Shown in pieces: positions 1-64,000 of a DNA stretch of 64,000 nucleotides (the stretch's first letter is position 1; each line of letters opens with the position of its first letter). The position numbers and the translations under genes are program-made. The notes under the pieces are model-generated. The model was not told where the DNA came from. It searched no databases and saw only the letters and a program-made list of their open reading frames with translations. Source of the DNA: an uncultured Cytophagales bacterium. Lineage in GTDB: Bacteria > Bacteroidota > Bacteroidia > Cytophagales > Thermonemataceae. Location of the stretch: contig CALLAC010000001.1 of assembly GCA_938002655.1 (NCBI GenBank), positions 124,001 through 188,000 of the forward strand, in the 5' to 3' direction.

Positions 1-488
1 TTGGTAACATTTTCGATAGTAGTCATTTTGTTGGCTTGTGTAGTTTGTTTGGCGAGTTCTTTGTTCTTTTTAGCCGCTTGTAAGCCTACAAAATACGAGC
101 CATTGAAAATGAGCTGGCTGATAGTAATACCTGCATCACCTTGATAGCGAGGAGCAAAAATACCTCTGACAGGCACAAATTCGGCGTTAGGGTCGGGGGG
201 CGAGCCTGTCCCCTGTGCCAAAAAGAAAGCAGGCAAGAAAGCTGGTCTGAGTTCGAAATTGTAGAGCAATTGAGCCGAGCCATTGATTTGGGGCAAACCA
301 ATGCCCAAATATTCTTGATTTTGGGCTTGTGCAATTTGCTCATCAAGTGCAGATTTTTGCATGAGAGCAGTATTTTTGCAGGCATACTCTATACACTGCT
401 GTAAAGTCATGATTCGCTTTTCTTGGGCAAAAGCACTTTGCCACAAAAGCAGTCCTAAAAATCCAAAGCTCAAAAATAGTCTTTTCAT
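1..488 (-). CDS. TolC family outer-membrane efflux channel, N-terminal part (cut by window edge)
   Basis: The frame is open from an ATG at 488 down to base 1, giving about 162 residues of the N-terminus. It starts with a lipophilic signal peptide ending near Ala-Phe-Ala-Gln (residues 19-22), followed by a region rich in Gln, Leu and Ala with 'LQQCIEYACKN' and 'ISQLIFNGSYFVG'. Both are typical of TolC-family channels, which span the outer membrane and connect to an RND pump through an adaptor. It lies 18 bases downstream of a TetR gene on the same strand, so adaptor and pump genes probably follow outside the window. The substrate cannot be told. Confidence 0.85.
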   Translation of the reverse strand, partial: MKRLFLSFGFLGLLLWQSAFAQEKRIMTLQQCIEYACKNTALMQKSALDEQIAQAQNQEYLGIGLPQINGSAQLLYNFELRPAFLPAFFLAQGTGSPPDPNAEFVPVRGIFAPRYQGDAGITISQLIFNGSYFVGLQAAKKNKELAKQTTQANKMTTIENVT

Positions 489-506
489 AAGGCTTTTATT
501 TTTGCA

Positions 507-1157
507 TCATAGCGGGTTGAAGGTACTTGTTGTAGAAAAATTGAACGATTTTTCATATTTCTGCAAGGTGCTTTCTAGAACGTTCAGCCCTTTGCTTGTA
601 ACTATTCCACGAATAAAATGTTCTAAAAAAGTTATTTGTAAATTTATCAGATCAAATTTGTTCGGTGGAAATAGCTGAATATCAAAAGACATTTCTATTT
701 CTGTAACACGCAAAATAGCCAAAGCCTCTACGTCCAAATCCTGACGATATAGACCTTCGGAAATACCTTGTACCAAATTTTTACGCACTTGGGCAATAAT
801 AAAATTATGTTTATGAGCTTGCCACAAAGTCCAAGTTTTGGGGTGGTAGCGTTGCAAATCAAAAAAAACCGAAGGATTTACGCCTTTGAGCCGATTTTTA
901 AGGTGTTGGCTCATCAGAATTACCTCATCAATGGCATTTTCGGCATATTCAGAGATTTTGCAGATTTCTTCTTCGTCTTGCTGAAAATGTCTGTCTGCTA
1001 CTTCTTCTACAAGGGTATCTTTATCCTGAAAGTATTGGTAAATAGTTTTTTTAGAAATGGCAAGTTCGCGAGCAATATCATCCATTGTGATACTCTTGAT
1101 ACCATATCGCATAAATAGCTCTTCGGCTTTGGCAAGTATGCGTTCTCTGTTTTCCAA
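507..1157 (-). CDS. TetR/AcrR family transcriptional regulator
   Basis: A 216-residue protein with a TetR-type helix-turn-helix at roughly residues 20-45 (TMDDIARELAISKKTIYQYF) and a diverged C-terminal ligand-binding half. TetR proteins usually repress the genes next to them until a small ligand binds. The gene directly precedes the TolC-family gene (18-base gap, same strand), which suggests local control of a multidrug-type efflux operon, as with AcrR or TtgR. The start at 1157 places the HTH at the normal distance from the N-terminus. The ligand is unknown. Confidence 0.9.
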   Translation of the reverse strand: MENRERILAKAEELFMRYGIKSITMDDIARELAISKKTIYQYFQDKDTLVEEVADRHFQQDEEEICKISEYAENAIDEVILMSQHLKNRLKGVNPSVFFDLQRYHPKTWTLWQAHKHNFIIAQVRKNLVQGISEGLYRQDLDVEALAILRVTEIEMSFDIQLFPPNKFDLINLQITFLEHFIRGIVTSKGLNVLESTLQKYEKSFNFSTTSTFNPL

Positions 1158-1466
1158 GTCTGCTCAAAGTTTAGGTTTCACGCAAAAATATTTTAGGCAC
1201 AAAACTACGGAAACTTAAAAAATGTTTCAAGTTTCTTGTGTTTTTTTTGTAAAACTTTTGTTAAAAAAAAATGAAGCGATTTTTGAAAATAGTTTGTTTG
1301 TCGGAAGTCAAAAAGTACAAAATTGCCTGATGATTGCCTGATGTTTGATACTTGTGTATTTGCCTACTGCTTTTGCCTGCTTGTTGAATAGAAGAAAGAT
1401 TTTTTTCGTAATTTTTTGAAAAACCCAAAAAAGTTATGCAAATTGCGGCAAAAAATCAAAAAAGCT
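1158..1466. other. Intergenic region between tetR and ndk
   Basis: About 309 bases of AT-rich sequence between divergent genes. It holds an exact 11-base tandem duplication (1322-1343) and several further TTGCCT-like words near 1360-1380. I see no RNA gene, no clear hairpin terminator and no full-consensus TTTG/TAnnTTTG promoter. It should contain the promoters of both tetR and ndk. Confidence 0.5.
1322..1343. repeat. 11-bp tandem direct repeat
   Basis: Two exact adjacent copies of ATTGCCTGATG (1322-1332 and 1333-1343) in the tetR-ndk intergenic region. A period of 11 bases is one helical turn, so a protein could bind both copies on one face. Equally, it could be replication slippage. Confidence 0.6.
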
Positions 1467-1886
1467 ATGGCAGGAAATAGAACTTTTTCAATGATTAAAC
1501 CTGATGCTGTGCAGGCAGGAAATATTGGTGCTATTTTGAAAATGATTGAAGAGGCAGGCTTCCGTATTTCAGCAATGCGTATGACCCAACTTTCCAAACA
1601 AAGAGCAGGACAATTTTATGCTGTGCACAAAGAAAGACCTTTCTATGATGAACTCTGCGAGTATATGTCTTCGGGGCATATTGTGGCTTTGATTTTAGAA
1701 AAAGATAATGCCGTAGCTGATTTCCGCAAACTAATTGGTGCTACCGACCCCGCCAAAGCCGAAGAAGGTACTATTCGCAAACTTTTTGCAAAATCGATTG
1801 AAGCTAACGCTATTCATGGCTCCGATTCTGATGAAAATGCTGAAACAGAGGCTTCTTTCTTTTTCTCTAAAATGGAACAATACTGA
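1467..1886 (+). CDS. ndk: Nucleoside diphosphate kinase
   Basis: A 139-residue NDK that transfers the gamma-phosphate from ATP to nucleoside diphosphates through a phospho-histidine, balancing NTP and dNTP pools in the cytoplasm. The start is set at the ATG of [15 protein letters not shown], because the frame upstream (from 1416) encodes a basic leader foreign to the family. Visible hallmarks are the N-terminal [18 protein letters not shown] in the middle, and the active-site signature NAIHGSDS with the catalytic His at residue 117, ending in EASFFF. Length is normal for the family. It is probably transcribed alone. Confidence 0.97.
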
Positions 1887-1966
1887 AAAGCAACCTGCAA
1901 ACTAAGCAAGGTTTAGCATCAAAAATTCTTTAATTTCTAAATCATTGAATTCTAAATACGTGTGCA

Positions 1967-4207
1967 ATGTTGGAACGTTATAGCTTGAAAATTGCTTCGG
2001 AGTTGGGTATAGATATCAGACAAGTAAAAGCAACTGCACAACTGCTACAAGAGGGGGGCACAGTGCCTTTTATTGCTCGCTATCGCAAAGAAGCCACAGG
2101 TAGCCTCGACGAAACGCAAATTACAGCTATTCGCAATAGGTTAGAGCAACTTGCCGAACTAGACAAACGTCGTGAAACTATCTTGAAATCTATCAGAGAG
2201 CAAGGCAAACTGACCCCCGAATTGGAGCAAAAAATCCGAGATGCCGAAACAATGAGCGTTTTGGAAGATTTGTACTTGCCTTATCGTCCTAAAAAACGTA
2301 CCAAAGCTACCATAGCCAAAGAAAAAGGTTTGGAGCCGCTGGCTATGCTCATTTTAGAACAAAATGATATAGACTTGCAAGCAGACGCAAGCAAATTTGT
2401 AGATGTTGAAAAGCAGGTAAATTCCATAGAAGAAGCCCTAGAAGGAGCAAGGCATATTCTTGCCGAATATATCAACGAACACCAAGAGGCAAGAGCCAAA
2501 ATGCGTGATTTGTTCCTGAAAAAGGCAACAATTACCTCAAAAGTTTTGCCCGAAAAAGCTAAAACCGAAGAAGCTCAAAAGTTCAAAGATTATTTTGAGT
2601 GGTCTGAACCTATTGCTACCATTCCTTCGCACAGATTGCTTGCTATGCGTAGAGGCGAAAAAGAATTGATTCTAACCCTAGACATCGCCCCTGATGAGCA
2701 AGAGGCTATTGCTCTACTTGAAAAACTATTCGTAAAAGGCAAAAGCGAAAGCAGTCAGCAGGTAAAAATGGCTATTGCTGATTGTTACAAACGCCTTTTG
2801 AAGCCTTCTATGGAAACAGAAATTAGGCTTATTTCCAAGAAAAAAGCCGATCAAGAAGCCATACGCGTATTTGCCGAAAATGTACGTGAATTACTGATGG
2901 CTTCGCCTTTGGGCGAAAAAGTGGTATTAGCATTAGACCCTGGCTTTCGCACAGGTTGCAAATTAGTGATTTTAGATGAAAATGGCAAATTACTACATAA
3001 CGAAACCATTTACCCTAACGAACCTCAGCGTGAAATTGCCAAATCCGCTCACATTCTCAAAACACTTTGTGAAAAATACAAAGTAGAAGCCATTGCCATA
3101 GGAAATGGCACAGCAAGCCGTGAAACGGAAAGCTTTGTAAAGAGTTTGAATATCCCGAATGTTAAAATTTTGGTAGTAAATGAAAGTGGAGCTTCCATTT
3201 ATTCGGCTTCGGAAGCGGCACGCGAAGAGTTCCCTGATTTAGATTTGACCTTTAGAAGTGCGATTTCTATCGGTAGAAGGCTACAAGACCCACTGGCCGA
3301 GCTTGTTAAAATAGACCCTAAATCTATTGGAGTAGGGCAATACCAGCACGATGTAGACCAGAATGCTCTCAAAAAAAGTCTTGATGATGTAGTTATTAGC
3401 TCAGTAAACAAGGTAGGTGTAGAGCTCAATACTGCCAGCAAACAACTTTTGATGTACGTGGCAGGTTTAGGTGAAAGTTTGGCTCAAAATATTGTCAGCT
3501 ATCGCAATGAGAAAGGCCCTTTCCGTAGCCGTAGCGAACTGAAAAATGTACCTCGTTTAGGAGATAAGGCTTTTGAGCAGTGTGCAGGCTTTTTGCGTAT
3601 TCGCAATGCCGAAAACCCTTTGGATAGCAGTGCTGTACACCCTGAAGCCTACGGCGTTGTAGAGCAAATGGCAAAAGATTTGAATTGTAGTGTAAAAGAT
3701 TTGATACAAAATGCCGAGCTACGTAAGCAGATAGATTTGAATAAGTATGTAAATGAACGTTTTGGTTTGCCTACACTTCAAGATATTATGCAAGAACTTA
3801 CCAAGCCAGGCAGAGACCCACGCAGAGAATTTGAAGAATTTTCTTTTGCCGAAGGTATTGGCGAAATTACCGACCTGAAAGCAGGAATGAAACTACCAGG
3901 CATTGTTACAAATGTTACGAAATTTGGTGCTTTTGTAGATATTGGTGTTCATCAAGACGGCTTGGTACATATCAGCGAACTTTCAGACAAATACATTTCC
4001 GACCCTACCGAAGTGGTAAAAGTAGGGCAAAAGGTTGTAGTAACTGTTTTGGAGGTGGAAGTAGAACGCAAGCGTATTGCCCTTTCGCTGAAAAGTGAAG
4101 CCAAACCAGAAATGAAGAAATCTGAAAAACGCGAAAAGAAAAAACATAAGCCCAAAGATAGTTGGGAAGAAAAACTAGCGGCTCTGAAAGCTAAATTTGG
4201 TTCTTAG
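1967..4207 (+). CDS. tex: Tex family RNA-binding protein (S1 domain)
   Basis: A 746-residue homologue of Tex/YhgF, a cytoplasmic nucleic-acid-binding protein associated with transcription. Domains in order: Tex N-terminal helical region (about 1-190); YqgF/RNase H-like fold starting at LALDPGFRTGCKLVIL (about residue 320); paired helix-hairpin-helix motifs (about 475-550, LGESLAQNIVSYRNEKGPF); and a C-terminal S1 domain (about 638-712) with KFGAFVDIGVHQDGLVHISE. A Lys-rich tail ends the protein. Length and order match the family. A hairpin just downstream probably ends the transcript. Confidence 0.96.
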   Translation: MLERYSLKIASELGIDIRQVKATAQLLQEGGTVPFIARYRKEATGSLDETQITAIRNRLEQLAELDKRRETILKSIREQGKLTPELEQKIRDAETMSVLEDLYLPYRPKKRTKATIAKEKGLEPLAMLILEQNDIDLQADASKFVDVEKQVNSIEEALEGARHILAEYINEHQEARAKMRDLFLKKATITSKVLPEKAKTEEAQKFKDYFEWSEPIATIPSHRLLAMRRGEKELILTLDIAPDEQEAIALLEKLFVKGKSESSQQVKMAIADCYKRLLKPSMETEIRLISKKKADQEAIRVFAENVRELLMASPLGEKVVLALDPGFRTGCKLVILDENGKLLHNETIYPNEPQREIAKSAHILKTLCEKYKVEAIAIGNGTASRETESFVKSLNIPNVKILVVNESGASIYSASEAAREEFPDLDLTFRSAISIGRRLQDPLAELVKIDPKSIGVGQYQHDVDQNALKKSLDDVVISSVNKVGVELNTASKQLLMYVAGLGESLAQNIVSYRNEKGPFRSRSELKNVPRLGDKAFEQCAGFLRIRNAENPLDSSAVHPEAYGVVEQMAKDLNCSVKDLIQNAELRKQIDLNKYVNERFGLPTLQDIMQELTKPGRDPRREFEEFSFAEGIGEITDLKAGMKLPGIVTNVTKFGAFVDIGVHQDGLVHISELSDKYISDPTEVVKVGQKVVVTVLEVEVERKRIALSLKSEAKPEMKKSEKREKKKHKPKDSWEEKLAALKAKFGS

Positions 4208-4230
4208 TGCTTTTTCTTAAATTTTTCTTG

Positions 4231-4270
4231 GAACAGTCCGAAAAAATGCTATTTTTGGGCTGTTCTTTGT
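4231..4270 (+). terminator. Probable intrinsic terminator of tex
   Basis: The 9-bp arms at 4231-4239 and 4257-4265 (GAACAGTCC / GGGCTGTTC, one G-T pair) are followed by a short T-rich stretch. An inner A5/T5 pairing extends the stem. It lies 24 bases after the tex stop codon. Confidence 0.6.
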
Positions 4271-4297
4271 TTCCGTATTACCTAAACTTTTTGTTTT

Positions 4298-4843
4298 ATG
4301 CTTACTGATTTTCAAAAACAAAAAATTAGCCGAATGTTTCATTTCTTTGATGCTGATGGTAATAAAGTGATAGAACCCGAAGATATGGATATTATCGCCG
4401 AAGAGTTTCGAAAAAGTTTTGGGTGGCAGATAGGCTCCGATGATGATAAAAAGTTCAGAGGAGCCTTGAAAAAATACTGGCGAAGGCTAGTTCTTGGCAA
4501 CGAAGATGCCCAAGATGAACCTATCACCTTAGAAGTATTTTTGAAAGCCTACGAAAGAAATCTGCAAAGCCCGCAGGCTTATGAAGAGTACGTAAAGCCC
4601 TTTCTTGACCATATCTACCCAGCTATTGATACCAACAAGGACGATATGCTTCAACCTTCGGAGTTCAATCATCTTTATATTGGTTTTCGCAATTCGCTGC
4701 AAGAGGCCCAAGCCGCTTTTCAAAAACTAGACCTCAACGGCGATGGAGTGCTTTCGCGTGAAGAAGTGTATCAACATTTTTATGATTTTCATTTCAGTCA
4801 AGATACCAATGCACCAGGAAACTTCTTTTTTGGAAGTTTGTAA
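4298..4843 (+). CDS. EF-hand calcium-binding protein (calexcitin-like)
   Basis: A 181-residue soluble protein without a signal peptide. It has three readable EF-hand loops: residues 18-29 (DADGNKVIEPED, with Asp at position 12), 111-122 (DTNKDDMLQPSE) and 145-156 (DLNGDGVLSREE). A fourth, degenerate helix-loop-helix lies around residues 60-85. The layout resembles sarcoplasmic calcium-binding protein or calexcitin, i.e. a cytoplasmic Ca2+ buffer or sensor. The PorV-like gene follows after 44 bases, but no functional link is evident. Confidence 0.85.
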   Translation: MLTDFQKQKISRMFHFFDADGNKVIEPEDMDIIAEEFRKSFGWQIGSDDDKKFRGALKKYWRRLVLGNEDAQDEPITLEVFLKAYERNLQSPQAYEEYVKPFLDHIYPAIDTNKDDMLQPSEFNHLYIGFRNSLQEAQAAFQKLDLNGDGVLSREEVYQHFYDFHFSQDTNAPGNFFFGSL

Positions 4844-4887
4844 GTTAAATGTAGCGAGGTTAGAATAAGGCAAAGAGTAAAATAACT

Positions 4888-5952
4888 ATGAAACTTTACA
4901 GACATCTTTTAGTAGGATTCATCTTGCTTTCTTTGCGTGTACAAAGCCAATATGCTCCCAAATACAGCAATGAATTTCTGAATATTGGTGTAGGGGCAAG
5001 AGCTTTGGCAATGGCAGGCACCAATACGGCATTGGTAGATGATGTAACGGCAGGATACTGGAACCCCGCAGGGCTTTTGAACATCAAGTCCAAATATCAA
5101 GCCGCCCTCATGCACGCCGAATATTTTGCAGGTATTGCTCAATATGACTATGCAGGCTTTGCAACCCCTGTGGATTCCAACAGCCATATTGCCCTTACTA
5201 TTATTCGCTTCGGTGTTGATGATATTCCTGACACTCGCTTTATTTACGATGCCAATGGAGCTTTGAACTACAATAACGTTCAATTCTTTTCCGCTGCCGA
5301 TTATGCTTTTCAGGTTTCGTACGCCAAGCGATTGCCCAAACTCAAAAATTTGCAATTAGGTGGAAATTTCAAAGTTATTTACCGACAGGCAGGGGATTTT
5401 GCTACTGCTTGGGGCTTCGGCTTGGACGCAGGAGCAATGCTCAAACTCGGAAAATGGCAAATAGGAGCAATGGCAAGAGATGTTACAGGTACTTTCACGG
5501 CTTGGAGTCATAATTTGGCACTTATTTACACAATTTATGCCCAAACCAACAATCCTATCCCTCAAAATTCTGTGGAAATTACTGTGCCCAAACTCAATAT
5601 CGGTATGAGTCGCTATTTTGTTGTCAAAGAGAAGTTTGGTTTATTGCCAGCCTTTGAGTTGCAAAATACCTTCGACGGCAGACGCAATACAATGTTTTAT
5701 TCCAATATCGTTTCGCTTTCGCCTGCCTTAGGTTTGGAAATGGATTACAAAAAACTTGTTTTCTTGCGTGTAGGGGTAGGTAATTTCCAAAAAATTAAAA
5801 ACTTCGATGGCTCTACTTACAATAGCGTACAAACAAATTTTGGTGTAGGTTTCCGAATCAAACGCTTTTCCATTGACTACGCCCTTACCGATGTTGTAAG
5901 TAGCGATGCGGGGCTGTATTCGCATATTTTTTCTGTAAAAGCGGATTTTTAG
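4888..5952 (+). CDS. PorV/PorQ family outer-membrane beta-barrel protein
   Basis: A 354-residue protein with a signal peptide (about residues 1-20, ending RVQSQ) followed by NIGVGARALAMAGTNTALVDD and YWNPAGLL, the N-terminal signature of the PorV/PorQ group of FadL-like barrels. The repeated alternating hydrophobic strands fit an outer-membrane barrel. A second PorV-type protein (37217-38410) sits beside porU in this window and is the better candidate for true PorV. This one is a paralogue whose role, possibly T9SS-related, is not shown by its neighbours. It converges on the RND pump gene with a 2-base gap. Confidence 0.8.
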   Translation: MKLYRHLLVGFILLSLRVQSQYAPKYSNEFLNIGVGARALAMAGTNTALVDDVTAGYWNPAGLLNIKSKYQAALMHAEYFAGIAQYDYAGFATPVDSNSHIALTIIRFGVDDIPDTRFIYDANGALNYNNVQFFSAADYAFQVSYAKRLPKLKNLQLGGNFKVIYRQAGDFATAWGFGLDAGAMLKLGKWQIGAMARDVTGTFTAWSHNLALIYTIYAQTNNPIPQNSVEITVPKLNIGMSRYFVVKEKFGLLPAFELQNTFDGRRNTMFYSNIVSLSPALGLEMDYKKLVFLRVGVGNFQKIKNFDGSTYNSVQTNFGVGFRIKRFSIDYALTDVVSSDAGLYSHIFSVKADF

Positions 5953-5954
5953 CC

Positions 5955-8900
5955 TTATTGCTTATAAGACGGAGACTTTTCTTCCCTTTCGCTACTTTCA
6001 GAGAGTTTTCTTCGTGTTTTTCCTACCGACCAATAGTAAAAAATAGGGAAAACAAGTAAGGTAAAAAGGGTAGCAGTTACCAAACCACCAATAATTACAA
6101 TAGCCAGCGGTTTTTGCGACTCAGACCCTATGCCTGTGGAAATAGCGGCAGGCAATAGCCCCAATGCCGCCATCATTGCCGTCATTACCACAGGGCGAGT
6201 ACGTACTTTGATAGCTTTGATAATGGCTTCATCAATAGAGTAAGTATTTTTGAAATTTTGCTGAAATTCAGAAATCAGGATAACACCGTTTTGCACGCAA
6301 ATACCAAAAAGTGCTATAAAACCTACCCCTGCCGAAATGCCAAAGTTGATGCCTGTAATGTGAATAGCCAAAATACCACCAATGAGTGCAAAAGGAACAT
6401 TGGCAAGCACCAACAAAGCACTTTTTACATTGCCAAATAAAATAAATAGTAGTACAAAGATAGCAGTTAGGCTGATGGGAATCATTTGTCCGAGCCTTTT
6501 AGTAGCACGTACCTGGTTTTCAAACTCGCCTGTCCATTCTATATGATAGCCTTTGGGAAGTTGCAGATTTTTGAGACGGCTTTGTGCTTCGGCAATGGTA
6601 CTGCCCAAATCTCTACCTCTTACCGAAAATTTTACGCCTATAAAACGCTGTGTATTGTCTCTGTAAATAAAGGCGGGTCCTGTATGAAGTTGCAGGGTAG
6701 CTATTTCTCGCAAAGGGATTTTAGTTTCGCGAGTAGTAGGAATCATCAGATTCATTATATCTTCTTCGTTTTTTCGGTATTCATACTTGTAACGCAATCG
6801 AATATCAAATTTTCTATCGGCTTCATATTTTTGCGTAGCGGTTTTTCCTCCTACGGCCATTTCAATAATGGCTTGGGCATCGGCTTTTTGCACGCCATAG
6901 ATAGCCATTTTTTGCTCGTCGAGATGCACACTGATTTCAGGTTGTCCTATATTTCGTAAGATTCCTACGTCTTTTACTCCTTCTACATCTTTGATTTTTT
7001 CAATTACTTCATTGGCAAGTTGGTCTAATTTTTCAAGATTTTGCCCAAAAATCTTAATAGCGTTGGCGGCTTTGATACCGGCGGCGGCTTCGGCTACATT
7101 ATCAATGATAGGTTGCGAATAGCTGTAAAGAATGCCCTGATATTGCGAGAGTTTTTTATGCATTTCTTCAATCAGTTCATCCAAATTTATGTTTCGCTTC
7201 CATTCTTCTTTGGGTTTCAAATCTACTTGAAATTGTACGAAGTAAAAGCCGTTGGGGTCGGTACCATCATTGCTTCTGCCAATTTGAGAAAGCACATTGC
7301 TTACTTCATCGAAAGTACGAATTTCTTTGCGAAGTTCTTCGGTAAGTTCTACACTTTTTTGTAGAGAAATACTCATAGGCATTTCAGCAGTAATCCACAA
7401 AGCTCCTTCGTTAAGTTGGGGTAAAAATTCGGTGCCCATCCAATGGGTAGACAGTAAAGTAAGTATCAGCGTTACTACCGAAACAAGCACAGAAATTTTT
7501 TTGTACCGATAGGTTTTGCGAAAGAGCGTTTCTACTACTGCATTGATAAAATCTACAAAGCGATTGTGTTTTTCTCTGACATTTCGGCGTAAAAGGATAG
7601 AAATGAGTAATGGCACAAGTGTTAGTGTAAAAAGCAGTGCCCCCAGCAAAGCAAAACCCAAAGTATATGCCAGCGGCGAAAACATTTTACCTTCTACTTT
7701 TTGGAAAGAAAAAATGGGTAATAGTGCCGAAATGATAATAAGTTTGGAGAAAAAAACGGCTTTGGCGAGCTGAGAGCTGTGTTTTTTGATAAAGCCCAAT
7801 TTGGCAAGTTTATTGAAACGCTCCATTCCATTTTTTTGTGCTAAATGATGCAAAGCAACAAATAAGCCTTCTACCATCACTACTGCTCCGTCTATGATAA
7901 TTCCAAAATCTACTGCTCCCAAAGAAATTAAATTGGCACTCATTCCTTTCAGGCGTAGGCACATAAAAGCAAATAGCAAAGAAAGCGGAATAATAAGAGC
8001 TACAATGAGTGTAGTACGCCAGTCTGCCATGAAAATTAGCACTATCACCGTAACCAATATAATCCCTTCTACCAAATTGTGCATGACGGTATGTGTGCAA
8101 TATTCTATCAAGTTGTCTCGGTCGTAAATAGGTTTGATTTTTACATCGGAGGGCAATACGTTTTTGTTGAGTTCATCAATTTTATTTTTCAGACGAGCAA
8201 GCACTTCGCTGGGGTTTTCGTTTTTACGCATTACAACAATGCCTTCTACTACATCGTTTTTTTCATTATAGCCCACTTGCCCCACTCTTGGTGCCGAACT
8301 TTCGCTTACTACGGCTACATTTTTTACCAAAACAGGGTTATCCTTAAATTCGGCAACAATGGTATTTTCAATGTCTTCAATGCTACCAAGCAAGCCAATA
8401 CCTCTTACTACATAAGCCTGTCCGTTTTTTTCTATAATATCGCCTCCTACGTTCAGATTGGCTTTGCTTACTTGTTCATAGACTTGTAAGGGGGTAAGGT
8501 CGTATTTTTGCAGACGCACGGGGTCTAAGGTGATTTCATAAGTTTTTTCTTGCCCTCCGAAGGCTACAATATCAGCAACCCCAGGAACCGCTCGCAACTG
8601 CCTATCCAATACCCAGTTTTGAATGGTGAGTAGCTCGCGGGTATCTTTGGTAGGGCTTTCTAGAATGTATCGGAAAATTTCGCCTGTGGGTCCGTAAGGG
8701 GGCTGAACTTCGGGTTCTACATCATCGGGCAGAGTTACATTACGCAATTGATTATTCACCTGTTGGCGAGCAAAAAAGTCTTCTACTTCATCATCAAAAA
8801 TAATTTTTATCACCGAAAGCCCAAACATCGTAACACTACGAACACTGGTTTTTTTCTGTACAGCGTTCATTGCAATTTCAATAGGAGTAGTAACAAAGCG

Positions 8901-9095
8901 TTCTACTTCTTCAGAACTACGCCCACTCCATTGTGTAACGATGATAATTTGCGTATTGGTAACATCAGGAAAGGCTTCTATGGGCGTATTCATAAAGCTC
9001 AAAAGCCCTACGACTACTGCCAGACCTACCCAAAAGAAAGTGAAAGTGCGATTTTTTAGTGAAAAAGCAAGAATCTGTTTGATAAGGCGATTCAT
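5955..9095 (-). CDS. CusA/CzcA family heavy-metal efflux RND transporter
   Basis: A 1046-residue inner-membrane pump of the HME-RND group, which expels metal cations using the proton gradient. The start is MNRLIKQILAFSLKN, followed by the first membrane helix and 'PIEAFPDVTNTQI', a typical RND opening. The family motif DFGIIIDGAVVMVE lies near residue 395 in the fourth membrane segment. Two large periplasmic loops and twelve predicted membrane helices are present, and length is normal. It is the last gene of the channel-adaptor-pump set. Residues for Cu/Ag versus Zn/Co/Cd specificity could not be assigned by eye, so cusA and czcA remain open. Confidence 0.95.
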   Translation of the reverse strand: MNRLIKQILAFSLKNRTFTFFWVGLAVVVGLLSFMNTPIEAFPDVTNTQIIIVTQWSGRSSEEVERFVTTPIEIAMNAVQKKTSVRSVTMFGLSVIKIIFDDEVEDFFARQQVNNQLRNVTLPDDVEPEVQPPYGPTGEIFRYILESPTKDTRELLTIQNWVLDRQLRAVPGVADIVAFGGQEKTYEITLDPVRLQKYDLTPLQVYEQVSKANLNVGGDIIEKNGQAYVVRGIGLLGSIEDIENTIVAEFKDNPVLVKNVAVVSESSAPRVGQVGYNEKNDVVEGIVVMRKNENPSEVLARLKNKIDELNKNVLPSDVKIKPIYDRDNLIEYCTHTVMHNLVEGIILVTVIVLIFMADWRTTLIVALIIPLSLLFAFMCLRLKGMSANLISLGAVDFGIIIDGAVVMVEGLFVALHHLAQKNGMERFNKLAKLGFIKKHSSQLAKAVFFSKLIIISALLPIFSFQKVEGKMFSPLAYTLGFALLGALLFTLTLVPLLISILLRRNVREKHNRFVDFINAVVETLFRKTYRYKKISVLVSVVTLILTLLSTHWMGTEFLPQLNEGALWITAEMPMSISLQKSVELTEELRKEIRTFDEVSNVLSQIGRSNDGTDPNGFYFVQFQVDLKPKEEWKRNINLDELIEEMHKKLSQYQGILYSYSQPIIDNVAEAAAGIKAANAIKIFGQNLEKLDQLANEVIEKIKDVEGVKDVGILRNIGQPEISVHLDEQKMAIYGVQKADAQAIIEMAVGGKTATQKYEADRKFDIRLRYKYEYRKNEEDIMNLMIPTTRETKIPLREIATLQLHTGPAFIYRDNTQRFIGVKFSVRGRDLGSTIAEAQSRLKNLQLPKGYHIEWTGEFENQVRATKRLGQMIPISLTAIFVLLFILFGNVKSALLVLANVPFALIGGILAIHITGINFGISAGVGFIALFGICVQNGVILISEFQQNFKNTYSIDEAIIKAIKVRTRPVVMTAMMAALGLLPAAISTGIGSESQKPLAIVIIGGLVTATLFTLLVFPIFYYWSVGKTRRKLSESSEREEKSPSYKQ

Positions 9096-9134
9096 AGTTG
9101 TGATTTTTAGAAAGCAATTGTCTAAAAAAGCCTG

Positions 9135-10208
9135 TTAATCGTTGAGGGCATCGTAGATGAAAAGAGCTTCTTTGGAAATGACTTTTTCTCCTGCTTGCAA
9201 ACCTTTGGTAATATAAGCTATCGCACTCATTTGGCGATATACTTCTACTTGTCGGGTTTCAATGTTGTTGCGGTCTTTAAAGACCATTACCCAAGTTTTA
9301 TTTTTATCAAAAATAAGGGCGGAAGCGGGGATAGCAGGCATTTCGGCATTTTCATCGATTAGTAAAGTGATGGTAGCACTCATTTCGGGTTTGAGCAGAA
9401 GGTCGTTGTTTTTGATTTTGACAAGCACTTTCATTGCTTTGGTTTCGGGGTCAATGGCGTTGAAAATTTTATCTACTCTGCCCTCAAAGGTTTTATCTGG
9501 ATAGCTAATTGTATTTACTAGGGCTTTTGTACCTACTTTTACCCGAGCAATGTTAGATTCATTCACATTCCCTAATACCCAAATTTCATCAATTTGAGCA
9601 ATAGTGAAGAGCACATCACTTTTGTCGCTTCGCAAGAGTTCGTTTTGGTTAATATCTTTCTGCACGATAAACCCGCTCATTGGGGCAGTAATGTTGTAAA
9701 TAGAACCAGCTTTTAAGCCATAGATGCTGTATACTTCGTTGATACGGGCTAACTCGGCACGAGCTTTCTCCAATTCTTTTTGGGCAGAAATCAGGTCTTT
9801 ATCCGAAGCCAGTTTACCCTCGTAGAGGTCTTTGATTACTTGCAGATTTTTTTCGGCAAGAGCAATATTTAGTTGAGCTTCAAGACGTTGCTTTTGCAAA
9901 TCAGCTACTTCGCTACTACGCACTACTGCAAGCACTTGCCCCTGCTGAACGTAATCTCCCAATTCGACATTGATTTTCAGAACGCTTCCTCCTACTACTG
10001 GATATACATGAGCCATACGATTGTTATCGGCGGCTATTTTGCCAAAGAGTTTCAGCTCGCTTCGTACAGGCTCAATTTTTACTTCGGCAAACTCGCAAAG
10101 CTCCATCATTTTATCGCTCATGTAAAACGCTACTTGCATTTCTTTGAATTCGTTTTTGGTGCAAGCTACAAGCCCCAAGAAGCACAGAGTATTCCAAAAT
10201 TTTTTCAT
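9135..10208 (-). CDS. Efflux RND transporter periplasmic adaptor (CusB/CzcB type)
   Basis: A 357-residue membrane-fusion protein linking the inner-membrane pump to the outer-membrane channel. It begins with a lipoprotein signal (LVAC, lipidated Cys16). A biotinyl-lipoyl-like segment follows ('GGSVLKINVELGDYVQQGQVLAVV'), then an alpha-hairpin, the second lipoyl half ('NITAPMSGFIVQKDINQNELL') and beta-barrel/proximal domains. I see no C-terminal CusF-like domain and no His-rich metal-binding N-terminus. It lies 39 bases before the pump gene and 6 bases after the channel gene. Confidence 0.93.
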   Translation of the reverse strand: MKKFWNTLCFLGLVACTKNEFKEMQVAFYMSDKMMELCEFAEVKIEPVRSELKLFGKIAADNNRMAHVYPVVGGSVLKINVELGDYVQQGQVLAVVRSSEVADLQKQRLEAQLNIALAEKNLQVIKDLYEGKLASDKDLISAQKELEKARAELARINEVYSIYGLKAGSIYNITAPMSGFIVQKDINQNELLRSDKSDVLFTIAQIDEIWVLGNVNESNIARVKVGTKALVNTISYPDKTFEGRVDKIFNAIDPETKAMKVLVKIKNNDLLLKPEMSATITLLIDENAEMPAIPASALIFDKNKTWVMVFKDRNNIETRQVEVYRQMSAIAYITKGLQAGEKVISKEALFIYDALND

Positions 10209-10214
10209 AGTATT

Positions 10215-11474
10215 CTAATTTTCAAATTTGTAAATATCCGTTGCTACAACAAAATTGATAAAGTTTGCAGAAAAGAGTAGCCTCATTTTAGCTCTTTGGT
10301 ATTCTACTAGGGCATCGTTGTAAGCCTCAAAAAAATCTACAAATTCCAATAAACTGATGTTTTTCTTGCGAAAATTATTTTTAATACCTTCAAAGACTGC
10401 CTCGTATTCTTGGGAGTAGATTTTTTCAACGCCTTTATAGGCTTCTATGCTTGTTTGCATATTTTGCCAAGCTGATAGCACTTCGGATTCAATTTCTTTT
10501 TGTTTTTGTTCAAAAAGCAAATTGATGGCTTTTTGTTCGGCTTGGGCAATCTTGATATTACCTTTGTTTTTATTCCACAAAGGAAGTGGCAGAGCAATAC
10601 CTATATTGATTTGATTGACGAAAGCTCCACCACGTTGGTCATAGGCTAGTTGAGTAGCAAGGTCAGGTACAACGAGTTGCCTTTGCAATCGCAGACGCAA
10701 AGCCGCAATTTCTTTGGATATTTGCATTGTTTGAAGGTCTTTGCGATTTTGAAAAGCTATTTGCAGAGTTTCGTTGTAAGCAGGCAAGAAACTTGTTTTT
10801 TTAAAAGTATTTTCTGCAAGGGTAGGTAAAATGATACGGCTGGTTTGAAGCAAGATTTGAAGTTTTTGATTTTCCTGAATTTGCTCTTGCAGAATATTAG
10901 AGCGTTCTTGGTAAATTTTCAGGTAGGCAGATTTGAGCCGAATTACGTCTTTCATTGGCAAATTGCCTTTTTGTACTTGTACTTCATAGGCTTTGATAAT
11001 AGAGTCTAAAACGTGAATTTGTTGGGTGTATTTATCGGCAATTTGCTTTTGTTCGTAAAGTGTGAAATAGCTTTGAACAAGCTGAAATTTAAGATTACGC
11101 ATCAGTTCAAAAAACTCGTTTTTGGCTATTTCCTTGTTTTTTTGAGCTATGGCTATTTCGCTCTTACGTTTACCGCCCAAAATCAGAATTTGTTCTAAGG
11201 CAAACTCTTTTTGTCCTGTGTTACTGATATGTAAAACTTGTCGGTTTTCAGGGTCAATCAGATTAAGGCTTGCTATAAAAGTAGGATTGGGGTATAGTTT
11301 TGCTTGCAAAATTTGGGCATCTGCCGCTTCAATATCGTATTGTTTGGCGAGCAAGAGGAAATTTTTTTCCAAAAAAATTTTTTCAGCTTCTTGTAAGCTA
11401 ATCAAAAGCGTATCTTGGGCAAAACCTTGCCCAAAGACTATCAGGAATAGGTAAAAAAGGCATAGTGTTTTCAT
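10215..11474 (-). CDS. TolC family outer-membrane channel (CzcC/CusC type)
   Basis: A 419-residue outer-membrane efflux protein. It has a signal peptide (MKTLCLFYLFLIVFGQGFAQ), then long amphipathic helices rich in Gln, Leu and Lys in two repeats, as in TolC-family channels ('NLKFQLVQSYFTLYEQKQ' in repeat 1, 'IGIALPLPLWNKNKGNIKIA' in repeat 2). It is the first gene of the channel-adaptor-pump block and is preceded by its own promoter with a direct repeat. Distance from the -7 box to the ATG is only about 6 bases, so the message may be nearly leaderless. Confidence 0.92.
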   Translation of the reverse strand: MKTLCLFYLFLIVFGQGFAQDTLLISLQEAEKIFLEKNFLLLAKQYDIEAADAQILQAKLYPNPTFIASLNLIDPENRQVLHISNTGQKEFALEQILILGGKRKSEIAIAQKNKEIAKNEFFELMRNLKFQLVQSYFTLYEQKQIADKYTQQIHVLDSIIKAYEVQVQKGNLPMKDVIRLKSAYLKIYQERSNILQEQIQENQKLQILLQTSRIILPTLAENTFKKTSFLPAYNETLQIAFQNRKDLQTMQISKEIAALRLRLQRQLVVPDLATQLAYDQRGGAFVNQINIGIALPLPLWNKNKGNIKIAQAEQKAINLLFEQKQKEIESEVLSAWQNMQTSIEAYKGVEKIYSQEYEAVFEGIKNNFRKKNISLLEFVDFFEAYNDALVEYQRAKMRLLFSANFINFVVATDIYKFEN

Positions 11475-11479
11475 AGTGC

Positions 11480-11514
11480 CAAAGGTATGCCTTCTGACCT
11501 TAACAACACCTTAA
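11480..11514 (-). promoter_or_regulatory. Response-regulator-type promoter of the metal-efflux genes
   Basis: On the minus strand there is a -7 box TACCTTTG (11487-11480), matching TAnnTTTG. There is no TTTG at the -33 position. Instead, two exact copies of TTAAGGT (11514-11508 and 11503-11497) are spaced 11 bases apart, covering that position. Direct repeats one helical turn apart are the usual target of OmpR/PhoB-type regulators, and such a regulator is encoded just upstream. The arrangement is seen; regulation is inferred. Confidence 0.65.
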
Positions 11515-11531
11515 TAGTGATAAAAAAATGC

Positions 11532-12905
11532 TTAATTCGTATGTACAGGCAGTTGTAAAAGCATTACATTCTGGGGGTATTTGTCTTGGGCGAAATAGCT
11601 GATGCTACCCTGATGTAATTGTACTATACGCTGTACAATGGTAAGTCCTACACCTACACCTGCTACTTGCTTGCTATTTTCGCCTCTGAATGCATATTGA
11701 AAGAGTTTTTTCTGCGATTCTTCGCTGAGCGTATTGCCGTCGTTGCCAAAGCGAACTTCCAAGATGTTTTCTTTACGAGCAATCTCTACGTATATCTTTT
11801 TATTTTCGGCGTATTCATAGGCATTTTTCATTAAATTGAAAAAGGCAATTTTGAGCATCAGGGCATCTGCCAGCAGTTTCATTTGGGTGGTGTCTTGGAT
11901 ATTTTCGCTGATATGAAAATCTAATTGAGCTTTGGGATATAAGGCAGAAAGTTCCTCAAAACTTTCAAAAACAATTTCATCTATTTGCAGTAAGGTAAGC
12001 CCTTTGTAGCTACTTTCTTGGCTTTTGGCAAGTTTGAAAAGTATATTGATAACATCTGTAATTTGCTTTAAGCCATTGATTTGGTATTGTAATATTTCTT
12101 TGCATTGTGGGTATTGTGGCAGAGTTTGCTCCAAATGAGCAACTAAAATAGCAATAGGCGTTTTCAATTCGTGAGAAAGATGTTGGATAAAACTCCTTTG
12201 GAAATCTACTTTTTGCCGTATACGTTCTAAGAGTTGTTTAAATTTGGAAGCTAAAATAAAAATTTCTGTATTGGTTTGTGGTAGAGGAATCTGTGCGGTA
12301 GGTAGCTTGTCAAAATCAATTTTTTCAATTTCATGGCTAAGCATTGTGATAGGTTCGGTAATTTGCTTGGCTACATAACGCGTAAGCAGAAATATTATCA
12401 GAATAACAATAAGGTAAATGCTCAGAAGCAGCCAGCCCAAAAAGTTTAGTTTATTTTTCCCATATTTATCATAAGCCTTAATAATTCCAAAATAAGCTTT
12501 ATTTTGGTCGTAGAAGCGATGTGCAAAAACTTCATATTCTCCTTCTTCGTATTCAATTTCATCATCTTCGTGTTGAAGTACATTGAGCAGGTTTTTGGGA
12601 AAATGAATAGGAGTATCATCAACGCTATTGTAGGTAATTTCACCTTTTTCGTTGAAAATCAACAGTTTTTCGTCATACAGATTATTGATGGTGTTGCGGT
12701 CTAAGACTTGCAGAAGGTCTTGGTCTATCTTTTTCTGTTCTACGAGTAGTTTGAATGTAGTGAGTGTTTTGTCTTTTAATCTTTGGTAAAACTCTTGTTT
12801 TCGGTAGCTAGCAAAAAAGTAATAAATTAGGCTCAAAGATACTGCCATAATTATCATAAACACTACCGAAAAGGTAAGGGTAATTTGATTAGCGATTTTG
12901 TTCAT
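11532..12905 (-). CDS. Sensor histidine kinase of the metal-efflux locus
   Basis: A 457-residue membrane kinase, read from MNKIANQITLTFSV. The longer frame from 13004 overlaps the regulator gene too far and lacks a sensible N-terminus. Layout: first membrane helix (about 8-30), short periplasmic sensor domain (about 130 residues), second helix, HAMP, then the phospho-acceptor H-box HLSHELKTPIAIL, N-box LKNAYEYAEN, and G-box region GVGVGLTIVQRIV. It overlaps the response regulator gene by 17 bases, so the two are translationally coupled. By position it senses the metal exported by the adjacent RND system (CusS/CzcS-like). The signal is inferred from context. Confidence 0.93.
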   Translation of the reverse strand: MNKIANQITLTFSVVFMIIMAVSLSLIYYFFASYRKQEFYQRLKDKTLTTFKLLVEQKKIDQDLLQVLDRNTINNLYDEKLLIFNEKGEITYNSVDDTPIHFPKNLLNVLQHEDDEIEYEEGEYEVFAHRFYDQNKAYFGIIKAYDKYGKNKLNFLGWLLLSIYLIVILIIFLLTRYVAKQITEPITMLSHEIEKIDFDKLPTAQIPLPQTNTEIFILASKFKQLLERIRQKVDFQRSFIQHLSHELKTPIAILVAHLEQTLPQYPQCKEILQYQINGLKQITDVINILFKLAKSQESSYKGLTLLQIDEIVFESFEELSALYPKAQLDFHISENIQDTTQMKLLADALMLKIAFFNLMKNAYEYAENKKIYVEIARKENILEVRFGNDGNTLSEESQKKLFQYAFRGENSKQVAGVGVGLTIVQRIVQLHQGSISYFAQDKYPQNVMLLQLPVHTN

Positions 12906-13584
12906 TTTTACCCACATAATAGCCGAAACCGAGTTTAGTATGGATAAGTTTGGTGGCAAAATGCTTATCAATTTTGTTGCGAAGCGAATTGATAAATACT
13001 TCAATAGTATTGGTGTTTACTTCGGTATTGGTGCCCCAAACTTTTTGTATGAGTTCTTTTTTAGAAACGGGATTGCCACGTGCTTCTGCCAAGATAGTCA
13101 GAATCTGAAATTCGCGAGCAGTGAGCTTGATAAATTCTTTTCCTCTTTGGGCAATTTTTTTGGCTAAATCTATGTGTAAATCTTCAATGATTATGCTTTC
13201 AGTGTAGTCTTCTTTTCGGTTTAAGTTTCTTTTTAGTAGGGCTTTTAGGCGGGCTAAAAGTTCTTTGATAAAAAAAGGTTTGGTCAAATAATCATCTGCA
13301 CCGCTTTCAAAGCCTTCCAATTTATCTTCTATTTCGCCAAAAGCAGTTAGCATCAGAATGGGGGTATTTATTTGATGATTTCTTAAATTTTTACAGATTT
13401 CATAACCATTTTTGCCTGGCAAATTGATGTCTATGATCATACAATCGTAATGCTTGCGTAGGGCTAACTTTTCTGCCAAAAGTCCATCATATATATTTTC
13501 TACGCTGTACCCTTCGGAAGTAAGCAGTTTTTGCAAGTTTTCTGCAAGAAAAAGATCGTCTTCTACGATTAAAATTTTTTCCAT
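12889..13584 (-). CDS. OmpR/PhoB family response regulator of the metal-efflux locus
   Basis: A 231-residue regulator starting MEKILIVEDDLFL. The frame extends upstream to 13695, but that part overlaps the GNAT gene and is not family-like. The receiver domain has acidic residues Asp9/Asp10, phospho-acceptor Asp52 (MIIDINLPG) and the conserved Thr/Lys region (MLTAF, LTKPF). The C-terminal winged helix (TAREFQILTILAEARGNPVS, then IRTKLGFGYY-like ending) binds DNA. It is the presumed activator of the promoter at 11480-11514. It starts 28 bases after the GNAT gene ends. Confidence 0.94.
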   Translation of the reverse strand: MEKILIVEDDLFLAENLQKLLTSEGYSVENIYDGLLAEKLALRKHYDCMIIDINLPGKNGYEICKNLRNHQINTPILMLTAFGEIEDKLEGFESGADDYLTKPFFIKELLARLKALLKRNLNRKEDYTESIIIEDLHIDLAKKIAQRGKEFIKLTAREFQILTILAEARGNPVSKKELIQKVWGTNTEVNTNTIEVFINSLRNKIDKHFATKLIHTKLGFGYYVGKNEQNR

Positions 13585-13612
13585 AGCAAATTTTTGTAAA
13601 AAAAAATTGATT

Positions 13613-14068
13613 TCAGGAACACTCCAAAAAACCATTGACCCACTGGCTATCAAATTCAGCTCCCATTTTCTTATAAAATCGTATAGCAGGTTCATTCCAT
13701 TCTAAGACTTGCCAGCAAATACGCTTGCAATTTTCTTTTTTTGCAAAATCAAGGAGTACGTCAAAAAAGGCTTTACCTAGACCCAAATTCCGATAGTTTT
13801 CTTTGATATAGATATCTTCTAGATACAAGCATTTACCTTTCCATGTCGAATAACGAAAGTATACCACAGCCATTCCGATAGGAATTTCGCCTTGCCAAGC
13901 AATCCAGAAGCGAAAAAGAGGTTGTTCTCCGAAGGCATCTTGCAGTAGGTTGGTTTCGGTATTGAGAACTTCGTCAGGAGCTTTTTCGTACTCGGCTAAT
14001 TCCTTTATCAAATCGAGTAGTGCAGAAACATCTTGGGGTGTACCTTGTTTTATGATAAAATTTTGCAT
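13613..14068 (-). CDS. GNAT family N-acetyltransferase (SSAT-like)
   Basis: A 151-residue acetyl-CoA-dependent N-acetyltransferase. The core GNAT motif A is visible as LYLEDIYIKENYRNLGLGKAF, and motif B as WNEPAIRFYKKMGAEF. Overall it looks like the spermidine/thialysine acetyltransferase subgroup (EYEKAPDEVLNTE near the N-terminus). It lies just upstream of the metal-responsive two-component genes on the same strand, with 28 bases between them, so they may share a transcript. The substrate is unknown and the link to metal efflux may be accidental. Confidence 0.88.
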   Translation of the reverse strand: MQNFIIKQGTPQDVSALLDLIKELAEYEKAPDEVLNTETNLLQDAFGEQPLFRFWIAWQGEIPIGMAVVYFRYSTWKGKCLYLEDIYIKENYRNLGLGKAFFDVLLDFAKKENCKRICWQVLEWNEPAIRFYKKMGAEFDSQWVNGFLECS

Positions 14069-14080
14069 AGCTGAAAAATG

Positions 14081-14138
14081 CGTACCAAACCTATGCGTAC
14101 CAAACCTATGAGGTTTTTAAAACCTCATAGGTTTTTTG
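14081..14138. repeat. Palindromic repeat element with duplicated 15-mer
   Basis: Two tandem copies of CGTACCAAACCTATG (14081-14095, 14096-14110) run into a palindrome with perfect 16-base arms (14102-14117 and 14119-14134, arm AAACCTATGAGGTTTT), followed by six T on the plus strand. A close relative lies at 39230-39260. It sits between the thioredoxin and GNAT genes and could form a terminator-like hairpin in RNA. It looks like a dispersed intergenic element rather than a site unique to this locus. Confidence 0.75.
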
Positions 14139-14189
14139 TTGAAGGTTTTTTGTTGAGCCTAAAATTACAAACAAAAAACTAAAAAAAAC

Positions 14190-14612
14190 TTACTTTGTAA
14201 CTTTTCTTCGATATTTTTGCATAATTTCTAGAAACTCATCTGCATTTTTATAACCAATTTCTTTGCCCAAAAGGTTGCCATTTTTATCAATAAAAGCAAT
14301 AGTAGGGTAATGAAACACTTCATATTTTTGAGATAATTGTATACCTTCGCCTTTTTCGCAATCTGCCTTGAAAGCAATGAAATTAGCATTGGCAAAATCA
14401 CCTACTTGGACATTGGCAAAGGTAGTTTTGGTCATAAGTTTGCAAGGGCCGCACCAAATAGTGTAGAAATCTACCATGATAATTTTGTTTTGCATTTGGG
14501 CCTTGTTGAGAGCTTCTTGCCAAGTGCCATTTATAAATCGTACTTGTGCAGAACTTTCATAAGCCAATATGCTCAAAATCGCAACAAAGAAAAAAAAGTT
14601 TATGTGTTTCAT
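14190..14612 (-). CDS. Secreted thioredoxin-fold protein (thiol-disulfide oxidoreductase)
   Basis: A 140-residue protein with a cleavable signal peptide (about residues 1-22, ending ESSAQ) and one thioredoxin domain. The active site WCGPCK has Cys54 and Cys57. The cis-Pro region reads VFHYPTIAFIDKNG. It most likely reduces or isomerises disulfides in the periplasm, similar to the DUF953/thioredoxin_7 group. No dedicated partner is adjacent. The gene diverges from recO and is followed by the palindromic repeat at 14102-14134. Confidence 0.9.
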   Translation of the reverse strand: MKHINFFFFVAILSILAYESSAQVRFINGTWQEALNKAQMQNKIIMVDFYTIWCGPCKLMTKTTFANVQVGDFANANFIAFKADCEKGEGIQLSQKYEVFHYPTIAFIDKNGNLLGKEIGYKNADEFLEIMQKYRRKVTK

Positions 14613-14686
14613 ACAGAAAAAAGTATTTTTGATTTTCGGACAATTTTTGAAATCTTTGTACTTTGTTTACGAATTTTTCAGCAAAA

Positions 14687-15370
14687 ATGTTACATAAAAC
14701 CGAAGGAATTTGTTTATATTACATCAAGCACAAAGATCATTCTATTATTGCGAGAATTTTTACAAAAAATTTTGGTTTGCAAAGTTATCTTATCAACAGT
14801 GTTCGAACTACCAAACCTAAATTCAACGTTGCATTTTTTCAGCCTCTTTCATTGTTAGAAATGGTAGTTTATCACAAAGAAAGCAGAGATATTTTGCAAA
14901 GAGTTAGGGAAATTCGTTTGATTTACAATTTTCAGGAAATTCCTTTTGTTTTTGCTAAAAGTGCTTTGGCAACGGTAGTTAGTGAGCTTTTGGGCAAAGT
15001 TTTGTATGGTGAGGTGGGCAATGAAGAGATTTTTCAGTTTTTGAAGCAAAAAATCATTCATTTAGACCAGGATCCTGATTGTAGCAATTTTTTGCTTACT
15101 TTTCTGCTTGAGTTGCTGCAATATTTAGGTTTTTGGAATGGTAATGTTGAAGAGATTTTCCAAAGTTTGTATGAGTCAAGGTATCTAAAAGTTACGCCCA
15201 AGTATTTTGAGCAAGAAATAAATGCTTTAAAGATATTGTGGAACCAAAAGCCTGTCAGTATTTCTGCTTCGCAGCGAAGTGAACTGATTGACCATTTGCT
15301 CAATTACTATCGCATACATTTTGAGCATTTTGGCAAGCTGAAATCTTTGGAGGTATTTAGGCATTTGTAA
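14687..15370 (+). CDS. recO: DNA repair protein RecO
   Basis: A 227-residue recombination mediator that, with RecR and RecF, loads RecA onto SSB-coated single-stranded DNA. The start is the ATG of MLHKTEGICLYYIKHKDHS; the in-frame ATG 24 bases earlier gives a non-family extension. The N-terminal OB fold (about 1-80) has GICLYYIKHKDHSIIARIFT. The helical C-terminal part carries 'FAKSALATVVSELLGKVL' and 'LLTFLLELLQYLGFW', both characteristic. No CxxC zinc cluster is seen. Confidence 0.92.
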   Translation: MLHKTEGICLYYIKHKDHSIIARIFTKNFGLQSYLINSVRTTKPKFNVAFFQPLSLLEMVVYHKESRDILQRVREIRLIYNFQEIPFVFAKSALATVVSELLGKVLYGEVGNEEIFQFLKQKIIHLDQDPDCSNFLLTFLLELLQYLGFWNGNVEEIFQSLYESRYLKVTPKYFEQEINALKILWNQKPVSISASQRSELIDHLLNYYRIHFEHFGKLKSLEVFRHL

Positions 15371-15406
15371 AAAACAAAGCCTGCACCCGTTTTTGTGAGG
15401 CTTTGT
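15367..15406 (-). terminator. Intrinsic terminator downstream of the CtlX-like gene
   Basis: The 9-bp arms ACAAAGCCT (15374-15382) and AGGCTTTGT (15398-15406) are followed on the minus strand by a run of six T (15373-15368). This is the right order for ending the minus-strand gene that stops at 15461. On the plus strand there is no T run, so it is not a good terminator for recO. Confidence 0.7.
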
Positions 15407-15424
15407 GAAGGTCATAGTTATAGC

Positions 15425-15491
15425 GATTGTAGAAATTTTCTTGCAAATTTCTTGCCAAAGTCAAAAACTTGGCAAAAATATTTCTACAATC
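15425..15491 (-). repeat. Long imperfect inverted repeat at the 3' end of the CtlX-like gene
   Basis: GATTGTAGAAAT at 15425-15436 pairs with ATTTCTACAATC at 15480-15491, and TTGCCAA at 15452-15458 pairs with TTGGCAA at 15469-15475. Together they form a long stem with an internal bulge of about a dozen bases. One arm encodes the last residues of the protein (IVEIFLPSF); the other lies just past the stop codon. Confidence 0.6.
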
Positions 15492-16378
15492 ATACAACGA
15501 GCACTACCGCCTGCATAAGTTTCAATAGTTTGCAAAGGGCAGGGCAGTAGCCTTACATAACTTTCCAGTCGTTTTTTCTGAGTTTCTTCGATGGAGTCGT
15601 AAGCTCTTTGTGAAAGTAGCAGGAGGTGTTCGCCTTTGTTATTGCTGATTTCGATACAATTGGCAACAAAGTTTTTCATTTGCTCATAACTGATTTTGAT
15701 AATTTCTTTTTGTGTTTTGCGAAAAGAGTTCAGCAAATCTTCTTGGTCAATTTCATCTTTAATGGCATCAAAGCAAATGATTACGAATTTATCACCCATA
15801 CTCATGACTACGTTGGTATGATAGATGGGCTGTCCGAACTCATCAAAAGCCTGAAAGTTAAGACTCTTGTAGTTCATTAGGTTGCAAAATCTATCTACTA
15901 CCTCAGCATGCGTGCGTGGCGAAAGACTGGCATAAGCAATTTTGTTGTGGTGGTCTAAAACCAAACTTCCCGTACCTTCTAAAAATTTATTTCTATTTTC
16001 GTAGTGCGAAAGATTGATAACGTTGCGAACTTTGTATTTATTTTTGAGCATATTCAAGATTTCTTCTCTTCTTTCGGCACGTCTGTTGGGGGCTTGCAGA
16101 GGGTAAAGTACGATAGTTCCATCTTGATGGGTGGTTATCCAATTGTTCGGGAACATAGCATCGGGCTTATAGGGTTCGGGGGTATCTTCGGCGACAAGCA
16201 CATTTACATCATTTTCTCGCAAAAGTTCTACCATATTTTCAAACTCATAGAGGGCTTTTTGATGGATTTCGGGAGAAAAATCGGCAGGAGTTTTCTGAAA
16301 AACATTGGTCGGGGCAGTTTCGGGGTTGAAGCCGAAAGCGGCAGGACGTACCAGTAACAAATGCGAAGTAGTATGCAT
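15461..16378 (-). CDS. Arginine deiminase-fold hydrolase, CtlX-type (amidinotransferase family)
   Basis: A 305-residue member of the guanidino-modifying (GME) superfamily, in the group named citrulline utilisation hydrolase CtlX. The start MHTTSHLLLVRPAAFGFN is used rather than the ATG 33 bases upstream. Key features: DAMFPNNW (substrate-binding Asp), EGTGSLVLDH, the active-site His in YHTNVVMS, and the C-terminal nucleophile Cys295 in GGSARCMIVEI. Probable role is cytoplasmic hydrolysis of a guanidino or ureido amino acid. Exact substrate is not shown, and dimethylarginine hydrolase is an alternative. It has its own terminator. Confidence 0.83.
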   Translation of the reverse strand: MHTTSHLLLVRPAAFGFNPETAPTNVFQKTPADFSPEIHQKALYEFENMVELLRENDVNVLVAEDTPEPYKPDAMFPNNWITTHQDGTIVLYPLQAPNRRAERREEILNMLKNKYKVRNVINLSHYENRNKFLEGTGSLVLDHHNKIAYASLSPRTHAEVVDRFCNLMNYKSLNFQAFDEFGQPIYHTNVVMSMGDKFVIICFDAIKDEIDQEDLLNSFRKTQKEIIKISYEQMKNFVANCIEISNNKGEHLLLLSQRAYDSIEETQKKRLESYVRLLPCPLQTIETYAGGSARCMIVEIFLPSF

Positions 16379-16596
16379 AATAATTTTTTTGTTTGGAGGT
16401 TGAGAGCACAAAATTTGGTTTTAGGTTTTGTATTGTAAAGTTTTAAGTTTTGATTTTGAGTATTTTTGAGCTTTTGGGCGTACATGAAAATTTCAGGCTA
16501 AAATCTATAAATTTTTTTCAACAAAATTCTTATTTTTGTGCAAATTTTTTACAAAATCCTTTCTGAAAGTCAGATTTCATAAAAAATTGTAATGTA

Positions 16597-17733
16597 GTGC
16601 GAAACTTTATTGTTCTTACCTTATTGTATGTTGTTTTTTTTAATCAAGTTTTGGCTCAAAATATTGAAAAGAAAGTGGCTTCATTAGAAAGTGAATTACT
16701 CTATTTTAGCCTAAATCACAATCAGTATGTAGCTTATACACCAGCAATCCATCAGAATAGCCAATTGTTGCATTTTTGGCTCAAACCTTCGGAATATACT
16801 GCTTACGAACTTATCTTGCATTTGCGGCAAGAGGCATATTGGTATATCAATCATAATTTACAAAAGAAACTTACTTTGGGTTGGCATCGTTTTTCATTGG
16901 ATAGTCTTGCACGCAAATATAGCTACCAGCCTATTTTTTGCACGTTATACGCACGTAAGGGGAATTTTTTGAAGGAAATAGCCATAGGGTATTTCAAAAA
17001 TGATTTTCCAAAGCCTTCTATTGAGCAAATTGATAAAAACTACACGTATGCTATTCGTAGAAATGCGGTTGTTTTACTGATTATTTTATTTTTAGGATAT
17101 GCAGTTATTCGGCAAATAGATTTCAAAATTCTGATGGGCTATTTGCAGCTGAGTAAGTTTTGGAACATTCGGCGACGAATGGATAATCCGCTTTTTCTAC
17201 GAATTTTTGCTAGCTCCAATATTCTTTTTTTACTGAATTATGCTTTTTTAGTAGCTGTATTTTTCTATTTTTTAGGATTGACCAGCCAAGAAAAGCAGAA
17301 TATGTTGCTAATAGGTAGGTACTTGGATAAAGATTTACAGGCTTTAAGCATCAAGAGTCTTGCTTGGTCTTTTGTGATTATTCTGATAGGCATACTTGCC
17401 AAATTTCTGCTTATTGGTATTGTGGCTCTGGTTCTAGGGATTTCTCGGGTTGTCAATATTCATTTTTACGAATATGTACGCATTAGTCATTTTTTTTATT
17501 TGCCTCTTACGCTTTTTGTACTTTATTTGGCTTTGCAAGTACCGTTTCGTTTGGAGTATTGGCATAATTTGTTCAAACTTCTTTTAGGAACTTTGTATGT
17601 AGTTCGTTTGATAGCTCTTGGGCTTATCATAAATAAATCGGTAGAATTTAGAAAATTAGATTTTTATTCTTATCTTTGCATCACAGAATTGTTTCCACTT
17701 CTTTTGTCTTGGAAATTGCTTTTTTTCAGTTGA
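16597..17733 (+). CDS. DUF4271 integral membrane protein
   Basis: A 378-residue protein with a signal peptide or N-terminal membrane helix, an extracytoplasmic domain of about 140 residues, and several membrane helices in the C-terminal two thirds (for example VVLLIILFLGYAVI, LNYAFLVAVFFYFLGL, LLIGIVALVLGI). The conserved HFYEYVRISHFFYLPLTLF fits DUF4271. The start is a GTG: the nearby ATG at 16592 is followed directly by TAG. DUF4271 next to hemD is a recurrent Bacteroidota arrangement. Function unknown. Confidence 0.82.
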   Translation: MRNFIVLTLLYVVFFNQVLAQNIEKKVASLESELLYFSLNHNQYVAYTPAIHQNSQLLHFWLKPSEYTAYELILHLRQEAYWYINHNLQKKLTLGWHRFSLDSLARKYSYQPIFCTLYARKGNFLKEIAIGYFKNDFPKPSIEQIDKNYTYAIRRNAVVLLIILFLGYAVIRQIDFKILMGYLQLSKFWNIRRRMDNPLFLRIFASSNILFLLNYAFLVAVFFYFLGLTSQEKQNMLLIGRYLDKDLQALSIKSLAWSFVIILIGILAKFLLIGIVALVLGISRVVNIHFYEYVRISHFFYLPLTLFVLYLALQVPFRLEYWHNLFKLLLGTLYVVRLIALGLIINKSVEFRKLDFYSYLCITELFPLLLSWKLLFFS

Positions 17734-17832
17734 AAAATTAGGGATTTAGGAGTAACAGGAGCAGAATTATCGTTGTTTGAGAGAAATGTTCTTTGCGAAA
17801 TCTTAAAAATCATAGTATAAATTTTTGAAGCA

Positions 17833-18621
17833 ATGAAAGAAATGCCATTCAAAGAAGTAAAAAATCGAATGAAGCCTGTTTCCAGCATTTTGGTTACTCA
17901 GCCTCAGCCCACAGACCCCCGATCTCCATATTTTGAGCTTGCTAAAAAATACAATTTGAAGATAGATTTTCGCTCTTTTATTGAAGTACAAAGGATTGAT
18001 ATGAAAGATTTTCGTAAGCAGAAAATCAATCCTTTGGAGTTTACGGCAGTTATTTTTACTAGTCGCAATGCAGTAGATCATTTCTTTAGCATTTGTAAAG
18101 AGCTAAAAATAGAAATGCCTCCCGAAATGAAATATTTTTGCATTTCAGAGCAAACAGCCAATTATTTACAGAAATACATTGTAGTACGCAAAAGAAAAAT
18201 CTTCACTGGTATCAAAACTGCTGAAGATTTGCTTCCTGCTATCAAAAAAAATAAAGACGAAAAGTTTTTATATCCTTGCTCTGATATTAGAAAAGACGAA
18301 CTGCCCACTTTGCTTGAAAAAAATGGCATCAATTTCACTGAATGCGTAATGTATCATACAGTAGCGGCAGACCTTTCGGATTTGGCTGATGTAAAATACG
18401 ATATTTTGGTATTCTACAGCCCTTCGGGAATTGCTTCACTTTTCAGTAATTTTCCTGACTTTGTGCAAGGAAATACACGCATTGCCGCCTTCGGCCCTAC
18501 TACTGCTAAGGCTGTGAAAGATGCAGGCTTAATATTAGACATTGAAGCTCCTTTACCCAATGCACCTTCAATGACGGGGGCATTAGAAGCCTACATCAGA
18601 CTTGCCAATAAGGTAAAATAA
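17833..18621 (+). CDS. hemD: Uroporphyrinogen-III synthase
   Basis: A 262-residue enzyme that closes hydroxymethylbilane to uroporphyrinogen III in haem synthesis. The family is poorly conserved, but several marks are visible: SSILVTQPQP at the start, FTAVIFTSRNAVDHFF (the IFTS-NAV block), FLYPCSDIRKDELPTLL, and near the C-terminus YDILVFYSPSGIASLF and AAFGPTTAKAVKDAG. It follows the DUF4271 gene by 99 bases on the same strand. Start chosen at MKEMPFKEVKNRMKPV as the first in-frame ATG. Confidence 0.9.
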   Translation: MKEMPFKEVKNRMKPVSSILVTQPQPTDPRSPYFELAKKYNLKIDFRSFIEVQRIDMKDFRKQKINPLEFTAVIFTSRNAVDHFFSICKELKIEMPPEMKYFCISEQTANYLQKYIVVRKRKIFTGIKTAEDLLPAIKKNKDEKFLYPCSDIRKDELPTLLEKNGINFTECVMYHTVAADLSDLADVKYDILVFYSPSGIASLFSNFPDFVQGNTRIAAFGPTTAKAVKDAGLILDIEAPLPNAPSMTGALEAYIRLANKVK

Positions 18622-18638
18622 AAAATGTTAGAAAAAAA

Positions 18639-18674
18639 TTTGCATTTTATTTTTGATTTTACATAAATTGCAAA
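18639..18674. repeat. Inverted repeat between hemD and porP
   Basis: The 12-base arms TTTGCATTTTAT (18639-18650) and ATAAATTGCAAA (18663-18674) pair with one mismatch around a 12-base loop, 27 bases before the porP start. Without a T run it is a poor terminator. It may be an operator or a leader hairpin. Confidence 0.45.
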
Positions 18675-18700
18675 ATAAAATTCTAAATCACAAATAATAG

Positions 18701-19699
18701 ATGAAAAAAGAATTTACATACGCTCTATTTTTACAATTTGCTCTGTTGGTAGTAGTACGCCTGGGATATGCTCAGCAAGATGCCCAATTCAGTCAATATA
18801 TGTTCAATCCATTTTATTACAACCCTGCCGTAGCAGGTGCTGATGGAAAGACAAATTTTTTCTTGACGCACAGAACACAATGGCTCGGATATTCAGCTTC
18901 TTTTGATGATGGAGGCTCTCCACAAACGCAGATGTTCAGTGCAATGTCTCCTTTTGTTTTCATACCTAATACGGGCATAGGTTTGCATGTAATAAGAGAT
19001 GTGAGAGGTCCACTTACTAGTTTAGAAGCTCAGTTTTCTGCCAATTATTATTTTAGCCTCTTTGAAGATAAAGGTAAACTTTCGGTAGGAGTGAGAGGAG
19101 GAGTATATAGCCAAACTGTTGATGGTAATAAGTTCCGTTTTGTAGATGCTAACGATGCTATTGCCCAATACTGGATTGGTAGAAGAGAAACAGCTCTTAA
19201 ACCTGATTTGGCTTTTGGGCTTTGGTACAATCAAGAAGATTTTTACGTAGGGCTTGCAGGCAATCACCTTTTAGGTTCACGAATTAGTTTCGGTTTAGAT
19301 AACCTGATAGATAACGCTCTTGCCCGCAATTTATATGTGACAGGCGGATACAATTATCCGTTTGATGACCAATGGCTGATTCAGCCTTCGGTAATGATTA
19401 AAACTATTCCCGAAGCTACACTTAAAACCACCTCTATTGAAGTTTCGGTGCTAGGTACTTACAATCAAAAATTCTGGGGAGGGCTTTCTTTCCGTCAATC
19501 CGATGCTCTGATTGCTATGATTGGAATGTATCCTCTGAAAGATAATAGTATGAGGATAGGATATGCCTTTGATTATACTATTTCAGGTAGGCAAGGTAAA
19601 GCTCCTACTTCACACGAAGTGTTTTTGAATTATGGTTTGGTGTGGAAAAGATATGGAAAACCTACCCCCGAAACCCCAAGACACGGAACAAGGTACTAA
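18701..19699 (+). CDS. PorP/SprF family type IX secretion system membrane protein
   Basis: A 332-residue outer-membrane protein with signal peptide (residues 1-24, ending GYAQQ). The conserved opening DAQFSQYMFNPFYYNPAVAGA and HRTQWLGY define the PorP/SprF family. Position directly before gldKLMN supports the T9SS role, matching the porP-porK-L-M-N order known from Porphyromonas gingivalis. These proteins partner with the translocon or with specific surface substrates such as SprB. The C-terminus extends past the usual final strand by a short polar tail (PTPETPRHGTRY). Confidence 0.93.
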   Translation: MKKEFTYALFLQFALLVVVRLGYAQQDAQFSQYMFNPFYYNPAVAGADGKTNFFLTHRTQWLGYSASFDDGGSPQTQMFSAMSPFVFIPNTGIGLHVIRDVRGPLTSLEAQFSANYYFSLFEDKGKLSVGVRGGVYSQTVDGNKFRFVDANDAIAQYWIGRRETALKPDLAFGLWYNQEDFYVGLAGNHLLGSRISFGLDNLIDNALARNLYVTGGYNYPFDDQWLIQPSVMIKTIPEATLKTTSIEVSVLGTYNQKFWGGLSFRQSDALIAMIGMYPLKDNSMRIGYAFDYTISGRQGKAPTSHEVFLNYGLVWKRYGKPTPETPRHGTRY

Positions 19700-19716
19700 C
19701 ATAATGTAAAAAAATT

Positions 19717-19730
19717 GTAAAATTTTTTAC
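19717..19730. promoter_or_regulatory. Short inverted repeat shared with the porV promoter
   Basis: GTAAAATTTTTTAC: 6-base arms GTAAAA and TTTTAC around two T. It lies just upstream of the gldK palindrome. The identical 14-mer is at 37187-37200 before porV, with a one-base-spacer form at 37157-37169. Shared regulation of T9SS genes is inferred. Confidence 0.4.
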
Positions 19731-19750
19731 TTGATATTACGTAATATCAA
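19731..19750. promoter_or_regulatory. Perfect 20-bp palindrome, candidate operator of gldKLMN
   Basis: TTGATATTAC at 19731-19740 is followed directly by its reverse complement GTAATATCAA at 19741-19750. The centre falls on the expected -33 position for the -7 box at 19760-19767. A dimeric regulator bound here would cover the sigma-factor contact. No regulator gene lies next to it. Confidence 0.6.
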
Positions 19751-19759
19751 AATTAGCAT

Positions 19760-19767
19760 TATATTTG
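19760..19767 (+). promoter_or_regulatory. -7 promoter box of gldK
   Basis: TATATTTG matches the Bacteroidota -7 consensus TAnnTTTG, 37 bases before the gldK ATG. The base group at the usual -33 distance is TTAC, inside the palindrome, not TTTG. So the promoter may need an activator or be controlled through the palindrome. Confidence 0.6.
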
Positions 19768-19804
19768 CACTGAAAACTCTCAAAATTTAAAAAGCAAAGG
19801 TGTT

Positions 19805-21028
19805 ATGAATAACTTAAATTTCTGCAAGGTTTGGCTAACCTCGCTCATGATAGGAAGTGTGTTTCTGCAAGCTTGTGGCTTGCTTGGAGGTGGCAAAAAA
19901 AACATAATGAAAAGCAAAGATCTCAACGACCGCATCATCAAATCCAAAGGCGAAATATATCGTTTTGATGTTGTAAGACCCGGCTGGGACCAGTATGTAC
20001 CTCAGAGTATGGTCGTTATTCCTGCGGGTACTTTCCACATGGGGCAAGCTGATGAAGATGTACCCCATACACAAATCAACTACAACAAGCAAATTACAAT
20101 TAGTGCCTTCTTTATGGATGAAACGGAGGTTACTAACAACCAATATCGCCTCTTTACAGAAGTAATGACTGCCTATGCATATAAAGGTGCTAATGAGAGA
20201 GTGCAGTTAGACCCTGACTATGAACTCAACGTAATGAGGTGGGTGAGCTTAAACTACGATCAATCTAAAAATAATGCTATGGATACTAACTTCTTGAATA
20301 AAATTCTCCCCGATACGCTTCGTTGGTCTAATGAATATGCTCATCACATGGGCGACCCTATGATGGAGTATTATTTTATGCACCCTGCTTTTGATGATTA
20401 CCCTGTGGTAGGCGTAAAATGGACAGCGGCTCAGACCTTCTGTGTGTGGCGTACAATGCATCTAGAATTTCATAGAGCTCAACAAGGATTACCTACAAAT
20501 CCGCGTTTTCGATTGCCTACCGAAGCAGAGTGGGAATATGCCGCAAGAGGTGGCAGAAATCTTGCCAAATACCCTTGGGGCAACCCTTATGTGCGTAATA
20601 CATTAGGTTGTATGCTTGCCAATTTCAAGCCAGGTAGAGGTAACTACTATGACGATGGTTTTGCTTACACGGCTCCGGTAGCTTCGTATTTTGCTAACGA
20701 CTGGGGGCTATACGATATGGCAGGAAACGTTGCTGAATGGTGCCAAGATGCTTACTATGAAGCCTCTGTACCTATCGTTTGGGATATGAACCCCGTTTTT
20801 GACCCCCAAGTCAAAAAAGGTGATGCCAACAGTATTGGATATAGTAATCTGAGTGCCTATCCTCGTCGTGTAGTAAGAGGTGGTTCTTGGAAAGATATTG
20901 CCTATTATCTTGAAACAGGTACACGTACCTACCAACATTTTGACTCAACTTCTACCTCCATTGGTTTCCGTTGTGCAATGACTTATCTTGGTCGTTCCTC
21001 TGGCAACGAAATCAAAAGAGTACGATAA
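19805..21028 (+). CDS. gldK: GldK/PorK, T9SS ring lipoprotein
   Basis: A 407-residue lipoprotein (lipobox LQAC, Cys24) with a formylglycine-generating-enzyme-like fold: MVVIPAGTFHMGQADED, FFMDETEVTNNQYRLF, FRLPTEAEWEYAARGG and GSWKD...GFRCAM. In the T9SS, GldK/PorK forms a large ring with GldN/PorN attached to the outer membrane from the periplasmic side; it is not known to act as an enzyme. First gene of gldKLMN, behind its own promoter and palindrome. Confidence 0.97.
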   Translation: MNNLNFCKVWLTSLMIGSVFLQACGLLGGGKKNIMKSKDLNDRIIKSKGEIYRFDVVRPGWDQYVPQSMVVIPAGTFHMGQADEDVPHTQINYNKQITISAFFMDETEVTNNQYRLFTEVMTAYAYKGANERVQLDPDYELNVMRWVSLNYDQSKNNAMDTNFLNKILPDTLRWSNEYAHHMGDPMMEYYFMHPAFDDYPVVGVKWTAAQTFCVWRTMHLEFHRAQQGLPTNPRFRLPTEAEWEYAARGGRNLAKYPWGNPYVRNTLGCMLANFKPGRGNYYDDGFAYTAPVASYFANDWGLYDMAGNVAEWCQDAYYEASVPIVWDMNPVFDPQVKKGDANSIGYSNLSAYPRRVVRGGSWKDIAYYLETGTRTYQHFDSTSTSIGFRCAMTYLGRSSGNEIKRVR

Positions 21029-21084
21029 AAAACCTAAAAATCCTAAATCTTGTATTGTTTTCTTAACCTTAAATTTTTACTAAA

Positions 21085-21891
21085 ATGGCTTACAAAGTTC
21101 TTAGTGCAAAAGAAAAATTTTATACCTACGTTGTTCCTAAAATTGTAGGTGTGGGTGCTTCTATTGTTATTTTGGGTGCATTGTTCAAACTGATGCACTG
21201 GCCTGGTGCTGCTTTTATGCTGATTGCTGGCTTGGGTACTGAAGCTGTGATTTTTTTCTTGTATGCATTTATGCCCATTGAACCACCTAAAACTGACCCC
21301 GATTGGGATAAAATGATACAATCTTTGGCTGGTTTAGGAGGAGGAGCTCAAAAAGATGAAAAAGTAGTTGCCAAACTTGCCGCTCTTGAAGCTCAAATAG
21401 CCAATACTATTACCCCTGATGCTGTTAATAATTTTGGTAACGGTATGAAACAACTCTCTGATAGCGTAAGTAAAATGACTGCTATTGGTGATGCTTCTGT
21501 TGCCACTGCTGAATATGCTAAAAATGTAAAATTAGCTACGAATACGCTCACTGAAATGAATAAAAATTTGGCCGCTTCGATAGGAGCAGTAGGTGAACTT
21601 ACCAAGGCATCTACTGATGCGAAAGCCTACCATCAACAAATTCAAACCCTTACTAAAACTCTAAGCTCTTTGAATGCCGCCTATGAAATGGAACTACAAG
21701 ATAGTAAAAAGTTCAGTGAGGCTTTGAGTAAATATTATGGAGGTATGACTAAACTCATCGAGGGAGTAGTAGAGACTGCCAAAGATGCAGAAGGATTAAA
21801 AGTACAACTATCAAGTCTAACTTCTAATCTTACTGCTCTCAATAAAGTGTATGGAGCTATGCTTACTGCTATGAAAGGAGCACAGGCCTAA
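21085..21891 (+). CDS. gldL: GldL/PorL, T9SS motor membrane protein
   Basis: A 268-residue inner-membrane protein with two N-terminal helices (about 20-36 and 42-62). With GldM it forms the proton-driven rotary motor of the T9SS. Lys35 (GALFKLMHWPG) and Glu53 (GLGTEAVIFF) align with the functionally important Lys27 and Glu49 of Flavobacterium johnsoniae GldL; the loop between is shorter here. The long cytoplasmic C-terminal part is helical and rich in Ser, Thr, Ala and Lys, likely coiled coil. It lies 56 bases after gldK. Confidence 0.96.
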   Translation: MAYKVLSAKEKFYTYVVPKIVGVGASIVILGALFKLMHWPGAAFMLIAGLGTEAVIFFLYAFMPIEPPKTDPDWDKMIQSLAGLGGGAQKDEKVVAKLAALEAQIANTITPDAVNNFGNGMKQLSDSVSKMTAIGDASVATAEYAKNVKLATNTLTEMNKNLAASIGAVGELTKASTDAKAYHQQIQTLTKTLSSLNAAYEMELQDSKKFSEALSKYYGGMTKLIEGVVETAKDAEGLKVQLSSLTSNLTALNKVYGAMLTAMKGAQA

Positions 21892-21908
21892 AATCTACTA
21901 TATTTCAA

Positions 21909-21938
21909 ACCTACAAAGCCTAATGGTGTTTTGTAGGT
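21909..21938 (+). other. Intercistronic hairpin between gldL and gldM
   Basis: The 9-bp arms ACCTACAAA (21909-21917) and TTTGTAGGT (21930-21938) enclose a 12-base loop in the 108-base gldL-gldM gap. No T run follows, so it is not a strong terminator. It could protect the upstream message or tune gldL:gldM output (the motor has five GldL to two GldM). Confidence 0.5.
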
Positions 21939-21999
21939 CTTCATAACACACAATTTTAATGCAATAAACTTTGAACTAAAACCAATAAATCTAAACATT

Positions 22000-23580
22000 A
22001 TGGCAGGACCTAAAGAAAGCCCAAGGCAACAGATGATTAACCTGATGTACTTGGTACTTACCGCCTTACTTGCTTTACAGGTGAGTTCATCAATTATTGA
22101 TAAATTTCTGTATATCAAACGCTCATTAGACGCTAGTGCCGAAGATACCGAAGCTGATATTGTCGAGTACATTAAAGGCTTCAAAGAAGATGCGGAAAAA
22201 GAGAAAATGACAGAAACCGAAGAATACAAAAAGAAACTTGCCGCTATTGAGCAAGTGAGAAGTATGACTAAAACGAAACTTGAGATTTTGAGTAAAATAG
22301 AGAATGATATCATAGATAAAGCAGGAGGTGGACGCGACGAGAACGGTAAAATTAAAAACGCCGGTGGTGGTGAAACACAAATTGAAGAATTGATGCTCGG
22401 ACCTGCTAATAGCAAATCTGGTGAAGGATACAGACTGCAAAGAGAAATGAATTTGTATGCCCAAGAGCTTGGTAAGATAGTAGCTGGTTTCAAAAAAGAT
22501 ATTAAACCAGAAGTTGCTTTCCCTGCTTTATGTTTGGATAATAAAGATAGAAAAGACCTTGTAAAGCTAAAAGGTAACGAAGAAGAAATTAATAAAGACT
22601 ATGCTCAGGCTAGTTTCCAAGCTACTCCTGTTGCAGCGGCTTTGGCTGTGCTTGCTCATTTGCGTACCGAAGTAAAGCGTTATGAAGATAATGCTATCAA
22701 AATCATTGGTGCGAAAGTAATTCCTCCTACTCCTGACGTATTTTCTGCACAAATTGCTTTGGAATCTGCTGTGGTTGCACAAGGGCAAAAAATTAAAGGT
22801 AAAATGTTTATTATTGCCTCAAGCTCAAAGTTGGATATGCAACCTAAATTTGAAGTTACAGGACTTAAAGAAGTAAAAGGTGGTGTAGCAGAAATAGAAT
22901 TTACTCCTTCAGGAAATGGAGTTATCAAAGGTAAAGTAACAGCTATTCTCAATGGTAAAGAAACCGTGCTTGAAACAGAACCCGTTGAGTATAAAGTTGC
23001 CAAGCCCAATATCATAGTAGATAATCCACAAGCTCGTCCTGTTGTTTATGAAGAATGTTATCATAAATTTAACGTATCTTGTCCTGAAATTGGTGCTTCA
23101 TTTGCTCCTAACTTTTCAGCAACCAATGCACAAATAGTAGAACGTTCTTCTAACTCTGTTGCATTTATTCCTAGTAAAGGAGCAAAAACAGTAGACCTAA
23201 CCGTACAAGGGAACGGCTTGAAAGATGTTAAGCAATTTAATGTTCGTAAAGTACCTTCCCCTGAACCTGTGATGGTTATCGGAGGAGTAGAAGTGCCTGC
23301 AGAAAAGGGAGTGAAAGCCAGGATTCCATTTACTTTTAAAATCAGACCAAATGAAGAGTTTGCCAGTATTTTGCCTAATGAAGCTCGTTATGAGTATCAA
23401 ATTAATAGGATAAAACTTGTAAAAGGTACACAAGAACTTGCTGGTGATATCAATTCACTTGCATCAAAATCAGAACCAGGAACTCGTTATGAAGTATCAT
23501 TATCAGTTTACAGAATAAATTCAAGAGGGCAACGTGTACTTGCTACCGTGAAAGATCCCGTGATTATTCCTGTAAGATAA
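22000..23580 (+). CDS. gldM: GldM/PorM, T9SS motor and periplasmic shaft
   Basis: A 526-residue protein anchored by one N-terminal helix (about 14-32, MINLMYLVLTALLALQVSSS) with a short cytoplasmic start MAGPKESPRQQ, strongly conserved in GldM. The periplasmic part begins helical and continues in beta-rich domains (D2-D4), which transmit motor rotation to the GldK/GldN ring. Length is typical. It follows gldL after a hairpin-bearing gap and precedes gldN by 21 bases. Confidence 0.97.
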   Translation: MAGPKESPRQQMINLMYLVLTALLALQVSSSIIDKFLYIKRSLDASAEDTEADIVEYIKGFKEDAEKEKMTETEEYKKKLAAIEQVRSMTKTKLEILSKIENDIIDKAGGGRDENGKIKNAGGGETQIEELMLGPANSKSGEGYRLQREMNLYAQELGKIVAGFKKDIKPEVAFPALCLDNKDRKDLVKLKGNEEEINKDYAQASFQATPVAAALAVLAHLRTEVKRYEDNAIKIIGAKVIPPTPDVFSAQIALESAVVAQGQKIKGKMFIIASSSKLDMQPKFEVTGLKEVKGGVAEIEFTPSGNGVIKGKVTAILNGKETVLETEPVEYKVAKPNIIVDNPQARPVVYEECYHKFNVSCPEIGASFAPNFSATNAQIVERSSNSVAFIPSKGAKTVDLTVQGNGLKDVKQFNVRKVPSPEPVMVIGGVEVPAEKGVKARIPFTFKIRPNEEFASILPNEARYEYQINRIKLVKGTQELAGDINSLASKSEPGTRYEVSLSVYRINSRGQRVLATVKDPVIIPVR

Positions 23581-23601
23581 CTTTAAAATCAAAATATAAT
23601 T

Positions 23602-24504
23602 ATGAAAAAGTGTGTGTATGTGCTAATAGCTTTGTATTTTACTACAAATCTTGTAGTTGCCCAATTTGGATACAACCCTAATGTAGTAAATCCTATCTTG
23701 GAAGATGATATCATGTTCAGAAAGATAGTCATCAGAAAACTGAATTTCAAGGAAAAGCAAAATAGAGGCTTTGCTCCTGATATAGATGACTATAACTTCT
23801 TGTATCAACTGTATTTGGCTATCTCTGGTGAAGCAGAAGTAAAGCCTATAGGTTTGTCTATTACGCCTTACTCAACAGGTCTTAATATACTTTCTTTGGG
23901 TAGGGTATCTGAAGAAAAAAAGATTAAATTGCCTGCCGCTGACCTCCAAAGAATTAAAGAGGAGTATAAAAACAATTTTGACGATGCGAACCAAAAGTAT
24001 GGGAAAGAAGTTGACCCGAGCGTTTTTGGCTGCATAGAGTCTATTACAGACCCACAATCAGGGGTTACTGTAAATGCTCTTCAACCTTATGGAAGAGAAA
24101 ATATTGCATCTCTTGAAATTGTAGAGGAAGTAGTTTTTGATAAAAGACGCTCTCGAATGTATATCAATATTATCGCTTTTCATTTGCTTGCAGTGTGTCC
24201 TGATGGCGAAAAATCTATTGCAGTTGTAAAGTATAAGGAAGTGGATAGGTATTTTAGGGCTTTGTATCAGGAGTCTAACCAGCGGCTTGGCAGATGGTAT
24301 AATCCTAAAAATGAACGTAGACATATGTGTATCATGGATGCTTTTGAGCTACGTTTATTTTCATCAAGAATTAAACAAATTTCCAACCCTGAAAATAAGG
24401 AACTTTCGGAGATCGTCAATAACAACATCATTGAAGAACTCTACAAAGCTCAGGAGGCAGAAATGGAGTTGATGGAATTTGAGCATAATTTGTGGGAGTT
24501 TTAA
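23602..24504 (+). CDS. gldN: GldN/PorN, T9SS ring protein
   Basis: A 300-residue periplasmic protein with a signal peptide (about 1-20, ending VVAQF). It has the GldN core: NPILEDDIMFRKIVIRKLNFKEKQN, the mid-domain IVEEVVFDKRRSRMYI and the C-terminal IMDAFELRLFSSRIKQ. GldN binds GldK to make the outer-membrane-linked ring and contacts the GldM shaft. It is the last gene of the operon, followed by a GC-rich hairpin. Confidence 0.96.
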   Translation: MKKCVYVLIALYFTTNLVVAQFGYNPNVVNPILEDDIMFRKIVIRKLNFKEKQNRGFAPDIDDYNFLYQLYLAISGEAEVKPIGLSITPYSTGLNILSLGRVSEEKKIKLPAADLQRIKEEYKNNFDDANQKYGKEVDPSVFGCIESITDPQSGVTVNALQPYGRENIASLEIVEEVVFDKRRSRMYINIIAFHLLAVCPDGEKSIAVVKYKEVDRYFRALYQESNQRLGRWYNPKNERRHMCIMDAFELRLFSSRIKQISNPENKELSEIVNNNIIEELYKAQEAEMELMEFEHNLWEF

Positions 24505-24515
24505 AATTAGCTCAA

Positions 24516-24536
24516 CCCCCTCTTCAAGAGAGGGGG
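24516..24536 (+). terminator. GC-rich hairpin after gldN
   Basis: Arms CCCCCTCT (24516-24523) and AGAGGGGG (24529-24536) with a 5-base loop, 12 bases past the gldN stop. It is much more GC-rich than its surroundings and lacks a T run, so it may act as a 3' end stabiliser or factor-dependent terminator, or be a dispersed element. Confidence 0.5.
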
Positions 24537-24603
24537 GATTGAAAGGTATAAGGCTAAAACTTCTACAAGGTTAGTCTTTGCATAGAGAAGGGCAGAAACG
24601 ATA

Positions 24604-24644
24604 CAAAAAACACAACGACCTCATTATCTTACTGTGAGGTCGTT
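24604..24644 (-). terminator. Intrinsic terminator of the Fe-alcohol dehydrogenase gene
   Basis: Perfect 10-bp arms AACGACCTCA (24614-24623) and TGAGGTCGTT (24635-24644). On the minus strand they are followed by GTGTTTTTTG. The hairpin lies 6 bases past the stop of the gene ending at 24651. Confidence 0.8.
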
Positions 24645-24650
24645 ATATCT

Positions 24651-25733
24651 TTACATTCGATAATAAATTTCTTTTAATTTTTCTCTTTTCAGTTTCTTTT
24701 CCCAATCATCGCCCAGTGCATGTTTCCACATGTGTGTCAGTGCCCAACAAACATCTATCATCTTTTCTACTTGCTCTTCGCTCCAATCTTTAGAAAGGTT
24801 TTGGGGTATGAAAATATCATTTTTGGCTACCATTTGGTTAAATTCTCTCACACCTTCGGGATAAAACTCCTCTAAATGAGGGAAAATGATACAATTAGCA
24901 AAGCAATGTCTTGTGCCAAAAACATAAGAAAGCCCGTAAGAAAGAGCATGGCATACACCTACTTCTGAATATGTAAGACTGAGCCCACCGAAATAAGAAG
25001 CAACCATCAGCTTTTCATCATTCAAAGGGTTTTGTCCAGAACCTTCATTCAGAAATACATCTCGACACAAGTCTATAGCTTTGTAGCCATAGGCTTCGCT
25101 GAATGTGTTTTTATATTGCCCTGTCATAGACTCTACACAATGAATGTAAGTATCCATTCCTGTATAAAACCATTGATTTTTAGGTACGGTAGCAATCAAA
25201 TCGGGGTCTAAAATTATTTGGTCAAATATCGTCCAATCGCATTTCAAGCCCAATTTTTTAGTAGGACCTGTGAGTACGGCAGTCATAGAAACTTCTGCTC
25301 CTGTACCTGAAATAGTGGGTACGCCTACGTGATATACTCCCGGTTTCTTGATAAGGTTCAAACCTTGATATTGCACCGAAGACCCTTCGTTTGTGAACAT
25401 CAAAGCAAGAGCCTTGGCAATATCCATAATGCTTCCTCCGCCAATTCCAATTACGCCTGCGGGTAAGCCACGATTTTGTAAAAATCTGTCTCGCAGTTCA
25501 TCAATTTGTGAAGTTTTAGGCTCTTCTCCTGACGTGTAGATGAACTCTACTACATCATTTTTTTCAGCAGGTATTCTTTGCCGAAAATCAGGTTTGTCTT
25601 CAAAATAATGGTCTACAAGAAAAATGAAATAGCCTTCATTTTCAGAGCGTTTGGGGGCAATGATTTCACCGAGTTTATCAAAACTGCCTCGCCCATACGC
25701 ACAACGGCTCACGGATTTGAAGTTCTTAAACAT
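24651..25733 (-). CDS. Iron-containing alcohol dehydrogenase family protein
   Basis: A 360-residue group III (iron-type) dehydrogenase, NAD(P)-dependent. The nucleotide-binding GGGSIMDIAKALAL is at about residues 98-111. The metal-binding set is visible: Asp and His in GMDTYIHCVE, plus the His residues in CHALSYGLSYVFGTRHCFAN. The N-terminal MFKNFKSVSRCAYGRGSFDKLG resembles the subgroup containing KdnB (Kdo 8-oxidase), but the partner aminotransferase KdnA is not seen here, so the substrate stays open. The gene lies 6 bases after the epimerase gene and ends at a strong terminator. Confidence 0.85.
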   Translation of the reverse strand: MFKNFKSVSRCAYGRGSFDKLGEIIAPKRSENEGYFIFLVDHYFEDKPDFRQRIPAEKNDVVEFIYTSGEEPKTSQIDELRDRFLQNRGLPAGVIGIGGGSIMDIAKALALMFTNEGSSVQYQGLNLIKKPGVYHVGVPTISGTGAEVSMTAVLTGPTKKLGLKCDWTIFDQIILDPDLIATVPKNQWFYTGMDTYIHCVESMTGQYKNTFSEAYGYKAIDLCRDVFLNEGSGQNPLNDEKLMVASYFGGLSLTYSEVGVCHALSYGLSYVFGTRHCFANCIIFPHLEEFYPEGVREFNQMVAKNDIFIPQNLSKDWSEEQVEKMIDVCWALTHMWKHALGDDWEKKLKREKLKEIYYRM

Positions 25734-25739
25734 TACTTT

Positions 25740-26144
25740 TCACAATTTAATTTCCTGACAAAGTTCTATGAGTACGCTATTAGTAGATTTAGGATGTAGA
25801 AAGCAAATGAGTTTATTATCTGCTCCTTTTTTGGGGGTTTCGTTGAGCAAAGTGAAACCTTCTGCTTTTAGGCGTTTCATTTCAGCCTCAATATCAGCTA
25901 CTTCAAAAGCAATGTGATGTATGCCTTCACCCCGTTTTTCAATAAACTTGGCAATAGGACTATCTGGGTGTGTAGCTTCTAATAATTCTATTTTCGTTTC
26001 ACCTATCATAAAGAAAGAAGTGCTAACACCTTCGCTTTCAACACTTTCAATTTTGTAATGCTCTCTACCAAAAAGTTTAGTAAAAAGAGCGTTTGCATTT
26101 TGCAAATCTTTAACGGCAATGCCAATATGTTCAACTTTAAGCAT
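25740..26144 (-). CDS. mce: Methylmalonyl-CoA epimerase
   Basis: A 134-residue VOC (glyoxalase-fold) enzyme that interconverts (R)- and (S)-methylmalonyl-CoA in propionate/succinate metabolism. The two beta-alpha-beta-beta-beta halves are visible. Metal ligands fit the family: His6 (EHIGIAV), the His pair in GEGIHHIAFEV and the Glu near the end (VLIELCQE). Length is typical. It is between moxR (19 bases) and the Fe-dehydrogenase (6 bases), probably co-transcribed. No mutase gene is in the window. Confidence 0.92.
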   Translation of the reverse strand: MLKVEHIGIAVKDLQNANALFTKLFGREHYKIESVESEGVSTSFFMIGETKIELLEATHPDSPIAKFIEKRGEGIHHIAFEVADIEAEMKRLKAEGFTLLNETPKKGADNKLICFLHPKSTNSVLIELCQEIKL

Positions 26145-26163
26145 AATTTTTGTAATTCAAAGA

Positions 26164-27147
26164 CTATCGGGGAACTTCTACAGCTTGCAAAATCTGGTGA
26201 ATAACATCTTCCAACCTGATACCTTCTATTTCTTTTTCGGGAGTAAGCATAATGCGATGCCTTAAAACGTGAGGTACAAGGAATTTGATATCTTCGGGCG
26301 TAACAAAATCTCTGCCATCAAGTGCCGCAAAGGCTTTGGAAGCGTTGAGCAAAGCAAGAGATGCTCTTGGCGAAGCTCCTAAATACAAAGCGTGGTTGTT
26401 ACGTGTACGTGCAATTATTTGAGCGATGTATGTAAGCAAATGCTTTTGAATATGAATTTCTTTGATCACTTTCTGATAAGTCGTAATTTCCTTGCCTGTG
26501 AGTACGGGCTGTAAAGCGTCGAATTGCCCTTGTGCTTTACGCTCGTTGGCTTTGGCAAGAATACCAATTTCTTCTTCAACACTTGGATAATTGATTTGCA
26601 GTTTGAACAAAAAGCGGTCAAGTTGGGCTTCGGGTAGGCGATAAGTTCCTTCTTGTTCAATGGGGTTTTGGGTGGCAAGCACCAAAAAAGGTGGATTGAG
26701 TACATAGGTTGTAGCCGCAAAGGTAATCTGACGTTCTTCCATTACCTCAAAAAGTGCCGCTTGTGTTTTGGCAGGAGCCCTGTTGATTTCGTCTATCAAT
26801 ACTAAGTTGGCAAAAACAGGACCTTTGTGAAACTCAAATTCTGAGGTTTTCAGGTTGAAAACAGAGGTGCCTATAACATCAGAGGGCATCAGGTCGGGAG
26901 TAAATTGTATGCGAGAAAATTGAATAGAAGTGATTTGAGCGAAGGTCTTTGCCATTAGAGTTTTGGCTACACCGGGTACACCTTCCAAGAGCACATGTCC
27001 ATCAGCTAAAATAGCAGTGAGCAGTAAATCAATAGTTGTATCTTGTCCTACAATTACTTTGGCTATTTCGGAACGAATTTTCTTAACTTTTTCATTTAAT
27101 TCGGAAAGATTGATGCGGCTCTGAAAAATGTGTTCTTGCTGTTCCAT
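26164..27147 (-). CDS. MoxR family AAA ATPase
   Basis: A 327-residue AAA+ ATPase with Walker A GVPGVAKTLMAKT, Walker B LVLIDEINRAP, sensor 1 LATQNPIEQEGTY and the C-terminal lid with PRASLALLNASKAFA. MoxR proteins act as chaperones in the maturation of protein complexes and usually sit beside a DUF58 and VWA-domain genes. Here no such partner is adjacent: mce follows and a solute-binding protein gene precedes. A DUF4350 gene often linked to moxR is 12 kb away at 39270-40613. Confidence 0.94.
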   Translation of the reverse strand: MEQQEHIFQSRINLSELNEKVKKIRSEIAKVIVGQDTTIDLLLTAILADGHVLLEGVPGVAKTLMAKTFAQITSIQFSRIQFTPDLMPSDVIGTSVFNLKTSEFEFHKGPVFANLVLIDEINRAPAKTQAALFEVMEERQITFAATTYVLNPPFLVLATQNPIEQEGTYRLPEAQLDRFLFKLQINYPSVEEEIGILAKANERKAQGQFDALQPVLTGKEITTYQKVIKEIHIQKHLLTYIAQIIARTRNNHALYLGASPRASLALLNASKAFAALDGRDFVTPEDIKFLVPHVLRHRIMLTPEKEIEGIRLEDVIHQILQAVEVPR

Positions 27148-27258
27148 TAAGTAAGTTGGTGTTTGATGGTTTAGAGTTTCAAAAGATTTGAAGTTTGAGG
27201 GTGTAAGGTTTGAATTTTCTTCTTTTTTTCCTGCCTCTTGTCTGCTGTTTCTAACCGA

Positions 27259-28113
27259 TTAAGTTCCTTTCTGCATAAGCACTTTTACTGCAACAAAACC
27301 GAGATGTTTTTCTAAAATTTTTCGGTATTCGGGGCGAGTGGTGAAGCCATTGGTTTCGTTAAGAAATTCGTTCCAGATAATTGTCCAATCGCTTCCTTTT
27401 GGCATAATAAATCCATAAGGGTTGGTTTGAATTTTGCCTGCGGGGTGAATTTTTATAGGCATACCATTTTGCAAAGCGTCGGCATAATAGAGAAAATCGT
27501 GCTTGGTGAAAGATTTTGGGTCTGAAAGCACCTTTGTGATAAGTTCATCGGCACTATTGACATACACAATTTCCAAGTCTTTGAAATAGTTGTTCTTAAT
27601 ATCCAGAATTTCGGTTTCTTGGGTAGAGCCTCGCAAGGCATAGGCTTTCATACCTTTAAAGACAGCACTGATAGAAGGCAAACTCGTTAGGTCGGGTACG
27701 GAGTTGTGTGTGATAATATAGGAAATGTTATCAATGTAGCGAGGGGTAAAGGACATTTCTTTTTTACGCTCTTCGGTAATGGTGAAAGGTCCCAAAGCAA
27801 AAACGCCCCCCCGAGCGGCTTTGATATTTTGCAAAAAAAGGCTAAAATTATCTATGGGCTTTTGGATATTTACTTTGATGTTGATATTTTGGGTACGCTT
27901 GACGTATTGAATAAACTCACGCAAAATATCTATGCATATTCCTTCTAACTTTCCTTCGGGAGTTTTGTACACATAACGAGGGGTTTCAAAATATGTTATG
28001 ATAATAGTAGCTTCTTTATTTTTTTTGGCATTGGTCCAGCTATCGCCTTGCAATTGTGCTTGCAAAGCCGAAATACTCCATAGCCACAGCAACAGTATTT
28101 TAATCGTCCTCAT
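27259..28113 (-). CDS. Periplasmic solute-binding protein family 3 (orphan)
   Basis: A 284-residue protein read from [20 protein letters not shown], a clear signal peptide; the longer frame reaches 23 residues into fur and is not used. The mature part has the type II periplasmic binding fold ('[26 protein letters not shown]' near the start, '[21 protein letters not shown]' near the end). No ABC permease or ATPase gene is adjacent, so it may serve as a stand-alone sensor or partner of a distant transporter. Its start overlaps the end of fur by 14 bases. Confidence 0.8.
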
Positions 28114-28600
28114 AGGTTCTGCGAGGTTTGGGTTGGTGTTTTTTGTTCCGATTTTCACAGTTTTCTTTGGTACATTGTCCATAAAAAACCAAAGAATGAT
28201 GCAAGATATTAAATTTCATCAAATTACCCACCATATTCTGAATTTGTTGAATTCGAGGGTCGCAAAATTCTAGTACTTCGTGGCAATCTACGCAGATGAG
28301 GTGGTCGTGTTGTTTGAACCCATAAGATTTTTCGTATTGAGCCAGATTTTTACCAAACTGGTGCTTGGTAACCAAATCACATTCTACCAACAAATCCAGC
28401 GTGTTGTATACTGTAGCCCTGCTCACACGATATTTTTTGTTTTTCATACTGATGTAGAGTTCTTCTACATCGAAATGGTCTTGACGAGAGTAAATTTCTT
28501 CCAAAATCGCAAATCTTTCAGGTGTTTTGCGAAGTTCTTTTTTTTCTAGATAAGCGATAAAAATTTTTTTTACTTCTTCAAAGAGTTTGTTGTTCAGCAT
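28100..28600 (-). CDS. fur: Fur family transcriptional repressor
   Basis: A 166-residue metal-responsive regulator, starting [14 protein letters not shown]. The winged helix has [26 protein letters not shown], then [18 protein letters not shown]. The dimerisation domain contains [15 protein letters not shown], whose CxxC would bind structural zinc, and a second pair in GQCTKENC. The subgroup (Fur, PerR or Zur) is not certain, though the motif set fits Fur. It follows obg by 7 bases. The C-terminus carries an unusual tail ([11 protein letters not shown]) that overlaps the next gene. Confidence 0.88.
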
Positions 28601-28607
28601 ACGTTTT

Positions 28608-29627
28608 TTATTTGTTTGTAATAAAAGAGACATTAGCTTGTGAAAGTTGCTCCCAAAGGAAATCTTTGAGGGTTTCAATATTTTGATTGGTAAGAGCTGA
28701 AATAAAAATGCTTGGTACATTTTTAGGTAATGTTTTTTTGAGCTTTTGCAAACGGAGCTCATCAAGCAAATCTATTTTAGTTACTGCCAAAACACGAGGT
28801 TTTTCCAAGAGTTCGGGATTGTATTTTTGTAGCTCTTTGAGCAGAATTTTATATGCTTTGCTAATGCTTTCACTTTCAGCCGAAACCATAAACAAAAGCA
28901 GAGAATTGCGTTCAATATGTCTTAAAAAACGCAAGCCCAAACCTTTGCCTTCGGCGGCACCTTCAATGATACCTGGGATATCGGCAACGATAAAAGACTG
29001 AAAATCTTTGTACTTTACCACGCCCAAATTGGGGGTAAGCGTAGTGAAAGGGTAGGGAGCAATTTCGGGTTTAGCCGCAGAAATTACTGAAAGTAAAGTA
29101 GATTTTCCTGCATTCGGAAAGCCTACTAGACCTACGTCGGCTAGTACTTTGAGCTCGAGTACAATCCACTTTTCCTGACTTGGCTCACCAGGTTGAGCAT
29201 ATTGTGGAGCTTGTTTAGTAGCAGTCTTGAAGTGCCAATTTCCCAGCCCACCTCTACCACCTTTGAGTAAGATTTTTTCTTCGCCGTGTTGAGTAATTTC
29301 TGCCAGTATTTCGCCTGTTTCGGCATCTTTGGCTATGGTACCGAGAGGCACTTGAATGACTACATCTTTGCCATCGGGTCCTTTTTTGTTGTTTCCTTGT
29401 CCGTTGGCACCATTTTCAGCTTGGATATGTTTTTGGTATTTGAGGTGCAAGAGTGTCCAGAGTTGTTGATTGCCACGCAAGATGATATGTCCGCCACGTC
29501 CGCCATCGCCGCCGTCGGGTCCGCCATTAGGTACATATTTTTCTCTGCGAAAATGTACTGACCCTGCTCCGCCTTTTCCCGAACGGCAGTGAATTTTTAC
29601 ATAATCAATAAAATTAGGAGAGGACAT
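28608..29627 (-). CDS. obgE: GTPase Obg/CgtA
   Basis: A 339-residue ribosome-associated GTPase needed for 50S assembly. The glycine-rich Obg fold (about 1-158) has [14 protein letters not shown] and GGRGGLGN. The G domain shows G1 [12 protein letters not shown]3 DIPGIIEGA and G4 TKIDLLD. The protein ends shortly after the G domain, so there is no OCT extension, as in many Obg proteins. It lies within a minus-strand run with DUF502 upstream (62 bases) and fur downstream (7 bases). Confidence 0.97.
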
Positions 29628-29689
29628 TCGTTTTGCATTATTTTACAAAGATAGAAATTTCGCTTGAAAATGCCAAACTATTGTTTTCA

Positions 29690-30259
29690 TCAGTTTTTCT
29701 TTTCATCTTCTTCGGGTTCTATTATGCCTCCTGAAACAATAAACTTCATTACATTGGTACCACTACTTTCGAGTGGTGTGATAAACTTTTTTTCTACAAT
29801 AAACAAATTTCCCGAAAAATTGTAAGAATGCGGAATATACACAGCCACGAAATTATCGTCAAGTCCCCATTCGTTGAGGTTTTCTTGGGTCAGAAAGCCC
29901 AAGCGTTTGAGGTTGGAATCTTGGGAAATTTGGACAAGTACAGGTTTATCAAATTTTTTCTTTTCGCCTACAAAGGCAGAAGTTAAATCTTTGATAGAGG
30001 AATAAATAATCCGTACAAAAGGCAGTTTTTCTAATATTTTATCAAAAAACTGTAAAATCGGCTTTGTGAGCCAAGCTGAGCCCAAGTAACCCAGCAAGGT
30101 TGTGCCTACTACTACTACGATTACCCCCAAACCAGGTATTTGAAAATAGGGAAAAAGTTTATCCAAAGCATTTACAACAAAATACAACGTGTAAGCTGTA
30201 ATACTGACAGGCACTACAAAAAGTAGCCCTCTGAAAAAATATCGTAGAAAGTGTTTCAT
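29690..30259 (-). CDS. DUF502 family membrane protein
   Basis: A 189-residue protein with two membrane helices (about 8-28 and 45-65; the latter LGVIVVVVGTTLLGYLGSAWL) and a conserved IIYSSIKDLTSAFVGEKKKF typical of DUF502. The C-terminal part is a small soluble domain ending in acidic and Lys residues (EPEEDEKKN). Function is unknown. It sits between kbl (40 bases) and obg (62 bases) on the same strand. Confidence 0.88.
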   Translation of the reverse strand: MKHFLRYFFRGLLFVVPVSITAYTLYFVVNALDKLFPYFQIPGLGVIVVVVGTTLLGYLGSAWLTKPILQFFDKILEKLPFVRIIYSSIKDLTSAFVGEKKKFDKPVLVQISQDSNLKRLGFLTQENLNEWGLDDNFVAVYIPHSYNFSGNLFIVEKKFITPLESSGTNVMKFIVSGGIIEPEEDEKKN

Positions 30260-30299
30260 AGCTACAAAAGCAACTCTTTAAGGTAAGAGCAAGATGTTT

Positions 30300-31484
30300 T
30301 TACTTCAAAACGCCCAGTTCTTTGCCTATTTTTGTAAAGGCTTGAATAGCTTTATCTAAATGGTGTAATTCGTGGGCGGCAGAAATCTGTACACGTATGC
30401 GAGCCTGCCCTTTGGGTACTACGGGATAGAAGAAGCCAACAACGTAAATGCCTTCATCTAAGAGTTTTTCGGCAAATTTTTGGGCAAGTACGGCATCGTA
30501 GAGCATTATTGGTACGATGGGGTGCTCGCCAGATTTTATATCAAAACCTGCTTGGCTGATTTTCTGACGGAAATACTTGGTATTGCGTTCTAGTTTATCA
30601 CGTAGTTCGGTTGTTTCGGAAAGCATATCCAAAACAGCAATAGAAGCGGCTACAATTGCGGGGGCAAGAGCATTAGAAAAGAGATAAGGACGCGAACGTT
30701 GGCGTAAGATTTCGATTATTTCTTTTCTGCCACTCGTAAAACCGCCCATAGCTCCTCCGAGAGCCTTTCCGAGTGTACCTGTAATGATATCAATTTTGCC
30801 CATTACGTTTCGGTATTCGTGTGTACCTCTGCCATTTTTGCCCATAAATCCTGAAGCGTGGCACTCGTCAATCATAATGAGTGAATGGTATTTTTCGGCA
30901 AGTTCAACGATTTTATCGAGCTGGGCAATAGTGCCATCCATAGAAAATACGCCATCAGTAACAATAATACGCGTACGAGCATTTTGAGCTTCTTGCAATT
31001 TTGCCTCCAAATCATTCATATCGTTGTGTTTGTAGCGAAAGCGTTGGGCTTTGCACAAACGAATGCCATCAATGATAGACGCATGGTTCAGTTCATCAGA
31101 AATGATAGCATCTTGTTCGTTGAAAAGGGGTTCAAATACACCAGCATTGGCATCAAAAGCGGCGGCATAAAGGATAGTATCTTCTGTGGCTAAAAATTCG
31201 GAAATTTTACGCTCTAACTCCTTGTGAATATCTTGCGTTCCACAGATAAAACGAACCGAAGACATACCAAAGCCGTGGGTATCAAGAGCTTTTTTGGCGG
31301 CTTCAATTACTTTGGGGTGCGAAGAAAGCCCCAAATAATTATTGGCACAGAAATTGATGACTTCTTTGCCATTGGCAAGAATATCTGCTCCTTGGGGAGT
31401 AGTGATAATGCGTTCTTTCTTGTAAAGACCTGCACTTGCTATTTCTTGCAGTTGTTGGGCGAGTAAGGCTTGGTTGGTATACAT
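30300..31484 (-). CDS. kbl: Glycine C-acetyltransferase (2-amino-3-ketobutyrate CoA ligase)
   Basis: A 394-residue PLP enzyme of the alpha-oxoamine synthase family that interconverts glycine plus acetyl-CoA with 2-amino-3-ketobutyrate, in threonine degradation. Seen are [35 protein letters not shown] and the PLP-binding Lys in [14 protein letters not shown]. Start and length fit KBL rather than the shorter BioF. No threonine dehydrogenase gene is adjacent. It starts 13 bases after accC ends. Confidence 0.93.
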
Positions 31485-31497
31485 AGTAGCAAACGTT

Positions 31498-32844
31498 TTA
31501 CAAACCAGAATAATCGTAATGGTTCATATATTGGGTAGTGTAATTTTTTCCATTTTGGAAGTTGGGGTCGTCCATAAGGCGAATAAGCAAAGGAATGGTG
31601 GTTTTGATGCCATCAATAACAAACTCCTCTAAGGCTCGCTTCATTCGAACAATCACTTCTTCACGCGATTGGGCTGTTACAATTACTTTGGCAATCATTG
31701 AATCGTAATTGGGAGGAATGACGTATCCTGCGTAGACGTGTGTATCTACTCTTACACCTGCTCCGCCAGGAATATGTAAGTTGGTAATTTTCCCTGGGCA
31801 AGGTCTGAAATCTTTTCCTGGGTCTTCGGCATTGATGCGGCACTCCATAGAATACGCCAAAGGGTAATAATTTTTGCCTGAAATAGGAACACCAGCGGCA
31901 ATTTTAATTTGTTCTTTCACCAAATCCCAACCTGTAACAGCCTCAGTAACAGGGTGCTCTACTTGTATACGGGTATTCATTTCCATGAAGTAGAAATCGC
32001 CGTTTTTATCTAATAGAAATTCAATGGTACCTGCACCTTCATAGTTGATAGCTTTGGCTCCTTTGATAGCGGCTTGTCCCATTTTTTCACGCAGTTTTTC
32101 ATCGAGTAGGGGTGAGGGGGTTTCTTCAATAAGTTTTTGGTTACGGCGTTGGATAGAGCAATCTCTTTCAGAAAGATGGCACACATTGCCGTATTGGTCG
32201 CCGAAAACCTGAATTTCTATGTGTCGGGGGCTTTCAATGAATTTTTCCATATACAAGCCATCGTTGCCAAAGGCGGCACCAGCTTCCATTTTGGCATTGT
32301 TCCAGGCTTTTTCTAAATCTTCTTCTTTGTAAACAATACGCATACCACGCCCACCGCCGCCAGCAGTAGCTTTTAAGATAACAGGATATTTGATTTTTTT
32401 TGCAATTTTTTTAGCTTCTGCCAAATTTTCGATTACTCCATCAGAGCCTGGAATGATAGGTACGCCTGCGGCTTTCATGGTAGCTTTGGCAGTGGCTTTA
32501 TCGCCCATTTTTTGAATTTGTTCGGGAGTGGCACCTATAAATTTGATGTTGTGTTCTTGGCAAGTTCTTGAAAAAAGTGCGTTTTCAGAAAGAAAACCAT
32601 AGCCTGGATGAATAGCGTCGGCATTAGTAATTTCAGCGGCGGCAATAATAGCAGGGATATTCAGATAAGACTGCTTGCTGGGGGCAGGTCCGATACAAAC
32701 AGCTTCGTCTGCAAAACGAACATGCAAGCTCTCTTTATCAGCTGTTGAGTATACAGCTACGGTTTGTATTCCCATTTCTTTGCATGTACGTATAATGCGT
32801 AAAGCTATTTCACCCCGATTGGCAATTAAGATTTTTTTAAACAT
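31498..32844 (-). CDS. accC: Acetyl-CoA carboxylase, biotin carboxylase subunit
   Basis: A 448-residue ATP-grasp enzyme that carboxylates biotin on BCCP in fatty-acid synthesis. Seen: [21 protein letters not shown] (N-terminal domain), ATP-binding [14 protein letters not shown], catalytic [14 protein letters not shown] and the C-terminal [10 protein letters not shown]. Length is typical. The BCCP gene accB, normally just upstream (often with efp), is not adjacent here: a hairpin and an unrelated small gene precede it. efp lies 5.7 kb away on the other strand. Confidence 0.97.
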
Positions 32845-32871
32845 AGTTTTGTTTGTTTCAAATATTATTTT

Positions 32872-32912
32872 GCAAATAAAAAGGTTTTTTCAGAAATTAC
32901 GAAAAAACCTTT
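32872..32912 (-). terminator. Intrinsic terminator downstream of the small STAS-like gene
   Basis: Arms AAAGGTTTTTTC (32880-32891) and GAAAAAACCTTT (32901-32912) form a perfect 12-bp stem with a 9-base loop, followed on the minus strand by TTATTTGC. It separates the gene ending at 32945 from accC starting at 32844. Confidence 0.75.
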
Positions 32913-32944
32913 CTAACTTTTGTCTTGATATATCTCGAGAAGAG

Positions 32945-33394
32945 TTAGTTATTGGTTAGCCATTGCTTTGCTTCGTCTATATCATAAAAAAGACGCATTT
33001 CAAAGCCTTCTATCGAAGAATTGCTTTTTTCTATGTAGTTTTTTACCGAAGTGTTAACATTAGCTTTTTCGACTACAAAAGCTTTTTTCTTGATATCATT
33101 CAAAGCATATAACTTATGTACTTTCTCGTTGAGCCAACAGATAATTTCTTCAGAAAAAAGTTCATCTGAAAACTTTCTACAATCTGCCAATAGGCTGACT
33201 TCAACTTTTTTTTCCAAACGCAAATTACAAATTTTTGTTATCAAGTGCATAATAAGTAGCCGAAATTTATCTTCGGTAGGCTTTTGCTTCCATTCTTTAA
33301 TGATAATTCTGCTGTGCTCATCATACCATAATTGCAGAAAATCATCATCGTACAATTTTGTAAGCTCTAAGGTTGTTCTTTTCTGATTTTGCAT
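32945..33394 (-). CDS. Hypothetical protein, possible STAS/SpoIIAA-like domain
   Basis: A 149-residue soluble protein, read from MQNQKRTTLELTKLYDDD because the 14 residues upstream look like untranslated leader. The pattern of a central strand with LLADCRKFS, a Lys-rich helix and a final FYDIDEAKQWLTN is like the SpoIIAA/STAS-SEC14-like proteins common in Bacteroidota. No conserved phosphorylatable Ser is obvious, so a regulatory anti-anti-sigma role cannot be claimed. It is transcribed alone, ending at a strong terminator. Confidence 0.7.
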   Translation of the reverse strand: MQNQKRTTLELTKLYDDDFLQLWYDEHSRIIIKEWKQKPTEDKFRLLIMHLITKICNLRLEKKVEVSLLADCRKFSDELFSEEIICWLNEKVHKLYALNDIKKKAFVVEKANVNTSVKNYIEKSNSSIEGFEMRLFYDIDEAKQWLTNN

Positions 33395-33720
33395 AATTAT
33401 GTAAGTTTTAATTAAAAGAATGCAAAATACGTACATATGTACCTTGCAAAAATAAGATATTTTTAAAAAGCAAACAACTTAATTTTAATGTTTTTTTGAT
33501 ATCAGTTTAGTGCTCATAAGAACTAAACTAATGATATATGGCTAATAACACAAATTTTATATCTTCTGTAAGATATTTTTTACTTTTACCAATTTGAAAT
33601 AAGTTTCATTATTGTGGAGTAACAATGAAAATCTTTTTTCAATTTTTCAAAATTATTGCTTATTTTTGCAGGTTGCGTTTACTATTTTGTTGTTTGAAGT
33701 ATAAACAAAAAAAATCAACT
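33395..33720. other. Divergent intergenic region between the STAS-like gene and porU
   Basis: 326 AT-rich bases with a perfect palindrome GTACATATGTAC (33431-33442) and an inverted repeat AGTTTAGT / ACTAAACT (33504-33511 and 33522-33529, 10-base loop). It also holds a -7 box at 33661-33668 for porU. No RNA gene is recognisable. Confidence 0.55.
33661..33668 (+). promoter_or_regulatory. -7 promoter box of porU
   Basis: TATTTTTG fits TAnnTTTG. It lies 52 bases before the ATG at 33721 and inside the longer reading frame that opens at 33625, which supports 33721 as the true start. The matching -33 TTTG is weak. Confidence 0.5.
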
Positions 33721-36700
33721 ATGAAATACTGGACAATCCTCCTAGGGCATCTGCTTTGTTTGAGTATACGGGCTCAGAACTCGGTTTTAAGTACGGGTAA
33801 ATGGTATAAAATAGCTGTTTCGCAATCGGGTATTCATAAAATTACAGCTCAAGATTTGCGTGAGTGGGGTATAGATATTTCTCAAATCAATCCTAAGAAT
33901 ATTGCTATTTATGGCAATGGAGGTGGTATGCTTCCTCAGCCTAATAATGCCGCTCGCATCAGCGATTTACAAGAAAATGCCATCTGGGTGATGGGTGAAG
34001 CTGATAACCGAATGGATAACAACGACTATATTCTTTTTTATGCCCAAAGTGCTGATAAAATTTTTTACAATCCTACCTTACAACGTTTTAGCCATGAAAA
34101 AAACTTATACGATGATAAAAACTACTACTTTCTGACTATCAAGAACTCGGCAGGCTTGCGAGTACAAAACCAACCTTCAGTAAGTGCTACACAAAACATT
34201 ACAACTTTTGATGATTATTTCTATCACGAAAAAGACCTTTTCAATATTCTCAACCAACTTGGTAGAGGAGGTTCGGGGCGTGAGTGGTATGGTGAATTTC
34301 TAAATGCAGGGCAAAGTGTGGAAATTTCAACTACCTTAGAAGGTATAGTACCCAATTCTACTGTTCTTTTTACTTCCTCTGTGCTCAATCAATCTTTCAA
34401 TGTAGCAAACTTTCAAGTGGCTATCAATGGGCAAAACATTGGCTCGCAAAATGTCTCGCCTATCTTTGATGCAACCTATTCTACCAAAGGTGTGCCCGAT
34501 GTGGCTACTTTCCTACTTAATAGCAATCAAATTCCTGCTTTGCCCCAGTTCAAAGTTACTTACGCTTTGCAAGGTTCAAATGTACGCGGATACATAAATT
34601 ACTTTGAGGTGCAAAGTAAGAGAGTTATCAGGCTCTATGGTAATCAAACGGCTTTTCGTTCTATAGAAAGTATGGCTTTGGCTAGTTGCAATTTTATAGT
34701 AGGCAATGCAAGCAGTGAAACGCAAATTTGGGATATAACTAATCCACTAGCCCCCAAGAATCAAATTTTTACGCTTTCAGGCTCTCAAGCCTCTTTTGGG
34801 GTGGCTACAAGCGGTATTTTGAAAGAGTTTGTTGTTTGGCAAGGTGCCGATTTTCCTGCACCTACGCTTGTAGGAGAGGTTCCTAATCAAAATTTGCAGG
34901 CATTGGCTACACCTAATTTGCTCATCATTACACACCCCAATTTTAGAGAAGAAGCAGAAAGGTTGGCTCAATTCAGACGCACCAATGATGGACTTTCAGT
35001 AGTGGTAACTGATGTTTTTCAGATATACAACGAGTTTTCTTCTGGTAGGCAAGATGTCACTGCTTTACGAGACTTTATTCGTCATCTTTATCTGAAAACT
35101 CCCAATACACTTCAGTACGTTTTACTTTTTGGTGCCGCTTCTTTCGATTACAAAGACCGAGTAAGCAACAACACCAATTTTGTTCCTATTTACGAATCGC
35201 GAGAATCTTTGCATCCTATTTTTAGTTACTCTTCTGATGATTATTTCGGTTTTATGGAAAATAGCGAAGGCGAATGGATTGAAACGTTTAGCAATATATC
35301 AACTTTTGACCATACCCTTGATGTAAGTATAGGACGCCTACCCGTACAAACTGCCGAACAAGCCCATTACGTAGTAGATAAAATCATTTCGTATGCCAAC
35401 CGAAAAGAAAATTTAGGCCAATGGCGAAAAAAAATCGTATTTTTAGCCGATGACGGCGACGCCAACCAACACCAAGTAGATTCCGATAGAATTGCTCAAA
35501 AAGTAAAAGATAATTATCCCAATTTTGATGTTCAAAAAATTTATTTAGATGCCTATCCGCAAGTGAGCAGTGGCGGCAATGAACGCTCCCCTGAATGCAA
35601 AAGAGCCTTTACAGAAGCTATTGAAAAAGGGGCTTTGGTAGTGAATTTCACAGGACATGGCGGCGAAATAGGCTGGACACAAGAGGAAATCCTTCGTACG
35701 CCTGATATCAAAACTTGGAACAACGGAAACCATCTGCCTCTGATTATTACTGCAACTTGTGAGTTTGGCAGGTACGATGAGCCATCCACTCTTTCGGGGG
35801 CAGAAGTAGCTATTTTAGAACCTAATCGTGGGGCAATTGCTCTCATTACCACTACACGTCCTGTGTTTTCAAGTACTAATTTTATTCTCAACGACCAAAT
35901 TTACAATTTCATTTTTACTCCTATTGCAGGAAAAATGCCCCGTTTGGGCGATGTAATGCGACAGACCAAAAACAATAGCCTTGCAGGTTCTGTCAATCGA
36001 AATTTTTCTCTACTCGGCGACCCTTCTATGCGACTTGCTTATCCTGAAAAAAATATCGTCATTACGCATCTCAACGGCAAAGATATTACCATTGAGCAAG
36101 ATACGCTTCGAGCTTTGGATAAAATAACCTTGGAGGGCGAAATTAGAGATGAAAACAACCTGCTCGTGTCAAATTTTAATGGTATTCTGAATGCTACTTT
36201 ATGGGATAAGCCTCGTATCAAAACTACTTTGGGCACGCAAGGCTCTTCGCCAATGAATTTTTTGATGCAAGATGTAAGGATTTTTAATGGCAGTGTGAGC
36301 GTAAGAAATGGTCGTTTCCGTTTGCAGTTTGTAATGCCTAAAAATATCAATTATACTTTTGACAATGGAAAAATTAGTTTGTATGCTTCTGATACGCATA
36401 ATTTGATAGATGCAGGAGCAGGGAAAAATGATATAGTTGTAGGAGGTTCGAATCCTAACCCTATTGCCGACAATACCCCCCCTCGCATCAGGCTCTTTAT
36501 GAACGATACTACGTTCAGGAATGGCGGTTTGGTCAACGAAAATCCTTTACTCTTGGCGTATCTGTATGATGAAAATGGTATCAATATTTCTTCTGCAGGC
36601 ATTGGGCAAGATATTACTGCCTACCTGAATGATAGCATTCAAAAACCCTATGTTTTGAATGATTTTTACACTGCCGATTTAGATAGTTTTCAAAGCGGAA

Positions 36701-37137
36701 AAGTTTTGTATCTGTTCCGAAATTTACCTGAAGGGCATTACACACTTACCTTTAAGGCTTGGGACGTCTACAATAACTCTTCAGAAGCGAAGATTGATTT
36801 TGTTGTAGCTTCTTCAAAGGGCTTGCGTTTGCAAAATGTAATAAATTACCCCAACCCGTTTAGTGAAAGAACTACTTTCAGCTTCGAGCACAACCGTTTT
36901 AATGAAGACTTGGAAGTAGAACTTGAAATTTTCAATTTGCAAGGCGAAAAAATGCTACTTTTCAAAGATAAAGTATTTACAGCTGATGCCAATGTGAGTA
37001 AATTTATACTAGATTTGAATGGCTACGGCACGAAATTTGCCAATGGAATGTATATTTATTACCTTTCAATCAAAAGTTTGAAAGATGCCCAAAAAGCAAT
37101 CGCAACAGGCAAAATCGTAGTGATGAGAAGTTTTTAA
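33721..37137 (+). CDS. porU: PorU, type IX secretion system sortase
   Basis: A 1138-residue secreted protein that removes the C-terminal signal of T9SS cargo and attaches it to the cell surface. It starts MKYWTILLGHLLCLSIRAQ, a signal peptide. The C25 (gingipain-like) peptidase region holds the catalytic His646 (NFTGHGGEIGW) and Cys680 (TATCEFG). The last ~90 residues (INYPNPFSERTTFSFEHN to the end) form a T9SS C-terminal domain of its own, as known for PorU. It precedes porV by 79 bases. Length is normal. Confidence 0.95.
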   Translation: MKYWTILLGHLLCLSIRAQNSVLSTGKWYKIAVSQSGIHKITAQDLREWGIDISQINPKNIAIYGNGGGMLPQPNNAARISDLQENAIWVMGEADNRMDNNDYILFYAQSADKIFYNPTLQRFSHEKNLYDDKNYYFLTIKNSAGLRVQNQPSVSATQNITTFDDYFYHEKDLFNILNQLGRGGSGREWYGEFLNAGQSVEISTTLEGIVPNSTVLFTSSVLNQSFNVANFQVAINGQNIGSQNVSPIFDATYSTKGVPDVATFLLNSNQIPALPQFKVTYALQGSNVRGYINYFEVQSKRVIRLYGNQTAFRSIESMALASCNFIVGNASSETQIWDITNPLAPKNQIFTLSGSQASFGVATSGILKEFVVWQGADFPAPTLVGEVPNQNLQALATPNLLIITHPNFREEAERLAQFRRTNDGLSVVVTDVFQIYNEFSSGRQDVTALRDFIRHLYLKTPNTLQYVLLFGAASFDYKDRVSNNTNFVPIYESRESLHPIFSYSSDDYFGFMENSEGEWIETFSNISTFDHTLDVSIGRLPVQTAEQAHYVVDKIISYANRKENLGQWRKKIVFLADDGDANQHQVDSDRIAQKVKDNYPNFDVQKIYLDAYPQVSSGGNERSPECKRAFTEAIEKGALVVNFTGHGGEIGWTQEEILRTPDIKTWNNGNHLPLIITATCEFGRYDEPSTLSGAEVAILEPNRGAIALITTTRPVFSSTNFILNDQIYNFIFTPIAGKMPRLGDVMRQTKNNSLAGSVNRNFSLLGDPSMRLAYPEKNIVITHLNGKDITIEQDTLRALDKITLEGEIRDENNLLVSNFNGILNATLWDKPRIKTTLGTQGSSPMNFLMQDVRIFNGSVSVRNGRFRLQFVMPKNINYTFDNGKISLYASDTHNLIDAGAGKNDIVVGGSNPNPIADNTPPRIRLFMNDTTFRNGGLVNENPLLLAYLYDENGINISSAGIGQDITAYLNDSIQKPYVLNDFYTADLDSFQSGKVLYLFRNLPEGHYTLTFKAWDVYNNSSEAKIDFVVASSKGLRLQNVINYPNPFSERTTFSFEHNRFNEDLEVELEIFNLQGEKMLLFKDKVFTADANVSKFILDLNGYGTKFANGMYIYYLSIKSLKDAQKAIATGKIVVMRSF

Positions 37138-37156
37138 ATAAAAAATACAAGACTAT

Positions 37157-37200
37157 GTAAAAATTTTACGAAATTTTTGTACCTTTGTAAAATTTTTTAC
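37157..37200 (+). promoter_or_regulatory. porV promoter with two short inverted repeats
   Basis: The -7 box TACCTTTG (37180-37187) fits TAnnTTTG. The inverted repeat GTAAAAATTTTAC (37157-37169) sits at the -33 position and a second, GTAAAATTTTTTAC (37187-37200), begins at the last base of the -7 box. The second is identical to the 14-mer upstream of gldK (19717-19730). So porV appears to have its own promoter in addition to read-through from porU. Confidence 0.5.
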
Positions 37201-37216
37201 TAAACGCTGAGTTCAA

Positions 37217-38410
37217 ATGAAAAAAATAAGTATTTTCTGCTTAGCCTTGTTTGCCTACATTGTATGCTTAACAAAATCGTTTGCACAAGGTTCACCAACT
37301 ACGGGTCAAATCTTTGACTCTATTCGTCGTCCGATTACTACGGCTGTTCCTTTTCTGCTTATTCCCTCTGATGCTCGTGCCGCAGGTATGGGCGATGTTG
37401 GGGTAGCTACTTCACCTGATGCTTTTGCTACACATTGGAATCCTGCGAAATTAGCTTTTGTTGATAAGCAGTATGGGGTTGCTCTTTCTTATACTCCTTG
37501 GTTACGCCAGCTTGTCAATGATATGGCAATTTCGCATTTGGCAGGTTACTACAAATTTTCCGATAAAGAAGCTGTTTCTTTGGCAATGACTTACTTTGAT
37601 ATGGGCGATATCAACTTTACAGATAATTTTGGTAATCCTATGGGAGACTATCGCCCTCGTGAGTTTTCCATTCGCTCTCATTACTCTCGAAAACTCACCG
37701 AAAATTTGAGCTTATCTATCGGAGCATTTTGGGTGCATAGCAATATTGCTAATCTCTTTTTTACGGGCAATGGTGCCACAGGGCAAGCCAAGCCAGGAAA
37801 TTCGGGAGGCGTAGATATTGGGGCTTTCTATCAAAAGCAAGGCTTAAATTTATCAGGTACAGAATTAGACTTTGCGTTAGGAGCGGCTATTACAAACTTG
37901 GGAGCCAAAATTTCTTACACAGGAGATAACCAAAGAGATTTTCTGCCTACTAACTTGCGTTTGGGAGGTTCAGGTACACTCAAATTAGATGAACTCAATA
38001 AAATTACGGCCGCATTAGATTTCAATAAACTTATGGTTCCTACTCCTTCGCCCAATCGCTTGCCTCGCGATATAGGGCTTTTGAACGGCTTGTTTTCTTC
38101 TTTCGGTGATGCCCCCGATGGTATCAAGGAAGAGTTACAAGAGTTTATGATGAATTTTGGTACTGAATATGTGTACAATGATATGTTTATGGGACGATTG
38201 GGGCTTGCTATGGAGCATAAAAACAAAGGTGATAGAAAGTATGCGACTATTGGCTTGGGTGCAAGATATAATGTCTTTGGATTAGATGTAGCATACATGG
38301 TACCTTTCAAACGCACCAATCCGCTTACAGATACTTTCCGTGTAACCTTGATGATAAATTTTGGCGGAAAAGACAAAACCACTGCTCCGCCTCCTACTGA
38401 AAATGAATAA
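37217..38410 (+). CDS. porV: PorV, type IX secretion system outer-membrane shuttle
   Basis: A 397-residue outer-membrane barrel with signal peptide (about 1-25, ending SFAQG). It has the family opening VPFLLIPSDARAAGMGDVGVATSPDAFATHWNP-like region (residues 50-80) and repeated amphipathic strands to the C-terminus. PorV collects T9SS cargo at the SprA translocon and hands it to PorU. The pairing with porU identifies it as the true PorV rather than the paralogue at 4888-5952. A good terminator follows. Confidence 0.95.
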   Translation: MKKISIFCLALFAYIVCLTKSFAQGSPTTGQIFDSIRRPITTAVPFLLIPSDARAAGMGDVGVATSPDAFATHWNPAKLAFVDKQYGVALSYTPWLRQLVNDMAISHLAGYYKFSDKEAVSLAMTYFDMGDINFTDNFGNPMGDYRPREFSIRSHYSRKLTENLSLSIGAFWVHSNIANLFFTGNGATGQAKPGNSGGVDIGAFYQKQGLNLSGTELDFALGAAITNLGAKISYTGDNQRDFLPTNLRLGGSGTLKLDELNKITAALDFNKLMVPTPSPNRLPRDIGLLNGLFSSFGDAPDGIKEELQEFMMNFGTEYVYNDMFMGRLGLAMEHKNKGDRKYATIGLGARYNVFGLDVAYMVPFKRTNPLTDTFRVTLMINFGGKDKTTAPPPTENE

Positions 38411-38430
38411 GCATTTTGTTATTTAAGCAA

Positions 38431-38461
38431 AAAGCCTTGAAGCGTTTACTTCAAGGTTTTT
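38431..38461 (+). terminator. Intrinsic terminator of porV
   Basis: The 8-bp arms CCTTGAAG (38435-38442) and CTTCAAGG (38449-38456) with a 6-base loop are flanked by AAA and five T. It isolates porV from efp. Confidence 0.85.
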
Positions 38462-38465
38462 CGCT

Positions 38466-38495
38466 TTTGATTGTTTTGAAAAAAAGCTAAATTTG
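38466..38495 (+). promoter_or_regulatory. efp promoter
   Basis: TTTG (38466-38469), 18 bases, TAAATTTG (38488-38495): near-perfect Bacteroidota promoter, 21 bases before the efp start codon. Confidence 0.7.
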
Positions 38496-38516
38496 CATCT
38501 AAAAAATCAAAACCTT

Positions 38517-39080
38517 ATGGCAAAAGCATCAGATGTATCTCGTGGAAATTTTATTCGCTACAATGGCGAAATTATGCAAGTAATAGAACTAGAGCATCGC
38601 ACCCCAGGCAATTTGCGGGCTTTTTATCAAATGAAAATGCGAAATGTGAAAAATGGTAAACTCGCTGAAAATCGTTTCCGCCCTGATGAAACCGTAGATA
38701 TTGTAAGAGTAGAAGTAAAAGAAATGATGTACTCTTATCGTGACGGAGAAAATCTGGTATGTATGGACAACGAAACTTATGACCAAATTTATATTCCTGA
38801 AGTTGCATTTGGCGAGGGTATACAATTCTTGAAAGAAGGAGCTATGGTGAAAGTTAGCTTTGATGATACCAACACGCCTATTTCGGTAGAATTGCCCGCT
38901 TCGGTAGAACTTTTAGTAACTTATACCGAACCAGGTGTAAAAGGAGATACTGCTACCAAAGCACTTAAACCTGCTACTCTGGAAACAGGAGCAACTATTA
39001 ACGTTCCTTTGTTTGTGAATGAAGGAGAGATTATTCGCGTCAACACACTTACAGGCGAGTATATGGAGAGAGTAAAGTAA
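38517..39080 (+). CDS. efp: Elongation factor P
   Basis: A 187-residue translation factor that relieves ribosome stalling at polyproline. Read from MAKASDVSRGNFIRYNG; the frame from 38493 starts inside the promoter. Three OB-like domains are visible: domain I ends with the loop HRTPGNLRAFYQMKMRN, and the C-terminus is GATINVPLFVNEGEIIRVNTLTGEYMERVK. In the loop, Asn32 occupies the site of the modified Lys34 of E. coli EF-P (PGKGQAF). So neither lysylation nor arginine rhamnosylation can occur at that residue. Confidence 0.96.
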   Translation: MAKASDVSRGNFIRYNGEIMQVIELEHRTPGNLRAFYQMKMRNVKNGKLAENRFRPDETVDIVRVEVKEMMYSYRDGENLVCMDNETYDQIYIPEVAFGEGIQFLKEGAMVKVSFDDTNTPISVELPASVELLVTYTEPGVKGDTATKALKPATLETGATINVPLFVNEGEIIRVNTLTGEYMERVK

Positions 39081-39229
39081 TCTTTTGATACATAGCGAAA
39101 GTCTTTGAAAACAATCATTTGAAGGCTCTCATAGTTTTTCAGTGAGCTTGTTAGAAAAGCATGAAAAAATTTGTGAAACAGTAGGTTTTCTATTCTATTA
39201 GAAATCTCAAACTCTTCTGAAAGATTTCC

Positions 39230-39260
39230 AACCTATGAGATTTCCAAAACCTCATAGGTT
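39230..39260. repeat. Second copy of the palindromic repeat element
   Basis: Arms AACCTATGAGATTT (39230-39243) and AAACCTCATAGGTT (39247-39260) pair with one mismatch. The right arm is identical to that of the element at 14102-14134. It lies between the convergent efp and DUF4350 genes, so it may terminate both. Confidence 0.7.
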
Positions 39261-39269
39261 TCTTAAATT

Positions 39270-40613
39270 TTATGGATTTTTACTTACTTTCTTTAAAAGG
39301 TTGATGTGCTGAGCAAGTTTGTATAAATCTTTTTTGGAAATATTGGGTTTTGCTTTTACTTGCTGAATGATAGTAAATGTTTCTTTAACTGTAGCTTCGT
39401 TTACGAGTAGTTTTGAGGCTATTTGATGAATAGTTGCTTCATCGGGGTTTTCAGAGGTATTGATGAAATAATTAGAGCGTAAAAATTCTAAAAAGTACAA
39501 AATTTTCTTTTCTGCAAGGTTTTTGTGATTTTTATAGTTGAAGTATAATCTGCCAATAGTACGAATAAATTCGATGCTGGTATTGGTATTTTTCTCTAAG
39601 ACAGGAACAATTCTTTGTTCTCGTTTGACTTTAAAGAGAATCAATACAACTATTCCTATTAGCGTAAGCCAAAATGCCCACCAAAGTGCTGGGTTTTTTT
39701 TCAAAAAAGACAATTGTTTGATGCCATCAGGGGTTTTACCTTTCTTTTCTGCGTATTCATCATAATAATATCGCCATTTGATTTCCTCTTCCCATAGTAC
39801 ATCGCGTATGGGTAGGTGAGAGAGAACTTTGGCAATAAAATCACGTTGGTGGTCGTCTAAAATACCATAGTTGGTAAAAATGAGAGGAAGTGAGCAAGCA
39901 TACAACGTACCCGAGCCTTTCTTAATTTCAATGAAAACAGGATTTTCGTACTGATCAACGGCTAAAATTTTGGCTTTTGGCTCATCTGAAAGGTTTTTTT
40001 CAGAGGCGTGTTCGTTTTCATCATCATTTATCTGTGCTGGTTTGGTGTCATTTGGGTTAAAATTTTTAATCTCGTACATTTGAAATGCTGCATAATGTGT
40101 GATGTTAGGAAACTGATAGGTTTTATTAGCGAGTTTGGGATGTAAAAATTTTATTTCCAAGGCGTTGGAGGTTGTGTATCTGCGTGTAACAAGTGCTTTA
40201 CCAAATTCATTTTCTAAAAGATAGGAAAAATACTCTGCCGCCATAAATGCCTCACCACCATAATATACAAAGCTATTCAGGGCACTTGTAAGTTCTTGGT
40301 CAGCATCTGCTTTCAAATGGGCATAAAACAAATTATATTTGGAAGCTACTTCTTTGGATTGATACAAAAAAAGCGAATCATTCGGGAAAATATCAAGGCG
40401 AAGTTTAATTTTCTTTTCAGGAAATAAATCTTCAAGCAATAAATAAAGAGCTTTGCTGGCGTAAGGCTTGTTTTCTACTTTTTTGAAAGTGGGTGTCCAG
40501 TCTAATAGATGTTTTTTGTGAGTAGGCTCATTTTGGGGAAGCCAAAAGGGCAAAGAAGCTAAAAAAACAATAAGAATACTTCCAATAATCCAATCTGATT
40601 TTTGTATTTTCAA
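39270..40613 (-). CDS. DUF4350 domain membrane protein
   Basis: A 447-residue protein with an N-terminal membrane helix (SDWIIGSILIVFLASLPFWL), a DUF4350-like extracytoplasmic domain (KALYLLLEDLFPEKKIKLRLD), and a second helix near residue 320 (WAFWLTLIGIVVLILFKV) followed by a helical cytoplasmic tail. DUF4350 proteins often accompany moxR, DUF58 and DUF4129 genes; here moxR is far off. It follows a TonB-C-like gene by 18 bases on the same strand. Function unknown. Confidence 0.78.
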   Translation of the reverse strand: MKIQKSDWIIGSILIVFLASLPFWLPQNEPTHKKHLLDWTPTFKKVENKPYASKALYLLLEDLFPEKKIKLRLDIFPNDSLFLYQSKEVASKYNLFYAHLKADADQELTSALNSFVYYGGEAFMAAEYFSYLLENEFGKALVTRRYTTSNALEIKFLHPKLANKTYQFPNITHYAAFQMYEIKNFNPNDTKPAQINDDENEHASEKNLSDEPKAKILAVDQYENPVFIEIKKGSGTLYACSLPLIFTNYGILDDHQRDFIAKVLSHLPIRDVLWEEEIKWRYYYDEYAEKKGKTPDGIKQLSFLKKNPALWWAFWLTLIGIVVLILFKVKREQRIVPVLEKNTNTSIEFIRTIGRLYFNYKNHKNLAEKKILYFLEFLRSNYFINTSENPDEATIHQIASKLLVNEATVKETFTIIQQVKAKPNISKKDLYKLAQHINLLKKVSKNP

Positions 40614-40631
40614 GGCAGTGGCAGTTTTCTA

Positions 40632-41141
40632 CTAATTTACAAAAAAAGTTACAATTCCACTGCTAATAGGTTCATTTTTTAGATTTTTTCTTTCGATACA
40701 GCTCTCCAATTCCATTTCTAAGGTAGTTTTGAAACTTTGTATGCTTTCTTCGGAAAGGGTAGAAAGGTTATCAATCACTTCTAAGGCTACCAACTTACCT
40801 TTTTCGTTTATTTTTACTTTGAAAGCAACTTTTCCTTTTTCTTGGCTATTGAGTAGAGGCTCTAGATTGGGGCAAAACATATGCCAGCCTTCTACTTCCC
40901 AGTGAAAAGTAATTTTACGTTTGAGTAGATCGGCGGGTTTTTCTTGTTCGGTATGAATAGGTGTTAAGACTTTATTCAGAGAGGTGGTAGGAGGAGATAG
41001 GGAGTAATTGTTTTCTTCGGTAGCAATTTTACTTTTTTGCTCTTGTGCAAAATAAAAAAACATGGTAAGTGTTGCCAAAAGTATCAGGGTAGTTGCGGAA
41101 AAGTACAGAAATTTGTGATTATCAAATGGATAGCTTTTCAT
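40632..41141 (-). CDS. Hypothetical anchored protein, TonB-C-like
   Basis: A 169-residue protein with a short cytoplasmic start, one membrane helix (about 13-30, FSATTLILLATLTMFFYF) and a periplasmic domain. The C-terminal pattern FKVKINEKGKLVALEVIDN ... GIVTFFVN resembles the C-terminal domain of TonB-like transducers, though no Pro-rich spacer is present. It is probably co-transcribed with the DUF4350 gene. No defined function. Confidence 0.6.
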   Translation of the reverse strand: MKSYPFDNHKFLYFSATTLILLATLTMFFYFAQEQKSKIATEENNYSLSPPTTSLNKVLTPIHTEQEKPADLLKRKITFHWEVEGWHMFCPNLEPLLNSQEKGKVAFKVKINEKGKLVALEVIDNLSTLSEESIQSFKTTLEMELESCIERKNLKNEPISSGIVTFFVN

Positions 41142-41226
41142 GTTTTTAATCAGTCAAAAGAAGTTTTGCAGTTTAGAAGTTATATCGCAAATTTCTTGCC
41201 AATTTTACAGAATTGTTAGATAAATT

Positions 41227-43491
41227 TTACCTATCATTGTAATAATTGTCTGAAAAGTTTATGTTTCCTGAGTTTTTTTCATAGAAATCTTTGAGTTGGC
41301 TTTTGATGTTTTCCCAAGAACTTTCGGGAATACCATAAGAAAGGACTGCCTGTTTGTCTATATCAAATTCTTCACTAAAATTGTTCCAAGAGTTGTATCG
41401 TACTGCGGCTATTTTATACTGATTGAGAGCCTCATCAATTTTTTGGGAGCAAAGCTGGATATGTCCTGCAATAATACGAAAATAAGGTTCATCATCTAAT
41501 TGGAGCGAGTCCATGATATAAGTTTGGGCTTGGTCTAAATTTTTCAGTGCTAGGTACGATTGTGCTATTCTACCCAAATTCCAGGCAGGTTCAGAGGTAT
41601 TATGTTCTTGTGCTTTAAGATGATATTCCAAAGATTTTTCGTAGTTGCCTAGTTTATAATAGCACCAGCCAATTTTGCCCAAACTCCATCCATCATCAGA
41701 ATTGATTTGGTGGGCTTTCAGAAAATATTCAATGGCTTTGGAGTAATCTTTGAGTTTGAGGTAACACCAACCTATATTGCCCAGATTCCACGAATCTTGT
41801 GGAGTAAGTTCTGCTACTTTTTCATGATAAGACAAAGCCTCGTGGTAGTTTTCCATAGATGAATAGCACCATCCTATATTTTTAAGTATCCAGGGATTGT
41901 TGGGTTTGAGCTTATCCACTTTCTGATAATAAGCCAAAGCATTCTGAAATTTTCCCATTTCACGATAGCAAAAGGCAATTTCAAGAAGTGTATTGATGTG
42001 TTGGGGATTTATTTTTTCAGCTTTCAAATAAAATTCGAGAGCTTTTTCGTAATTTTCTTCTCGGGCATAAAAATTGGCAATTTCGTAAATAACTACAAAA
42101 TTAGAGGGGCTTTGGCTGTGAATTTGAAGTAATTGGTTGATATCATTATCTTCGAGGGCACGAATAACTTTATTGTTTTCTTTACGATATTTGATAGCTT
42201 GGTTTAAAATTTCTTGAAAATCGTTTTCATTGATGCCGTACTTTTGTAGAAAGATGTAGTCTTCGTTGGCATCTTTCAAAAAAGTATCTTCATCGGATGC
42301 CAGTAAGATACTTTCTAAATAGGCTTGTTCAGCTTTTTTTCTATCGCCTTGGGCGAGATAGACATTGGCAAGGTACAGAAGATTGATACTATCACTGTGG
42401 AGGTCTTCGGCTTGTTCTAGATAGAAAACAGCCTTGCTCAAATCCCCTACGACGAAATGGGTTCGTCCTAATTGTCTGAGATTCCAACTATCTTTGGGAT
42501 TGAGCTGATAAGCTTTGAGGTGGTATTGAAGAGCTTTCATATAATCGCCTAATTTCTGATAAATAAAGCCAAGATTTGCTAAGTTCCAGCTATCTTGGGG
42601 GGCTATTTGTTCAGTTTTCAGATGCCATTCTAGGGCTTTTTGAAAGTCTCCTATTTTCCCATAGCACCAAGCCAAATTACCTGTATTCCAAGCGTCATAA
42701 GGGTTGAGTTGGTAGTATTTTTCGTGCCAAGTGATAGCTTCTTGATACTTTTCCAAAGAGGAGTAGCATAGACCTATCTGGCTTATATTCCAAGCATCTG
42801 CGGGTTCTAATGCATAGGCTTTCAGATGATATTTGAGGGCTTCCTCATAGTTTCGCATATGGTAATATACCAAACCTGTATGGCTCAGATTCCAGGCATC
42901 TGTGGGGTCTAGCTCGGCAACTTTGAGATGGTACGAGAGGGCATTTTCAAAATCGCCTAATTGCCGATAGCAGTAGCCTATTTTGCCTAAATTCCAAGGG
43001 TTGTTGGGCTCATATTTGTCCGATGCTAAATGATATTGCAAGGCAGTTTCATAATCCTGAATTTTCAAATAGCACCAGCCCAAGTTGCGTAAGTTCCAAG
43101 CGTCGTGAGGTTCTGCTCTATGCACGCGTAAATGATAGTCTATGGCTTCTTCGTATCTGCTCAAACCCGCCAAACACCAAGCCAGGTTTTTCATTATCCA
43201 GTTTTGGTTTGGGTATTTTTTATCGATAAGTTGATAAATTTTGAGTGCTTGCGGATAGTCATATAGTTCACGATAAGCAAAAGCAAGCGTATCTAAAAAA
43301 CTATAATTCTCCGACCATTCTTCCAAGTGGCTACCCAGATATTGGATAGTTTGCTGATATTGACCTTTATCATTGAAATATCTGCCTAGGGTAGAGAAAG
43401 CTTGTGGGTCTTTGGGATTTTTTTGGATAGCTTCTAAAAGTTCTTCAAGGCTTTTTTTGTCGTTGTCATCAAAGTTATCATCTTCAAACAT
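41227..43491 (-). CDS. Large tetratricopeptide-repeat protein (W-N-L type repeats)
   Basis: A 754-residue protein made almost wholly of 34-residue TPR units with the recurrent core DAWNLGNIGWCYxxLxxY. By eye there are about 18 units in two blocks, separated by a diverged stretch (about residues 360-470). There is no signal peptide or membrane helix, and the N-terminus (MFEDDNFDDNDKKSLEELLE) is acidic. TPR arrays are protein-binding scaffolds; the partner is unknown. Repeats are so alike that they also recur at the DNA level. It is flanked by unrelated genes. Confidence 0.85.
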   Translation of the reverse strand: MFEDDNFDDNDKKSLEELLEAIQKNPKDPQAFSTLGRYFNDKGQYQQTIQYLGSHLEEWSENYSFLDTLAFAYRELYDYPQALKIYQLIDKKYPNQNWIMKNLAWCLAGLSRYEEAIDYHLRVHRAEPHDAWNLRNLGWCYLKIQDYETALQYHLASDKYEPNNPWNLGKIGYCYRQLGDFENALSYHLKVAELDPTDAWNLSHTGLVYYHMRNYEEALKYHLKAYALEPADAWNISQIGLCYSSLEKYQEAITWHEKYYQLNPYDAWNTGNLAWCYGKIGDFQKALEWHLKTEQIAPQDSWNLANLGFIYQKLGDYMKALQYHLKAYQLNPKDSWNLRQLGRTHFVVGDLSKAVFYLEQAEDLHSDSINLLYLANVYLAQGDRKKAEQAYLESILLASDEDTFLKDANEDYIFLQKYGINENDFQEILNQAIKYRKENNKVIRALEDNDINQLLQIHSQSPSNFVVIYEIANFYAREENYEKALEFYLKAEKINPQHINTLLEIAFCYREMGKFQNALAYYQKVDKLKPNNPWILKNIGWCYSSMENYHEALSYHEKVAELTPQDSWNLGNIGWCYLKLKDYSKAIEYFLKAHQINSDDGWSLGKIGWCYYKLGNYEKSLEYHLKAQEHNTSEPAWNLGRIAQSYLALKNLDQAQTYIMDSLQLDDEPYFRIIAGHIQLCSQKIDEALNQYKIAAVRYNSWNNFSEEFDIDKQAVLSYGIPESSWENIKSQLKDFYEKNSGNINFSDNYYNDR

Positions 43492-43560
43492 AGTTGTAAT
43501 TTTTGGTGAGGCAAAATAGTCAATTTTGAGAACTAGAACAAAAGTTAATAAGCATAAAAA

Positions 43561-44337
43561 TCATGAGTTTTTGAGGAAATTACGAAAATACTTGATTGCC
43601 TCTAAAAGGCGGCTACCATACCAAGAAAACATTTCACCATTGACAAGCTGTACTTGGCTGTCAGGAAAGAGCTGTTGCATTTCTTGTAAATGTTTTTCTT
43701 GGAAAGGGTAAGGCTCTGAGGAAAGAAAAATGTAATCAGGTTCTTTTTCGGCAATTTCGGGAAGAGAAACCTGCGGATAGCGGGATTTGTCTGCAAAAAC
43801 ATTCTCAAAACCTAATCTTTGCAAAATATCATTGATAAAAGTACGATTTCCAGCCACCATATACGGATTTTTCCAAATCAGGTAAGCCACTTTGCCTTTG
43901 TAAGTTTTAGTAAGCAAGCTAAAGTTGGATTGGATGAATGCGGCAACCATTTGGGCTTCGGTTTTTTTGGTACATATTTCGCCAATACCAACAATCATGT
44001 TGAGGGCATCTTCTAGCGTATAAATATCGCTTATCCAGACGGGGTATTTTTCTGCGAGGCGTTCGATACCTTCTTGATAGTTTTCCTCTTTGTTGGCAAT
44101 GATAAGGTCGGGGGCTAATTCATCAATTTTTTCAAAGTGAAAATTTTTTGTTCCACCTATTTTAGAAACTTTTTTTACTTGCTCATAGGGATGTAGGCAA
44201 AATTTGGTAACACCTACAATTTTTTCTGCTAAACCCAAATGAAAAAGCAGTTCGGTTTGCGAAGGAACAAGCGAAATGATACGTTGGGGCGGGTAAGGCA
44301 GTTTTATAGTGCGGTGGAGTTGGTCGGTGAAAAGCAT
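43561..44337 (-). CDS. BtuF-like helical-backbone metal/cobalamin-binding protein without signal peptide
   Basis: A protein of about 258 residues of the periplasmic-binding family 2 (TroA-like, cobalamin/haem/siderophore type): PQRIISLVPSQTELLFHLGLAEKIVGVTKFC near the start and PDYIFLSSEPYPFQEKHLQEM. The start is set at MLFTDQLHRTIKLPYPP, as the family begins there; an upstream ATG at 44367 would overlap pcm by 13 bases. Neither start yields a signal peptide, so it may be cytoplasmic. No permease or ATPase gene is adjacent. Confidence 0.82.
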   Translation of the reverse strand: MLFTDQLHRTIKLPYPPQRIISLVPSQTELLFHLGLAEKIVGVTKFCLHPYEQVKKVSKIGGTKNFHFEKIDELAPDLIIANKEENYQEGIERLAEKYPVWISDIYTLEDALNMIVGIGEICTKKTEAQMVAAFIQSNFSLLTKTYKGKVAYLIWKNPYMVAGNRTFINDILQRLGFENVFADKSRYPQVSLPEIAEKEPDYIFLSSEPYPFQEKHLQEMQQLFPDSQVQLVNGEMFSWYGSRLLEAIKYFRNFLKNS

Positions 44338-44354
44338 AAAATTTTTATTTAGTG

Positions 44355-45014
44355 TTACTTTTGCCAACCATTTTTACCCAAGAGAGGTACAAAGCTGAAA
44401 TAATCAAATTCTTCTTGGGTAAATTGTTTTTCGCCTTTGCGGGTGATACGCATCATTTTTTGGGTTTGATGATTACCTACAGGAATAACGAGCCTGCCGC
44501 CAATTTTTAACTGAAAAAGCAGACTTTCGGGCACAGCGGGTGCTCCTGCGGTTACGATAATGCCATCGTAAGGGGCAAAATGAGGCAAGCCTTGCGAGCC
44601 ATCGCCGTAAAAGCATTGTACTTTTTTATCATAGCGTAAAATATCAATCATTCGGCGGGCTTTGCGGAAAAGCGTTTCATTGTATTCAATGGTATAAACT
44701 TTTGCTCCGAGTTCTGCCAAAATACAAGCCTGATATGCCGAACCTGTACCAATTTCTAAAATACTCTGAAAAGGCTGAATTTGCAAAAGTTCGGTCTGAA
44801 AAGCTACGGTATAAGGCTGAGAAATGGTTTGTCCTTCTTCAATAGGGAAAGCCTTGTCTTGGTAAGCGTGTTGTAAGAAAACAGAATCTAAAAACCAATG
44901 TCTTGGCACAGCCATTAGGGCATTTAATACATTTTCATCTCTGATACCCTTTCGGCGAACTTCCTCGACTAACTTTTTTCGTAGACCTTTATGTTGGAAA
45001 TTGTCTTCTAGCAC
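44355..45014 (-). CDS. pcm: Protein-L-isoaspartate O-methyltransferase
   Basis: A 219-residue SAM-dependent enzyme that repairs isoaspartate in aged proteins. It has the SAM-binding motif ILEIGTGSAYQACILAELG, then VYTIEYNETL, and the family's N-terminal VPRHWFL and QPYTVAFQTELL. The C-terminal part with GRLVIPVGN and FVPLLGKNGW is typical. Length matches. It precedes the BtuF-like gene closely on the same strand and diverges from ricT. Confidence 0.95.
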   Translation of the reverse strand: MLEDNFQHKGLRKKLVEEVRRKGIRDENVLNALMAVPRHWFLDSVFLQHAYQDKAFPIEEGQTISQPYTVAFQTELLQIQPFQSILEIGTGSAYQACILAELGAKVYTIEYNETLFRKARRMIDILRYDKKVQCFYGDGSQGLPHFAPYDGIIVTAGAPAVPESLLFQLKIGGRLVIPVGNHQTQKMMRITRKGEKQFTQEEFDYFSFVPLLGKNGWQK

Positions 45015-45084
45015 AAAACAAAAGTTTTAGTAAAGTGCTTTTTTAGGCAAAAATAGTGATTTTTTCATTTGTTTTGCACAATTC

Positions 45085-45116
45085 TTTGCAATTTTTTACA
45101 ACCTTTTTTATTTTTG
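45085..45116 (+). promoter_or_regulatory. ricT promoter
   Basis: TTTG (45085-45088), 20 bases, TATTTTTG (45109-45116), 61 bases before the ricT ATG. Both boxes match the Bacteroidota consensus. Confidence 0.6.
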
Positions 45117-45177
45117 TAGTCTAAAAAATTTCATTTTAGGTTTGTAGTTATTTGTATCGTTTGAAAATTACAGAAAT

Positions 45178-46353
45178 ATGGCTTGCACTTCTTGCTTGTC
45201 AGGAAGTTGCTCTACAGATACATCGGCGGTGGGTTGTGGGGGGTGTAAGAGTGGTTCTTGTAATAAAATGAACAGCTATGATTGGCTTTCCAATATGGAA
45301 CTGCCTGCAGACCAAAAGTTTGACGTCGTAGAAGTGCGTTTTAAGAATGGCTTTAAGGCATTTTTTAGAAATACACAAAAATTTGACCTCCTCACAGGCG
45401 ATGCCGTAGTAGTAGAAGCAACTTCGGGCTATCATATCGGAAAAATAGCTCTGCAAGGTGAATTGGTACGCTTGCAAATGCTCAAAAAAAAGGTAAATGA
45501 AAACGACCAACTACCTGTTGTTTTGCGTATACCTACGGAAAAAGATTTGGCAAAATGGAAAGAGGCACAAGCCCGCGAGATGCCTACCATGTTCCGAACT
45601 AGGCAAATTATTCAAGAGTTGGGTTTAGAAATGAAACTAAACGATGTGGAGTTTCAGGCAGATAATACAAAGGCTACTTTTTACTATTCTGCCGAAAGTC
45701 GTGTAGATTTCAGAGAACTTATCAAGATACTTGCCGCAGAGTTCAAAATACGAGTGGAAATGCGGCAAATCAGTTTGCGTGAAGAAGCAGGTAGGCTCGG
45801 AGGTATAGGGGTATGTGGGCGTGAGCTTTGCTGTTCCACTTGGCTTACTGAATTTAAGAGCGTTAATACTTCAGCGGCACGTTATCAGAATCTTTCGCTC
45901 AATCCTGCCAAGCTTTCAGGGCAGTGTGGTAGGCTCAAGTGTTGTCTGAATTATGAACTAGAAACGTATATCGAAGCTCTGAAAGACTTTCCGAGTATAG
46001 AAAAACCACTTCAAACTCAGCAAGGCATTGTTGAGCTCAAAAAAACAGATATTTTCCGTAAAATTATGTGGTTTGGTTATGAAAATGACAGCAATTGGTA
46101 TGCTCTTTCTCTAGAAAAAGTGAGAGAGTTTATTGAAATGAACGAAAAAGGTATTTTTCCTGAAACACTTGCCCAACTGACCGACGAAGGAAATAATGCT
46201 CAAGAGCAAAGAAAACAAGCATTAGAGCAAAGTAAAATGCTTACACAAGTTCTTGAGCAAAAACTCAAAGCAAAAGAAAAACAAGAAAAAGACGAAAAAA
46301 ACAAATCAAGGCATCAGAAAAAACGCAAATCCAAAAAAAAGCCTAGAACCTAA
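45178..46353 (+). CDS. ricT: PSP1 domain protein, RicT homologue
   Basis: A 391-residue protein with a PSP1 domain. The C-terminal core shows GRELCCSTWL and SGQCGRLKCCLNYE, the cysteines of RicT that help bind an iron-sulfur cluster in the RicAFT complex (RNA processing with RNase Y in Bacillus). The N-terminus has two CxxCxxxxC motifs (Cys3, 6, 11 and Cys20, 23, 28), a possible additional metal site. The Lys-rich C-terminal tail may bind RNA. In many Bacteroidota gldH follows ricT; here msrA follows, converging. Confidence 0.88.
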   Translation: MACTSCLSGSCSTDTSAVGCGGCKSGSCNKMNSYDWLSNMELPADQKFDVVEVRFKNGFKAFFRNTQKFDLLTGDAVVVEATSGYHIGKIALQGELVRLQMLKKKVNENDQLPVVLRIPTEKDLAKWKEAQAREMPTMFRTRQIIQELGLEMKLNDVEFQADNTKATFYYSAESRVDFRELIKILAAEFKIRVEMRQISLREEAGRLGGIGVCGRELCCSTWLTEFKSVNTSAARYQNLSLNPAKLSGQCGRLKCCLNYELETYIEALKDFPSIEKPLQTQQGIVELKKTDIFRKIMWFGYENDSNWYALSLEKVREFIEMNEKGIFPETLAQLTDEGNNAQEQRKQALEQSKMLTQVLEQKLKAKEKQEKDEKNKSRHQKKRKSKKKPRT

Positions 46354-46459
46354 TGGCTGTAAGGGCTGAATTGCTGTATTTAACAATTTGGCAGATGTAT
46401 TGATATTTGAAAACAAGAAATATCTGAAATTATTGAAGCACTTACCAAGCAGTAAAAAG

Positions 46460-47107
46460 CTATTTCAGCTTTTCTTTGAATACTTTTTGTAATTTTTCAA
46501 GTTTAGGGCGGATAACAAAATAACAATATCCCTGCGTAGGATTATTGTTGTAATAGTTCTGGTGATAATCTTCTGCTTTGTAAAATTTGCTAAAAGGTGT
46601 AACTTCTGTTACAATGGGTTTTTCAAATACTTTTTCTGCTGTAAGTGTTTGAATGACTTTTTCGGCAGTTTTTCGTTGCTCTTCATTATGATAAAAAATA
46701 ACCGAACGATACTGCGTACCTATGTCATTGCCTTGCCGGTTGAGGGTGGTAGGGTCGTGAGTGCCGAAGAAAACTTCTAAAATTTCAGTAAAACTGATTT
46801 GATTTTTATCAAAAGTGATTTGGCAGACTTCGGCGTGTCCTGTAATGCCTTCACAAACCGCTTTATATGTGGGATTTTCGGTTGTTCCTCCCGAATAGCC
46901 AGATTCTACCTTTACAACACCTTTTATTCGCTGAAAAACAGCTTCTACACACCAAAAACAGCCCGCTCCCAGCGTAGCAACTTCTAGTTTTGCATCTTGA
47001 TTTACTTCCATATTGTTGTTGGATTTAGCAGACTTTTTCTGTCCGCAAGTTGGGAAAGAAAAAAACAATATTCCTACGAAAGCCCAAGAAAAAATTTTAT
47101 GAAGCAT
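46460..47107 (-). CDS. msrA: Peptide methionine sulfoxide reductase A, lipoprotein form
   Basis: A 215-residue enzyme that reduces methionine-S-sulfoxide in proteins. The start [18 protein letters not shown] leads to a lipobox-like PTCGQ, so it is probably a periplasmic lipoprotein; the longer frame from 47206 lacks a signal. The catalytic motif [10 protein letters not shown] is present, then [12 protein letters not shown] and [11 protein letters not shown]. Only the MsrA domain is present, without MsrB. Confidence 0.94.
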
Positions 47108-47220
47108 AATTTTTTTTTCAATACAAACGAAAGAGTAAAGAATTTGGTTTGGAGAATTAGTTTGTTTTCTTGAAAATAAAGTTTTTTCAAAATTTTCCTT
47201 AGCCATGCCGTGATTTTTCG

Positions 47221-47228
47221 TAACTTTG
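47221..47228 (+). promoter_or_regulatory. -7 box upstream of the DUF721 gene
   Basis: TAACTTTG matches TAnnTTTG, 58 bases before the ATG at 47287. The -33 box is weak. Confidence 0.4.
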
Positions 47229-47286
47229 GAGCCAAGTTCAAAAAAGAAGAAAAATAAGAAAAATCATACCTCAAACTAAACGCATT

Positions 47287-47589
47287 ATGTTATCTAGAAA
47301 AAGAAATGCTCAGCCACATCTGCTCAAAGAAATTTTAGCAGAAATTATTAGTCAGTTTCCTCAAAAATATCGCTTTGATGAACTCAACATCAAAGACATT
47401 TGGCAAAGTGTAATGGGGAAACCTATTGCAGAGCAAACACAAACTATTTATCTCAAAAATAACATTCTGCACATAAAGATAGTTTCTTCTGTACTTCGTC
47501 AGGAACTTATGATGCACAAAAGCCAAATCCGTAACCTTATCAATGAAAAATTAAATTACGAAATGGTAAAAGATATACATTTTGCATAG
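47287..47589 (+). CDS. DUF721 domain protein (DciA-like)
   Basis: A 100-residue protein of the DUF721 family, with the typical DELNIKDIWQSVMGKPIAEQTQTIYLKNNILHIKI-like core (residues 33-67) and SVLRQELMMHKSQIRNLINEKL. The family includes DciA, which helps load the replicative helicase, but short Bacteroidota members are not proven to do so. A -7 box TAACTTTG lies at 47221-47228. It is 73 bases before the M16 peptidase gene, same strand. Confidence 0.85.
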   Translation: MLSRKRNAQPHLLKEILAEIISQFPQKYRFDELNIKDIWQSVMGKPIAEQTQTIYLKNNILHIKIVSSVLRQELMMHKSQIRNLINEKLNYEMVKDIHFA

Positions 47590-47662
47590 TTGAAACAAGA
47601 GACAGGCAACAAAAGGTAGGATTTTATTTATACAGATGAAGACCTTCAATACAACAAACACT

Positions 47663-48907
47663 ATGATACAATACGAGAAATTCACATTATCCAACGGATT
47701 AAGAGTTTTAGTACATCAAAATAAAAATGTAGGCATTGCAGTATTTAATTTGCTCTACAATGTAGGTGCAAAAGATGAAAACGAGAACAAAACAGGCTTT
47801 GCACATCTTTTTGAACATTTGATGTTTGGTGGTTCAAAGCATATTCCTAATTTTGATGAGCATTTGCAAAATGTAGGTGGAGAATGTAACGCCTTTACTT
47901 CCAATGATATAACAAACTACTACATCTCTTTGCCTGCAAGCAATTTAGAAACAGCCTTTTGGTTAGAATCTGATAGAATGTTGTCGCTTTCTTTTGATGA
48001 GAAAGTTTTGGAAGTACAAAAAAATGTAGTGATTGAAGAATTTAAGCAGCGTTATCTTAATCAGCCTTATGGTGATGTATGGTTAAAACTGCGTCCTTTA
48101 GCATATCAGAAACACCCCTACCGATGGGCTACTATTGGCAAAGATATCAGCCACATAGAGCAGGCTACAATGCAAGATGTAAAAGATTTTTTCTTTCGTT
48201 TTTATCGTCCTAATAATGCTGTTTTGTGTATTGCAGGGAATGTTTCGGTAGCAGAAGTTGAGCGTTTGGCTCGCAAATGGTTTGAGCCCATCGAGGCAGG
48301 GGAACCCTATCATAGAAATTTACCTGCCGAACCAGCTCAAACACAAGCTCGTTGTTTGGAAGTTTCTGCTCCCGTACCCTTAGATGCTTTGTACAAAGTC
48401 TATAAAATGCCTGCTCGCTTGCACCCAGATTTCGAAACTGTCGATTTGATAAGTGATATTTTAGGACGCGGTAAATCATCAAGGCTTTTTGAGGAATTAG
48501 TAAGAAAAAAACAAATCTTTACGGATATTTCGGCTTATATTACTAATTCGGTTGAAGAAGGTTTGCTTGTAGTGCAAGGAATGGTCAATCCAGATGTTTC
48601 TTTGCAAGAAGCTAACCAAGCCGTAGAAAATGAAATTTGTGAGCTCATGGAAAAAGGAGTAAGCGAAAAAGAATTACGCAAGGTGCAAAATAAGGCTTTT
48701 TCTACATATCTTTTTGCTAAAATGGAAGAATTAGATATTGCAATGAACTTATGTTTTTTTGAAATGCTCGGCAATGCTGAAAAGTACAACCGCTATGAAC
48801 AAGATATTTTCAGTATTACAACACAAAAAATTCGGGCAGTAGCCCAAGAAATATTGCGAGTAGAGAAATGCTCAACCCTGTTTTACAGAGCAGAAAATAA
48901 AGATTAG
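47663..48907 (+). CDS. M16 family zinc peptidase (insulinase-like)
   Basis: A 414-residue protein, read from MIQYEKFTLSNGLRVLVHQN; an ATG 27 bases earlier is possible. The inverted zinc motif HxxEH is seen in AHLFEHLMFGG (about residue 57). The downstream Glu lies in the VQKNVVIEEFKQR segment. The second domain has the M16 C-terminal pattern (LSDILGRGKSSRLFEELVRKKQI-like). A single gene of this size is typical of the PqqL/processing-protease group that works as a dimer. No signal peptide, so it is probably cytoplasmic. Confidence 0.93.
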   Translation: MIQYEKFTLSNGLRVLVHQNKNVGIAVFNLLYNVGAKDENENKTGFAHLFEHLMFGGSKHIPNFDEHLQNVGGECNAFTSNDITNYYISLPASNLETAFWLESDRMLSLSFDEKVLEVQKNVVIEEFKQRYLNQPYGDVWLKLRPLAYQKHPYRWATIGKDISHIEQATMQDVKDFFFRFYRPNNAVLCIAGNVSVAEVERLARKWFEPIEAGEPYHRNLPAEPAQTQARCLEVSAPVPLDALYKVYKMPARLHPDFETVDLISDILGRGKSSRLFEELVRKKQIFTDISAYITNSVEEGLLVVQGMVNPDVSLQEANQAVENEICELMEKGVSEKELRKVQNKAFSTYLFAKMEELDIAMNLCFFEMLGNAEKYNRYEQDIFSITTQKIRAVAQEILRVEKCSTLFYRAENKD

Positions 48908-48953
48908 CATCAATTTTAGCATTTTCTTTATCTAACTTTTTTAGCGAGTTTTT

Positions 48954-49544
48954 ATGTACACACTTACACCTACAGTCAGAACATTACTTATTTTAAATAT
49001 AACAGCTTTTTTTCTGATGACTATGAACTTTGAGTATGCCATAGAAAATTTTGCCTTGTGGGATATTCAGACGCCGTATTTCAAGCCTTATCAACTGCTT
49101 ACGCATATGTTTATGCATGCTAATTTTTTTCATATTTTTAGCAATATGTTGGGTTTGGTATTTTTTGGTAGTGTTTTGGAACAAGTTCTAGGTTCAAATC
49201 GTTTTTTAATGTTGTATATGGTTTGCGGAATTGGAGCAGGTGCATTATCTTTGGGAGTAGACTACTACAATGGCGATGTAATACCTTCTATTGGAGCTTC
49301 GGGGGCGGTTTTTGGGGTAGTTACAAGTTTTGCTTTGATATTTCCAAATTTGGTTTTGCAATTGCTTTTTCCGCCTATACCTCTGAAAGCGAAATATTTG
49401 GTACTTTTATATTTGGTTTTTGAAGTTTCGTATATGTGGCAAAATCTACCTGGCGATAGAGTAGGGCATTTGGCTCATTTGGCAGGAATGTTGTTAGGAT
49501 TTATTATGATAAAACTTGTTTGGAAAATTCCTAAAAGATACTAA
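48954..49544 (+). CDS. Rhomboid family intramembrane serine protease (first of two)
   Basis: A 196-residue membrane protein with six predicted helices. It has the rhomboid catalytic Ser in IGASGAVFGV and His in GHLAHLAGMLLG, plus the HMFMHANFFHIFSNM motif in the second helix with the conserved His/Asn. Rhomboids cleave membrane proteins inside the bilayer. The gene lies 1 base before a second rhomboid gene, so the two are an operon. Substrate is unknown. Confidence 0.93.
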   Translation: MYTLTPTVRTLLILNITAFFLMTMNFEYAIENFALWDIQTPYFKPYQLLTHMFMHANFFHIFSNMLGLVFFGSVLEQVLGSNRFLMLYMVCGIGAGALSLGVDYYNGDVIPSIGASGAVFGVVTSFALIFPNLVLQLLFPPIPLKAKYLVLLYLVFEVSYMWQNLPGDRVGHLAHLAGMLLGFIMIKLVWKIPKRY

Positions 49545-49545
49545 A

Positions 49546-50487
49546 ATGACGGATATTTTCGCAGATTTTCGCAATGCCTTCAAACGAGATAACAATGGGG
49601 TGGTGCAACTCATTATTATCAATGTAGCCGCTTTTCTGCTGATAGGATTTTTGAGGGTAATTTTCTGGATGTTAGGAAGCGATAGAATTATTGTAAATAT
49701 TTTGGATTGGCTAGTTTTAAGCCCCGATATACTTACATTTATTACACGCCCCTGGACAGCCCTTACATATGGCTTTTTGCACGACTTTACAGATATTCTG
49801 CACATCTTGTTTAATATGCTTATGCTCTACTGGATGGGGCGTTTGGTACAGGAGTACATTGGCAGTCAGCGAGTAGTAGCTATTTATGTGTGGGGAGTAT
49901 TAGTGGGAGCTCTGTTTTTCCTGATCGTTTACAATGCCATACCTCGTTTGTTTGCTTTTAGGCAAGTAGTACATCTTTTAGGAGCTTCGGGAGGAGTGTA
50001 TGCAGTGATGGTTGCCGCCGCAACAATTGCCCCCAATGCTGTGGTCTTGCTTTTTGGTATTTTTCCTGTAAGGCTCAAATACATTGCTTGGTTTATGGTT
50101 ATTGTTTCATTTTTATTCTTGGCAAGCCCTAATACAGGAGGAAATGCCGCTCATTTAGGAGGAGCTTTACTAGGATATTTGTTTATTGTGCAACTTCGCA
50201 AAGGTAACGATTGGAGCAAACCTATTACTTGGGCAATTACCTTTTTGAGAAATTTCGGTATACGCAGAAAACCCAAAATGAAAGTGCGTTATGTAAAAGA
50301 AGAGAAAGTTCGCATCAAAACCAATGCTAAATCTGAACAGAAAAAAGCTGATAGCTCTCCAAATACCGATTATGTACCTACCCAAGAAGAAATTGATGCC
50401 ATTTTAGACAAAATTTCTGCCAAAGGCTACGAAAGCCTTACCAAAGAAGAAAAACAAAAACTCTTCATGGCAAGCAGAAAAGATTGA
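49546..50487 (+). CDS. Rhomboid family intramembrane serine protease with C-terminal extension (second of two)
   Basis: A 313-residue protein, starting MTDIFADFRNAFKRDNNG one base after the previous stop. The catalytic Ser lies in LLGASGGVYAVM and His in GGNAAHLGGALLG, with HDFTDILHILFNM earlier. After the six-helix core a soluble Lys-rich tail of about 90 residues ends with VPTQEEIDAILDKISAKGYE and KEEKQKLFMASRKD, a conserved extension seen in Bacteroidota rhomboids. Translational coupling with the first rhomboid is likely. Confidence 0.93.
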   Translation: MTDIFADFRNAFKRDNNGVVQLIIINVAAFLLIGFLRVIFWMLGSDRIIVNILDWLVLSPDILTFITRPWTALTYGFLHDFTDILHILFNMLMLYWMGRLVQEYIGSQRVVAIYVWGVLVGALFFLIVYNAIPRLFAFRQVVHLLGASGGVYAVMVAAATIAPNAVVLLFGIFPVRLKYIAWFMVIVSFLFLASPNTGGNAAHLGGALLGYLFIVQLRKGNDWSKPITWAITFLRNFGIRRKPKMKVRYVKEEKVRIKTNAKSEQKKADSSPNTDYVPTQEEIDAILDKISAKGYESLTKEEKQKLFMASRKD

Positions 50488-50537
50488 TTAACCCGAAACT
50501 TGAAAAGTTGAGAAACTCAAAGATGTAGAGACTAAAA

Positions 50538-51263
50538 ATGGCAAGAATAGATTTTCAGGATTTAGTACTTTTTGAAAACGAAGATTATATCCTGCTCAAT
50601 AAACCACCGCTAATGGCTACGCTTGATGAACGCAGCCAAGACCGCAAACATACCAGTATCATCGCCCTTTTACGCAAATATAATCCCGATTATCAGCTCT
50701 GCCATCGTTTGGATAAAGAGACATCTGGCATATTAGCTGTGGCTAAGCACTCCCAAGCCTATCGGCATCTTGCTATGGCTTTTGAACGTAGGAAAGTTAC
50801 TAAAGTTTATCATGCTGTTTCCGAAGGAATACATCATTTTCAGCAAACAGAAGCAACTTTTCCTATTCTCAAACTTTCTAAAAAAGGTATGGTAACTATT
50901 GATTTTCGAGAGGGGAAAAAAGCTCATACTACTTTTCAGACATTAAGGCATATCGGCAATTTTACACTTATAGAAGCACGCCCTCATACAGGGCGTATGC
51001 ATCAAATCCGTATTCATCTCAAAGCCCTGAAAGCTCCTATCGTAGCCGATGTAATGTATGGAGGTAGTTGGATATTTCTTTCAGAGCTGAAAAGAAAGTT
51101 CAAATTAGCCCAACACGAAGAGGAACGACCCATCATGCAAAGAGTTGCTCTACACGCTTTTGCTTTGCAGTTTGAAGGTTTGAAGGGCGAAGTGATTTAC
51201 CAGCAAGCCCCATATCCGAAAGACTTTGCGGTGCTACTGAAAATTTTAGAGAAAAATGCCTGA
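50538..51263 (+). CDS. RluA family pseudouridine synthase
   Basis: A 241-residue enzyme that isomerises uridine in rRNA or tRNA. The catalytic motif HRLDKETSGILAVAKH carries the active-site Asp. Later family motifs are EARPHTGRMHQIRIHL and AFALQFEG near the end. There is no S4 domain at the N-terminus, so it is like RluA rather than RluC/D. The exact target uridine cannot be told. It ends 7 bases from the convergent phosphatase gene. Confidence 0.93.
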   Translation: MARIDFQDLVLFENEDYILLNKPPLMATLDERSQDRKHTSIIALLRKYNPDYQLCHRLDKETSGILAVAKHSQAYRHLAMAFERRKVTKVYHAVSEGIHHFQQTEATFPILKLSKKGMVTIDFREGKKAHTTFQTLRHIGNFTLIEARPHTGRMHQIRIHLKALKAPIVADVMYGGSWIFLSELKRKFKLAQHEEERPIMQRVALHAFALQFEGLKGEVIYQQAPYPKDFAVLLKILEKNA

Positions 51264-51270
51264 TGCTTTT

Positions 51271-52509
51271 TCATACTTTTATACCCATAATCAGAATATC
51301 GTCCATTTGTTCATTATCGGGCTGAGCTTGCATCCATTCTTGCAGAAAAATTTCTAAAAGAACTTTTTGCTCGTACATAGGTTTTTGGTGTATAGAAGCA
51401 AGCAATTCTTTGAGTTTTTTAGAGCCAATTTTTCGGTTCAGTTTGCCTCCGAATTGGTCTTGAAAGCCGTCTGAAAACAGATAAAAAGTACTTTCTTCTT
51501 GCAAAGGAATAGTATGTAGCGTAAAACTTTCATCGGCATAAATCGAACCGCCAATATTTATTTTATCTGCTTTAATTTCTTTCATTTCGCCATTTTCAAA
51601 ATATAACAAATCTCTACGAGAACCAGCAAACTCTACTACCCGACTAAAAGGATAGTAAACCAATATGCCAATTTCCATACCATCGTGATTTTGTGTATCT
51701 TCTTGCCGTAAAGCATTCGCAACCCCATCTCTGATAAAGTTTAGAATTTTTTCGGGGCTGTGTTCTTCTTTGTAGTCAATAACAGAGCGGAGTAGGGTAT
51801 CGCCGAGCATGCTCATTAGAGCACCAGGTACGCCGTGTCCTGTGCAGTCGCCCACAGCTACGATAATTTTATCTCCCTTATCAAATACAGCATAAAAATC
51901 GCCGCCTACAATATCTTTCGGTTTGTAAAGAACAAAAGCCTCCTTGAATAGCTTTTCGATGCTCTGCTCGGTAGGTAATACGCTTTTTTGAATTTTTTTG
52001 GCATAATTAATGCTATCCAGCAGTTTTCGAGTGGTGTATTCTAATTTGGCAGTTCGTTCGGCTACTTTTTCTTCTAATTGTTCGTTTGCCTTTTTAAGTT
52101 GTTCTATAAGATTTTTACGTTCTTTGGCAAGGTTGTAGCTCTCTATGGCTTTATCAATGATATTTTTCATTTCACCATTTTCATAGGGTTTGGTAACGTA
52201 TTGGTGAATATGGCAATCGTTGATAGCTTGAATAATATCTTCAATATCAGCAAAGCCCGTGAGTACAATCCGAATTACATCGGGGTATTCGTTGATGATA
52301 GATTTTAGAAAATCTGTTCCTGACATTTCAGGCATTTTCTGGTCGGTAATGACAAGGCTTATGGGGTTTTCTCGTAAAATCTGATAAGCCTCCTGAATGT
52401 TGCTAGTTGTGAAAACCTTATAGTATCTTTTGAAGTTTATTCTAAAAATTCGAAGGTTAGACTCTTCATCATCAACGTACAAAATATTAGGAACATGATT
52501 CTCATTCAT
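51271..52509 (-). CDS. Response regulator with SpoIIE-type serine phosphatase output
   Basis: A 412-residue two-domain protein. The receiver (about 1-125) has ILYVDDEESN, phospho-acceptor Asp in LVITDQKMPEMSG, LTGFAD and TKPY. A coiled coil follows (about 130-170, KKANEQLEEKVAERTAKL). The PP2C/SpoIIE phosphatase domain (about 195-412) shows VGGDFYAVFDKGDK, AVGDCTGHGVPGALMSM and FYLFSDGFQDQFGG, with metal-binding Asp residues. Such proteins dephosphorylate anti-sigma antagonists, but no anti-sigma gene is adjacent. It diverges from a lone receiver gene. Confidence 0.94.
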   Translation of the reverse strand: MNENHVPNILYVDDEESNLRIFRINFKRYYKVFTTSNIQEAYQILRENPISLVITDQKMPEMSGTDFLKSIINEYPDVIRIVLTGFADIEDIIQAINDCHIHQYVTKPYENGEMKNIIDKAIESYNLAKERKNLIEQLKKANEQLEEKVAERTAKLEYTTRKLLDSINYAKKIQKSVLPTEQSIEKLFKEAFVLYKPKDIVGGDFYAVFDKGDKIIVAVGDCTGHGVPGALMSMLGDTLLRSVIDYKEEHSPEKILNFIRDGVANALRQEDTQNHDGMEIGILVYYPFSRVVEFAGSRRDLLYFENGEMKEIKADKINIGGSIYADESFTLHTIPLQEESTFYLFSDGFQDQFGGKLNRKIGSKKLKELLASIHQKPMYEQKVLLEIFLQEWMQAQPDNEQMDDILIMGIKV

Positions 52510-52628
52510 ATCTCTTGTATTTTTTATTGTTTCTTCAAAAATAAGTGTTTAAATGATATTTTTGGTAAAAGTTTTTATAAAAAATCAACTTTTTTAGATG
52601 AAAATTTACATAAACATACAAAAAAAAT

Positions 52629-52636
52629 TACTTTTG
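52629..52636 (+). promoter_or_regulatory. -7 box upstream of the lone receiver gene
   Basis: TACTTTTG matches TAnnTTTG and lies 90 bases before the ATG at 52727, in the AT-rich gap between two divergent signalling genes. No clear TTTG at the right distance. Confidence 0.35.
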
Positions 52637-52726
52637 TATAAAATTTTATTTGAAAGAGTTATTTAACCTTGAGCGTTACGGCAATTATTTCATTTCCAAT
52701 TTTTCTGAAAATAAATTTTATTAAAA

Positions 52727-53113
52727 ATGAAAATCTTAGTAGCAGATGATGATTTGGTTTTGCAAAATTTATTTTTATACCACTTAAAAAATATGGGTTT
52801 GGAAGATATTCTTACAGCTCAATCGGGTGAGGAAGCTATTCAAAAGGCGGCCGAGCATCAGCCTGCGGTGGCTTTTATGGATATCAACTTACTTACACAA
52901 ATGGACGGCATCGAGGCGGCTAAATTTATCAAAGAAAAATCGCCTAATACGCAAATTGTGTTTGTCTCTGCCAACGAAACCTCTTCGATAATGGAAAAAG
53001 CCGATACAGTTGAAAATTTAGGTTTCTTGAATAAGCCCTACAACCCCGAACTGATTGAGCGGTACATAAAAATGGTGAAAATACGTTTGAGGCAACTCAA
53101 TCGCAATCGGTAG
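52727..53113 (+). CDS. Single-domain response regulator
   Basis: A 128-residue CheY-like receiver with no output domain. Acidic pair in ILVADDDLVL, phospho-acceptor Asp in VAFMDINLL (about residue 52), Ser in FVSANE and Lys in LNKPYN. Lone receivers pass phosphate or bind partners. The divergent REC-SpoIIE gene suggests they may act in one signalling chain, which is inference. No kinase gene is near. Confidence 0.93.
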   Translation: MKILVADDDLVLQNLFLYHLKNMGLEDILTAQSGEEAIQKAAEHQPAVAFMDINLLTQMDGIEAAKFIKEKSPNTQIVFVSANETSSIMEKADTVENLGFLNKPYNPELIERYIKMVKIRLRQLNRNR

Positions 53114-53123
53114 AAAATTTTCC

Positions 53124-53807
53124 TTATTTCTTGTTTCCGTACAGATACATCCATAAGTTAGTTTGTGCAGTGAGGCTATTCATCAAGCCAAATGCTTCTT
53201 GGATAGAGCAAATGTGAGTAGTGATAAACTCTCTTTCACCTTGAGAGCCAGTTTTTTTATTGCGAAACTGCTCCATCTCTTTTTGGCTCATTTCTATTTC
53301 ACAAGCAAAGAGAAAGCCTCCCTCATCTAAAAGCCCAGGCGAGGTGTAGAAAGGTTTTTCGTTAAGCAAGCGAAGCTGAGATTTTTCAACTTTCAAACCT
53401 GTTTCTTCTTTAAGTTCTTTGAGAGCTACTTGCCAAATGTCGGTAGAGCTATCACACATTCCTGCGGGATGTTCGTAAGTGTATTCGCCATTGGCTATGC
53501 GATACTGACGCACCAGAAGCAAAAATTTTTCTTGTGTTTCTTTTTCAATAAGTACGGTTACAATACTTACAAAATGCCCACGCAAAAGTACAATAGGCAA
53601 GAGTTTTTCACCATTTTTATCTTGAGCATCTACGGAAAGAAGTGCAAAAATAATTTCACCGTTGGGCTTATAGATAAGTTGCAGAGGTTCAACTTTATTC
53701 ACTACAATACCATTGGCTTGCAAGGTTTTGAGCCATTGTTGGTATTTGAGTGATTCTTCAAGTTTTTGTTTTCTCATCAATGCAATATATTCTTTTCGGG
53801 TATGCAA
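53124..53807 (-). CDS. NUDIX hydrolase
   Basis: A 227-residue enzyme of the NUDIX superfamily, similar to the ADP-ribose/nucleotide-sugar pyrophosphatase group. The NUDIX box reads GMCDSSTDIWQVALKELKEE then TGL: the catalytic ELKEE is kept, but the first Glu is replaced by Thr and the Arg before it by Lys. N-terminal about 60 residues are a helical extension. It ends 10 bases from the receiver gene, convergent. Confidence 0.88.
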   Translation of the reverse strand: MHTRKEYIALMRKQKLEESLKYQQWLKTLQANGIVVNKVEPLQLIYKPNGEIIFALLSVDAQDKNGEKLLPIVLLRGHFVSIVTVLIEKETQEKFLLLVRQYRIANGEYTYEHPAGMCDSSTDIWQVALKELKEETGLKVEKSQLRLLNEKPFYTSPGLLDEGGFLFACEIEMSQKEMEQFRNKKTGSQGEREFITTHICSIQEAFGLMNSLTAQTNLWMYLYGNKK

Positions 53808-54241
53808 AAAGTTTAGGTAATAATTTTTTACAAGATTCGCTAAGCCCTATTTTCAGAAAGTGGTACGTCGTGTATTTTGTAATATTTCCGAAAAACAGCC
53901 TGAAAACTGCTTATTAGGTTCATATCTACCATACAGAATAGTTTTCTATGGATTGTCGCTTCTATTATTTATTTCTCTTTTTTGAAGGCAATTTACGGAT
54001 AAAATTTCATTTGGCAGTAAATTTTTCAAAGAATTTGCCTAATTTTTGAAAATCGAATAACTTCAAAGAAGAAAATAGGAAGTTAGTAAAATATAAGATA
54101 CAAAACTTGGAAAAGATTGTAGAATACTGATAATATTTTTTGGCAAAGTTTTTGATAATTTTTCTTTGTCTTTGCAACCAATTTTATTTTGTGGGGGTCT
54201 TATGTTTGAGAATATCAAAAACCAAACTTATGGAATTGATT
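53808..54241. other. AT-rich intergenic region without recognisable gene
   Basis: About 430 bases upstream of the small ORF and tRNA. No convincing long frame, hairpin or known RNA was found. Near its end, TTTG-N18-TTTCTTTG (about 54140-54170) is a near-match to the Bacteroidota promoter and would drive the small ORF downstream or an unknown small RNA. Confidence 0.4.
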
Positions 54242-54271
54242 ATGGAAAAAATACTAACTAAAAACCGAACT

Positions 54272-54358
54272 ATGAAAAAAACTTTACTATTAGATGCGGC
54301 CGAAGTAATCTTACTTTTGGGGATAGGAATTGCATTGGCAAGTTTTTTGCCTGCATAA
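54272..54358 (+). CDS. Possible 28-residue membrane peptide
   Basis: A short frame MKKTLLLDAAEVILLLGIGIA (continuing LASFLPA) that would be a single membrane helix with a basic N-terminus. The frame is open further upstream (ATG at 54242 and 54140), so a longer product is possible. It follows a near-consensus promoter. It may be a small membrane protein or chance; conservation has not been tested. Confidence 0.3.
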   Translation: MKKTLLLDAAEVILLLGIGIALASFLPA

Positions 54359-54577
54359 AGCTATTTTTTAGTAAATTAGTAAGTATAAGTAAAAACACAC
54401 CTTTTAAACACACCTTTTGCGTAAGAATTCTTGCAATGAACTTCGTTGCGGGAATTTTTTTGTGCAAAACTTGCCCAAATAATATGAAATTAGTTTCGAA
54501 AAGTTAGGGAGATAAAGTAGGAGCAAAGGTTTTTCTTTTTCTGCTTCTAATTTTTTTATGCGTTGATATTTTTTGAG

Positions 54578-54664
<87 letters not shown>

Positions 54665-54737
54665 GATAAAACTGAACCAATTCGTCAGAAGAATGCTTGC
54701 AAAAGTAGCAATTCAATTTCTTTCTTGCAATAAATTT

Positions 54738-55163
54738 TTATTTTTCTTTCTTAAAGCGTTCCCATTTGATAAGCATAAATTTATCACCAATCTCTGTGAT
54801 TATCATTCCTGCTCCTTTCAAATTTGTAGCATTTTGCATAAATTCTGTTAGTTCCTGATGGTTGAAAATTCGATAAGTAGGGTGATATTCGTAATTTTCG
54901 GGAGCTTTAATTCTATATTTGCGTACCCAGTTCATCACCGAAACGTGGCTTACACCTAAAATTCGTTCAATTTCACGATAACTTATGCCCTCTAAATGAA
55001 GTTGCAAAGCCTTTACTACATAATAGCTATCAATTTGTTTACCTTGTTTCTGAACTGTAAAGAAATAGTTGCAATCTTTACAGCGAAATCGTTGCCTTTG
55101 GGCTACAATACCACTTTTTATCACATTGAGCGAGTTGCAACGAGGGCAATGTTTTTTGGGCAT
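54738..55163 (-). CDS. IS1 InsA-like zinc-ribbon/HTH protein lacking a DDE domain
   Basis: A 141-residue protein. Residues 1-35 form an IS1-type zinc ribbon (CPRCNS ... [10 protein letters not shown], two CxxC pairs). Residues about 45-85 form an HTH ([20 protein letters not shown]), as in InsA/transposase N-termini. The last about 55 residues ([20 protein letters not shown] then [13 protein letters not shown]) are not a DDE catalytic domain. No terminal inverted repeats or target-site duplications were found around it. It may be a domesticated DNA-binding regulator. It lies next to tRNA-Ser. Confidence 0.8.
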
Positions 55164-55291
55164 CTTGCAAGAAAATAATTTGGATTTCCAAAGAAATTAA
55201 GTAGTTATTTACATTCAAAAATTTGGAGTTGAAGCCTTTACTTATCTTTTATTTTTAGTGTTAGACATCAGTTGTCTGAAATTCTGTTTTC

Positions 55292-56419
55292 CTAGTGGCA
55301 AGCATTTTTAACCTTCAAAACTTCTTGAATAGCTAGTGCGTATTTTTCAAAAACGATTTTTTCATCAAAATGAGTTTCAACGAGTTTTCGGCTATTTTGG
55401 CCCATTTTTTTGCGTTCGTCTTCAGAAAGTAAGAGCATTTTTTGCATTGCTTCTGCCAAACTTTGGGAACTACGAACTTGGCATAAAAAGCCATTTTTTC
55501 CTTCAACAACTACTGCTCGGCACCCTGCTACATTGGTAGCAATGAGGGGTTTGGCCATTGCGGCGGCTTCTAAAAGCGAGCGAGGAGTGCCTTCGCGATA
55601 CGAAGGTAATACCACTGCATCGGCTTCTGCAAGGTAAGGACGAATATCGTCTTTTTTGCCAAAATACTCGATATCTTTTTTCCAAATTTCTATTTCTTGC
55701 AGACTAACGTTCAAAGGGTTTTTAGGATTATTTTCAAAATCGCCAAGTAAGCGAAAAATTACATTCGGATACTGCTTTTTTACGATTTTACAAGCCTCTA
55801 CAAACTCTCTTATGCCTTTATCATAGATAAGGCGAGCTATCATCAAAAATACAAAATTTTTTTTTGCAATGCTTGGCACAGGGGTAAATTTTTCTAAATC
55901 TACCCCCGAACCAGGCAGAAGGTCTGCAATTTCAGGCTTGATAAGTTTTTTTTGAATAAAAAGCTCTTTATCTTCGTTGTTTTGAAAAAAAACTTTACTT
56001 GCATACCGAAAAGCAAGGCGATACAAAAAATGAGCTATTCGAGAGACAAGGTTTTTATGCAAAAAAGTAGTACCAAGGCCCGAAACGTTGTTGATACAAG
56101 GAATTTTGAGCCGCTGGCAAGCGAGTGTGCCGTAGATATTTGGTTTTATCGTAAAATGTAAAACCACATCGGGCTGAACTTGGCGGTAGATTCGGAGCAA
56201 TTGCCTGTAAAATTCTAAATCTTTCAGCGGATTGCTACCTTTGTTTTCTAGAAAGATTTCTTTGTATTCAACATCCCAAGTTTGTATTTTTTCGGTGTAG
56301 GCATCTTTGGGTGCTAAAATATAAATTTTGTAGCCTTGGGATAGTAAAAAATTTACTAAACCTGCCCGAAAGTTGTAGATATTCCAAGATGTGTTGGCAA
56401 CTAAAATAATTTTCAGCAT
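55292..56419 (-). CDS. Glycosyltransferase family 4 (GT-B fold)
   Basis: A 375-residue enzyme, read from MLKIILVANTSWNIYNFRAG; the longer frame adds 20 unlike residues. N-terminal Rossmann domain with FRAGLVNFLLSQGYKIYILAP; C-terminal donor-binding domain with VFLMIARLIYDKGIREFVEA and the GT4 motif REGTPRSLLEAAAMAKPLIATN. It resembles PglA/WbpH-type enzymes that add a sugar during O-antigen, capsule or glycoprotein building. No other glycan gene adjoins it, so the product is open. Confidence 0.9.
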   Translation of the reverse strand: MLKIILVANTSWNIYNFRAGLVNFLLSQGYKIYILAPKDAYTEKIQTWDVEYKEIFLENKGSNPLKDLEFYRQLLRIYRQVQPDVVLHFTIKPNIYGTLACQRLKIPCINNVSGLGTTFLHKNLVSRIAHFLYRLAFRYASKVFFQNNEDKELFIQKKLIKPEIADLLPGSGVDLEKFTPVPSIAKKNFVFLMIARLIYDKGIREFVEACKIVKKQYPNVIFRLLGDFENNPKNPLNVSLQEIEIWKKDIEYFGKKDDIRPYLAEADAVVLPSYREGTPRSLLEAAAMAKPLIATNVAGCRAVVVEGKNGFLCQVRSSQSLAEAMQKMLLLSEDERKKMGQNSRKLVETHFDEKIVFEKYALAIQEVLKVKNACH

Positions 56420-56509
56420 AAAATTTTGAAAAGTACAAAAAAATAAATTGATAAATGCAAAAAAAATAAATTTTCGCAAAAAATGTAAATTTTTTTTATC
56501 TTTTTTGCC

Positions 56510-56523
56510 GATAGTATGCTATC
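56510..56523. promoter_or_regulatory. Small palindrome in the phasin-like promoter
   Basis: GATAG-TATG-CTATC (56510-56523) lies just before the -7 box TAACTTTG (56531-56538) and after a TTTG at 56504-56507. It could be an operator. The TTTG-to-box spacing (23) is longer than usual. Confidence 0.4.
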
Positions 56524-56578
56524 AGCGTATTAACTTTGTGCAAAGAAAATAAAAGTTCCACCCAAAACCCATACATTT

Positions 56579-56905
56579 ATGCAAGATTTATTTAAAAAAT
56601 TCATTTACACAGGTATTGGTTTTATTTCTATCACTGCCGAAACCTTGAAAAACACTGTTGAAAAACTCGTAGAAGAAAGTAAACTTTCCAGCGACGAAGG
56701 TAAAAAAATTCTTGACGAATTTACCAAAAATACCGAAGCCAAAAAGAAAGAATTTGAAGAGCAACTTTCTAAAATTATTGAAAAAGTAACAGCTCGTTTC
56801 AAATTTGTAACGGAAAGCGATTTGCAAGAGGTAATAAAAAGAATAGAAGTTTTAGAAGGCAAAGAGCCTACCGAAAAAACCACTAAGAAAACTGTGAAAG
56901 CTTAA
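56579..56905 (+). CDS. Phasin-like coiled-coil protein
   Basis: A 108-residue highly charged helical protein. The opening MQDLFKKFIYTGIGFISITAE, then EKLVEESKLSSDEGKKILDEF and a Lys-rich tail (KTTKKTVKA) are like the phasin/polyhydroxyalkanoate granule-associated family, including the PhaF/PhaI-like Bacteroidota members. No PHA synthase gene is nearby, so granule binding is not shown. A terminator follows. Confidence 0.65.
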   Translation: MQDLFKKFIYTGIGFISITAETLKNTVEKLVEESKLSSDEGKKILDEFTKNTEAKKKEFEEQLSKIIEKVTARFKFVTESDLQEVIKRIEVLEGKEPTEKTTKKTVKA

Positions 56906-56911
56906 AAAAAC

Positions 56912-56944
56912 AAACACCAACTATTTTTAAGGTTGGTGTTTTTA
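56912..56944 (+). terminator. Intrinsic terminator of the phasin-like gene
   Basis: Arms AACACCAAC (56913-56921) and GTTGGTGTT (56932-56940) with a 10-base loop, preceded by a run of A and followed by TTTATTG. Confidence 0.85.
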
Positions 56945-56992
56945 TTGAGTGATGCTACCTAAAAACAGGGTGGCATTTTTTTTGCTAAAAAT

Positions 56993-57024
56993 TTTGAGTA
57001 AATGTATTATAAAAACTAAATTTG
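56993..57024 (+). promoter_or_regulatory. Promoter of the tetR gene at 57057
   Basis: TTTG (56993-56996), 20 bases, TAAATTTG (57017-57024), 32 bases before the ATG at 57057. Confidence 0.6.
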
Positions 57025-57056
57025 CATGTGTATAAAATATGTTTATGTTTTGATAT

Positions 57057-57689
57057 ATGAAAAAAAGAGAACAAAACAAGTTGGCTCGTAAAGCTCGTAT
57101 TATTGAAGTAGCCGAAAAACTCTTTTTCGAAAAAGGCTTACAAAATGTAACAATGGATGAAATAGCAGGGCGTTTGCGTTATAGCAAAGCTACCTTGTAC
57201 AGCTATTTTTCGAGTAAAGATGAACTATTTTTTGAGATTTGTCAGCGAGGAAATGCCATTTTGCAGAACCAACTGCAAGAAGCAATAGCCCAACAAACGC
57301 TCGGCGTAGATAAAGTGAGAGCCATTGGGCGAAGTTTTTTTGAATTTGCTCTTAATTATCCACATTATTACAAGTTTATCTCTTACTTTGTTTCAGGAAG
57401 CGATTTTGCCATAGATGAAGCCCTAGAAGCCAGAATGTTACACCTAGATAAGATTCTAGTAGATGCTATTCAAAAAGGCATTGAAGATGGTAGTATTCGG
57501 CAGGTCAATCCACAATTAGTTTCTAAATGTTTGTGGGCAATGGCTACGGGTGTTTTAGATATGATTTTTCAGAAAGGCGATATGATAGAAAAATACCTGA
57601 ATATTGAAAAAATGAACCTTTTTGAAACTTTCTTCCAACTATTGGAGCAAAGCCTTGCTCGAAACCTTGCCGCCAACCGAGAAATTTAG
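57057..57689 (+). CDS. TetR/AcrR family transcriptional regulator
   Basis: A 210-residue repressor with the HTH at residues about 27-48 (TMDEIAGRLRYSKATLYSYF), then a helical ligand domain (FEFALNYPHYYKFISYFV ... GSIRQVNPQLVSKCLWAM). It has its own promoter and is tail-to-tail with the SRPBCC gene (4-base overlap of the stops), so its target is not obvious. The ligand is unknown. Confidence 0.92.
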   Translation: MKKREQNKLARKARIIEVAEKLFFEKGLQNVTMDEIAGRLRYSKATLYSYFSSKDELFFEICQRGNAILQNQLQEAIAQQTLGVDKVRAIGRSFFEFALNYPHYYKFISYFVSGSDFAIDEALEARMLHLDKILVDAIQKGIEDGSIRQVNPQLVSKCLWAMATGVLDMIFQKGDMIEKYLNIEKMNLFETFFQLLEQSLARNLAANREI

Positions 57690-58138
57690 TGAGTATCTCC
57701 CTCTCCAAAAACCTCTCGGTAAATAGGTCTGCGATAAGCAAACTGAAAATATAAAATAGGATAAAGCAGTACATCTAGCAGTTTGAAAGGGGTTTGGAAC
57801 TCAATTTCATCAATAATTTGCGTTTGTTGGGCATTTTTTTGAACAATACGATGTTTGTGTTTCCATTTTTTTAAGAAGAAAGGTAATTTTATCCCTTCAT
57901 CAATGAAATAAATCTCATCTTTACTTTCCTTTTTTTCGGTAATAACACTCTCCCAATGTTGTTTGAATAGTAAAAAATTGAGTTCTACTGCTACGTGGTC
58001 ATAGGTGTCAGAGCCGTCAAAGTGCAAAATTTTTACACGAGGAAAAGGTGGCGAAAGTTTAATGAATAACTCTTTGGTAAACAGTTGAAATACTTTTCTG
58101 AAAGGAGTGGCCACAGAAGTTTGTATTGTTAATTGCAT
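57686..58138 (-). CDS. SRPBCC family (START-like) ligand-binding protein
   Basis: A 150-residue soluble protein with the helix-grip pattern: MQLTIQTSVATPFRKVFQLF at the start, central beta strands (YDHVAVELNFLLFKQHWESV), and a C-terminal helix (LLDVLLYPILYFQFAYRRPI). Proteins of this fold bind hydrophobic ligands or act as cyclases. It converges on the TetR gene and is divergent from acpP; a lipid-related role would fit acpP but is only a guess. Confidence 0.78.
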   Translation of the reverse strand: MQLTIQTSVATPFRKVFQLFTKELFIKLSPPFPRVKILHFDGSDTYDHVAVELNFLLFKQHWESVITEKKESKDEIYFIDEGIKLPFFLKKWKHKHRIVQKNAQQTQIIDEIEFQTPFKLLDVLLYPILYFQFAYRRPIYREVFGEGDTH

Positions 58139-58275
58139 AAATAAAAAGAATTTTGGTTTGCTTGATATACCTACCCAAACTAAATTTTATTTGCAAAACC
58201 TACTACAGCTAAATAAAGTTTACAAATTTTTTACAAAAATATTCAAAAAATATTTTTTGGGAATGATTATTGCTC

Positions 58276-58307
58276 TTTCTTGAAAAAAGAAATTATTTTT
58301 CAAGAAA
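58276..58307. promoter_or_regulatory. 12-bp inverted repeat abutting the acpP promoter
   Basis: Perfect arms TTTCTTGAAAAA (58276-58287) and TTTTTCAAGAAA (58296-58307) with an 8-base spacer, ending one base before the -33 TTTG. A second AT-rich repeat (AAAAATATT 58235-58243 / AATATTTTT 58249-58257) lies further up. Placement suits an upstream regulator site. Confidence 0.55.
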
Positions 58308-58308
58308 C

Positions 58309-58339
58309 TTTGTCAAGCAAAAAAGTTTCCTTACCTTTG
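58309..58339 (+). promoter_or_regulatory. Consensus promoter of acpP
   Basis: TTTG (58309-58312), exactly 19 bases, TACCTTTG (58332-58339): an exact match to the TTTG-N19-TAnnTTTG model, 35 bases before the acpP start. This fits a strongly expressed housekeeping gene. Confidence 0.8.
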
Positions 58340-58374
58340 TTCAGTATTCGTAACTACTAACCCTATTTCGCCTT

Positions 58375-58641
58375 ATGAAAAATGTCAAACAAACGGTTCT
58401 GGATATTCTGAAAGAAAAATTAGATTTACCTGAGTCGGTACTGACGATGGAAGCTAATTTCATCAAAGATTTGGGCGTAGATTCGCTAGATTATATTGAG
58501 GTAGTAATGGCATTTGAGCAGGCTTTTGGTATCAGTATCCCCGATACAGATACAGAAAGAATGCGAACCGTAGGTGCCGCTATCGATTATATTGAAGAAC
58601 GTTTAGCATCTGCCCAAAGCGAGGAAGAGAAAGTCGCCTAA
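58375..58641 (+). CDS. acpP: Acyl carrier protein
   Basis: An 88-residue acidic carrier protein. The phosphopantetheine is attached to Ser37 in GVDSLDYIEVVMAFEQ. Helix I (VKQTVLDILKEKL) and the C-terminal acidic region (SEEEKVA) are normal. It serves fatty-acid synthesis, but no other fab gene is adjacent. It has a full-consensus promoter and an inverted repeat just upstream, and the TonB receptor gene follows after 99 bases. Slightly longer than E. coli AcpP (77 residues in the mature form). Confidence 0.95.
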   Translation: MKNVKQTVLDILKEKLDLPESVLTMEANFIKDLGVDSLDYIEVVMAFEQAFGISIPDTDTERMRTVGAAIDYIEERLASAQSEEEKVA

Positions 58642-58740
58642 ATTCTGTTTTGCTACTTTAAAACTTTTTGAAAGAAATTATCTTTCTTTCAGAAAGTTTT
58701 TTATTTTTGTCTGAGCCTACAAAAATACCTGAATAGTACC

Positions 58741-60825
58741 ATGATGAACAGAAGCAAATCCTTTTTATTGATTGTTTCACTATGTTTTTGTCATAATTTT
58801 TCACTTAAAGCCCAAGATACAGACACCTCTCGTATCAAGCTTTTTAAAAGTTCAAAAGATGATATTGAGGCTATTCTCAAAAAGGCTGATCCTACCGTAG
58901 AATTAGAGGTGGAAATCGCCAGTAAGCAGAAACAAGCCGTAGAAGAAGCACCTTCTATTATTTCGGTAGTTACCCGCGAAGATATAGAAAATTATGGTTT
59001 TCGCGATATTACTGATATTTTGCGTTTGGTACCTGGATTTGAGTTTGCCATAGACGTACAAAGCCTATTTGGCATTGGTTTCAGAGGTATATGGGGACAC
59101 GAAGGAAAAGTACTCGTAATGATAGATAACCACCCTATCAATTGTTTTGGCTATGGCAATACGAACTTTTTTGGGCATTTACCTGCCTCTGTGATAGAAC
59201 GTATTGAGATTATCCGAGGACCAGGGAGTGCTTTGTATGGTACTTTTGCGGAGGCGGCAGTAATCAATATCATTACCAAAACAGGTAAAGGCTTACAGGG
59301 TGTTGAAGTAGCTTTGCAGGGAGGAGCTATGCAAGATAACGGAATTTTTGGCTCGCAAGCCAGTATGGGCTACAATGACCTTTCTCGTGAAATAGACGTT
59401 TCGGCGAATATCGCTTTTGCTTACTCACCTATTTCTGCAAGTATTTACGAAGATTTTTGGGGAAATACAGTTCAGTTGGGTAGTAAAAATTCTTGGAGGC
59501 ATTTTCAGAATGCGTCTGCAAAAATTTCTTACCGAAATTTTTATTTTGGCTTTAATAGAATGAACCAACGTTGGGTAAGCCCCGATGAATTTACAACTAT
59601 CTATCCTGCTAATAATCAAGGAAACATAGTTAATAAGTTAAACCATTTTATGGAGGGCTATCAGTTGGGCAATAAGTTCATATTAGCTGAAAATCTACAA
59701 CTTCTTATGCGTTTCGAATATACGCGTGGCAATCCTGTTACGGCTAAGGAAGTTCCGAATGTAAGTTCGAGCTTCGATGAAAACTACAGCACCATTTGCC
59801 AAAGATTTAGCCCAGAGCTTAGCTTGCAATATCAAAATGCTAAAAATCAAATAGATTTTGGGTTCGGTTTTATTGCTAATACAGCAAGTAGTTTTGGCAG
59901 AGATGGCTTGCCAGCCATGATGGTAGCCGCAGGTGATAGCATCAGTTTTGTTCGGCGTGATGCCTATTATTTATTTGGGCAGTACATTCGTAATTTTAAA
60001 CCTTTTGTATTGAGCGTAGGAGGCAGGTATGAAAATACCTTTTGGGGCAATGCTTTTGCACCGCGAGCCGCTCTCAACTACATTGCTCCCAACCAAAAAT
60101 TTTATGCTAAACTTTTGTACGGCGAAGCGTTCCGTGTACCTTTAATTTGGCAAGTGTATTCCTTGCAGTATTTTTCAAGTAATGTGAATTTGAGACCTGA
60201 AAAAAGCCGCACCTTCGAGTTTGAGATAGGCTACAAGCAAAAAAGTAATCTGCGTATTTCTACAAACTTTTTCTTTATCAATATTGATAAGCCCATTGTG
60301 TATTTAGGTGATGTAGATACGTATGTAAATTATGGAAACATTCGTTCTCTGGGAGCAGAACTCAATGCTGAGTATAAAATAGAAAATTGGGGAGCTTTCA
60401 GTAATTTTTCTTATACACAACCACTTTCTGAATATACAACTACAGATTTTTTGGCAAGCGACCGCAGTCATTTTTTGGCTCTGCCTGCACTAAAAGTCAA
60501 TGGCGGGGCGTATTTAGATTTGCCACGCTTTACGATTGCTACGTATGCTACTTTCATAGGGGAGCGTTATGCTCAAACGCAAAATTTTGCTTTGAATAGT
60601 GATGATACCAATCCTTTTCTCGAAACAGAAGCCTATCCTTCGATATTTTTGCAAAATATTCAAATCAAAGGGAAAAATATTTTCATGAACAACTTACAAA
60701 TAGGGCTTCAAGTACATAATATTTGGAATGCTAATTATGTGCTTTTGCAACCTTACTATGGCGGACACGCACCCTTTCCTTTGCAAAATAGACAATGGTT
60801 TATAGAACTCAAATACAAATTCTGA
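58741..60825 (+). CDS. TonB-dependent outer-membrane receptor
   Basis: A 694-residue receptor with signal peptide (about 1-25, ending LKAQD). The plug domain (about 60-180) shows APSIISVVTREDIENYGFRD, DILRLVPGFEF and IIRGPGSALYGTFAEAAVIN. The 22-strand barrel follows and ends in Phe (IELKYKF). There is no N-terminal carboxypeptidase-like domain, so it is not SusC-type. It is coupled to a gamma carbonic anhydrase (1-base gap). Ligand unknown; colicin I/siderophore-like plug features do not decide. Confidence 0.94.
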   Translation: MMNRSKSFLLIVSLCFCHNFSLKAQDTDTSRIKLFKSSKDDIEAILKKADPTVELEVEIASKQKQAVEEAPSIISVVTREDIENYGFRDITDILRLVPGFEFAIDVQSLFGIGFRGIWGHEGKVLVMIDNHPINCFGYGNTNFFGHLPASVIERIEIIRGPGSALYGTFAEAAVINIITKTGKGLQGVEVALQGGAMQDNGIFGSQASMGYNDLSREIDVSANIAFAYSPISASIYEDFWGNTVQLGSKNSWRHFQNASAKISYRNFYFGFNRMNQRWVSPDEFTTIYPANNQGNIVNKLNHFMEGYQLGNKFILAENLQLLMRFEYTRGNPVTAKEVPNVSSSFDENYSTICQRFSPELSLQYQNAKNQIDFGFGFIANTASSFGRDGLPAMMVAAGDSISFVRRDAYYLFGQYIRNFKPFVLSVGGRYENTFWGNAFAPRAALNYIAPNQKFYAKLLYGEAFRVPLIWQVYSLQYFSSNVNLRPEKSRTFEFEIGYKQKSNLRISTNFFFINIDKPIVYLGDVDTYVNYGNIRSLGAELNAEYKIENWGAFSNFSYTQPLSEYTTTDFLASDRSHFLALPALKVNGGAYLDLPRFTIATYATFIGERYAQTQNFALNSDDTNPFLETEAYPSIFLQNIQIKGKNIFMNNLQIGLQVHNIWNANYVLLQPYYGGHAPFPLQNRQWFIELKYKF

Positions 60826-60826
60826 T

Positions 60827-61354
60827 ATGGCTCTCATTATTCCTGTTCGTGGCTTTATGCCCAAATTTGGCAAAAATTGTTTCCTTGCTCCAAATGCTAC
60901 ACTTATTGGTGATGTAGAAATAGGTGATGAATGTACTATTTGGTTTAATGCTGTGGTACGTGGCGATGTAAATAGTATCCGAATGGGTAATCGTTGTAAT
61001 GTACAAGATGGAGCGGTGATACATTGTACTTACCAAAAATCCAATGTAATAATGGGCAATAACGTATCGGTGGCTCATAATGCGGTAGTGCATGGTTGTA
61101 CAATTGAAGATAACGTTTTGGTGGGAATGGGGGCAATTATTATGGATAATGCCTATGTAGGTACAGGCTCTATTATTGCGGCAGGGGCAGTGGTGCTGGC
61201 AGGCACACGCATAGAGCCTCATAGTATTTGGGCAGGTAATCCTGCTAAATTTTTAAAGCCTGTGGGCGATAAAGCCTCTGAAATTGAACGCATTGCAGGA
61301 AATTATCCTATGTATGCGAGTTGGTTTGAGCAGAAAGGCGAGGTTTCAGGCTAA
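60827..61354 (+). CDS. Gamma-class carbonic anhydrase family protein
   Basis: A 175-residue left-handed beta-helix (hexapeptide repeats such as NATLIGDVEIGDECTIWF). The three metal-binding His positions are visible in GAVIHCT and SVAHNAVVHGC. The family includes YrdA/PaaY-like proteins, some of which hydrate CO2 and some act on thioesters. It starts 1 base after the TonB receptor stop, so translational coupling is likely, and it overlaps the convergent symporter gene by 47 bases. Confidence 0.92.
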   Translation: MALIIPVRGFMPKFGKNCFLAPNATLIGDVEIGDECTIWFNAVVRGDVNSIRMGNRCNVQDGAVIHCTYQKSNVIMGNNVSVAHNAVVHGCTIEDNVLVGMGAIIMDNAYVGTGSIIAAGAVVLAGTRIEPHSIWAGNPAKFLKPVGDKASEIERIAGNYPMYASWFEQKGEVSG

Positions 61355-62813
61355 TCAGCCACAAACCTGTATAATTAAGTAAGCCATTAAGCAAAATGAG
61401 TTCATCGCCGAAAACGTAGCCCAGCCACTCTTTTGAATTTTGAGCAATAACAAAAGCTATTATCGGACATAATATGCAAATGAAAGGCACCAGTTTATCT
61501 CGTAAGTATCTTTTGGTAGTAATGCCAAAGGCAAAAAGCCCCAACAATGCCCCATAGGTATAACCTGCCGCCTGAAACAATGCTCCAATGATATTCATTT
61601 GTGGGTAGGCACTGCGTAATCTTTCAAAAAGCCCTACAATCAGAAGCAAAAGCAACGAAAAGCCTAAATGTACCCAACGAACCATTTTTTGGGCTTTGGG
61701 TTCTGCGATTTCTTTTTTGGTAAGCCCAAGAAAATCTATACAAAAAGAAGTAGTAAGCGAGGCAAGTGCCGAATCGCTGCTGGCATACGTAGCGGCAGTA
61801 ACGCCCAAAATAAAAGCAATGCCTGCTACTCCGCCCAAATATTCAAAAGCAAGTACAGGGTACACTTGGTCGGTAAGGATTTTCCCACTTTGTGAAGGCA
61901 AAACAATAGCTTTATTTTGGGCATAGAGATAAAGTAAAGCCCCCATCACTAGAAAAACAAAATTAACAGCCACTAAAACAATCACAAAAGAAAACATATT
62001 TTTTTGTGCTTCACGCAAGTTCTTGCATGTAAGATTTTTTTGCATAAGGTCTTGGTCGAGCCCAGTCATGGCAATAGCAATAAACATTCCTGCCAAAAAT
62101 TGCTTGATGAAGTGTTGTTTGCTTTCGGCGAAATTGTCCCAAAAAAATATTTTAGATAATGGACTTTGGCTTACGGCAGTAGCTAAATTTTCCAAATTCC
62201 AACGTAAATCTTGCTTGATAGCCCCAATGGCGGAAAAAAGAGCCAGCAAGAGAAAAAAAGTTTGAAAAGTATCTGTCCAGACAATGGTTTTAATGCCTCC
62301 GCGAAACGTATAAAGCCAAATCAGAGCGATACTGATAGCAGTTGTCAGCCAAAAAGGGAAATCCCATTTGCCAAAGAGGCCAATTTGTAAGGCTTCAACA
62401 GCTAAAAATAAACGAAAAGCTGTGCCTATGGTACGTGAAAGTAAGAAAAAAGAAGCTCCTGTTTTGTAGGCATACTTGCCAAAACGTTTTTCTAAATAGG
62501 TATAAATGGAAATCAGGTTTAGACGGTAATATAAAGGCATAAGTATAAGAGCAATTACCAAATAACCTGCCACATACCCCAAAACTATCTGAAAATAACT
62601 GAACGAACGCACCAGTACTGCCCCAGGAATTGAAATAAACGTAACACCTGAAAGTGAAGCCCCAATCATTCCGAAAGCTACTAAATACCAAGGCGATTGC
62701 CTATCGGCATTAAAAAAAGTACTACTTCGAGCATTACGAGAAGTGAAATACGCTATTGTAAGTAAAGAGAGGAAATAGGCTGAAAGAACAGATGCAATCA
62801 GTAAGGGTGGCAT
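61308..62813 (-). CDS. Sodium:solute symporter (SSS family)
   Basis: A membrane transporter of about 501 residues with 13 predicted helices. Start is taken at MPPLLIASVLSAYFL, because the -7 box TACTTTTG (62833-62826) would place transcription start after the upstream ATG at 62828. Family features: GASLSGVTFISIPGAV (substrate region, early helix) and VTAATYASSDSALASLTTSF (conserved Na+-binding area). Substrate unknown; sialic acid, sugar or other solutes are all possible. It overlaps the 3' end of the carbonic anhydrase gene. Confidence 0.93.
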   Translation of the reverse strand: MPPLLIASVLSAYFLSLLTIAYFTSRNARSSTFFNADRQSPWYLVAFGMIGASLSGVTFISIPGAVLVRSFSYFQIVLGYVAGYLVIALILMPLYYRLNLISIYTYLEKRFGKYAYKTGASFFLLSRTIGTAFRLFLAVEALQIGLFGKWDFPFWLTTAISIALIWLYTFRGGIKTIVWTDTFQTFFLLLALFSAIGAIKQDLRWNLENLATAVSQSPLSKIFFWDNFAESKQHFIKQFLAGMFIAIAMTGLDQDLMQKNLTCKNLREAQKNMFSFVIVLVAVNFVFLVMGALLYLYAQNKAIVLPSQSGKILTDQVYPVLAFEYLGGVAGIAFILGVTAATYASSDSALASLTTSFCIDFLGLTKKEIAEPKAQKMVRWVHLGFSLLLLLIVGLFERLRSAYPQMNIIGALFQAAGYTYGALLGLFAFGITTKRYLRDKLVPFICILCPIIAFVIAQNSKEWLGYVFGDELILLNGLLNYTGLWLISLKPRLSAQTNSHT

Positions 62814-62825
62814 AAATTTTTTTCG

Positions 62826-62833
62826 CAAAAGTA
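62826..62833 (-). promoter_or_regulatory. -7 box of the symporter gene
   Basis: On the minus strand TACTTTTG matches TAnnTTTG. It overlaps the ATG at 62828, so transcription would begin near 62820 and only the ATG at 62813 would be in the message. A TTTG lies upstream at 62860-62857, with spacing (23) longer than usual. Confidence 0.45.
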
Positions 62834-62901
62834 AAATAAATTTTAAGAAACTTTTGCAAATTCTATAATTTTAGCAATTTTGCTTTGAAAAGCAAGCGTT
62901 T

Positions 62902-64000
62902 ATGATTTTGGCTGAAAGCAGTCTGAAAAGCGAAAAAGGCTTACAAAACCCTTTCAATCAGGACTATGTGTTGGAGTTTTCGTGCTCGCAGGGGCATTTG
63001 TGGCTTGTAGCCGATGGTGAAGGTGAAAACTTGCGTGGTGTACAAGCCTCGCGTCTTTTGGCAGACACTATTCGCAGTTTTATTGAAGACAACAAAATCT
63101 CCAATAGCCACGATTTGCTTCGGAAAGCAATTATCAGAGCAAATGAAATTTTACACAAGAAAATGCTTTTTGCCGAAGGAGCAATGGTTTTTCAGCAAGG
63201 AAATCAGGTTTTGATAGCTACTTTTGGCAAAAACAAAGCTTTACTGTGGAAGAATAGAAATTTACAAGAAATCCAAAATACCAATCCTGTTTTGGGACAA
63301 CAGGCGGTTATTCAACCCAATATTACGGCTCTACCTATACAGAAAAATACACAAATTTTACTTTTGAGCAAAGGAGCCTTTTTAGGCTTGAATTTTGAAC
63401 TCATCAAAAATATTTTACAAGGTAAACAAAATCTTCAAGAAAAAGTAGAAAATTTGATAAAGGCTTCCTTGCAGTCGCAAAACAAAGAAAATAGCAGTAT
63501 TGCTCTCATTTACTTCCCCCAAGAGCGTTTCTTGCAAATTGTCCGGAGAATTTGGAAACCTATTCAGCCTTTTGCAGTGCCTGTATTATTTTTGGCAATG
63601 GTTGCTACTTTTGTGATTATTACACAAAAAAGCCACCTGCAAGGAGTAGAGCAAGTAGAAAATGAGCAAATTCAGTTTCAGAGGGCAAAAGAAAAGAAAC
63701 GCCGCATGGAAGATAGTCTTGCCCAAGTAGATAAAGCCAAAGATGTAATTATTAAGCACAAAGTACAAAAAGGTGAAACAATTGGCATCATTGCACGCAA
63801 ATACAACTCTACCGTAGAAGCTCTAATTTCTTTGAATAATTTAGACAATAAGGCAAATATTGCCGTAGGACAAGAAATAAAAGTAAACGTAAAAATGATT
63901 TACACACTTTCCAAAGCTCAGACCCTGGAAAGTTTGTACAATGAACGATTCAAACGTTGGGAAAAATTGGGGGTTACCATAGAAAGTATACAGAAAGCAA
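62902..64000 (+). CDS. PP2C-like / TM / LysM protein, 5' part (cut by window edge)
   Basis: The frame is open from the ATG at 62902 to the last base, 366 codons. Residues about 1-210 look like a diverged PP2C phosphatase (LWLVADGEGENLRGVQASRLL), but the metal motif DGMGG reads DGEGE and the later Asp motifs are not seen, so catalysis is doubtful. A membrane helix follows (about 228-243, AVPVLFLAMVATFVII), then a charged linker and a LysM domain (KVQKGETIGIIARKYNSTVE, about 289-336). The orientation implies a cytoplasmic pseudo-phosphatase linked to a peptidoglycan-binding outer part. More lies beyond the edge. Confidence 0.75.
   Translation, partial: MILAESSLKSEKGLQNPFNQDYVLEFSCSQGHLWLVADGEGENLRGVQASRLLADTIRSFIEDNKISNSHDLLRKAIIRANEILHKKMLFAEGAMVFQQGNQVLIATFGKNKALLWKNRNLQEIQNTNPVLGQQAVIQPNITALPIQKNTQILLLSKGAFLGLNFELIKNILQGKQNLQEKVENLIKASLQSQNKENSSIALIYFPQERFLQIVRRIWKPIQPFAVPVLFLAMVATFVIITQKSHLQGVEQVENEQIQFQRAKEKKRRMEDSLAQVDKAKDVIIKHKVQKGETIGIIARKYNSTVEALISLNNLDNKANIAVGQEIKVNVKMIYTLSKAQTLESLYNERFKRWEKLGVTIESIQKA

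Follow-up and report, generated by a model that had tools for sequence, protein, structure and literature searches.

A genus-level palindrome over the gldKLMN promoter of Raineya as a candidate operator

Work on promoters of T9SS genes exists for P. gingivalis: PorX footprints are described in porT and sigP (PMC8050853, PMC8265659), a SigP cascade acts on T9SS genes (PMC4800418), and a palindromic motif found in a subset of por promoters is proposed, in a single sentence, to be a regulator box (PMC5005315), all as given in the accessible parts of these papers. Outside Porphyromonas, transcriptional control of the T9SS or gliding motor is little explored in searchable papers. A first-pass annotation of the DNA studied here was aware of no defined operator for gldKLMN, and our literature searches agree, as they turned up neither an operator nor a transcription start that has been mapped for these genes; the parts of PMC11320123 and PMC5879114 that were covered likewise describe no gldKLMN operator. 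Here we describe a dyad upstream of gldK in a bacterium that appears to belong to the genus Raineya.

The palindrome and the gldK promoter

The window (the whole 64,000-nucleotide stretch that was analysed) lies in contig C1 of a genome of 2.64 Mb in 44 contigs (G000). On its forward strand are gldK, for the PorK/GldK lipoprotein (19805–21028; TIGR03525, 406.7 bits against a cut-off of 350), gldL (21085–21891; TIGR03513), gldM (22000–23580; TIGR03517) and gldN (23602–24504; TIGR03523). The NCBIfam models match above cut-off. Within this one operon, DNA identity to R. orbicola is 79–85% for gldK, gldL and gldM and 65% for gldN. A porP/sprF-family gene on the same strand (18701–19699; TIGR03519) ends immediately upstream of the gldK intergenic region, and upstream of porP, 17833–18621 probably encodes a uroporphyrinogen-III synthase, with NCBIfam matches far below the cut-offs.

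Upstream of gldK, TTGATATTACGTAATATCAA forms an exact 20-bp palindrome at 19731–19750 (no strand assigned), with TTGATATTAC and GTAATATCAA as its two halves. It can be divided into a left arm TTGATATT (19731–19738, forward strand), a 4-nt centre (19739–19742, forward strand) and a right arm AATATCAA, the inverted copy of the left arm (19743–19750, reverse strand). Nine bases (19751–19759) separate it from TATATTTG at 19760–19767 on the forward strand, 37 bp before the gldK ATG, which matches the housekeeping −7 box consensus TAnnTTTG quoted in the accessible part of PMC6847099. According to the F. johnsoniae convention in the same source, where the −7 box extends from T−12 to G−5, transcription is predicted to start at 19772 on the forward strand, 4 nt after the box. 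Counted from this predicted +1, the palindrome would span −41 to −22 with its centre at −31.5, and the gldK leader would be 33 nt long. The dyad symmetry overlaps the gldK promoter, as is expected of an operator. The first-pass annotation had thus described the perfect palindrome, its 9-base distance from a consensus −7 box and its place over the −33 region correctly. Upstream of the palindrome is a 26-bp A/T-rich block (19703–19728, no strand assigned) with a weak inverted repeat AAAAAATT/AATTTTTT; it is invariant in three congeners and might serve as an upstream element of the promoter, or else belong to a weak hairpin at the 3' end of porP.

How unusual is this arrangement? We examined 464 kb of the same genome, made up of the window and 20 stretches of 20 kb, in which 144 TAnnTTTG sites stand upstream of ORFs. 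Of all 144, the one at gldK has the longest arms (10); the next three have arms of 8, mostly A/T runs. The sample contains three perfect palindromes of at least 20 bp, all intergenic, where a first-order model expects 0.47 for the intergenic part and 0.001 per 105-bp region. Such a palindrome at one named promoter is unlikely by chance; yet chance alone should produce a few in each genome, and the site was chosen post hoc. The absence of the usual TTTG had also been pointed out, and neither TTTG nor TTG occurs 17–23 bp upstream of the gldK −7 box. This is not unusual, however: at gaps of 17–23 (with a peak at 18–20), TTTG was found in just 38 of the 144 sites and TTG in 60, leaving 84 without even TTG. 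Since so few sites have TTTG and the −33 motif is also weak in F. johnsoniae promoters (accessible part of PMC6847099), its absence carries little weight and is not diagnostic.

Conservation of the dyad and its surroundings

We compared four genomes of the genus: G000, R. orbicola (G001), G002 and G003. Both arms, TTGATATT-N4-AATATCAA, are kept in three of them, our own included. These three align without gaps over the 105-bp intergenic region, the G003 contig stopping shortly past the gldK start, and differ in nine of the 105 columns (19701, 19702, 19729, 19741, 19742, 19769, 19770, 19788 and 19794). All 16 arm positions are invariant and two of the four centre positions vary (ACGT here, ACGC in R. 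orbicola, ACAC in G003), as does 19729, two bases before the left arm. Because the arms are identical in three genomes and the 4-bp centre differs, the conserved unit is of the form 8-4-8. By simple counting, there is a probability of 0.03 that the two positions which vary within the 20 bp would both fall in the centre. In the same three genomes 177 of 332 third codon positions of porP vary, a rate at which 16 unchanged neutral positions would have a probability of 5e-6; by this measure the constraint is strong. At the flanking intergenic rate the same outcome in three genomes has P = 0.25, which is not significant; conservation is as high over all 105 bp, so that no constraint specific to the arms is evident. 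The region is 94% identical to that of R. orbicola, the highest of 11 intergenic regions in 13 kb; the others reach 23–90%, and the third positions of gldK 64%. Once the centre is altered, the 8-bp dyad that is left stands out only slightly for its composition, being matched by a fraction of 0.061 of shuffles in R. orbicola and 0.016 in G003, and this weighs against an operator.

The fourth congener, G002, whose gldK is 83% identical, lacks this palindrome. At nearly the same place it has another dyad, TGCTAATTTTTT-TG-AAAAAATTAGCA, with 12-bp arms, and none of 1000 shuffles was as good. Its left arm aligns with that of the others (TTGCTAAT against TTGATATT), but the partner arms do not, and its half-site spacing differs by 8 bp, a change that one dimer would hardly tolerate and that counts against an operator. 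In other genera, we found no significant dyad at this place upstream of gldK in G004, G005, G006, G007 (which probably corresponds to Thermonema rossianum), G021 or G037. The regions inspected comprised 30 loci and 32 of the 80 in a second set, some organisms being common to both; for the more distant ones start codons were assigned by a script, perhaps wrongly. The alignment with close relatives that had been suggested as a check is thus divided: the palindrome precedes gldK in three of four congeners and is missing from the fourth and from all other gldK upstream regions inspected.

What other genera do keep is the stretch just downstream, TTAGCATTATATTTG (19753–19767, forward strand), which ends in the −7 box and recurs as TTAGYATnATnTTTG upstream of gldK in Raineya, Thermonema and Microscillaceae-type genomes. 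On sequence comparison, this core element is more widely conserved than the palindrome. It scored at least 13 of 15 in 17 of 19 aligned regions and 12 in the other two, although the scored sequences are the very ones from which the consensus was derived by eye, so that it is not independent of them, and the rows for the three Raineya genomes are almost copies of one another; 2 of 18 more distant regions also reached 13. An exact search with TTWGYATNRTRTTTG gave 1–6 matches per genome and 30 in total in 10 genomes. The gldK site is the only intergenic exact match in G000, G001, G006 and G007, and is absent from the exact matches in G002, G004, G005, G021 and G052; in other genomes exact matches precede unrelated exported proteins. 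A T9SS regulon sharing the core element was considered and rejected: in our own genome looser matches outside ORFs precede unrelated genes, among them ArsR-like, tetratricopeptide-like and transporter-like ones (names read from translations).

Searches for further sites and alternative readings

The full palindrome, its 16-bp core and the arm pattern were searched for with up to three mismatches. At this threshold over 20 bp there is no second copy in the genome and no further copy in the window, and 100 shuffles gave no match. Near-match loci from three genomes fell inside ORFs in 22 of 26 cases and were intergenic in four; for G000 these loci include 14 of the 17 further places from one search and just 4 of the 95 from another. 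Matches to the arm pattern outnumbered those to a reversed-pattern control (96:26 in G000, 124:28 in G001, 115:34 in G003), but this apparent sign of a regulon disappeared against 150 shuffled-arm palindromes. The 464-kb sample holds 13 coding and 6 intergenic near-matches to the arms, counts that 41 and 38 of the 150 shuffled-arm controls also reached. Across the order, exact arms occur in 14 of 390 genomes, at one site each: three are the Raineya gldK sites, and of the other 11, eight are inside ORFs and three intergenic, none before gldK. One of them, in a distant member (L266 of G101, near 1501), lies within a longer inverted repeat (~38 bp) between two genes. The genome-wide search once put forward as a check therefore returned a single site with no near-match excess over shuffled-arm palindromes. 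We reject an operator with many targets, since no further site was found at other promoters or at a regulator's own gene. A scan of 10 neighbouring ORFs, part of the neighbourhood, revealed no DNA-binding regulator among them; a histidine kinase is present. It would be unusual for a regulator to have one site and not to control its own gene by way of this motif, which also counts against an operator.

On balance, the most likely reading is a genus-level, single-site candidate operator over a conserved, dedicated promoter. We put at roughly 45% the chance that, in part of Raineya, a dimeric DNA-binding regulator serving only the gldKLMN promoter binds at the palindrome. In favour of this are the longest arms of the 144 sites, the invariant arms around a varying centre, the comparison with porP third positions, the highest intergenic identity to R. 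orbicola in the 13 kb and the strong dyad with other letters at nearly the same place in G002. The dyad placed on the promoter is real, and its pattern of conservation fits an operator without proving one. The operator proposed at first for a dimeric regulator of the T9SS motor is thus supported in part: the arms identical in three of four genomes, the varying centre and the overlap with the promoter speak for it, and the equally conserved flanks, the lack of a second site in the genome and the undiagnostic absence of TTTG speak against it.

The strongest competitor, possible though rather doubtful, is that the symmetry is incidental to a strongly selected promoter with its upstream A/T-rich element, the arms being kept for polymerase contacts or bending. 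The even conservation of the 105-bp region suits it, as do the other genera that keep the core without a dyad, the AT-rich motifs that F. johnsoniae promoters have at −18 and −28, which are stronger than any −33 motif (accessible part of PMC6847099), and the frequency of palindromes: three in 464 kb would mean about 17 of at least 20 bp in a whole genome, provided that the sample is representative. It does not account well for a gldK dyad that is the best of 144 promoter-like sites, or for the dyad of different letters at nearly the same place in G002.

A further reading goes beyond the operator itself. If the core were a promoter dedicated to the motor operon and kept across genera almost only at gldK, and the Raineya dyad its operator, with the letters rewritten between congeners and the symmetry kept, then a motor-specific regulator may have co-evolved with its single site; we regard this as unlikely.

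A hairpin in RNA reading through from porP, acting in 3' end formation, processing or attenuation, would have an 8-bp stem and a variable tetraloop, and is a little less likely still. The stem is indeed fixed and the variable part is the loop, G002 retains a hairpin with other letters, and the 72-base stretch leading up to the −7 box is predicted to fold with z = −2.7 in our genome, −2.4 in G003, −2.0 in G002 and −1.6 in G001. But G037, which has no dyad, folds equally well (z = −2.3), no compensatory change is seen among the three genomes, and the stem is almost all A-U (−4.1 kcal/mol for the isolated hairpin), which is disfavoured because R. orbicola has its optimum near 50 °C (accessible part of PMC5982127). 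An intrinsic terminator of porP, with a G+C-containing stem and a T-run, is rejected: no T-run follows the dyad and there are no terminator-like sites in 18500–20000.

A PglZ-domain match, PglZ being the effector domain of PorX, lies at G000:C20:25962–26540 (L228) within a 526-aa open frame, which is a likely candidate for a PorX orthologue. That the core element matters rather than the palindrome, being used by a polymerase that is alternative or depends on an activator, as in the PorX/SigP cascade of P. gingivalis, is the least probable alternative: its high scores in 17 of 19 regions, the scarcity of TTWGYATNRTRTTTG, with gldK the sole intergenic match in four genomes, and this PglZ protein speak for it, but the consensus came from the same sequences that were scored, two distant regions reach 13 as well, looser matches precede unrelated genes with no T9SS regulon among them, and the published SigP motif differs, with rSigP not binding upstream of porK (accessible part of PMC4800418).

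Proposed action and comparison with known systems

For the operator, the recognised unit would be two inverted 8-bp half-sites TTGATATT with an unspecified 4-bp spacer. RNA polymerase makes its upstream promoter contacts in the stretch that the palindrome takes up, about −41 to −22, so the simplest action of a bound regulator would be occlusion of the polymerase, that is, repression; alternatively, an activator might compensate for the weak −33 region. The core promoter just downstream would be older and common to several genera. R. orbicola is described as non-motile in the accessible part of PMC5982127, and it retains gldKLMN nonetheless; since it is non-motile, the motor would serve secretion there, and its control would be one of secretion rather than gliding. 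The defined 8-4-8 site and the conserved core element make the control of the motor genes directly testable.

Fnr-type operators have the form TTGAT-N4-ATCAA. The outer letters TTGAT...ATCAA are alike here, but 10 bp rather than 4 lie between them, and a Fnr/Crp-type site is rejected. The motif of PMC5005315, as described in the accessible part, is likewise a palindrome proposed as a regulator box in T9SS promoters; it belongs to por promoters of P. gingivalis and not to gldK, and PorX showed no binding to the probes. With the PorX/SigP-controlled por promoters of P. gingivalis, the gldK site would have in common the control of T9SS genes, including porKLMN there, and it shares AT-rich sites upstream of the start (accessible parts of PMC8050853, PMC8265659 and PMC4800418); the PorX sites published there, of ~25 bp, are not palindromes of the gldK kind, and in porT one such site occupies −106 to −83. 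Compared with the Bacteroidota housekeeping promoter (−33 TTTG / −7 TAnnTTTG; accessible part of PMC6847099), the −7 box TATATTTG is the same and the predicted leader equals the F. johnsoniae average, whereas at the −33 spacing the palindrome takes the place of TTTG or TTG and the −7 box has a conserved TTAGC ahead of it.

Follow-up and report, generated by a model that had tools for sequence, protein, structure and literature searches.

A PP2C-like LysM gene at the window edge

We examined a gene that runs off the end of the window, by which we mean the whole stretch of 64,000 nucleotides that was analysed. It starts with an ATG at position 62902 on the plus strand, and its frame, as given in the ORF list, is open through the window end. 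In the host genome, which is that of a Raineya species, the frame (L007:3903-5078) continues past the window edge for the last 25 codons and the stop, to about position 64077, and encodes a protein of 391 aa. The frame proposed in the earlier note, which was made from the window sequence alone, was thus borne out, and its extension reached the stop codon rather than breaking just past the window, as that note had allowed for. The following features were identified:

62902..64000, plus strand: gene for a protein with a pseudo-PP2C domain, a transmembrane helix and LysM (ORF, full frame L007:3903-5078, orthologs)
62902..63522, plus strand: PP2C-fold domain, almost certainly inactive, residues 1-207, predicted cytoplasmic (AlphaFold2 model, PP2C fold match, motif table)
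63013..63027, plus strand: DGEGE (residues 38-42) replacing DGMGG, metal-binding Asp38-Gly39 retained (alignment, motif table)
63226..63237, plus strand: GKNK (residues 109-112) replacing GDSR, third-metal Asp changed to Lys110 (alignment, motif table)
63277..63294, plus strand: flap deletion point, with 4 residues left where intact relatives have a substrate flap of 29 (alignment, residue count)
63367..63375, plus strand: SKG (residues 156-158) replacing SDG, binuclear-metal Asp changed to Lys157 (alignment, motif table)
63481..63492, plus strand: NKEN (residues 194-197) replacing GTDN, Asp changed to Glu196, Tyr in G056 (alignment, motif table)
63568..63624, plus strand: single transmembrane helix, residues 223-241, predicted N-in/C-out (hydropathy 2.34, flanking charges)
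63757..63885, plus strand: LysM domain 1, residues 286-328, predicted periplasmic (Pfam PF01476, 1.2e-12)
63901..64000, plus strand: divergent second LysM-like repeat, residues about 334-391, running beyond the window (alignments)

The protein consists, in this order, of a PP2C-like half (residues 1-207), the helix at 223-241, a charged linker, LysM at 286-328 and a second LysM-like repeat. Four basic residues are present in the 15 positions before the helix and one in the 15 after it, so an N-in/C-out orientation is consistent with the charges. On the full 391-aa protein, PF01476 matched the first LysM domain at 9.1e-14, and the LysM scores of 48-51.6 bits lie well above the cut-off of 20.9. 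The second repeat, which contains the family-conserved FKRWEKLGVT according to the alignments, gave a weak LysM match over residues 356-386 (4.6e-4), under the profile cut-off. The layout read earlier from the letters, a PP2C half joined through one membrane helix to LysM, is upheld by the fold model, by hydropathy and charges, and by Pfam.

Orthologs of identical length and architecture were found at 87% identity in Raineya orbicola SPSPC-11 and at 83% identity in Raineya sp. SKYG86, and other family members in Thermonema rossianum and in an uncultured Cytophagales MAG. Raineya and Thermonema, the carriers of the dead form, are hot-spring bacteria, and the dead state of the PP2C domain is also present in the isolate genomes of R. 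orbicola and T. rossianum.

The PP2C fold and the loss of its catalytic residues

By sequence, the PP2C half is a distant member of its superfamily. In Pfam, it matched SpoIIE at 2e-4 and PP2C_2 at 7e-4, both under the cut-offs, while the NCBIfam Stp1 model gave 1e-15 and 58 bits, far from the curated cut-off of 230 bits for the Stp1/IreP equivalog (NF033484), and tPphA was matched at 1.3e-6. A structural model was built with AlphaFold2 from 5 related sequences and has a pLDDT of 71.5. Over residues 1-208, it showed the alpha-beta-beta-alpha sandwich of the PP2C/PPM fold and matched PP2C structures with VIA Z of 22-24; with Stp1 of S. agalactiae (2pk0), VIA Z was 23.9 and the rmsd 2.5 A over 199 aligned residues. 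Foldseek matched the model to tPphA with an E value of 2e-12. The structure prediction that the earlier note had called for thus returned a PP2C fold, and not the absence of one.

That note had taken DGEGE as the sign of an inactive domain. We rejected this argument, since the metal-binding residues of the motif, D38 and G39, are intact; what points to inactivity is the state of the other motifs and the loss of most of the flap. Among the motifs with the catalytic Asp set (DG, GDSR, SDG and GGxDN), D38-G39 alone is kept, and Lys110, Lys157 and Glu196 (Tyr in G056) stand in place of Asp, so that the metal-binding Asp residues are not all present. The GTT motif is also lost, the phosphate-binding Arg of motif 1 is replaced by N, K, S or A, and the substrate flap, located between the DHS and RALG motifs, has 4 residues instead of 29. 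All these changes are common to four genomes of the Raineya clade, with identities as low as 50%, and the motif losses are fixed in them as well as in two Thermonema genomes, where further residues are lost, including the Gly of DG. Outside Raineya and Thermonema, the catalytic Asp residues were kept in every complete ortholog with an intact frame that we examined, and the flap had 29 residues in all examined orthologs; a flap of only 4-8 residues was confined to the six Raineya/Thermonema genomes.

Could the domain still be an enzyme with altered metal chemistry? D21, D38 and G39 are retained, and in three species a Glu (Glu196) occupies the position of the lost DN Asp. Against this, Lys is found at both the SDG and the GDSR Asp positions in 4 of 4 Raineya-clade sequences, the phosphate-binding Arg and the flap are missing, and the DN Asp is Tyr in G056, and we consider such an enzyme very improbable. 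The inactivity of the domain is well supported, and judging by its residues it is almost certainly catalytically dead.

Selection on the dead domain

dN/dS was estimated by the Nei-Gojobori method between Raineya species, with G000 vs G025 as the pair for the controls. The values, which are rough because synonymous sites are partly saturated, ranged over 0.048-0.064 in the dead PP2C domain and over 0.042-0.068 in the LysM part, against 0.10-0.17 in the helix and linker. The controls YidC and dxr gave 0.047 and 0.054, respectively, and an intact PP2C of the same Raineya genomes gave 0.118 (G000 vs G025). The dead PP2C domain is thus clearly under strong purifying selection, with no sign of drift. 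With its catalytic residues lost and its fold both retained and selected, it can be called a pseudophosphatase.

It is improbable that the protein is a simple wall anchor that needs no more than its LysM ectodomain and membrane helix and carries the PP2C domain along as a passive remnant. This would agree with LysM being the part that profiles recognise best and with catalytic residues that were free to change; however, the PP2C domain was as strongly constrained as the LysM part (0.064 and 0.068) and more strongly than the helix-linker stretch (0.159), and its fold is retained in the model. A decaying pseudogene or an assembly artefact is hardly credible and was rejected: copies can decay, as a paralogous C-terminal fragment on host contig C40 indicates, but the full-length frame of the window gene is conserved in isolate genomes, with a dN/dS of 0.07-0.08. 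The C40 fragment itself (L008:501-773) shares 69-70% identity with the LysM-bearing end of the window protein and lies just upstream of sucA, in divergent orientation; it seems to be what is left of an additional copy.

An ancestral operon in the relatives

In G083 (L062:4014-8316), an intact PP2C-TM-LysM gene is followed directly by a gene for a kinase-like domain, a transmembrane helix and LysM, and then by an intact Hanks kinase. The same order, PP2C(-LysM), LysM pseudokinase and Hanks-type kinase, was found in G031, G047, G102, G152 and G160, which belong to another Cytophagales family (f15); for G031, G047 and G102, the profile used gave no LysM match in the C-terminal part of the PP2C protein. 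The third kinase looks active in G083, G031, G047, G102 and G160, and is dead in G152, where the PP2C is intact. The PP2C gene of the G160 operon (L075:8050-9503) is split by a frame change, either a sequencing error or decay. In family f5 (L065, L077, L162 and L163), an intact PP2C-LysM gene adjoins a Hanks kinase and the middle gene is absent. FHA proteins are encoded upstream at several of the PP2C-LysM/kinase loci.

The window protein matched the module phosphatase profile, of which it is itself one row, at an E value of 5e-159, and its G083 and Thermonema homologs by sequence at 1e-45 to 1e-28; both kinase-like partners are present in its genome. It is well supported that the window gene descends from the phosphatase gene of an ancient signalling module of the envelope, whose other members were the LysM pseudokinase and the Hanks kinase. 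Of the earlier proposal of a cytoplasmic pseudophosphatase tied through one helix to a LysM ectodomain, the description stood, with fold, motif loss, topology and selection in its favour. The accompanying claim, that this was opposite in logic to LysM/PASTA kinases, was not supported, because the intact copy in the relatives shares one operon with the LysM pseudokinase and the Hanks kinase, which makes PP2C-LysM a part of a kinase-phosphatase module.

The partner kinases and the coupled loss of catalysis

The middle gene of the module encodes a kinase-like protein with two LysM repeats, in which the HRD Asp was missing in 19 of 19 members checked. In Raineya (L010:5055-6323, host contig C8, adjoining dxr), HRD has become HPA and the DFG Asp is absent. 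By these signatures it is a long-standing pseudokinase family. Full-length members were present in 22 of the 241 genomes of the order, with that of G061 counted from profile position 81; a coarser scan of 395 phylum genomes, in which 4 candidates per genome were scored, so that rare cases may have escaped, gave at the cut-offs used no full-length LysM pseudokinase or PP2C-LysM protein outside the window's own genome.

The third kinase of Raineya (L082:5723-7108) has HLH for HRD and no glycine loop, and keeps the VAIK Lys and DFG. In Thermonema it is dead as well (HGA, HFG), and across the six phosphatase-dead genomes the signatures are HLH/HLN and HGA. It is also dead in G152 and in G111, an 81%-complete genome in which PP2C-LysM was not found. 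Within the sample, a dead phosphatase occurs only together with a dead partner kinase, and the converse is not strict (G152). This fits a phosphatase that would have become idle once its kinase no longer worked; the coupled loss is a pattern and not a statistical proof, since independent events are few (one or two for the phosphatase). The intact kinase of the relatives carries a C-terminal domain that differs from LysM.

All three module genes were kept in 6 of 6 Raineya/Thermonema genomes, the third gene of G097 being cut by the contig end. They are adjacent in G083 and in several f15 genomes; in Raineya they are not, and lie at three loci (C1, C8 and C10).

As for the number of losses, the PP2C tree joined Raineya and Thermonema (99/99), with a warning of long branches, and the kinase-LysM tree weakly preferred Thermonema with G083. 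The MutS tree did not resolve between one loss and two, and for the LysM half the AU test did not discriminate either. The two genera share a neighbourhood of PP2C-LysM, polyprenyl synthetase, a 262-275 aa gene and an Era-like GTPase. From this common neighbourhood and the similar loss of the flap, we favour one event, short of proof.

Comparison with known systems

The window protein resembles PP2C (PPM) phosphatases of the Stp1/PstP/tPphA type in its fold over residues 1-208 and, in the relatives, in its partnership with a Hanks kinase gene, but it lacks the metal Asp residues, the phosphate-binding Arg and the flap, and has a LysM ectodomain added. In PASTA kinases with an Stp1 partner (PknB/PstP type), a wall-binding ectodomain is coupled to a cytoplasmic Hanks/PP2C system. 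The module described here has the same ingredients, with LysM on the phosphatase and on the pseudokinase.

No description of a bacterial pseudophosphatase with a PP2C fold was found in the literature searched; eukaryotic ones have been described. Among these, TAB1 and PHLPP2 likewise have a PPM fold with lost metal-coordinating residues; both have been described as holding a single metal, in the M2 site, and a scaffold role was proposed for PHLPP2 (PMC12002173). Both are eukaryotic, whereas the window protein comes from a bacterium, spans the membrane, carries LysM, has two metal-ligand Asp residues changed to Lys and the flap deleted, and has partner kinases that look dead as well. Bacterial membrane pseudokinases, EssB/YukC and MviN, were reviewed in 2025 (PMC12599244). 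They share with the window protein that they are membrane proteins with dead signalling domains in envelope processes; they are of the kinase type and the window protein is of the phosphatase type. The text of that review contains neither LysM nor Bacteroid*, and in the open-licence literature no paper was found on LysM, PP2C and a pseudokinase in one architecture in Bacteroidetes/Cytophagales, nor on the combination of LysM, eSTK and PASTA. The LysM pseudokinase family is apparently undescribed.

A possible role of the protein

We lean towards the window protein being a catalysis-free, wall-anchored adaptor, formerly the phosphatase of the module, in a Raineya/Thermonema lineage in which the phosphatase and the third kinase both lost catalysis. 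The mechanism we infer is that the LysM repeats would bind the glycan strands of peptidoglycan in the periplasm, and that the pseudo-PP2C domain would keep the docking surface that formerly contacted the kinase partners and bind both pseudokinases. Through such domain contacts, the three dead proteins could join into a wall-anchored adaptor, which would transmit or hold position without phosphorylation, for example by recruiting cytosolic or envelope machinery. More tentatively, a complete kinase-pseudokinase-phosphatase envelope module may have lost the catalysis of its cognate kinase and phosphatase and been kept as a peptidoglycan-tethered complex of three pseudoenzymes that works without phosphorylation. 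The findings suggest that a whole signalling module now serves as a structure or adaptor attached to the cell wall. The scattering of the three genes in Raineya and the sub-threshold score of the second LysM-like repeat count against the adaptor reading.

On the other hand, the protein could be a regulator that binds an active Hanks kinase or phospho-substrates, by TAB1-like activation or by shielding of substrates, perhaps with an intact STPK/PP2C pair encoded elsewhere in the genome. Raineya keeps a separate intact PP2C (L009:4499-5734) paired with an STPK, as well as a homolog of FHA-VWA type, and therefore the dead protein could still serve a phosphorylation circuit; TAB1 is a precedent of a PP2C pseudophosphatase that binds a kinase, and PHLPP2 may still bind substrate although its activity is lost (PMC12002173). 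The substrate flap is missing, however, and the three dead proteins are also kept in Thermonema, where the Pkinase scan gave no canonical HRD Hanks kinase and no canonical STPK/PP2C pair. Besides the dead kinases, that scan gave an HGD/DFD kinase adjoining a PP2C and UbiB-like matches, and in G070 also IGD/DLD kinase fragments. As the module persists in Thermonema without a canonical pair, we regard the regulatory role as unlikely, and prefer the wall-anchored adaptor.

Close relatives that carry the same gene set with catalysis present or absent offer a natural comparison, by which non-catalytic roles of kinases and phosphatases become directly testable in the bacterial envelope. The comparison also exposes the LysM pseudokinase family, dead in every sampled member.

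Neighbouring genes and other observations

No firm function was indicated by the genes neighbouring the pseudo-PP2C-LysM gene. In three Raineya genomes, the next gene downstream has the same orientation, lies 8-82 bases away and encodes a homolog of PorP/SprF (type IX secretion); we take this as a lead towards envelope machinery and not as evidence of function. In the host, this homolog (L007:5098-6045) lies directly downstream of the window gene. A TPR-PD40-OmpA (PorE-like) gene is also near it (L007:10685-12676), and a homolog of the latter is present in G111 (L074:1412-2932), where it adjoins the dead third kinase.

On host contig C32, one gene (L011:2142-3596) encodes a protein in which two FHA domains are combined with a hydrophobic stretch and a trypsin-like peptidase, and a multi-LysM protein is encoded near it (L011:4137-5282). 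Within the window, positions 54738-55163 encode a small zinc-ribbon/HTH protein that, by eye, resembles the N-terminal region of an IS1-type transposase. Its counterpart in R. orbicola lies near the same genes and is 92% conserved, and the protein is possibly domesticated.
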